Below, in pieces: positions 1-32,582 of a stretch of DNA of 32,582 bases (position 1 is the first letter of the stretch; every line of letters starts with the position of its first letter). The stretch spans positions 1 to 32,582 of the forward strand of contig NZ_JAQGLV010000360.1 in NCBI RefSeq assembly GCF_028292705.1, given 5' to 3'. Source of the DNA: Collimonas fungivorans (GTDB lineage Bacteria; Pseudomonadota; Gammaproteobacteria; Burkholderiales; Burkholderiaceae_D). Under the pieces are notes generated by a model. The model was not told where the DNA came from. It saw nothing but the letters and a program-made list of their open reading frames with translations, and searched no databases. Both the position numbers and the translations under genes were made by a program.

Positions 1-949
1 CGTTCCTGATGGTTTCTATTTGCCGACATTTTACTGCATCCTTTTCAGTTATCAGGATGATCTCGGCCTGGAGCGCGGCAAACGGGTTGTCGGAAAAGTC
101 ATGATGGTCAGGCAAGGCCAGCGCCTCGAAGCGCAACCCGGCCGCCGTCAGCATCGAAAAAAACCGCTGCGGATTGCCGATGCCGGCGGCCGCGGCAAGC
201 CGCAGGGCCGGATCTTGCAAGCTGGCCAGCGCCCTCGTCTGGCTCGGATCGGCCAACTGTTCGGCCTGCTCACCCACCAGCTGCATGCGGATCGCCGAGG
301 CCGGCATGGAAGCCGGTATGGTTGCCGCATTCACCACGGTAAAGTCGCGGCGGCGGCTTGCCGGTTCACGCAGCGGCCCGGCCGGCAGCAGCCAGCCGTT
401 GCCGGCGCCGCGCGCGTCGAACAGCACGATTTCGATGTCGCGCTGCAAACGGTAGTGCTGCAGACCGTCGTCCGACAGGATCAGGTTGACCTCGGGGTGC
501 GCCTGCAGCAGCGCTTCGGCGGCGGCCACCCGGTTGCGGCCCACCATTACCGGGCATTGCGCGCGGGCGGCGATCAGCAAAGGCTCGTCGCCTACTGCGG
601 CCGCCAGCGATGTCGCAGTTACCTGTTGCACGTCAGGCTGGCCGTCGCCGGATTGCGCGGCATAACCGCGCGAGATCACGCCCGGCACATAACCGGCCTG
701 GCGCAGCGCCTGCACCAGCCAGATCGTCAGCGGCGTCTTGCCGGTGCCGCCGACAAAGATGTTGCCGACCACGATCACCGGCACCGGCAAGCGCGTGCTG
801 GCCTGCCAGCCGACAGCGTACAAACGGCGGCGCAACGTCGCCACCAACCCGAACAACAGCGACAGCGGCCACAACAGGCATGCCAGCAAACCGCGCCGCT
901 GCCAGGCAGCGCTCAGGACCGATTCCAGCGAAGGCTTATTTGTGGCCAC
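1..949 (-). CDS. lpxK: Tetraacyldisaccharide 4'-kinase LpxK (3' part cut by window edge)
   Basis: Reverse-strand reading gives VATNKPSLESVLSAAWQRRG...LPVPVIVVGNIFVGGTGKTPLTI...AGYVPGVISRGYAAQSGDGQP...and ends in-frame at the window edge (ITEKDAVKCRQIETIRN). Walker-A GGTGKTP and GVISRGY are LpxK hallmarks. The GTG start at 949 overlaps the exbD stop. It is missing from the ORF track because it runs off the edge. Confidence 0.9.
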   Translation of the reverse strand, partial: MATNKPSLESVLSAAWQRRGLLACLLWPLSLLFGLVATLRRRLYAVGWQASTRLPVPVIVVGNIFVGGTGKTPLTIWLVQALRQAGYVPGVISRGYAAQSGDGQPDVQQVTATSLAAAVGDEPLLIAARAQCPVMVGRNRVAAAEALLQAHPEVNLILSDDGLQHYRLQRDIEIVLFDARGAGNGWLLPAGPLREPASRRRDFTVVNAATIPASMPASAIRMQLVGEQAEQLADPSQTRALASLQDPALRLAAAAGIGNPQRFFSMLTAAGLRFEALALPDHHDFSDNPFAALQAEIILITEKDAVKCRQIETIRN

Positions 950-1367
950 TAGTCTGGGCAGCAAACGTGATCTTGTCGAAACCGGCCAGGCGCGCCGCTT
1001 CCAGCACGTTGATCACGGTCTGGTGGGTCGCCATGGCGTCGGCGTTGATGATCACTACGGGGTCGCCCTTGGCGCCGTCGGCCTGCACCGCATTCTTGAG
1101 GTCGAGCGCCAGCGATGCCGCATCCTTGGACGATACCTGGACATTGTTGACCGCGTACTGCCCTTGCGGACTGACAGCGACGTTGATCTCCTGCGGCTGC
1201 ACCATCGCCTTGTCGGCGTCGGCCGTCGGCAAGGTGATTTGCAGCGCAGTGAATTTGCTGTAGCTGGTGGTGACCATCAGGAAAATGACGATCACCAGCA
1301 AGACGTCGATAAACGGAATCAGGTTGATTTCAGGGTCGTCGCGACCCTTGCCTTTACGGAAGTTCAT
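936..1367 (-). CDS. exbD: ExbD/TolR family biopolymer transport protein
   Basis: 143 aa, MNFRKGKGRDDPEINLIPFIDVLLVIVIFLMVTTSYSKF; N-terminal TM segment with the conserved Asp of the ExbD/TolR family. Confidence 0.93.
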   Translation of the reverse strand: MNFRKGKGRDDPEINLIPFIDVLLVIVIFLMVTTSYSKFTALQITLPTADADKAMVQPQEINVAVSPQGQYAVNNVQVSSKDAASLALDLKNAVQADGAKGDPVVIINADAMATHQTVINVLEAARLAGFDKITFAAQTSGHK

Positions 1368-1969
1368 TTGCGTGCGCCGTGAACGGTATCGACAAATTTT
1401 ACAGCCTGCTGCTCCATGTCAACCACGAAGCCATCCACCAAGGCGCGGAAATGGCGGTAGAAAATCAGCGCCGGCATGGCGATCGCCAAGCCGAAACCGG
1501 TGTTGTACAAGGCCACCGAAATGCCATGGCCCAGCTGCGCCGGATCGGCGCCGGCGCCATTGGTCGCGCCAAAGATTTCAATCATGCCGACCACGGTGCC
1601 GAACAAGCCCATCAATGGCGCTAGCGAGGCAATCGTGCCGAGCGTGGTCAGGAAACGTTCCAGTTCATGCGCGGTAGCCTGGCCGGCTTCCTCGATCGAT
1701 TCTTTCATCAGCTCGCGCGGCGCATCGACATTGCGCAGGCCGGCAGCCAGCACCCGGCCCAGCGGCGAGTTGGTTTCCAGGTTGGTCAGGACTTCCTTAT
1801 TGACCTTGCCGTTGTGATAAACCCGTATCACTTCCTGCAGCAGCTGCGGCGGCAAGATGCGCGGCCGGCGCAGGTAAACCAGACGTTCGATAATCAATGC
1901 GGTGGCAATGATGGAGGCAATCAGCAACAGCCAGATCGGCCAGCCCGCAGCTTGAATAATGGCAAACAA
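1364..1969 (-). CDS. exbB: MotA/TolQ/ExbB proton channel family protein
   Basis: ORF 1364..2032; GTVVGMIEIFGA and ExbB/TolQ TM pattern. The start is probably TTG at 1969, because AAGGAG lies 6 nt upstream (TTCACCAAGGAGTTTCTTTTGTTTGCC) and the product then begins (M)FAIIQAAGWPIW. Confidence 0.88.
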   Translation of the reverse strand: MFAIIQAAGWPIWLLLIASIIATALIIERLVYLRRPRILPPQLLQEVIRVYHNGKVNKEVLTNLETNSPLGRVLAAGLRNVDAPRELMKESIEEAGQATAHELERFLTTLGTIASLAPLMGLFGTVVGMIEIFGATNGAGADPAQLGHGISVALYNTGFGLAIAMPALIFYRHFRALVDGFVVDMEQQAVKFVDTVHGARK

Positions 1970-2133
1970 AAGAAACTCCTTGGTGAAATCGCATTCAATA
2001 TCGGCAAATGCGGATGAGGGGTTCATCAGCATGGATGCAGAATGTAACTTGTTGAAGGCTTGTGAGCAAGGGCGACAAGCGTTGCGGGACGGAAATTTTT
2101 ACGGTTAATTTGATAGCGGTTAAGCGACGCTGC

Positions 2134-2238
2134 AAGTTCCGCACATTTTATGTGAACAAGATTGTGGACAAGTGCCGGACTCGGTCGCGAAGTCCATGAT
2201 TTCAAAGGACTTTTTTGTACTGCATCAAAAACGTGCAG
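2134..2238 (+). repeat. Dispersed intergenic repeat, copy 1 (~105 bp)
   Basis: Aligns without gaps to 4272-4376: AAGTTCC[G/A]CACAT[T/A]TTATGTGAACAAGATTGTGGACAAGTG...CTGCAT[C/G]AAAAACGTGCAG; about 84/105 identical by hand count. Confidence 0.9.
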
Positions 2239-2241
2239 ATT

Positions 2242-3162
2242 TTATCTGTCAGCTTTGGCAAAACGGCCGGCCTCGGCAAGAAAATGTTGCACGGCCGGCA
2301 GCGCGTCCGCCTGCCGGCACACCAAAGTTAACGGCGCGCTGAATCCGCCGCCGCTTTCAAGCAGGCGGCAATACACCACCTGGTCGGTGTGGAAGCCATT
2401 CATCGATGCCGGCACAACGGAAATACCGACGCCGGAAGCAACCAGGCAGATATTGGTCAGCATGCGGTCGACTTCGACCGCGATCTTGGGCGAGAATCCG
2501 GCGCGCACGCAGGCATCGATAAAACTGGAATACATGCCGGTAGCGCCCGGGTTGCGGACCAGGATGAACTGTTCGTCGCGCAATGACTTTAGGGAAATCG
2601 CCGGCATGTCTTTTTTCGGCCGTTTTTGCAAAAGCGCATGTCCGACAGGCAGGACCAGCAGCATTTCCTCGTCAAGCAAACGGTGGAACGCCAGCCCGGG
2701 TGGACGGCTGACCGGCATGCGCAGGAAGCCGAGGTCAAGTTTTCCCGAGGCGACCGCGCTCGTCAGTTCCGCCGCATTGCCTTCGCTGAATTTGACAGCG
2801 ACGCCGGGTTTTGCCGCGCGGTGCGCCCGCAGGATCTCCGGAATCAAGGGATGCGCTGCCGCCGAACTGGTGAATCCAACGGAAATCATGCCTTCGATTC
2901 CATTGGCGGCGCGTGCCGCCCGCTGCACGCCCTGGGTGACATTGGCCAGGATCGACTTCGCCTCGTGCAAGAACACCTCGCCGCCGATGCTGAGGTCGAC
3001 TCCTTTCGGGTGCCGGTGGAACAGTGTAAATCCCAACTCGTTCTCCAGCATGCGGATCTGCTGGCTGAGCGGGGGTTGCTGCATGTTCAGCCGTTTGGCC
3101 GCGCGTGTGAAATTCCCCTCCTCGGCAACAACCACAAAATAACGCAAATGCCTCAGTTCCAT
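2242..3162 (-). CDS. LysR family transcriptional regulator (CatM/BenM-like N-terminus)
   Basis: 306 aa, MELRHLRYFVVVAEEGNFTRAAKRLNMQQPPLSQQIRMLENELGFTLFHR; canonical LysR wHTH. Confidence 0.95.
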   Translation of the reverse strand: MELRHLRYFVVVAEEGNFTRAAKRLNMQQPPLSQQIRMLENELGFTLFHRHPKGVDLSIGGEVFLHEAKSILANVTQGVQRAARAANGIEGMISVGFTSSAAAHPLIPEILRAHRAAKPGVAVKFSEGNAAELTSAVASGKLDLGFLRMPVSRPPGLAFHRLLDEEMLLVLPVGHALLQKRPKKDMPAISLKSLRDEQFILVRNPGATGMYSSFIDACVRAGFSPKIAVEVDRMLTNICLVASGVGISVVPASMNGFHTDQVVYCRLLESGGGFSAPLTLVCRQADALPAVQHFLAEAGRFAKADR

Positions 3163-3190
3163 GACTCAGTTCCATGATCCTATCAATGCA

Positions 3191-3205
3191 ATACATATAA
3201 AGTAT
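3191..3205. promoter_or_regulatory. Candidate LysR operator ATAC-N7-GTAT (T-N11-A)
   Basis: ATACATATAAAGTAT lies between the divergent lysR (start 3162) and hydrolase (start 3299); it matches the LTTR T-N11-A dyad and the CatM/BenM ATAC-N7-GTAT form. Confidence 0.6.
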
Positions 3206-3298
3206 AGAGATGCCTTCTTTATTATATTTTACATTGGCTACGCGCACTCCTATTATCAGTTGCGTGACCACATCGGCAATTTCAACGGGACTTTAAGC

Positions 3299-4246
3299 AT
3301 GGACAATATAAAACGGCGGACCTTGTTAGGCGCGGGATTCCTGGGAGCATCGGCGCTGATCGCCCCGCGCGTGCTTTACGCGGCATCCTCGTCCATGGAA
3401 CGACAGGAGATTCCTCTTTGGTCCAGGCCGCCTGGAGGAAACGGCCCCGACGGACCGGAACAGACCAATGCGAAGGGCTCTGTCACCAACGTCTCCCGCC
3501 CGCGCCTGGTGGTCTATCGTCCCGAGCGGCCTGACGGCAGCGCTGTATTGGTGATTGCCGGCGGCGGCTATGGGCATATCGAGCGGGGAAGCGAAAGCAT
3601 CCCGGCAGCCCAGTGGCTGCAATCGCTTGGCGTCACCGTATTCGAACTGGTCTATCGTTTGCCCGGCGAAGGCTGGTCGAACATCGCGCCGTTCCAGGAC
3701 GGCCAGCGCGCCATGCGCCTGATCCGTGCATTGGCGCCGAAGTATGAACTGGCGGCCAACCGCATCGGCATCCTCGGCTTTTCCGCCGGCGGCCATCTGG
3801 CGGGAACCACGGCGGCGGAACCGGATGCCCGGCGCTACCAGGCCATCGACGCGGCCGACCAGTTTTCCGCGCGTCCCGATTTCGCCGGATTGATCTACCC
3901 CGTGCTTACCTTCATGCCGCCCTACGACAACACGCGCTCGCGCCGTGAAATTATCGGCAAGCATCCGGACCTTGCGGCCAGCGAAGAATTCTCGGTGGAA
4001 CGGCATGTCACCAGCGGCATGCCGCCAACCTTCCTGGCGCAAGCCGCAGACGATCCGATTTCGCCGATCCAGAACAGCCTGCTGATGTTCAATGCGCTCA
4101 AGGCTGCGCAAATCCCGGCGGAAATGCATGTGTTCCAGGATGGCGGACATGGCTGGGGACTGGGAAAACCGGGCAGCCAGCCGCATGCCTGGCCGGGCTT
4201 GTTCGAATCCTGGACAGCGCACAACGGCTGGACAAAAACAGCCTGA
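3299..4246 (+). CDS. Alpha/beta hydrolase (acetyl-esterase/BD-FAE type), Tat-like signal peptide
   Basis: MDNIKRRTLLGAGFLGASALIAPRVLYA twin-arginine-like leader; GGGYGHIERGSE oxyanion motif, GFSAGGHLAG nucleophile elbow, DGGHGWG C-terminal His motif. ORF-track start 3161 is probably too long. Confidence 0.85.
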   Translation: MDNIKRRTLLGAGFLGASALIAPRVLYAASSSMERQEIPLWSRPPGGNGPDGPEQTNAKGSVTNVSRPRLVVYRPERPDGSAVLVIAGGGYGHIERGSESIPAAQWLQSLGVTVFELVYRLPGEGWSNIAPFQDGQRAMRLIRALAPKYELAANRIGILGFSAGGHLAGTTAAEPDARRYQAIDAADQFSARPDFAGLIYPVLTFMPPYDNTRSRREIIGKHPDLAASEEFSVERHVTSGMPPTFLAQAADDPISPIQNSLLMFNALKAAQIPAEMHVFQDGGHGWGLGKPGSQPHAWPGLFESWTAHNGWTKTA

Positions 4247-4271
4247 TACCGCACCCGATACTGTCAGTCCG

Positions 4272-4376
4272 AAGTTCCACACATATTATGTGAACAAGAT
4301 TGTGGACAAGTGTTTAACTCGAAGCATAAGTCAATGATTCGAAAGGGTTTTTTAGCGCTGCATGAAAAACGTGCAG
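4272..4376 (+). repeat. Dispersed intergenic repeat, copy 2 (~105 bp)
   Basis: See copy 1; same orientation, same length, ungapped. Confidence 0.9.
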
Positions 4377-4406
4377 CGCTCTCCTCTCCCGCGCCGGCAA
4401 AGTTCT

Positions 4407-4480
4407 CCACAGATTTTGGGGATAACTATGTGCACAAGCGCACTGGATTCACGAGAAGTCCTTGATTGGAAACATCTTTT
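4407..4480 (+). repeat. Dispersed intergenic repeat, diverged copy 3
   Basis: CCACAGATTTTGGGGATAACTATGTGCACAAGCGCACTGGATTCACGAGAAGTCCTTGATTGGAAA...TTTT aligns in register with copies 1/2; the AAGTCC block lies at the same 49-nt offset. Confidence 0.7.
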
Positions 4481-4616
4481 CACTACTGTTGGCGGCAAGT
4501 GCAAATGCGCCTCAAACAGCGGTTTACAGATAGCGATGACGTTTTCCACGGATCTTTCTTAGCCGTTTCGCCATGGCCCCGCCCGCGGATATCCACAAGC
4601 CCCGGCTGATCCGCAG

Positions 4617-4692
4617 TTACCCACAGAATTTGTGGATAAGCTTGTGCGCAAGCGCACTGCAATCTGGGCAAGCCTTTGATTTGTTTCGCTTT
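4617..4692 (+). repeat. Dispersed intergenic repeat, diverged copy 4, with inverted DnaA-box-like pair
   Basis: TTACCCACAGAATTTGTGGATAAGCTTGTGCGCAAGCGCACTGC...AAGCCTTTGATTT...TTTT; TTACCCACA / TGTGGATAA dyad, same 49-nt register to the AAGCC block. Confidence 0.7.
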
Positions 4693-4773
4693 TCCATTGA
4701 TGATCAGCGACCGTGCTTTACAATGGCAAGCTCCAGCAAATCACGCGCCAATAAAGAACCCCGGAAAGCCCGT

Positions 4774-6135
4774 ATGAATTTCTCCAGCGACACCGACCTC
4801 CGTTCCAGCGGACCGCCAGTACTGACGGTTTCCGCCTTGAATCAAGCCGTGGCGCGTTTGCTGGAACGCAGCTTCCCGCTGGCCTGGGTGGCGGGCGAGA
4901 TATCGAATTTCAAAAGCTATGCCTCCGGCCACTGGTACTTCACCTTGAAAGACGATGCGGCGCAAGTGCGCGGCGTGATGTTCAAGGGCCGCGCCCAGCA
5001 TGCCGGCTTTACCCCGCGCGACGGCGACAAGGTGGAAGTGCGGGCGCTGGTGACGCTGTACGCCGCACGCGGCGACTACCAGCTCAACGTCGAAGCGATC
5101 CGGCGCGCCGGCGTCGGCAACCTGTATGAAGCGTTCTTGCGCCTGAAAGAAAAACTCAATGCGGAAGGCTTGTTCGATCCGGCCCGCAAACGGCCGCTGC
5201 CGCCATTCGCCCGCACCATCGGCATCGTCACCAGCCTGCAGGCGGCGGCGCTGCGCGATATCCTGAGCGCCCTGGCGCGCCGCGCGCCGCATGTGCGCGT
5301 GATCCTTTATCCGACCCCGGTCCAAGGCGACGGCGCAGCAGAGAAAATCGCACGCGCCATCAATACCGCTGCCGCGCGCGCCGAATGCGAGCTGCTGCTG
5401 GTGTGCCGCGGCGGCGGCAGCATCGAAGATTTATGGTCGTTCAATGACGAAGCGGTAGCGCGCGCCATCGTCGCCGCGCCGATGCCGGTGATTTCCGGCG
5501 TCGGCCACGAAACCGATTTCACGATTGCCGATTTCGCCGCCGACCTGCGCGCCGCGACCCCGACCGCCGCCGCCGAACTGGCGACAGTGCCGCGCGCCGA
5601 ATGGCTGGCGACGCTGGAAACGCACGCCGACGACCTGACCCGCGCCCTGCGCCGCCAGTTGGCCGAAACCGGCCAGACCCTGGACTGGCTGAGCCGGCGC
5701 CTGAGCAGTCCGGCCACCACCATCGCCCACGAACGCGTCAAGCTGCAAAGCCTGCAAGCCAGGCTGCTGCACGCCACCCGCATTCCGTTGACGCAATCGC
5801 GTCACGCATTGCTGAACCTGCGCACCCGCTGGGCCGCACAGATACCCAGCACGATTGCGCCGCGCATTGCGCTGCTGGAACAGAGCCGGCGCCTCAACGG
5901 CGCGCTGGCCGCGCAAAACCGCGATCGCCGCCAGGCATTGGCAGCGCTCAATGCGCAGCTGGAGCTGCTGAATCCGCAATGCACGCTGGAACGCGGCTAC
6001 GCCATCGTCTCGGACGCCAAGGGCCATGTGATCCGGACGCCGCAGGCGCTGCAGCCGCGCCACGTGATCACCGTGCAACTGGCCGAAGGCAGCGCCCAGG
6101 TCGGCATAGACAGCGTGCAGGCGACGCTGGATTGA
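4774..6135 (+). CDS. xseA: Exodeoxyribonuclease VII large subunit
   Basis: [60 protein letters not shown]...; [21 protein letters not shown] and [27 protein letters not shown] are XseA signatures. Confidence 0.97.
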
Positions 6136-6148
6136 ACGAATGTTTTTT

Positions 6149-6164
6149 TGTGATGCAAGTCACA
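6149..6164. promoter_or_regulatory. CRP/FNR-superfamily-type palindrome TGTGA-N6-TCACA
   Basis: TGTGATGCAAGTCACA, perfect 5+6+5 dyad in the xseA-sodB intergenic region. Confidence 0.45.
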
Positions 6165-6315
6165 TAGCGGATGGAATAAAAGCGCAAGCATGCTGCATGG
6201 AATAGCTAAGCGCTTTACAATAGCTCTCTCCAGAATCTGTTCACGGCACTAGATGACTAGATGTATAGGCAACAGCTTCTTTGTAATTCCAATAAAACTA
6301 TAGAAAGGACGCACC

Positions 6316-6894
6316 ATGGCACACACACTCCCGCCTCTCCCGTACGATCTGGACGCACTGGCTCCGCACATCTCCAAGGAAACCCTGGAATTCCACTATG
6401 GTAAGCATCACCAGACCTATGTGACCAACCTGAACAACCTGGTTCCGGGCACAGAATTCGAAAACTCCACTCTGGAAGAGATCGTCAAGAAATCGTCCGG
6501 CGGCATTTTCAACAATGCAGCGCAGATCTGGAACCACACGTTCTACTGGCACAGCCTGTCGCCACAAGGTGGCGGCGCACCAACCGGCGCATTGGCAGAT
6601 GCGATCAATGCAAAATGGGGTTCGTTCGACAAGTTCAAGGAAGAACTGACCAAGACTGCAGTCGGCACGTTCGGCTCCGGCTGGGCATGGCTGGTCAAAA
6701 ATGCTGACGGTTCGCTCGGCCTGGTGTCGACTTCCAATGCAGCCACTCCGCTGACCACCGACGCCAAGCCGCTGATTACTGTCGACGTCTGGGAACATGC
6801 TTACTACATCGACTACCGCAATGCCCGTCCAAAATACCTGGAAGCATTCTGGGCATTGGCGAACTGGGAATTTGCTTCGAAGAATTTCGCATAA
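6316..6894 (+). CDS. sodB: Superoxide dismutase [Fe]
   Basis: 192 aa, [42 protein letters not shown]...[23 protein letters not shown]. Confidence 0.97.
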
Positions 6895-6940
6895 GCAAAT
6901 TCGTAAATATCGATAAACATTAAAACTTTATCGACATCGC

Positions 6941-6977
6941 AAAAATAGCGCCCGCTTACGCCGGCGCTATTTTTTTA
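6941..6977 (+). terminator. Rho-independent terminator after sodB (possibly bidirectional)
   Basis: AAAAATAGCGCC-CGCTTACGCC-GGCGCTATTTTTTTA perfect stem with T tract. Confidence 0.85.
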
Positions 6978-6994
6978 TCTGCAAGCCAAATCGC

Positions 6995-7618
6995 CTAAGT
7001 TTGCTCGGGCTTCGCGATCGCCCGCCACAACATCCTGAACAGCGCATTCGCCTGCAACGCCAGCGCTTCTTTTTCGCCGCGCATGGTGTGCATGTGCACC
7101 AGCCTTTCCAGGATGCCGATGAAATAATCCAGCAGGATTTTTTCATCCACTTCATCGGTCAGCACGCCTTGCGCCCTGCCGTCGGTCAGCGTCTTCATCA
7201 ACACTTCCATCATTTCGGGCTGGCGGAAAGTACGGTCGCGTCCCCATGCGCTGATCTGCAGCGAACTCATGATGAGCTGGCTGACCTTGGGGTTGCGGTC
7301 GAAAAAATCCAGCACCACCCAGAACACCTTGCGCAACTTGTCCTGGCAGCTCTCGATGCCTTGCAAGTGATCGAGCATGCGCGACGCCAGCGTGCCCAGC
7401 CAGGTTTCCAGGCAGGCAAACAACAATGCTTCCTTGCTGCCGTAGTATTTATAGATGGTTTGCAGGGAGACGCTGGCGGCGCTGGCGATTTCGCCGTAGG
7501 CGACGCTATGGAATTCGCGTTCCGAAAACAAGTCCAGCACGGTGTTTTCTATCCTCTGCCTGATCAAGGGCTTGAGCAAGGCGCGATCCAATATGATTTT
7601 CTGTTTTTCCGAAGCCAT
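6995..7618 (-). CDS. TetR/AcrR family transcriptional regulator
   Basis: 207 aa, ...LIRQRIENTVLDLFSEREFHSVAYGEIASAASVSLQTIYKYYGSKEALLFACLE: TetR N-terminal HTH. Confidence 0.94.
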   Translation of the reverse strand: MASEKQKIILDRALLKPLIRQRIENTVLDLFSEREFHSVAYGEIASAASVSLQTIYKYYGSKEALLFACLETWLGTLASRMLDHLQGIESCQDKLRKVFWVVLDFFDRNPKVSQLIMSSLQISAWGRDRTFRQPEMMEVLMKTLTDGRAQGVLTDEVDEKILLDYFIGILERLVHMHTMRGEKEALALQANALFRMLWRAIAKPEQT

Positions 7619-7643
7619 GGATTTTGTTATGGTTTTGCCATAT

Positions 7644-7661
7644 GTGTAATTAATATTACTA
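7644..7661. promoter_or_regulatory. Candidate TetR operator 1 (tetR promoter side)
   Basis: GTGTAATTAATATTACTA; core GTAAT-TAAT-ATTAC perfect palindrome at 7646-7659. Confidence 0.6.
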
Positions 7662-7767
7662 TTGAATCGACAGTCAATTTCCGCCCAGGTTTAGAGTGGA
7701 TTACCAATTGACGCTGGCCGCTGCTTTAACTACAGTGGGCATTCAGGATGAATCAGCAGCAAGCTAA

Positions 7768-7785
7768 GTGTAATTTTAATTACTA
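7768..7785. promoter_or_regulatory. Candidate TetR operator 2 (thiolase promoter side)
   Basis: GTGTAATTTTAATTACTA; core GTAAT-TTTA-ATTAC perfect palindrome at 7770-7783, 16/18 identical to operator 1. Confidence 0.6.
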
Positions 7786-7807
7786 GAACATACAAGCCGG
7801 AGACGCT

Positions 7808-9013
7808 ATGACTGAAGCCTATATTTTCGATTCCGTACGGACCCCGCGCGGCAAGGGCAAGAAGGACGGCAGCCTGCACCAGGTCACGCCGGTCAACCTG
7901 CTGGCCCAGCTGCTGCAAGCGCTGGAACAGCGCAACCGCCTCGATACTTCGCAGGTCGACGACGTCGTGCTCGGCTGCGTGACGCCGGTCGGCGAGCAAG
8001 GCGCCGATATCGCCCGCACCGCGGTGCTGTATGCCGGCTGGGACCAGTCGGTGGCGGGCGTGACGCAATCGCGCTTTTGCGCCTCGGGCCTGGAATCGGT
8101 CAACCTGGCGGCGATGAAAATCATGTCCGGCCAGGAGCAGCTGGTGGTGGCCGGCGGCGTCGAAAGCATGTCGCGCTGGGCCATGGGTTCGGACGGCGGC
8201 GCCTGGTTCATGGATCCACGGGTCAACCAGGTTACGGGCTTTGCGCCGCAAGGCATAGGCGCCGACCTGATTGCGACGCTGGAAAATTTCTCGCGCAGCG
8301 ATGTCGACAACTTTGCGCTGCAATCGCAGCAGAAAGCTGCACGCGCCCGGGCCGAAGGCCGTTTCAGCAAATCGCTGGTCGCGGTCAAGGACCTGAATGG
8401 CATGGTGGTGCTGGACCATGACGAATACATCCGTGCGCAAACCACTATTGAAAACCTGGCGGCGCTAAACCCTGCCTTCGAACAGATCGGCCAGATGGGT
8501 TTCGACGCCACCGCGCTGCGCAAGTACACCACCATCGAAAAGATCAACCATGTGCACCACGCCGGCAATTCTTCCGGCATCGTCGACGGCGCTGCGCTGG
8601 TGCTGGTCGGCAGCAAGGAGATGGGCCAGAAACTGGGACTGAAGCCACGCGCCCGGATTGTCGCCACTGCCGTCACCGGCTCGGAGCCGACCATCATGCT
8701 GACCGGTATCGCCCCTGCTGCGCGCAAAGCGCTGGCCAAGGCCAAGATGTCGGCCAAGGATATCGACCTGTTTGAAATCAATGAAGCGTTTGCCGCAGTC
8801 GTGATGCGCGCCATCCGCGACCTGGAGATTGACCCGGAGCGGGTCAACGTCAACGGCGGTTCCATCGCCATGGGCCACCCGCTGGGCGCAACCGGCGCCA
8901 TGATCCTCGGCACCGCGCTCGACGAGCTGGAGCGCAGCGGCAAGAAGACTGCCCTGATCTCGCTGTGCGTAGGCGGCGGCATGGGCATCGCCACCATCAT
9001 TGAACTAGTTTAA
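7808..9013 (+). CDS. Acetyl-CoA C-acyltransferase (thiolase)
   Basis: 401 aa, [54 protein letters not shown] (active Cys), [27 protein letters not shown] thiolase signatures. Confidence 0.95.
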
Positions 9014-9021
9014 CTATTGCG

Positions 9022-9066
9022 GGACAGAGTTTAAGAGCCACCGTAGCGTGGCGAATTACTCTGTCC
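9022..9066. repeat. REP-like nested inverted repeat between thiolase and FadJ-like genes
   Basis: GGACAGAGT-TTAAGA-GCCAC-CGTAGC-GTGGC-GAATT-ACTCTGTCC: 9-bp outer and 5-bp inner perfect stems. Confidence 0.7.
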
Positions 9067-9089
9067 TCAACATTTCAGAGAGTTAGATC

Positions 9090-11222
9090 ATGAGCGTAAA
9101 TTTTCAGAAAGACAGCGACAATATCGTGACCTTGACCCTGGACATGCCGGGGCGTTCGATGAATGTATTGAACGAAGCGCTGACCGCGCCTTTCATGGAG
9201 GCGATCGCCGCCATCGAAGCCGACCCGGCCGTCGCCGGCGTCATCATCACCTCGGGCAAGGCGGATTTCGTGGCCGGCGCCGATATCGAAAAACTGTTCC
9301 AGATCACCGAAGCACAAACGGCCTTCGAACTGGTGCAGCAATTCAAAGGTTTCCTGCGCCGCCTCGAACTATGCGGCCGGCCGGTGGTGGCCGCGCTGAA
9401 CGGCACCGCGCTGGGCGGCGGACTGGAGCTGGCGCTGGCCTGTCATCACCGCATCGCCATCAACAATCCGAAAGCCAAGTTCGGCCTGCCGGAAGTCAAG
9501 CTCGGCCTGCTGCCGGGCGGCGGCGGCACGCAACGCCTGCCGCGCATGATCGGCATCCAGGGCGCGCTGCAGCTGATGTTGGAAGGCAAGGAGCTGCGCG
9601 CCGAAGAAGCGCTGCAGCAAGGCATCATCCAGGAACTGGCGAGCGACAGGGAAGACTTGCTGGCCAAAGCCAAAGCCTGGTGCCTGGCCAATCCCAAGGC
9701 CAGGCAGCCGTGGGACGACAAGAAATTCCGCTGGCCCGGCGGCGACTCGCGCAGCCCGGGCAACGGCCAGCTGTGGGCGATCGCGCCATCCATGGCAAGC
9801 GCCAAGACCCATGGCAATTATCCGGCGGCGACCAACATCATGAGCTGCGTATTCGAAGGCGGCATCGTCGATTTCGATACCGGCTGCGAAATCGAATCGC
9901 GCTACTTCGTCAACTGCGCCTTGTCGCCGGTCGCCAAGAACATGATCGGCACCTTGTGGTTCCAGCTGAACGCCATCAACAAGGGCAAGTCGCGCCCGGA
10001 AGGCATCGCGCCATCCAAGGTCAGCAAGGTAGGTATATTAGGCGCCGGCATGATGGGCGCCGGCATCGCCTATGCCTCGGCCAAGGCGGGCATACAAGTG
10101 GTGTTGCTGGACAACAGCCTGGAAACCGCCGAAAACGGCAAGGACTATTCCAGCAAGCTGCTCGACAAGGCGGTCAAGCGCAAGCAGCAAACCGCGGAAG
10201 GCAAGCAAGCCCTGCTGGACCGCATCAGCCCGACCGTGGATTTCGGCGACCTGGCAAGCTGCGACCTGATTATCGAGGCAGTGTTTGAAGACCGCGAGAT
10301 CAAGGCAACAGTGACCCGCAAAACCGAAGCGCTGATCAGCGCCGACGCGGTGTTTGCCTCGAACACCTCTACCCTGCCGATCACCGGCCTGGCGCAAGCC
10401 AGCGTGCGGCCGGAAAATTTCATCGGCCTGCATTTCTTCTCGCCGGTGGACAAGATGCCGCTGGTCGAAATCATCGTCGGCCGGCAGACCAGCCAGCAAA
10501 CGCTGGCGCGCGGTTTCGACTATGTGCAGCAGATCAAGAAAACACCGATCGTGGTCCACGATTCACGCGGCTTCTACACTTCGCGCGTATTCGGCACCTA
10601 TGTGATGGAAGGCTTGAAATTACTGATGGAAGGCCAGCATCCGCGCGCCATAGAGATGGCCGGCTTGCAGGCCGGCATGCCGGTGGGACCGCTGGCGGTG
10701 CACGATGAAGTCAGCCTGTCCTTGTCGCTGCATATCCTGCAACAGACGCGCAAGGATTTCGCCGAAGCCGGCAAGCCTTTCGCCGGCCATCCGGCCGATG
10801 CCGGGCTGGAGAAAATGGTGGCCCAGCTGGACCGCAAAGGAAAAAAAGCCGGCAAGGGATTTTATGATTATCCCGAAAACGAAAGCAAGCACCTGTGGCC
10901 CGGCCTGCAGCAGGCCTTCCCGCTCGCAGCCACGCAGCTGCCGCAAAAGGACCTGATCGAACGTTTGATGTTTGTGCAAGCCAACGAAGCTGCCAAATGT
11001 TATGAGGAACAGGTGGTGCTGACCGTCGCCGACGCAAATATCGGCAGCATTTTCGGCTGGGGCTTTGCGCCATTCCAGGGCGGCGCCCTGCAATACATCA
11101 ATGCCTACGGCGTCGCCGATTTTGTCCGGCGCGCGAACCAGCTGTCAGAGCAGTTCGGCGGTTATTTCGCGCCGGCCGCGATACTGGTTAAAATGGCGGA
11201 ACAAGGCAAACACTTCGAATGA
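9090..11222 (+). CDS. Bifunctional enoyl-CoA hydratase / 3-hydroxyacyl-CoA dehydrogenase (FadB/FadJ type)
   Basis: 710 aa; N-terminal crotonase motifs (GKADFVAGADIEKL, LGGGLELALACHHRIA, LLPGGGGTQRLPR) and C-terminal HAD motifs (VGILGAGMMGAGIAY, FIGLHFFSPVDKMPLVEII). Confidence 0.95.
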   Translation: MSVNFQKDSDNIVTLTLDMPGRSMNVLNEALTAPFMEAIAAIEADPAVAGVIITSGKADFVAGADIEKLFQITEAQTAFELVQQFKGFLRRLELCGRPVVAALNGTALGGGLELALACHHRIAINNPKAKFGLPEVKLGLLPGGGGTQRLPRMIGIQGALQLMLEGKELRAEEALQQGIIQELASDREDLLAKAKAWCLANPKARQPWDDKKFRWPGGDSRSPGNGQLWAIAPSMASAKTHGNYPAATNIMSCVFEGGIVDFDTGCEIESRYFVNCALSPVAKNMIGTLWFQLNAINKGKSRPEGIAPSKVSKVGILGAGMMGAGIAYASAKAGIQVVLLDNSLETAENGKDYSSKLLDKAVKRKQQTAEGKQALLDRISPTVDFGDLASCDLIIEAVFEDREIKATVTRKTEALISADAVFASNTSTLPITGLAQASVRPENFIGLHFFSPVDKMPLVEIIVGRQTSQQTLARGFDYVQQIKKTPIVVHDSRGFYTSRVFGTYVMEGLKLLMEGQHPRAIEMAGLQAGMPVGPLAVHDEVSLSLSLHILQQTRKDFAEAGKPFAGHPADAGLEKMVAQLDRKGKKAGKGFYDYPENESKHLWPGLQQAFPLAATQLPQKDLIERLMFVQANEAAKCYEEQVVLTVADANIGSIFGWGFAPFQGGALQYINAYGVADFVRRANQLSEQFGGYFAPAAILVKMAEQGKHFE

Positions 11223-11225
11223 CAA

Positions 11226-11263
11226 GCTGCGGCTCTTCCTCGGCAACGACGAAGAGCCGCAGC
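11226..11263. terminator. Strong hairpin between convergent FadJ-like and SCP2 genes (no U-tract)
   Basis: GCTGCGGCTCTTC-C-TCG-GCAA-CGA-C-GAAGAGCCGCAGC: perfect 13-bp stem, one C/C mismatch, 3 bp more, GNRA-type GCAA loop; lies between the two stop codons. Confidence 0.6.
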
Positions 11264-11267
11264 CTGT

Positions 11268-11585
11268 TCAACCGATCTTGCTGGCGTCGAACAGGGAAGG
11301 AATGCGCTGGGCCAGCATCAGGTCGCCCTTCAGTTTCAGCTTGCCGCTCATGAACGCCATGGCGCCGTTGAGTTCGCCTTTCAGCATGGCCTTCAAGTCT
11401 TCGTCCGCCATGGTCAGCGCCACATCCGGCGCATCGACCACGCCTTCATGCGCAGTGCATGTGCCATGATCGATCAGCAAATACATCGGTTTCGAAATAT
11501 CGAACTGGATGCTGCTTTTCATGTCCGCCGCCGCTACGGTGTTCAGGCCCGACGGCATGAGCTTGATGATGTCGTTGACTGTCAT
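11268..11585 (-). CDS. SCP2 sterol-binding/lipid-transfer domain protein
   Basis: 105 aa, ...IQFDISKPMYLLIDHGTCTAHEGVVDAPDVALTMADEDLKAMLKGELNGAMAFMSGKLKLKGDLMLAQRI: SCP2 fold pattern (GKLKxxGD). Confidence 0.88.
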   Translation of the reverse strand: MTVNDIIKLMPSGLNTVAAADMKSSIQFDISKPMYLLIDHGTCTAHEGVVDAPDVALTMADEDLKAMLKGELNGAMAFMSGKLKLKGDLMLAQRIPSLFDASKIG

Positions 11586-11625
11586 TGCTGTTCCTCTGGT
11601 TGTTTAAAATCCGTACTATCGCTTG

Positions 11626-13278
11626 TCATTCCCATCCGACCGCGTTGCGTATCTGCAGTTCCTTCTCCATCAGCGCGGCGTAACGTTTTTCCACTTCGCC
11701 GCGCTTGACTTTCATGGTCGGCGTCATCAGCCCGTTGTCTATGCTCCAGGCGTCTTTCAGCACCACGCATTTGGCGATCTTTTCATGCGGCTCCAGCGTA
11801 GCATTGACCAGCGCCATGTCGGCGATCAGCTGCTGCTCTACTTCTGCGCGCGGCTTGCTGCGCGCAGCGGCGGTCAGGGTCACCGCCATTATCGGCTGGT
11901 TCATGCCGCTGCCGATGAACAACAGGTTCTCCAGGTCGGTATTGCGCGCCAGCGAACATTCGATAGGCGCCGGCGCCACATATTTTCCCTTGGCGGTTTT
12001 AAAGATGTCTTTGACGCGGCCGGTAATATACAGGTAACCGTCCTGGTCCACCCTGCCTTTATCGCCGGTGCGCAGGTAGCCATCCGCGGTGAAGGCGGCA
12101 CTGGTGCTCTCGGGGTCTTTGTAGTATCCCATCATCAGTCCCGGATGCTTGAACAGGATTTCGCCTTCATCCGACAATCTGAATCCCGCGTTCGGCGGCG
12201 GCTTGCCGACCGAACCGCTGCGGTTATTGCCCGGCAGGCAAGCGCTGGAATAGACCGAAGCTTCGGTAGGCGCATAACCTTGCAGCACTTCCAGTCCCAG
12301 GTTGCGGCGGTACCAGTCCAGCAACGCCACCGGTATGGGTGCCGCGCCGGACAGGCAGATGCGGGTATTCTGCAAGCCGACCGCGGTGCGGATCTTGCGC
12401 CGGATAATGTTCCGCAACAGGGGAATCGCCATCAGCCGGTCCAGCTTCCGCTGCGGCATCTTGTGCAGGATGGCGTTCTGTATCCGGCTGTAAACCAGCG
12501 GCACGCCGAAGAAACGGGTCGGCGCCACCTGCGCCAGCTGCTCGCCCATCTTGTCGACGTTTTCCAGGAAATGCACTTCGCCGCCGTTGTAGCAGCTGGG
12601 GATGGCGATCGCAAAGCGCTCGAATGCGTGCGCCAGCGGCATGTATGAAAAATAGCGTTCCTGGGTGGGCGACGGCGCCAGGTCCATGATGCTGTACACC
12701 GCGAACAATACGTTGCCGTAGCTGAGCATCACCCCCTTCGGATTGCCGGTGGTGCCGGAAGTGTAGATCAGGGTCATCAGCGCCTCCTGCGGCGGCGCCT
12801 GGTAGTGTTCCAGCGGTTGGTTGGCAGCGACCAGCTCATCCCATTTGAACTGGCCCGCCGGCGTTTCCTGGTAGGGAAACGAGATGGTGCGGACCGACCC
12901 AGGAATCGCACCCATGAAATCGCCGGCGTCCGGCATGGGGCCGAGGAACACTGCCTTGGCCTCGCTATGCTCGAAGATATAACGTGTGGTGGCTGCCGCC
13001 TGTTTCGGGTACATGCCGACGCTGACATGGCCAGCCATGGCAATCGCCAGGTCGGCCATGATCCAGTGCGCGGTGTTGCGGCCGGAGATGCAGATGCGGC
13101 TGCCGGGCTCCCAGTCCATCGCCTTCAGCGCTGCCGCCATGCGCCTGACCTGGTCGCTGCCCTGGCCTCTGGTGATGGCTCGCCACTGGCCGTCGACCGG
13201 TTGGAACAGCCAAGGCATGTCTGGCTTCTGCGACGCCCACTGCAACAGCATTTGCACCGGATTCTTTTGCACGTCCAT
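11626..13278 (-). CDS. AMP-dependent long-chain acyl-CoA synthetase/ligase
   Basis: 550 aa; LIYTSGTTGNPKGVMLSYGN, YAPTEASVYSS, GYLRTGDKGRVDQDGYLYITGRVKDIFKTAKGKYVAP: adenylate-forming family. Confidence 0.95.
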   Translation of the reverse strand: MDVQKNPVQMLLQWASQKPDMPWLFQPVDGQWRAITRGQGSDQVRRMAAALKAMDWEPGSRICISGRNTAHWIMADLAIAMAGHVSVGMYPKQAAATTRYIFEHSEAKAVFLGPMPDAGDFMGAIPGSVRTISFPYQETPAGQFKWDELVAANQPLEHYQAPPQEALMTLIYTSGTTGNPKGVMLSYGNVLFAVYSIMDLAPSPTQERYFSYMPLAHAFERFAIAIPSCYNGGEVHFLENVDKMGEQLAQVAPTRFFGVPLVYSRIQNAILHKMPQRKLDRLMAIPLLRNIIRRKIRTAVGLQNTRICLSGAAPIPVALLDWYRRNLGLEVLQGYAPTEASVYSSACLPGNNRSGSVGKPPPNAGFRLSDEGEILFKHPGLMMGYYKDPESTSAAFTADGYLRTGDKGRVDQDGYLYITGRVKDIFKTAKGKYVAPAPIECSLARNTDLENLLFIGSGMNQPIMAVTLTAAARSKPRAEVEQQLIADMALVNATLEPHEKIAKCVVLKDAWSIDNGLMTPTMKVKRGEVEKRYAALMEKELQIRNAVGWE

Positions 13279-13346
13279 ATTGTCTCCTCGCCCATCGATC
13301 TGGATAACCGCTTGCCGATATTTTTATTCTGCTGGACAACCTTGTT

Positions 13347-14492
13347 TCAAATCGCGCCGCTTGCGCGCAGTGCGGCTAACGCCGCCGCGCCAAATCCCAA
13401 TTCTCCCAGAACGCTGGAGGTATCCGCTCCCAATGCCGGGCAATCGCCAGCCGTGCCGGCAGCGTCGCTGAACTTGATCGGCAGGTCCGGCAACGGCTTG
13501 CCGTCTTCCATCCGCACCAGGCCGCGTGCCTTGACCTGCGGGTTATCCAGCGCTTCCTGCGGGGTGTAGATGCCCGATACGCAGCAGTCGCGATCAGCCA
13601 GCAGCAACTCCCACGCATCGCGCGAGCGGGTCTTGAATAACGCCTCCAGGGCGCTCCGCAGCGCTGCGCCATCCGGCCCTGGCGCCAGCGGCAAGGCCGC
13701 CAGGTCGGGCCGCTCTACAGCCTTGCAGAAATTGAGGAAGAATTTAGGCTCCAACGCTGCCATCGCCACGTGCTTGCCGTCGGCGCAGGCGTAAATGCTG
13801 TAGTTGGCGAGGCCGCCGCTCAAGATATCGCCGCCGCGCGCCGCGCTCGCGCCTAGGGTGCGGATGGTTGCCAGCGACAGCGCCTGCAGCGCCAGCGTGC
13901 CGTCCAGCATGCCGATGTCGACCATGGTGCCCTGGCCCGAGGCGCGGGCGCCTATCACCGCCGCCAAGATGCCCAGGGCGCAGGTCAACGCGCCGCCGGC
14001 CAGGTCGGCGCTCTGGAAGTTCGACAGCGCCGGCGGACCGCCGGCGGCGCCGCTCTGGTCCAGCAGGCCGGCGTAGGCGCAGTAATTCATGTCGTGCCCG
14101 GCCCGGTCCTTGTAGGGGCCGGTCTGGCCGTAACCGGTCAGCGCGGCGTAGACCAGGCGCGGATTGATGATCTTCAGCTCCTGGTAGCCGCAGCCCAGCT
14201 TGTCCATCACGCCGGGCCGGAACGATTCGATCAAGACATCGGCCTGCGACACCATGACCTTCAGCACGGCGACCGCTTCCGGCTGCCGCAAATCCAGGGT
14301 CACCGATTTCTTGCCGCGATTGACCAGGGTAAACAATTCAGGCGACAGCATGCGTGCGTAATCGCCGCCTTGCGGCTCTTCCAGCTTGACCACTTCGGCC
14401 CCCATCTGCGCCAGGTATAGGCTGCAAAAGGGACCGGGCAGCAAACGGGTCAGGTCGAGCACCCGGATGCCGGACAGCAGCGGATTAGCCAT
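13347..14492 (-). CDS. CaiB/BaiF CoA-transferase family, alpha-methylacyl-CoA racemase (AMACR)-like
   Basis: 381 aa; GIRVLDLTRLLPGPFCSLYLAQMGAEVVKLE; GHDMNY and ADLAGGALTCALGI resemble AMACR GHDINY...ADFAGGG catalytic regions. Confidence 0.9.
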   Translation of the reverse strand: MANPLLSGIRVLDLTRLLPGPFCSLYLAQMGAEVVKLEEPQGGDYARMLSPELFTLVNRGKKSVTLDLRQPEAVAVLKVMVSQADVLIESFRPGVMDKLGCGYQELKIINPRLVYAALTGYGQTGPYKDRAGHDMNYCAYAGLLDQSGAAGGPPALSNFQSADLAGGALTCALGILAAVIGARASGQGTMVDIGMLDGTLALQALSLATIRTLGASAARGGDILSGGLANYSIYACADGKHVAMAALEPKFFLNFCKAVERPDLAALPLAPGPDGAALRSALEALFKTRSRDAWELLLADRDCCVSGIYTPQEALDNPQVKARGLVRMEDGKPLPDLPIKFSDAAGTAGDCPALGADTSSVLGELGFGAAALAALRASGAI

Positions 14493-14508
14493 TGCGGGTC
14501 ATGGCGGG

Positions 14509-15450
14509 TTATGACTTTCTCTGGCCGAAGGGCGAGCCGACGTCCTGCACGATGGACATCAGCGATTCGCCTATGCTGGCAGGATAAGTAGCGTCGTCGA
14601 AATCGGTTATCCCTTGCCAATGTTCGGCGACCTGCTCGGGACCGAAAGCCTGTCCGTGGAAATGATGGCCTTGCGTGCGCTGCCAGCGCAGCTTGGCGTG
14701 GAAGCCAGCGCCGACCTCGAACAAGCTGCCGTTCTCCCGGCAACTCTCGTGACACAGGTATGCCGCCAGCGGCGCCACGAACTCCGGCTTGAGCGCTTCC
14801 ATCATCTGCGGCGGCATCACCGTTTCCGAGATGCGCGAGCCGGCCAGCGGCGCGATGGTGTTGACCAGTACGTTCTTGGCGGCGCCTTCGATCGCCAGCG
14901 TATTCGCCATGCCGATCAGGCCCATCTTCGCCATGCTGTAGTTGGCCTGGCCGAAATTGCCGTAGATGCCGGCAGCCGAAGTGGTCATGACGATGCGGCC
15001 GTAACCCTTGTTGCGCATGTGCGGCCAGGCGGCATGGGTGACACGGAAAGCGCCCAGCACGTGGACGCGGTAGATCAGGTCCCAGTCGTCGGCGCTCATC
15101 TTGGCGAAACTGCTGTCGCGCAGGATGCCGGCATTGTTGATCACGATGTCGACGCCGCCGAAATGGTCGAGCGCGGTCTGCACGATCTGGCTGCCGTCTT
15201 CCACCGAGTCGTAGTTGGCGACCGCGCTGCCGCCGGCCGCCTTGATCTCCGCCACCACCTGGTCGGCAGCGGCGCTGGACTTGCCGCCGCCATGGACGTC
15301 TCCGCCCAGGTCATTCACCACTACATGGGCGCCGCGCGCGCCCAGCAGCAAGGCATGCACCCGGCCCAGGCCATTGCCGGCGCCGGTGACAATCGCCACC
15401 CGGCCGTCGTAGTTCAATTCATTTTGCAATTCATTTTCCATAGTCTGCAT
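14509..15450 (-). CDS. Short-chain dehydrogenase, peroxisomal MFE-2/HSD17B4 dehydrogenase-domain-like
   Basis: 313 aa; [71 protein letters not shown]...[26 protein letters not shown]...[15 protein letters not shown]...[18 protein letters not shown]. Confidence 0.93.
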
Positions 15451-15477
15451 CTTTATTCAAAATAGAAAAACCCGTAC

Positions 15478-16617
15478 TCATATTGACCGGGAAATAATCT
15501 CTTTCATGATTTCATTGGTGCCGCCATAGATACGCTGGGCGCGCGCATCGATATACGCACGCGCAATCGGATACTCCTGCATGAAACCGTAACCGCCATG
15601 CAATTGCAAGCACTGATCCAGCACCTTGCCTTGCAGGTCGGAACACCAGTACTTGGCGGCGGCAGCGGCATCCACCCGCAGCTCGCCCTCGACTTCCAGC
15701 TCGACGCAGCGATCCACAAACACGCGCGCGATCTGCAATTCGGTTTTCATCTCGGCCAGCTTGAAGCGCGTGTTCTGGAACGACGACACGGCGCGGCCGA
15801 AGGCCTGCCTGTCGCGTGTGTATTCGATGGTCGCAGTGAGCATGGCTTCCGCATTGGCGACCGAGGTGATCGCGATCAGCAGCCGCTCCCAGGCCAGTTC
15901 TTGCATCAGCATGGTGAAACCGGCGCCGACCTGGCCGACGATGTTGCTCTTCGGGACCCGCACATTTTCAAAGAACAGTTCGCAGGTATCCTGCGCCTTC
16001 ATGCCGATCTTCTTCAGCGGTTTGCCCTTGCTGAAGCCGGGCCGGTCGGCCTCGATCACCAGCAAGGACACATTCTTCGCTCCGCGGCTCTTGTCGCCGA
16101 CCTTGACCGCCACCACCGCCATGTCGCTGTTATAGCCGTTGGTGATGAATATCTTGGAGCCGTTGACGATGTAGTCGTCGCCGTCCTCGATCGCCGTGGT
16201 CTGTATCGCCTGCAGGTCCGAGCCGGTGCCCGGTTCGGTCATCGCGATCGCCGTGATCGCGGTGCCGGCGGCCATCTTCGGCAGCCAGGCCTGCTTCAGC
16301 TCTTCGCTGCCGTAACGCAGCAGGTAAGGCGCCACGATGTCGGAATGCAGCGGCCAGCCTATGCCCGAGGCGTTGCTGCTGGCCAGCTCTTCCAGCACGA
16401 TGGTGCTGAACTTGCGGTCGACGCCGGAGCCGCCGTAGTTCTCCGGCATGTTGGTGCACAGGAAACCCAGTTCGCCGGCGCGCTGCCAGACATCGCGATC
16501 GACAAAACCCTGCTCCTCCCAGGCGGCATGGCGCGGCAAGACTTCAGCCTGCAGGAAACGGCGCAAGCTCTGGCGAAACTCTTCATGGTCGGAATTGAAC
16601 AGCAGGCGCGGGATCAT
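15478..16617 (-). CDS. Acyl-CoA dehydrogenase
   Basis: MIPRLLFNSDHEEFRQSLRRFLQAEVLPRHAAWEEQGFVDRDVWQRAGELGF...AITAIAMTEPGTGSDLQAI...QLHGGYGFMQEYPIARAYIDARAQRIYGGTNEIMKEIISRSI. ATG 16617 preceded by GGAG at 6 nt; ORF-track start at 16632 is a TTG. Confidence 0.95.
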   Translation of the reverse strand: MIPRLLFNSDHEEFRQSLRRFLQAEVLPRHAAWEEQGFVDRDVWQRAGELGFLCTNMPENYGGSGVDRKFSTIVLEELASSNASGIGWPLHSDIVAPYLLRYGSEELKQAWLPKMAAGTAITAIAMTEPGTGSDLQAIQTTAIEDGDDYIVNGSKIFITNGYNSDMAVVAVKVGDKSRGAKNVSLLVIEADRPGFSKGKPLKKIGMKAQDTCELFFENVRVPKSNIVGQVGAGFTMLMQELAWERLLIAITSVANAEAMLTATIEYTRDRQAFGRAVSSFQNTRFKLAEMKTELQIARVFVDRCVELEVEGELRVDAAAAAKYWCSDLQGKVLDQCLQLHGGYGFMQEYPIARAYIDARAQRIYGGTNEIMKEIISRSI

Positions 16618-16682
16618 GCACGGCTCCGGCAAACGGCAAGACCGGCGGAGCCGGCGGTACGGCAGGTAAGTGCATGAGGCAT
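16614..16682 (-). CDS. Putative 22-aa leader ORF upstream of and overlapping acyl-CoA dehydrogenase (ATGA)
   Basis: Reverse strand: ATCAGGAGACACC-ATGCCTCATGCACTTACC...CGTGCATGA; strong AGGAG, MPHALTCRTAGSAGLAVCRSRA*, the stop shares ATGA with the downstream start. Confidence 0.4.
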   Translation of the reverse strand: MPHALTCRTAGSAGLAVCRSRA

Positions 16683-16704
16683 GGTGTCTCCTGATATTTT
16701 TATT

Positions 16705-16722
16705 GTGTAATTTAATTTACAC
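16705..16722. promoter_or_regulatory. Candidate TetR operator 3 (acyl-CoA dehydrogenase operon promoter)
   Basis: GTGTAATTTAATTTACAC; 6-bp perfect arms GTGTAA/TTACAC; same GTGTAAT head as operators 1 and 2. Confidence 0.55.
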
Positions 16723-16816
16723 TTACATCGATCGCAGGTTAAAAATCATCCGGATTGATGGTATTTGAGAATACACCGATTTTCAATATGAAAGCTAGAG
16801 ACAGGTCTCGGACTAC

Positions 16817-16834
16817 TGGTAATTATTATTACAC
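16817..16834. promoter_or_regulatory. Candidate TetR operator 4 (acyl-CoA dehydrogenase / ugpB divergent region)
   Basis: TGGTAATTATTATTACAC, reverse GTGTAATAATAATTACCA; core GTAAT-TATT-ATTAC perfect palindrome at 16819-16832. Confidence 0.5.
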
Positions 16835-17049
16835 TACGATCGATTTCCGAAGCCACCTCTATGCAGCAACGGCGAGCCGGAAACCAAGCTTTTAGATCAG
16901 GCAGCATCCCGTCTTTCATTGCGCATAAGAAAAACAAACATTGCGCGGCTGACAAACTCACCTATAGAATCCGGCTTTACAGCGAGGCCGCTGCTGTCAC
17001 GCAGTCGTCATATGACTTCGCTACCATAAAAAATTTTACGGAGGCCCTG

Positions 17050-18357
17050 ATGAAATTGAAAGCACTGGCTATCGCTTGCACACTAGCGACCATGAGCATT
17101 GCGGCGCATGCCGCCACCGAGATATCGTGGTGGCATTCGATGGCCGGCGCGCTCGGCGACCGCGTCAACGGCCTCGCCGACGAATTCAACAAGAGCCAGT
17201 CGGAATACAAGGTCACCCCGGTTTACAAAGGCGCCTACGACGAAGCCATGGCAGCGGCGACCGCCGCTTATCGCGCCGGCAACGCCCCCGATATCCTGCA
17301 GGTGTTCGAAGTCGGCACTGCCACCATGATGTACTCCAAGGGCGCCATCAAGCCGGTGTCGGAAGTCATGAAGCTGGCCGGCGAATCGTTCGATCCTTCC
17401 GCCTACGTGCCAGCCATCGGCGGCTATTACGCCGCGCCCAAAGGCGGCGGCCTGCTGTCGCTGCCGTTCAACAGTTCGACCACAGTGATGTTCTATAACA
17501 AGGACATGTTCACCAAGGCGGGGCTCGATCCCAACAAGCCGCCGGTGACCTGGCAGGAACTCGCGGTCGACGCCGCCAAGCTGAAAGCCAGCGGCGCCAA
17601 ATGCGCCTACACCACCACCTGGCAATCGTGGGTCGAGCTGGAATCGTTCTCGACCTGGCACAACGTTGAATTCGCCTCCAAGAACAACGGTTTCGACGGC
17701 CTCGACACGCGCCTGAAATTCAACAGCCCGCTGCACGTCAAGCATATCGAAAACCTGGCCAACTGGGCCAAGCAGGGTTACTTCACCTACGCCGGCCGCA
17801 AGGATGAAGCCACCTCGAAATTCTATGCCGGCGAATGCGGCATCCTGACCGGTTCGTCGTCCAGCTATGCAGACATCGCGAAGAATTCCAAGTTCAAGTT
17901 CGGCATCGCTACCCTGCCGTATTACAACGACGTCCCGGGCGCGCCGCAAAACACCATGATAGGCGGCGCTTCGCTGTGGGTCATGGGCGGCAAGAAAACC
18001 GAGGACTACAAGGGCGTCGCCAAGTTCTTCAAGTTCCTGTCGAAACCGGAAGTGCAAGCCAAATGGCATCAGGAAACCGGCTACCTGCCGACCACCACCG
18101 CGGCTTACGAAATCACCCGGAAGTCCGGTTTCTATGAGCGCAATCCCGGCACCGATGTTCCGGTCAAGCAGATGATCACCAAGACCACCGACAAGTCGCG
18201 CGGCATCCGCCTCGGCAACATGCCGCAGATCCGCACCATCATCGATGAAGAACTGGAAAACGTCTGGACCGGCAAGATCACGCCGAAACAGGCGCTGGAC
18301 ACCGCGGTGGAGCGCGGCAACCTGCTGCTGGAACGTTTCGAAAAAACCAACAAGTAA
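17050..18357 (+). CDS. ugpB: sn-glycerol-3-phosphate ABC transporter substrate-binding protein
   Basis: Signal peptide MKLKALAIACTLATMSIAAHAA; EISWWHSMAGALGDRVNGLADEFNKSQSEYKVTPVYKGAYDEAMAAATAAYRAGNAPDILQVFEVGTATMM. GGAGG upstream of ATG 17050. Confidence 0.93.
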   Translation: MKLKALAIACTLATMSIAAHAATEISWWHSMAGALGDRVNGLADEFNKSQSEYKVTPVYKGAYDEAMAAATAAYRAGNAPDILQVFEVGTATMMYSKGAIKPVSEVMKLAGESFDPSAYVPAIGGYYAAPKGGGLLSLPFNSSTTVMFYNKDMFTKAGLDPNKPPVTWQELAVDAAKLKASGAKCAYTTTWQSWVELESFSTWHNVEFASKNNGFDGLDTRLKFNSPLHVKHIENLANWAKQGYFTYAGRKDEATSKFYAGECGILTGSSSSYADIAKNSKFKFGIATLPYYNDVPGAPQNTMIGGASLWVMGGKKTEDYKGVAKFFKFLSKPEVQAKWHQETGYLPTTTAAYEITRKSGFYERNPGTDVPVKQMITKTTDKSRGIRLGNMPQIRTIIDEELENVWTGKITPKQALDTAVERGNLLLERFEKTNK

Positions 18358-18405
18358 AACAGCCTGATATCTGGCTGTTCCCGCAGTGTTGACCTACACT
18401 GCGGG
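18358..18405 (+). other. Tandem intercistronic hairpins between ugpB and ugpA
   Basis: AACAGCC-TGATATCT-GGCTGTT immediately followed by CCCGCAGTGT-TGACCT-ACACTGCGGG (7- and 10-bp perfect stems). Confidence 0.85.
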
Positions 18406-18470
18406 AATTGCATTTCGTCATACCCTGAAATCCCGCGCCAACGCGGATGCTCCGGTCAGAAAGCCTCATC

Positions 18471-19355
18471 TTGGAAAAACGCGCTCGCTTCAAGTCTGCC
18501 TGGCTGCCCTATGCGCTGGTCGCACCGCAGATCATCGTTACCCTGTTGTTCTTCGTCTGGCCGGCGGTGCAAGCACTGTACCAGTCGATGCTGCTGCAGG
18601 ACGCCTTCGGCGGTTATTCCGAATTCGTCTGGTTCGACAATTTCCGCACCCTGTTCGCAGACAGCAATTACCTTGCCTCGTTCAAGACCACTGCGGTGTT
18701 TTCCATCCTGGTCGCCGTGCTCGGCCTGTCGCTATCGCTGATGCTGGCGGCCTTTGCCGATCGCGTGGTGAAAGGCTCGGCCATTTACAAGACCTTCCTG
18801 ATCTGGCCTTACGCCGTATCGCCGGTGGTGGTTGGCGTACTGTGGATGTTCATGCTGAGCCCCACGCTGGGGATCGTCTCCAACTGGCTGCATTACATCG
18901 GCATCGACTGGAACCATGTGCTGAACGGCCGCCACGCGATGATACTGATCGTGATCGCCGCCGTCTGGAAGCAGGTCAGCTACAACTTCCTGTTTTTCCT
19001 GGCCGGCCTGCAAGCGATACCGAAGTCGCTGATCGAAGCCGCCGCGATCGACGGCGCCGGCCCGGTCAAGCGTTTCGCCACCATCATTTTCCCGCTGCTG
19101 TCGCCGACCACTTTTTTCCTGCTGGTGGTGAACATCGTCTATGCCTTCTTCGACACCTTTGCGATCATCGAAGCCACCACCCAGGGCGGCCCCGGCAAGG
19201 ATACCGAGATCCTGGTCTACAAGGTCTTCATCGACGGTTTCAAGGGCGGCGACCTGGGCGGCGCCGCGGCGCAGTCGGTAGTCCTGATGACCATCGTCAT
19301 CGTGCTCACCGTGGCGCAGTTCAAGTATGTTGAAAAGAAAGTCCAGTACGCATGA
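18471..19355 (+). CDS. ugpA: sn-glycerol-3-phosphate ABC transporter permease
   Basis: EKRARFKSAWLPYALVAPQIIVTLLFFVWPAVQALYQS...; EAAAIDGAGPVKRFATIIFPLLSPT permease EAA loop. Start may be TTG 18471 or ATG 18447. Confidence 0.9.
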   Translation: MEKRARFKSAWLPYALVAPQIIVTLLFFVWPAVQALYQSMLLQDAFGGYSEFVWFDNFRTLFADSNYLASFKTTAVFSILVAVLGLSLSLMLAAFADRVVKGSAIYKTFLIWPYAVSPVVVGVLWMFMLSPTLGIVSNWLHYIGIDWNHVLNGRHAMILIVIAAVWKQVSYNFLFFLAGLQAIPKSLIEAAAIDGAGPVKRFATIIFPLLSPTTFFLLVVNIVYAFFDTFAIIEATTQGGPGKDTEILVYKVFIDGFKGGDLGGAAAQSVVLMTIVIVLTVAQFKYVEKKVQYA

Positions 19356-19376
19356 AAACTGTCACGAAAGCCGTCC

Positions 19377-20228
19377 ATGATTGAGCGCCGTCCCATCCTC
19401 GACATGGTGAGCCACCTGGTGCTGATCCTGGGCGTCATCATCATCGCCTTCCCGCTGTATGTGGCTTTTGTCGCCAGCACGCAGACCGCGCAAGAAGCCG
19501 CGGCAGCGCCTTTGTCGCTGCTGCCCGGCAGCCATCTTGTCGAGAACTATGGCGCCCTGCTGACCAAGGGCGCCTCCGGCAACGTCTCGGCGCCGCCGGT
19601 GGCGCGCATGCTGCTGGTGAGCCTGATATCGGCGCTGACGATTGCGATCGGCAAGATCTCGATTTCCATGCTGTCGGCATTCGCCATGGTGTACTTCCGG
19701 TTCCCCGGACGCTCGCTATTTTTCTGGATGATTTTCATGACCCTGATGCTGCCGGTGGAGGTGCGCATCACGCCGACCTACCAGGTGGTGTCCGACTTCC
19801 ACATGCTCAACAGCTACCCCGGCCTGACCATACCGCTGATCGCGTCGGCCACCGCCACTTTCCTGTTCCGCCAGTTCTTCCTGACCATCCCCGATGAACT
19901 GGCGGAAGCCGCGCGCATCGACGGCGCCGGCCCCTTGCGCTTTTTCAAGGACGTGATCTGGCCGCTGTCGCGCACCAATATCATCGCGCTGTTCGTGATC
20001 ATGTTCATTTACGGCTGGAACCAGTACTTGTGGCCGCTAATGATCGCCACCAACCAGGACATGTATCCGATCGGCATAGGCATCAAGACCCTGATCGCCG
20101 GCGGCGATTCGGCGGTGGAATGGAATATGGTGATGGCCACCCTGGTGCTGGCGATGCTGCCGCCGGGCCTGGTTGTAGTGGTGATGCAAAAATGGTTTGT
20201 TAAAGGTCTGGTTGATTCCGAGAAGTGA
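19377..20228 (+). CDS. ugpE: sn-glycerol-3-phosphate ABC transporter permease
   Basis: 283 aa, [37 protein letters not shown]...[28 protein letters not shown]. Confidence 0.93.
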
Positions 20229-20229
20229 T

Positions 20230-21309
20230 ATGGCAAAAGTACACCTAGAAAACGTCAAGAAAACCTACGGCAAGGCGCCCAAGGCGGTCGATGTCATCCA
20301 CGGCATTTCGATCGATATCGCCGATGGCGAATTCATCGTCATGGTGGGCCCTTCCGGCTGCGGAAAATCGACCTTGCTGCGCATGGTGGCGGGCCTGGAA
20401 GAAGTCACTTCCGGCGACATCGTCATCGGCGACCGCGTGGTCAACCAGCTGGAGCCGAAAGATCGCGACATCGCCATGGTGTTCCAGAACTATGCGCTGT
20501 ACCCGCACATGAGCGTGTACGAAAACATGGCTTACGGCTTGAAGATCCGCGGCCTCGGCAAGGACGACATCGAAGTGCGGGTGCAGAAGGCGGCCAAGAT
20601 CCTGGAACTGGGCGCGCTGCTGCAACGCACCCCGCGCCAGCTGTCCGGCGGCCAGCGCCAGCGGGTGGCGATGGGGCGCGCCATCGTGCGCGAGCCGGCG
20701 GTATTCCTGTTCGATGAACCGCTGTCCAACCTGGACGCCAAGCTGCGGGTGCAGATGCGCCTGGAAATCCAGAAACTGCACCGCACGCTGGGCACCACCA
20801 GCCTGTACGTGACGCATGACCAGGTCGAAGCCATGACCCTGGGCCAGCGCATGATCGTCATGAACGGCGGCCGCGCCGAACAGATAGGCACGCCGGCCGA
20901 GGTCTATGCCAGACCCGCCACCACCTTCGTCGCCAGCTTTATCGGCTCGCCGCCGATGAACCTGTTGCAGGGCCGGCTGGCGGAGGACGGCTGCAGCTTC
21001 ACGCTGGCCAACGCCGACGCCGTCGCACTGCCGTTCGTCCACGGCACAATCGCCGGCCACGATTGCATCATGGGCCTGCGTCCAGAGCAGCTGATCTTCG
21101 GCCAGCCCGGTTTGAACCTGCGCGCGGAACTGGTAGAAGCCTTGGGCGCCGACCTGCTGGTGCATGCTTCGATAGGAGACCAGCTGCTGGTGATGCGGGT
21201 GCCGGCCGCGACCGCGGTCGTCACAGGCCAGCAAATCACTGCCGGTTTTGATCCCGCGGCCCTGCACTGGTTTGATCCGCAGACAACTCAGCGTATCGAA
21301 CTGGCATAA
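20230..21309 (+). CDS. ugpC: sn-glycerol-3-phosphate ABC transporter ATP-binding protein
   Basis: [78 protein letters not shown]-like C-terminus. Confidence 0.95.
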
Positions 21310-21336
21310 AAAAGGGCGCTGACCAGCGCCCTTTTT
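21309..21336. terminator. Bidirectional rho-independent terminator between ugpC and acylase gene
   Basis: AAAAAGGGCGCT-GACC-AGCGCCCTTTTT perfect 12-bp stem. Confidence 0.9.
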
Positions 21337-21352
21337 ACTTTCCACCTGCAGT

Positions 21353-23767
21353 TCAGTTTTGCGGCTGCAGGCGAATCCGCTGCACCGTGGCCTTCTCCAC
21401 CGCAGCTCGTGAATACAGCAGCGGGAAATATTCCCCCTTGAGCCATTTATCCGCCAGGTCGCGGTAGTGCGGACTGTCCGGATCTCCCGATTGTCCCGGC
21501 GAGTTGACCGCGCGCGAATTATCCCAGTTGCCGACGTCGACCACCACCCGGAACGAGGGGCCGTTGGTTTGCAGGAAATCGCTACTGCGATAAGTCGACT
21601 GGTTGGGCGAATAGGCGCCGCCATGGGTCGGCATGGGGCCGACATTCAATTTTGCACGGGTAGCTTCATCCACCGCAGCGGCCAGCGGATGCTCCATCAG
21701 GTTATGATGCAGCTTGCCCCATTGCCACTGGCTGGTCTCGCTGCCCTGCAGCTTCTGCAGTTCGGCATAAGCATCGCTCAAGCTACTCAATAACACCTGG
21801 TCGCGCTTTTGCACGGCGTCCGGGCCAAAACGCGCCTGCGGCTGTTCAAGCGTGTCCAGCAGCACGGCGGTGTCCGGCGCGCCCATCGCTTCCGCCGCCG
21901 CCGGGCTCAGCACCGCAGCCTTGAACGCCTTGCCCAAATGCCGCGAGAGCCACACTTCAAACAAGGCGGCTTGCGCCGAATCGGCGCGCTCGACGAAATC
22001 CCAGCCGGCAAACAGGTTCAGCGCCGCCTGGGTCTGGGCATCGCTGGAGGACAGCGGTTTCAGCAGCGCCGCCAGGCGCCGCGCCGGGATCGACAGATCA
22101 TCGTTTTGCAGGCGCATGGAATCTTCCAGCGACACCTTGTTCAGCGACGACAGCACTTCGCTGATGCGCGTGAAGCGTGAATTGTTGGTCCATTCAAAAC
22201 CGAGCTTGCGTTCGCGATACGGATAACCGTCCGGCAGGTTCATCTGGTTGGCGGAGGCGAACCAGCCCTGCTTCGGGTTGTAGCTGGAAGGCAGCTGGTC
22301 GCCCGACCAGAAGCCGGCCCATTCGTAGCGGCCGTCGCCAGGCACCGGCAGCAGGCCGTCCCAGTTGGGACGGATCGGCGCCAGCCCGCCCGGCACCCAG
22401 CCGATGTTGCCCTTGGTGTCGGCATACACCTGGTTCTCGGTCGGCGCGCCCCAATGCAGCAGGGAATGCTTGAACTCGACAAAATTCCTGGCGCGCATAT
22501 AGTCGATGCTGCCGAAATACGGCGACATGCCTGGCTCCAGCCAGCCTGAGCGGACGGCAAAAGCGCGGCTTTTCCCCGGCTCGGAAAAAATCACCGGCCC
22601 GTGGCGGCTGAACACCAGTTCGGCAGAAACCGGTTTCCCGCCCTTGACCGGAATCTGTTCCGTGATGATGTTGAACGACTCCCAATTGCCTTGGTATTTA
22701 TACTGGTCCGAATGCTCGGGGTTGAGCTGGTAGACGTACAGATCTTCCTGGTCGATATTGAAAATCGTCAGGCCGAAGGCGACGCTGCCGTTATGTCCGA
22801 TAGAAATGCCCGGCAACGCCGGTTCGCCGGCGCCGATCACATTCAGGCCAGGCGCATTGATATGGGCGATGTAGCGCAGCGACGGCGCCGAATATGCGCG
22901 GTGCGGATCGTTCGCCATGATGGCGCGGCCGGTCGCCGATTTTGCCGGCGCGACTACCCAGTTGTTGCTGCCTTCGGCGACTTCTTCAGGATTCTCGGCA
23001 GCGGCGATCACCACGGCGTCGCTCTGCCCTTTCTGCAAGCTGTCCTTGCTGATCTTCACGCCCTGGGTGGCGAGCTGGAACACTTTCAGCAAATCCTTCG
23101 GCAGGCAGGGATCCAGCCCTTCCGGCATCGTCGTCTCCCATTTCGGCGTCAGGCCGAAACGGATCTCATCGGATTTCAGGTCGGCCTTGCAGGCGACATT
23201 GGCGCGCGCCACTTCGCTGTCCAGGTTGCGGGTAAGGCCGTGGCTGCGGATGCGCACCACGTCTGCCGCCTGCCATCTGGCCGGCGCATAACCCAGCTGC
23301 TTGAATTCAAACGGCAATTTTTCCGGATGGGCGTTGACATAGTCGACATAAGCATTGATGCCGGCCACGAAGGTATTGGCCACCTGCTGCGCGTGCGGGC
23401 CGTAGGACTGCCACTCGCGCTGCATGTCGCCGCGGTACAGGAACAGCCGCGCCGCGCGGTCTTGCTGCACGTAGGCCGGGCCGAATACCTGCGCCAGCAG
23501 CCCGAGGCCGCGGCGGCGCCACAGATCGATCTGGAACAGGCGGTCACGCGCCGCATTGAAGCCCTGGACAAAAAAAGCGTCATCCTGGTTCGCCGCGTAT
23601 ATGTGCGGTACACCCCATTGGTCTACTAAAATTTCCGCTGGTTTTTTCAAACCTGCAATCTTGTAGGTGGCGACAGGCGCCGCCGACGTATCCTTGGCCT
23701 GGCTTGAGGTTGCGGCGAATGACACCAGCAGCGCCGCCGCAGCGCAGATAGATCGTTGCATGAGCAT
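21353..23767 (-). CDS. Penicillin acylase family (Ntn-hydrolase) secreted amidase
   Basis: 804 aa with signal peptide; DQWGVPHIYAANQDDAFFVQGFNAARDRLFQIDLWRRRGLGLLA; EGSNNWVVAPAKSATGRAIMANDPH autoprocessing Ser motif. Confidence 0.92.
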   Translation of the reverse strand: MLMQRSICAAAALLVSFAATSSQAKDTSAAPVATYKIAGLKKPAEILVDQWGVPHIYAANQDDAFFVQGFNAARDRLFQIDLWRRRGLGLLAQVFGPAYVQQDRAARLFLYRGDMQREWQSYGPHAQQVANTFVAGINAYVDYVNAHPEKLPFEFKQLGYAPARWQAADVVRIRSHGLTRNLDSEVARANVACKADLKSDEIRFGLTPKWETTMPEGLDPCLPKDLLKVFQLATQGVKISKDSLQKGQSDAVVIAAAENPEEVAEGSNNWVVAPAKSATGRAIMANDPHRAYSAPSLRYIAHINAPGLNVIGAGEPALPGISIGHNGSVAFGLTIFNIDQEDLYVYQLNPEHSDQYKYQGNWESFNIITEQIPVKGGKPVSAELVFSRHGPVIFSEPGKSRAFAVRSGWLEPGMSPYFGSIDYMRARNFVEFKHSLLHWGAPTENQVYADTKGNIGWVPGGLAPIRPNWDGLLPVPGDGRYEWAGFWSGDQLPSSYNPKQGWFASANQMNLPDGYPYRERKLGFEWTNNSRFTRISEVLSSLNKVSLEDSMRLQNDDLSIPARRLAALLKPLSSSDAQTQAALNLFAGWDFVERADSAQAALFEVWLSRHLGKAFKAAVLSPAAAEAMGAPDTAVLLDTLEQPQARFGPDAVQKRDQVLLSSLSDAYAELQKLQGSETSQWQWGKLHHNLMEHPLAAAVDEATRAKLNVGPMPTHGGAYSPNQSTYRSSDFLQTNGPSFRVVVDVGNWDNSRAVNSPGQSGDPDSPHYRDLADKWLKGEYFPLLYSRAAVEKATVQRIRLQPQN

Positions 23768-23818
23768 TTGTCTCTTTTGTATTTTATTTACAAACCGGCG
23801 CCTGGGCCGCAGAGCAAT

Positions 23819-24052
23819 TTATTCGGTCAGCGCAACCAGGTTATCCACTTCGATTTTTGCGAATTCGACACTGCTGTCATAGGCGGTATGCAGGCTGGTG
23901 TGCGCACTCTCGGTATTGGTGCGGCTGGAAACGCTGGCGCCCGCCTTCAGTATCTGGTAGCCGTCATGCCACAGGTCGTCATGGCCCTGCACCGGTTTCG
24001 GCACGATGACGTAACCGCGATATTCGACATTTTCATTGGTTTGGTCGCTCAT
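23819..24052 (-). CDS. Conserved small hypothetical protein
   Basis: 77 aa, MSDQTNENVEYRGYVIVPKPVQGHDDLWHDGYQILKAG...; complete ORF between genes. Function not recognisable. Confidence 0.6.
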   Translation of the reverse strand: MSDQTNENVEYRGYVIVPKPVQGHDDLWHDGYQILKAGASVSSRTNTESAHTSLHTAYDSSVEFAKIEVDNLVALTE

Positions 24053-24203
24053 ATTGGCCTCGCTGCAAAATAAGGCTTAATCCTAGCATGAGCCTGAAAT
24101 GCACACATCGCGGCAAAATCGTGTACCTTGAACCTATTGTCAAAGCATGCGTCATACCTGTAAGTAGTTCTATATCAGTCACAACCACATGGAGAGATTG
24201 ATT

Positions 24204-25031
24204 ATGCACAAAGGTAGCGAACAGAATACGCACTGGAAAATCGCCGACCTGGATTTTTCAAAAATCAACATCCCTAAAGTCCGGCCCGACGAAAACCTTT
24301 TTTACCTGGTCACCTGCGCTTCGTTTGTTGAAAGCGGCTCCGACCTGTATACACAGAACCTGGTGGACTATTACGGCGACGAGCCGGAAATCTCCACCTG
24401 GCTGCGCGAGCAGTGGGAAGTCGAAGAGCTGCAGCATGGCCAGGCGCTGCGCGCCTATGTCGAGCACATATGGCCGGAATTCGACTGGCCCACCGCCTAT
24501 CGCAACTTCCTCGAAGAATATTCGACCTATTGCAAGGTCGAGCTGCTGGAACCTAGCAAAGGCCTGGAAATGGTGGCGCGCTGCGTGGTGGAAGCCGGCA
24601 CCGCCACCTTCTACAGCGCGCTATCGCGCAGCACCGATGAGCCGGTGCTGAAGGACCTGGCCTCGCGCATCGCCAGGGACGAGGTGAACCATTACAAGCA
24701 TTTCTTCCGTTATTTCCGCCGCTTCCGGCAGCACGAGGGACTGCGCCGCCACCGCATCTTCGGCGCCCTGCGCCGCCGCACGCTGGAAATGAAAAACGAA
24801 GATGCCGCCTGCGCCCTGCGTCACGTGCTCGGCACCAGGGCGCCGCAGCATGCCGACAACCAGGTCATGCTGCAGCAGATCCACAGCAAGATGAACACCA
24901 CCATACGCAGCCACCTGTCGCCCGACATGACGATCAAGATGATCATGCGGCCGCTGGACCTGCCGCCTGCGGTGCAGTCGATGGTGGCCTACCCGGTCAC
25001 ACAGATCATGAACAAGGTGTTTTTGCGTTAA
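24204..25031 (+). CDS. Ferritin-like/di-iron domain protein
   Basis: MHKGSEQNTHWKIADLDFSKINIPKVRPDENLFYLVTCASFVESGSDLYTQNL; EELQHG, EAGTATFY, RDEVNHYKHF di-iron helix motifs. 24189 is an alternative start. Confidence 0.8.
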   Translation: MHKGSEQNTHWKIADLDFSKINIPKVRPDENLFYLVTCASFVESGSDLYTQNLVDYYGDEPEISTWLREQWEVEELQHGQALRAYVEHIWPEFDWPTAYRNFLEEYSTYCKVELLEPSKGLEMVARCVVEAGTATFYSALSRSTDEPVLKDLASRIARDEVNHYKHFFRYFRRFRQHEGLRRHRIFGALRRRTLEMKNEDAACALRHVLGTRAPQHADNQVMLQQIHSKMNTTIRSHLSPDMTIKMIMRPLDLPPAVQSMVAYPVTQIMNKVFLR

Positions 25032-25063
25032 TTTTGCGTAATTTTTCGTTAAGCGCGCTCGCG

Positions 25064-25933
25064 CTATAGACGGTAAAAGCGCTGCGCATTCAGGCCCATG
25101 ACCTGCTGCCGCTGCAGAGGATCGAGACCAGCCAGCAAAACATCGGTAGCCGCCAGCCAGCGCCCATAATCCGCCGCCAGGTTGACTACCGGCCAGTCGC
25201 TGCCCCAGAGCACCCGTTCGGCGCCGAATACCTCCAGCACGTGAGACGCATACGGCTGCAGCTGGCCCACTTGCCAGCCGGCTGCCGCTTCGGTCACCAG
25301 CCCCGACAGCTTGCAATACACCTGCGGCAGCGCCGCCAGGCGGCTCATCGATGTCCGCCAGGGTTCCATTGCGGCGCTGGCGATCAGCGGTTTGGCGGCA
25401 TGGTCGATAACGATGGGCAGGTCCGGATAGCGCTCGGCGAACTCCAGCAAAAACGGCAGCTGGCGCGGCACGACCAGCGCGTCCAGGCTCAGCCGGTGGC
25501 GCTGCATGGCGGCGATTGCCGGCGCCAGCTGCGGATCGCAGATCCAGTCGTCGGCCAGGCCCTGCAGCATGGGGCGCAAGCCCCGCATCTTCGGATGGCT
25601 GGCCAGCAGCTGTATTTGCGGTTCGGCGTTGGCTGCCTTCAGATCGGCCCAGCCCACCACTGCCCGGATAAATGCGCTGCGCTCAGCCAGCCCGAGCATG
25701 AACAAGGTATCGCTCATGCTGGGCAGGGATTGCACCAGCACGCTGCCGCTTATGCCGTGCTGCTGCAGCAAGGGCTCCAGCTGGTCCGGCAGGAAGTCGC
25801 GATGGATTGACGCCAGTTCCGGCGGCGGCCATTGCCCCGTCCGGTTCGCCAGCAGCCAGAAATGTTGATGGGCATCGATGCGCATGGGGGCCGGTGCCGT
25901 ATCAAGCATATCGTCAGGCATGTCGTCAGGCAT
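25064..25933 (-). CDS. Amidohydrolase family 2 (L-fuconolactonase-like TIM barrel)
   Basis: MRIDAHQHFW, PIVIDHAAKP, VLWGSDWPVVN motifs; 289 aa, true start possibly at internal Met 25885. Confidence 0.88.
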   Translation of the reverse strand: MPDDMPDDMLDTAPAPMRIDAHQHFWLLANRTGQWPPPELASIHRDFLPDQLEPLLQQHGISGSVLVQSLPSMSDTLFMLGLAERSAFIRAVVGWADLKAANAEPQIQLLASHPKMRGLRPMLQGLADDWICDPQLAPAIAAMQRHRLSLDALVVPRQLPFLLEFAERYPDLPIVIDHAAKPLIASAAMEPWRTSMSRLAALPQVYCKLSGLVTEAAAGWQVGQLQPYASHVLEVFGAERVLWGSDWPVVNLAADYGRWLAATDVLLAGLDPLQRQQVMGLNAQRFYRL

Positions 25934-25984
25934 ATTGTTGGTCTCGGATCGGTATCTTTGGCATGGCCGGCAGATGCGGCGAAA

Positions 25985-26001
25985 GGTCCATTGGATGGAC
26001 C
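25985..26001. promoter_or_regulatory. Perfect palindrome GGTCCAT-TGG-ATGGACC upstream of amidohydrolase / response regulator
   Basis: 7+3+7 dyad, overlapped by ATTGG-ATGGA-CCAAT; located in the divergent intergenic region. Confidence 0.55.
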
Positions 26002-26143
26002 AATACTATCATGTGCAATTTTCGCAAGGCAATTGAAAATTTCCCGCGCCGCGATTTATCGATAGCCAATTCCGGACATGCCTTTCATAATCCGCCTCAT
26101 CGCCGAATGCGGTCATAACGGCGTCCCCGAGACGGAAACAACT

Positions 26144-26818
26144 ATGCGAATCTTGCTGGTAGAAGACAACAGGCCACTGTCCGAATGGCTGGCGCTAACC
26201 CTGCACCGCAATAAATACACAGTCGATTGCGTCTACAACGGCGCCGACGCCGATCATTTGTTGCTCACGCAGCAATACGAGCTGATCATCCTTGACATGT
26301 CCCTGCCGAAACTGGACGGCAGCGAAGTGCTCAAGCGCCTGCGTGCGCGCCACAACAACGTGCCGGTGCTGATCCTGACCGCCAACAATTCGGTCGAAGG
26401 CCGCATCGTCGGCCTCAATACCGGCGCCGACGACTACATGGCGAAACCGTTCGACGTCAATGAGCTGGAGGCGCGCATCCGCGCCCTGCTGCGCCGCGCC
26501 AACCAGCAGAAAAACCCGATCCTGCAATGCGGATCGCTGAGCTACGACAGCAACAGCCTGATCTTTTCCATCGACGGCGTCGCCCTCACCCTGACCCGGC
26601 GCGAACATGCCGTGCTGGAAACCCTGATCATGAAAATGGGGAAAACCGTCAGCAAGCAAGCCCTGGCCGAGAGCCTGTACGCGATGGCGGAAGACGTATC
26701 GCAGGACGCCATCGAAGTCTACATCCACCGCATCCGCAAGAAACTGGAACATGGCGACGCCGCCATCATCACTTTGCGCGGACTGGGCTACCTGCTCAAG
26801 CATCAGCATGAGGTCTAG
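26144..26818 (+). CDS. OmpR-family response regulator (TctD-like)
   Basis: MRILLVEDNRPLSEWLALTLHRNKYTVDCVYNGADADHLLLTQQYELIILDMSLPKLDGSEVLKRLR...; receiver + winged helix. Confidence 0.93.
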   Translation: MRILLVEDNRPLSEWLALTLHRNKYTVDCVYNGADADHLLLTQQYELIILDMSLPKLDGSEVLKRLRARHNNVPVLILTANNSVEGRIVGLNTGADDYMAKPFDVNELEARIRALLRRANQQKNPILQCGSLSYDSNSLIFSIDGVALTLTRREHAVLETLIMKMGKTVSKQALAESLYAMAEDVSQDAIEVYIHRIRKKLEHGDAAIITLRGLGYLLKHQHEV

Positions 26819-28241
26819 CAGCCTGCGCACCCAGCTGCTGCTGTGGCTGCTGGTGCCGCTGGTGCTGTTCGTCGGCGTCAACATCTGGGTCACCTACCAT
26901 AATGCGATCGAGATGGCGACCGTGGTGCACGACCGCATGCTGCTCGGCTCGGCGCGCATCATCGGCGAACAGATACATTACGAAGACGACACCTTGCAGG
27001 TGGTGATCCCGCCCGCCGCGCTGGAGCTGTTCCAGTCCGATTCGCACGACCGGGTGTATTACCGCGTGGTAGCCGCCAACGGCAAGCTGCTGGCCGGGCA
27101 GCCCGATTTGCCCGGCCCGCCGCACATGCCGCGCAATGAGGAATCGGTTTATTTCAACGCCAGCTTTCGCGACGATCCGGTGCGCATCGTCGCCTTTTCG
27201 CAGCCAGTGTTTGGCGTTCCCGCGCAGGGATCGGTGCTGATCGAAGTGGCGCAAACCCAGCATTCCTACAAGACGCTGTCAGACCGCATGTGGGAACACA
27301 CGGTGCAGCAACAGCTGGCGATACTGGTGCTGGTGGTGCTGCTGCTGTTGCTGGGACTGCGCCACGGCCTGGCGCCGATGATGCGCTTGCGGGACCGGGT
27401 CCGGCGCCGCAAGCCGGGCGCCCTGGAAGCGCTCGACACGGCGCCGGTGCCGACCGAGCTGGCGCCGCTGGTGCATGCCATCAACGACTACGTGCAGCGG
27501 CTGGACGACCATATGTCGGCCCACGGCCGCTTCATCGCCAATGCTTCGCATCAATTGCGCACGCCGCTGACGCTGCTCAACACACAGGTCAACTACGGCT
27601 TGCGCAGCAACGACATCGGCGCCAAGGATGCGGCACTGCGCGCGATCAATAACGGCGTGCAGCACGGGATCCGGCTGGTCAACCAGCTGCTGACGCTGTC
27701 CAATGCGGAAACCGGCGTCGGCCACCCCTTGCGCCAGGCCGACGTCAACCTGGTCGAAGCGGTGCAGCGCGTGCTGGAAGAACTGGCGACGCTGGCGCAG
27801 GCCAAGAAGATCGATCTCGGTTTCGAGTTTGCCGGCGCGCCGGTGACGGTCCATGCCACGCCGTCGATGCTGGAAGAGCTGGTCGCCAACCTGGTCGATA
27901 ACGCATTGCGCTACACGCCTGCCGGCGGCCGCGTCACCGTCGCGGTCACGACGGCGGGACAGGCCACCCTGCTGCACGTCGAAGACAACGGCCCCGGTAT
28001 CCCGGAGGAAGAACGGGAACGGGTATTCGAGCGTTTCTATCGCCTGCACGAAGAACGCTCGGACGGCAGCGGCCTCGGCCTGGCCATCGTGCGCGAGATT
28101 GCGCTCGCCAGCAGGGCTGCGGTCGCCTTGTCCAGCCCGGCGACGGGCAGCGGGCTGATCGTCACGGTCAGTTTCCCGTCGGTGCCGGGCGCAGGAACAC
28201 CGGCATTGCAGCCGGCAGCGTTCTCCGGCAAAGCTTACTGA
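26808..28241 (+). CDS. Sensor histidine kinase (TctE-like)
   Basis: MRSSSLRTQLLLWLLVPLVLFVGVNIWVTYHNAIEMATVVHDRML...; FIANASHQLRTPLT H-box, NLVDNALRYTP N-box, DGSGLGLAIV G-box; overlaps RR stop. Confidence 0.93.
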   Translation: MRSSSLRTQLLLWLLVPLVLFVGVNIWVTYHNAIEMATVVHDRMLLGSARIIGEQIHYEDDTLQVVIPPAALELFQSDSHDRVYYRVVAANGKLLAGQPDLPGPPHMPRNEESVYFNASFRDDPVRIVAFSQPVFGVPAQGSVLIEVAQTQHSYKTLSDRMWEHTVQQQLAILVLVVLLLLLGLRHGLAPMMRLRDRVRRRKPGALEALDTAPVPTELAPLVHAINDYVQRLDDHMSAHGRFIANASHQLRTPLTLLNTQVNYGLRSNDIGAKDAALRAINNGVQHGIRLVNQLLTLSNAETGVGHPLRQADVNLVEAVQRVLEELATLAQAKKIDLGFEFAGAPVTVHATPSMLEELVANLVDNALRYTPAGGRVTVAVTTAGQATLLHVEDNGPGIPEEERERVFERFYRLHEERSDGSGLGLAIVREIALASRAAVALSSPATGSGLIVTVSFPSVPGAGTPALQPAAFSGKAY

Positions 28242-28348
28242 CAGCTTTCAAAAACGGAATTTATTTTTCCTCGCTGTGGCGCAAAACCGACAGCCGAAAG
28301 CCAGCCATTTGGCTTCCTGAAAGCAGTTAGTAAGCTTGCGAATTTTAT

Positions 28349-28388
28349 AGTTGGACCGCCGATCCAGACGATCGGCAAATCCAACTAA
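28349..28388 (+). other. 5'-UTR/promoter-proximal hairpin upstream of porin
   Basis: TAGTTGGA-CC-GCCGATC-CAGAC-GATCGGC-AAA-TCCAACTA: 8 + 7 bp stems ending shortly before the CTGGAGAC RBS. Confidence 0.75.
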
Positions 28389-28406
28389 AAAATATCTGGA
28401 GACAAA

Positions 28407-29534
28407 ATGAAAAAATCGCTGCTAGCGCTAGCCGTCCTGGGGACATGTGCCCACGCCGCCTATGCACAGACCAATGTCACGGTCTATGGGCTGATCGACG
28501 CCACCATCAGCACTATCAACCATGCCGACAAGAACGGCGACCGCCTGACCGGCATCCCGGTCGCCTGGTTCAGCGGCAACCGCATCGGCTTCCGCGGCGC
28601 CGAAGACCTGGGCAGCGGGCTCAAGGCCATTTTCAAGCTGGAAGCCGAGTTCGTGGTCGGCACCGGTGAAATGGACACACCGGGCGTACTGTTCAACCGC
28701 GACGCCTGGGTCGGATTGCAAGACACCACCTTCGGCCAGGTCACCCTGGGCCGCCAGAACACCCTGGCGCGCGATTTTTCCCAGGTCTATGGCGACGCCT
28801 ACGGCTCCAAGCTCGGCCTGGAAGAAGGCGGCTACACCAACAACAACAATTTCAAGCAACTGATTTTCTACTCGGGCAGCGCCACCGGCACGCGCTATGA
28901 CAACGGCCTGGTCTGGAAGAAAGTGTTCAGCAACGGCGTGGTGGCGGGCCTCGGCTATCAGTTCGGCGAAACCGCCGGCCAGTTCGCGCGCAACACCACC
29001 AAATCGGCGGCGATCGGGTACAACGGTTCGAATTTCATCGTTTCCGCCTTCATCAACCAGGCTGACGTAGGCAACGGAATCGACACCAGTCTCGAAAAGC
29101 ACAAATCCTATTCGGTGGGCGGCAGCTACATGTTCGACCTGGTGCGCCTGAATGCAGGTTATTTCCACTACACGGCAGAGCAAGGTGCGCTCGGCCAGCG
29201 CAAGGACGACGCGTATACCGTATCGGCCAAGTTCACGCCGCAGGGTTCCTTCGACTATGAAATCGGCTACCAGGTAATGAAAGCTGACAATGCGGCTTAC
29301 AACGCGGCCGGCACCAGCACCTTGAATGCCTATGCAGATGCAAGCGGCTCGACCGCGGCCGGCAGCGGCAAGAAAAAAACGCTGTACGGTTCGACCTTCT
29401 ACCATCTGTCGAAACGCACCGAACTGTACCTGGCTGCCGACTACATGAAACTGGACGACGGCTATCGCGTAGGATCGGCCAACGGCTTCAAGAACCAGAC
29501 TGAATTCGCCATGGGCATGCGCACCCGTTTCTGA
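28407..29534 (+). CDS. Gram-negative porin (16-strand general porin)
   Basis: 375 aa, MKKSLLALAVLGTCAHAAYAQTNVTVYGLIDATISTINHADKNG...GFRGAEDLGSGLKAIFKLEAEF...EFAMGMRTRF terminal Phe. Confidence 0.95.
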   Translation: MKKSLLALAVLGTCAHAAYAQTNVTVYGLIDATISTINHADKNGDRLTGIPVAWFSGNRIGFRGAEDLGSGLKAIFKLEAEFVVGTGEMDTPGVLFNRDAWVGLQDTTFGQVTLGRQNTLARDFSQVYGDAYGSKLGLEEGGYTNNNNFKQLIFYSGSATGTRYDNGLVWKKVFSNGVVAGLGYQFGETAGQFARNTTKSAAIGYNGSNFIVSAFINQADVGNGIDTSLEKHKSYSVGGSYMFDLVRLNAGYFHYTAEQGALGQRKDDAYTVSAKFTPQGSFDYEIGYQVMKADNAAYNAAGTSTLNAYADASGSTAAGSGKKKTLYGSTFYHLSKRTELYLAADYMKLDDGYRVGSANGFKNQTEFAMGMRTRF

Positions 29535-29556
29535 TTCTTTATTCCTGCAGCAGGCG

Positions 29557-29591
29557 AAGCCGGCCCGGACTGACGTCAGCGCCGGCTTTTT
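29557..29591 (+). terminator. Rho-independent terminator after porin
   Basis: AAGCCGGC...GCCGGCTTTTTC stem plus T tract. Confidence 0.7.
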
Positions 29592-29728
29592 CATTGCGCG
29601 CAGCCGGCTGCAGCATCCGTCCGGCATCCCCTCAGTAACAGCTAAGTCTCGGTAACTATCCTGCTTACCCAATGTCATAGACTGCGGCCCCGATCCCGGG
29701 GTGTGGTCGCATATTGTCAAAGGGCATC

Positions 29729-30325
29729 ATGGAAGAATTGAATCACTCGCTGTTTCTGCTGATTAACGCCAGCACCCATCCCTCCCCGTTCCTGCTGCAT
29801 GCCGCCTTGGCCTGCGCGGAATGGCTGATTTTCCTGATCCCGGCCGGACTGCTGCTGGGCTGGCTGCGCGGCGGCGAACAGACCCGCAAGCTGATGCTGG
29901 AGGCTGCCGTCTGCGGCATCGTCGCTTTGTCGGCCAGCATGCTGATCGGCACGCTGTGGCCGCATCCGCGCCCGTTCATGATCGGCCTTGGCACGAATTT
30001 CCTTGAGCATGCCGCCGATTCCTCGTTCCCCAGCGACCATCTGACCTTGCAATGGTCGGCAGCTTTCAGTTTCCTGCTGCATCGCCGGCTGCGCAAGTTC
30101 GGCCTGGCCTTGAGCCTGCTCGGCCTGCCCATGGCGTGGGCCCGGATTTACCTCGGCGTCCACTTCCCGCTGGACATGCTGGGCGCGGTCTTGGTCGCCG
30201 CGCTCAGCGCAGGGCTCTGCTTTGGCTGCGCAAAATGGTTCATCGGGCCGCTGTTCGCGGCGCTCTCGCTCATCCACAGGCGCCTGTTCGCGCCGTGGAT
30301 CCGGCGCGGCTGGATATTGAAATAA
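29729..30325 (+). CDS. PAP2-family phosphatase (undecaprenyl-diphosphatase/BcrC-like)
   Basis: MEELNHSLFLLINASTHPSPFLLHAALACAEWLIFLIPAGLLLGW; WPHPRPF, SSFPSDHLT, RIYLGVHFPLDMLGA phosphatase motifs. Confidence 0.9.
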   Translation: MEELNHSLFLLINASTHPSPFLLHAALACAEWLIFLIPAGLLLGWLRGGEQTRKLMLEAAVCGIVALSASMLIGTLWPHPRPFMIGLGTNFLEHAADSSFPSDHLTLQWSAAFSFLLHRRLRKFGLALSLLGLPMAWARIYLGVHFPLDMLGAVLVAALSAGLCFGCAKWFIGPLFAALSLIHRRLFAPWIRRGWILK

Positions 30326-30382
30326 GCCGGGTGCAAGGTAGAATCAGCGAGAGAAGCAATCCGGCGCATGGAGAGGAACGCA

Positions 30383-31045
30383 ATGAGGGTACTGCTGGTA
30401 GAGGACGACCGCATGATCGGCGACGCCGTCCAGATGGCATTGCGCGACGCCAGCCACGCCGTCGACTGGGTGCATGACGGCGCTGCAGCCTTGAGCGCGG
30501 CAGCCAGCCAAAGCTACGACGTGATGCTGCTTGACCTCGGCCTGCCGCGCCAGGACGGCTTCGCTGTGCTGCGCCAGTTGCGGCAGCAAGGCAGCGCCCT
30601 GCCCTTGCTGATCGTGACGGCGCGCGATGCCGTCGAAGACCGCATCGGCGGCCTCGACCTCGGCGCCGACGATTACCTGGTCAAGCCGTTCGAGATGGGC
30701 GAACTGCTGGCGCGCATGCGCGCCGTGGTCAGGCGCAAGGCCGGCAACGCCAATCCGGTGATGAGCAATGGCTCCCTGTTCCTCGATCCCAGCACGCGCG
30801 AAGTAACCGCGGACGGCATCGCAACCCGCTTGTCGGCCCGCGAATTTTCCCTGCTCCATGCACTGCTGCTGAGGCCGGGAGCGATCTTGTCGCGCCAGGA
30901 ACTGGAAGACCGCATCTATGGCTGGAACGAAGAAGTCGAAAGCAATGCGGTGGAATTCCTGATTCATTCGATCCGTAAAAAGCTGGGCGCGGCGTCAATC
31001 AAAAATGTCAGGGGACTGGGATGGATGGTTTCCAAGCAAGATTAG
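30383..31045 (+). CDS. OmpR-family response regulator (QseB/PmrA-like)
   Basis: MRVLLVEDDRMIGDAVQMALRDASHAVDWVHDGAAALSAAASQSYDVMLLDLGLPRQDG...; trans_reg_C C-terminus. Confidence 0.93.
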   Translation: MRVLLVEDDRMIGDAVQMALRDASHAVDWVHDGAAALSAAASQSYDVMLLDLGLPRQDGFAVLRQLRQQGSALPLLIVTARDAVEDRIGGLDLGADDYLVKPFEMGELLARMRAVVRRKAGNANPVMSNGSLFLDPSTREVTADGIATRLSAREFSLLHALLLRPGAILSRQELEDRIYGWNEEVESNAVEFLIHSIRKKLGAASIKNVRGLGWMVSKQD

Positions 31046-32361
31046 GCCGTTCGCTGCAGTTCCGGCTATCGCTGTGGCTATCCCTGGTGATTCTCGCGAT
31101 GGCGGTTCCGGCCGGCGTGTTTTCCTTTTATTCGGCTTTCCATGAAGCCAACGACCTGCAGGACGACCAGCTGCGCCAGGTAGCCGCGCTGGTGCTTAGC
31201 CGCGACCTGCCGCCGGCCACGCCGGACCGCCATGCGATCGGAAAAATGAAGGACGAGGAATCGAAGGTCATCGTCCAGGTCCTGGCTGCGGCCGCGCCGG
31301 CCAAGGGCGATGACGACGCGCTGCGGCTGCCCGCCGATCTGCCCGACGGCATACAGACATTCAAGGCGAGCCGTGTGCATTGGCGTCTGTTCGTACAGAC
31401 GACTCCTTCCGGCCAGCGCCTGGCGGTAGGCCAGCAGACTGCGGTGCGCGACGAAATCGCGCGCGACAGCGGCCTGCGCACCATGATGCCGTTCATGGTG
31501 CTGATCCCGGTATTGATAGCGCTGGTCAGTTTCCTGGTGCGCCGCATGCTGCGGCCGATCGCCAGGCTGTCGCAGGAAGTCGACCGGCGCGACGACCAGG
31601 ACATGCGACCGCTGGCGGAACAGCAGGTGGCGGATGAAATCCGGCCGCTGATCGGCTCCATCAACCGCCTGCTGCGGCGGGTCGCCGATAACATGGACAC
31701 CCAGCGCCGCTTCCTGGCCGATGCCGCACATGAGTTGCGCTCGCCGCTGACGGCATTGTCGCTGCAGGCGGAAAATCTCGCCGCCACCGACCTTTCGCCG
31801 GCATCGAAAGCACGCCTGCTGCCGTTGCGGCAAGGCTTGAATCGCAGCAAAGCCTTGCTGGAGCAGCTGCTGACGCTGGCCCGCTCGCAAAATACCGGTG
31901 CACCCCAGCTCACCCAGGTTTCCTTGCAAGCCGTGCTGCGGCGGGTGATGGAGGACAGCCTGCCGCTGGCGCAAGCCAGGCAGATCGACATCGGCATCGA
32001 AGCCGATACCGAGATCACGCTGGCGGCGCAGGAAGTCGATATCGTCGCCCTGGTGCGCAACCTGATCGACAACGCCATCCGCTATACCCCGCAGGGCGGC
32101 AATGTGGAGCTGCGCGCACGCCTGCAGCCCGGCCTGGTGTCGATCGAGGTGGAAGACAGCGGCCCGGGGATCGAACCAGCCGAGCGCGAACGGGTATTCG
32201 ATCCTTTTTACCGAGTGCTGGGCAGCGACCAGGACGGCTCGGGCCTGGGTCTTTCGATCGTCAAGTCGATCGTGGTCCGGCTGCACGGCAAGATTGAACT
32301 GCAACATGCGCGCAGCGCCGCACCCCACGGATTAAAGGTCATTGTCCAGATCCCGGTCTGA
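31021..32361 (+). CDS. Sensor histidine kinase (QseC/PmrB-like)
   Basis: 446 aa; FLADAAHELRSPLTALSLQAENL, NLIDNAIRYTPQGGNVEL, DGSGLGLSIVKSIV; overlaps RR 3' end by 25 nt. Confidence 0.93.
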   Translation: MDGFQARLGRSLQFRLSLWLSLVILAMAVPAGVFSFYSAFHEANDLQDDQLRQVAALVLSRDLPPATPDRHAIGKMKDEESKVIVQVLAAAAPAKGDDDALRLPADLPDGIQTFKASRVHWRLFVQTTPSGQRLAVGQQTAVRDEIARDSGLRTMMPFMVLIPVLIALVSFLVRRMLRPIARLSQEVDRRDDQDMRPLAEQQVADEIRPLIGSINRLLRRVADNMDTQRRFLADAAHELRSPLTALSLQAENLAATDLSPASKARLLPLRQGLNRSKALLEQLLTLARSQNTGAPQLTQVSLQAVLRRVMEDSLPLAQARQIDIGIEADTEITLAAQEVDIVALVRNLIDNAIRYTPQGGNVELRARLQPGLVSIEVEDSGPGIEPAERERVFDPFYRVLGSDQDGSGLGLSIVKSIVVRLHGKIELQHARSAAPHGLKVIVQIPV

Positions 32362-32373
32362 TGCCGGCAATGC

Positions 32374-32582
32374 TCAGATCACGCCCTGCCGGCGCAGCTG
32401 CTCAATCTGCTCCGCGCTCCTGCCGATAGCGGCCAGCACCTCCGCCGTGTGCTGCCCCAGTTCCGGCCCCACCCAGTTGGTCTGGCCCGGCGTCGCCGAC
32501 AGTTTCGGCACGATGCCCGGCAAGTCTATCGGCTGGCCGTCCGGCAGCACATGCTGCTGGATCATGTCGCGCGCGCGGAAAT
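32374..32582 (-). CDS. CaiB/BaiF CoA-transferase family protein, C-terminal part (5' end beyond window)
   Basis: Open to the edge: FRARDMIQQHVLPDGQPIDLPGIVPKLSATPGQTNWVGPELGQHTAEVLAAIGRSAEQIEQLRRQGVI, a typical CaiB/BaiF C-terminus. Confidence 0.8.
   Translation of the reverse strand, partial: FRARDMIQQHVLPDGQPIDLPGIVPKLSATPGQTNWVGPELGQHTAEVLAAIGRSAEQIEQLRRQGVI

Follow-up and report, generated by a model that had tools for sequence, protein, structure and literature searches.

The window analysed here (the whole stretch of 32,582 nucleotides of a Collimonas fungivorans contig) carries four copies of a repeat of about 100 bp, and our results suggest that these repeats are compact DARS-like elements, i.e., chromosomal sites that would turn ADP-DnaA towards ATP-DnaA (we place the probability of this reading at about 0.68). 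Each unit appears, judging from its sequence, to consist of three protein-site modules: a triplet of DnaA boxes, a predicted IHF site and a Fis-like dyad. We infer protein binding, ADP release, and a role in initiation timing and DnaA titration. The repeats are DARS-like elements and not orthologues of DARS2, because both the distance between core and IHF site and the locus differ.

The repeat family and its three modules

All four window copies lie on the forward strand (Table 1). A preliminary description of this DNA had placed four in-register copies at 2141, 4279, 4407 and 4621; they are present there, and a gap-free alignment of the four spans 86 nt, of which 36 columns are invariant. It also took them for a common unit rather than a product of chance, in agreement with our results: the triplet geometry did not occur in any of 60 first-order Markov shuffles of the window (four observed), and further copies exist in the genome. 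Using a sequence-only model built from the four window copies, we searched the genome's own assembly (4.55 Mb, 418 contigs, 87% complete) and identified five further full copies (C41:12886, C91:12787, C16:1415, C402:6180 and C402:10892). All 14 other genomes of the genus searched contained 4–10 matches; among these, a genome-reduced member (1.7 Mb, 99% complete) kept four matches, with three copies clustered. Among named records, the genome's xseA and a neighbouring oxidoreductase gene matched Collimonas contigs best (87.9% and 83–84% identity). The preliminary description had made the family depend on the presence of more copies in the genome, and with many found the family was not refuted. 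In a plasmid search, matches were confined to the DnaA-box stretch of copy 4.

Table 1. Repeat modules, additional DnaA-box-like sites and bordering genes in the window.
Feature	Position	Strand	Details
Copy 1 DnaA-box triplet	2137..2171	+	I 2137-2145 TTCCGCACA, II 2151-2159 TGTGAACAA, III 2163-2171 TGTGGACAA
Copy 1 IHF-like site GAAGTCCATGATT, then T-run	2189..2201	+	2 mismatches to YAANNNNTTGATW
Copy 1 Fis-like dyad GCATCAAAAACGTGC	2222..2236	+	1 mismatch to GNNYRNNWNNYRNNC
Copy 2 DnaA-box triplet	4275..4309	+	TTCCACACA / TGTGAACAA / TGTGGACAA
Copy 2 IHF-like site TAAGTCAATGATT and T-run	4327..4339	+	1 mismatch
Copy 2 Fis-consensus dyad GCATGAAAAACGTGC	4360..4374	+	0 mismatches
Copy 3 DnaA-box triplet	4403..4437	+	TTCTCCACA / TGGGGATAA / TGTGCACAA
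Copy 3 IHF-like site GAAGTCCTTGATT and T-run	4455..4467	+	1 mismatch
Copy 4 DnaA-box triplet, box II perfect	4617..4651	+	TTACCCACA / TGTGGATAA / TGTGCGCAA
Copy 4 IHF-like site CAAGCCTTTGATT	4669..4681	+	perfect IHF consensus
Copy 4 degenerate Fis-like site GATCAGCGACCGTGC	4702..4716	+	1 mismatch
DnaA-box-like extra site TTTTCCACG, between copies 3 and 4	4542..4550	+	
DnaA-box-like extra site TATCCACAA, between copies 3 and 4	4590..4598	+	
exbB/tolQ-family gene	1364..2032	-	Pfam PF01618; conserved neighbour; ancestral array border
xseA (exonuclease VII large subunit)	4774..6135	+	Pfam PF02601; conserved neighbour; opposite array border

Every copy has the same layout, namely box I (TTATCCACA sense), five nucleotides, box II (TGTGGATAA sense), three nucleotides and box III (TGTGGATAA sense), with boxes I and II head-to-head and boxes II and III in direct orientation. 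What the earlier view took for DnaA-box-like dyads is a set of three DnaA boxes in a fixed arrangement; the arm of copy 4 said to be an exact DnaA box is box II of that copy, and the boxes noted near copies 3 and 4 are real. Box I has three mismatches to the consensus in copies 1 and 2. All four window copies share a reversed box I and offsets of 14 and 12 nt between successive boxes with DARS1 (TTATCCACT-N5-TGTGGATAA-N3-TGTGTATTA; L072:2108) and DARS2 (TTATCCCAG-N5-TGTGGATAA-N3-GGTGTAAGA; L073:2452) of E. coli MG1655. The DARS core has been defined as three boxes, equally spaced in DARS1 and DARS2, with box I reversed and the head-to-head pair I/II essential (PMC5742627; PMC10380432), and the order, orientation and spacing of the three boxes of the repeats are those of this core. 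The preliminary description, which recognised no named family, is superseded in this respect; its suggestion of a DnaA-titrating or DnaA-regulated element pointed in the right direction and is sharpened by the same geometry.

Two tallies are free of model selection. In one, 182 of 399 Pseudomonadota genomes carried triplets with these offsets and at most 3 mismatches, the DARS1-type sequence TTATCCACTATTCCTGTGGATAAC among them; the matches listed included none to the control. The other, counted by hand from the match list, concerned perfect TTATCCACA-N1..14-TGTGGATAA pairs in 249 Pseudomonadota genomes: the N5 spacer was present in 32 of 49 distinct places. At loci fetched with our models, a selected sample, 70 of 93 triplets had the 14/12 offsets.

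The second block (AAGTCCTTGATT plus T-run; also TAAGnnnTTGATT) reads as a predicted IHF site, (Y)AANNNNTTGATW or YAANNNNTTGATW, and on the opposite strand as A-tract-N7/8-WATCAANNNNTTR; the IHF consensus used for DARS2 is TAAnnnnTTGATW (PMC8682772). The block had been described as starting 49 nt from the first base of the unit, with some doubt for copy 2, and AAG..TGATT is indeed there in all four copies, copy 2 included. The IHF-like site lies constantly 16–17 nt past box III. In a dereplicated set of elements, partly picked by models that contain the block, sites with at most one mismatch numbered 37 at +17 and 12 at +16, and three or fewer at any other offset. Among 66 elements picked by boxes alone, 12 had an IHF match at +16/17, where we calculate that about 0.05 would be expected. 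Families farther away within the order retain TAAG...TAAGG.TTTTT in this block and often lose TTGAT; the motif-based prediction of an IHF site is therefore strong within Oxalobacteraceae and weaker outside them. A reading of TTGATT as a -35 promoter box was dropped once the IHF consensus and the constant phase emerged.

The third module is a Fis-like dyad of 15 bases at about +50 (e.g., GCCTAAATTTTAGGC, GCTCATTTTTTGGGC and, in copy 2, GCATGAAAAACGTGC), matching GNNYRNNWNNYRNNC, a degenerate Fis consensus. Exact matches to this consensus were counted in 83 dereplicated elements, picked by core and IHF site only from the matches listed in the genome scan of about 85,000 species: 23 fell at +48 to +51, compared with 0–3 at any other offset. 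In the window the module is clear in copy 2, where the match is exact, and weak or degenerate in the others (copies 1 and 4 each have one mismatch, and copy 3 has a degenerate form). In four Oxalobacteraceae loci (L169, L178, L179 and L180) an FNR-like TTGATnnnnATCAA replaces the Fis-like dyad about 48 nt past box III. An FNR-like reading of the third module was rejected as not general, applying to few members only (L179, L180). The IHF site, the Fis-like module and the division of the array described below are points new with respect to the first reading of this DNA.

Genomic distribution and chromosomal position

In the genome scan across about 85,000 species, with core plus IHF site as the query, the matches listed place this combination almost solely in Oxalobacteraceae (Janthinobacterium, Massilia, Duganella, Undibacterium, Collimonas, Herbaspirillum, Rugamonas, Pseudoduganella, Telluria and Herminiimonas), with few outside the family (Rubrivivax, Brachymonas, Neisseriaceae, Colwellia and a Coxiella endosymbiont). 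Among the same listed matches, 68 of 80 loci with core and IHF site were at exbB/xseA. Copy number ranges overall from one to about nine, and at exbB-xseA the elements are often in tandem (2–9 copies), with the IHF end of the unit pointing toward xseA. DnaA-box triplets between exbB and xseA, or next to xseA alone where exbB was undetected, were found in at least nine Burkholderiales families.

Copy 1 of the window is separated from copies 2–4 by two genes (2242–4246), one of the LysR type and one for an alpha/beta-hydrolase, and the same gene pair is present in a relative (G012, L058). Copy 1 and copies 2–4 are parts of a single ancestral exbB-xseA array, split by two inserted genes. Another relative (G007) has copy 1 about 20 kb from the remaining copies. 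Dispersed copies adjoin genes for a GFO/IDH oxidoreductase, a NYN protein, a GDSL lipase/response regulator, a DegP-like protease and PanE.

Taking the point opposite dnaA as the terminus, the copies lie at 0.46–0.74 of the half-chromosome from dnaA in six complete genomes and at 0.29 in a seventh; on the same scale, E. coli DARS1 is at 0.66, DARS2 at 0.41 and datA at 0.20. The elements do not look like an oriC: they are 0.3–0.7 of the way from dnaA, and their boxes are head-to-head, not in a head-to-tail array.

We also observed a different kind of triplet between hemE and priA ("type B"), with two representatives upstream of priA in the same genome (C410:2118-2152 and 2583-2617) and others in at least eight Burkholderiales families. 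Like the repeats, these have near-consensus boxes in the 14/12 geometry and a dyad at about +50; unlike them, they lack the IHF block, with no IHF consensus at +16/17, and lie near the dnaA region (about 90 kb from dnaA in the relative G003) rather than mid-replichore. They may represent another DARS-like site or one linked to the origin, and since the same geometry occurs there with other downstream sequence, a triplet by itself may have more than one role. Two other kinds of repeats were seen in the genome. Direct DnaA-box-like repeats form a run between parA and parB (C131:28554-28599), and palindrome-like repeats TGTGTAATTnnnnTTACac occur in the window at 7643-7670, 7767-7794, 16704-16731 and 16816-16843, two before each of two genes; these four are probable operator pairs of one regulator.

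Known systems and alternative explanations

Among known systems, the repeats most invite comparison with the two E. coli DARS and with datA. In DARS2 the core is identical in order, orientation and spacing, the site is likewise intergenic and mid-replichore, and regulatory IHF and Fis sites follow in an order (core-IHF-Fis) that matches, in compressed form, the order of the predicted IHF site and the putative Fis-like module in the Collimonas repeats; the location of the IHF site on the side of box III is a DARS2 feature that the repeats share. However, DARS2 spans 455 bp while the three modules of the repeats take about 100 bp, the closest IHF match to its core (one mismatch or none) is at +84 instead of +17, and DARS2 lies beside mutH, whereas the repeats are several, often tandem, and have exbB-xseA as their locus. 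This comparison covered boxes I–III; DARS2 carries additional DnaA boxes IV–VI. For some of the directions tried in DARS2, moving the IHF or Fis position by 5 bp impairs activity more than moving it by 10 bp (PMC4245941). DARS1 resembles the repeats in its identical core geometry, its size of about 100 bp and its intergenic location, but shows no IHF match in the 170 nt that follow downstream and is a single copy, at bioD-uvrB. The datA locus, which acts in DDAH, also combines DnaA boxes with one IHF site; nevertheless, a datA reading fails, as the repeats carry the DARS geometry that datA lacks (the best place for a 14/12 triplet in E. coli datA has 8 mismatches), and its action is the opposite one, ATP hydrolysis.

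The repeats could instead form a mere DnaA titration array, whose boxes soak up DnaA with no nucleotide exchange and where IHF simply modulates occupancy. The family is multicopy and clustered, with graded box variants and about 24 or more boxes per genome, and titration by DARS1, DARS2 and datA has been reported in E. coli (PMC12371093). Titration alone, however, could do without a fixed 14/12 geometry and without a constantly phased IHF site, and E. coli box density is highest near oriC while the repeats are mid-replichore; we regard it as unlikely to be the whole explanation. It is compatible with the DARS reading, and is probably an additional effect of the repeats. We give slightly less credence to the view that the copies are cis-regulatory sites of promoters controlled by DnaA, IHF and Fis, mainly that of xseA. 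The conserved xseA neighbour, the constant orientation towards it and a promoter-like match for xseA just past copy 4 (4697–4724) fit such control, which nonetheless does not need several tandem copies per locus and does not account for dispersed copies that flank unrelated genes, some of them located 3' of the neighbouring gene.

The preliminary description had also considered an RNA or a mobile repeat, and both now seem very improbable. A small RNA or intrinsic terminator family (a hairpin AAGTCC/GGACTT followed by a T-run) could draw on a possible 6-bp stem before the T-run of copy 1; in 52 dereplicated copies, however, the best stems did not exceed shuffled lengths and showed no notable helix covariation. 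An Rfam search of the repeats gave no match, and no terminator match lay over the T-runs; the single match fell on the +50 dyad in copy 1. As for a non-autonomous mobile repeat, the family is dispersed and multicopy with tandem duplications, but the dispersed copies keep their gene neighbours from one species of the genus to another, the main array occupies a single conserved locus across families, and conservation resides in the internal modules rather than at the ends.

Proposed function and implications

According to the DARS reading, ADP-DnaA would assemble on the element and be converted towards ATP-DnaA. Two DnaA molecules would sit head to head on boxes I and II, with a third on box III. 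IHF, about one and a half turns away, would bend the DNA and, probably together with Fis at the third module, shape the complex into an ADP-releasing form; apo-DnaA would then rebind ATP. Oxalobacteraceae would have several such elements, mostly in the mid-replichore tandem array at exbB-xseA, with a few dispersed copies. DnaA (in relatives and in the genome itself), Hda and IHF-alpha are encoded, as is a Fis homologue of 79 aa with about 40% identity to E. coli Fis, which makes the ATP/ADP switch and both accessory proteins plausible.

In the literature consulted, detailed accounts of DARS concern mostly E. coli and its close gamma-proteobacterial relatives (PMC4245941), and DARS-like sequences have been stated for beta- and many other proteobacteria (PMC5742627; PMC10380432). 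We found no description of this repeat family in Burkholderiales or Collimonas in the open-licence literature. What is new here is a DARS-like variant that is compact, multicopy, IHF-fused and arrayed. Tentatively, Oxalobacteraceae may have swapped the two single-copy DARS of E. coli for an IHF/Fis-gated mini-DARS array of variable copy number at exbB-xseA, in which the number of repeats would set the strength of reactivation and evolve by gain and loss. The family provides a natural experiment, with a compact tandem version of 100 bp at an order-wide locus and in variable copy number, with module spacing fixed to about one base, and with the element retained in a genome-reduced relative. These elements make it testable whether a DARS-based ATP/ADP-DnaA switch is general outside enterics, and would offer a minimal DNA for structures of the DnaA-IHF-Fis exchange complex.
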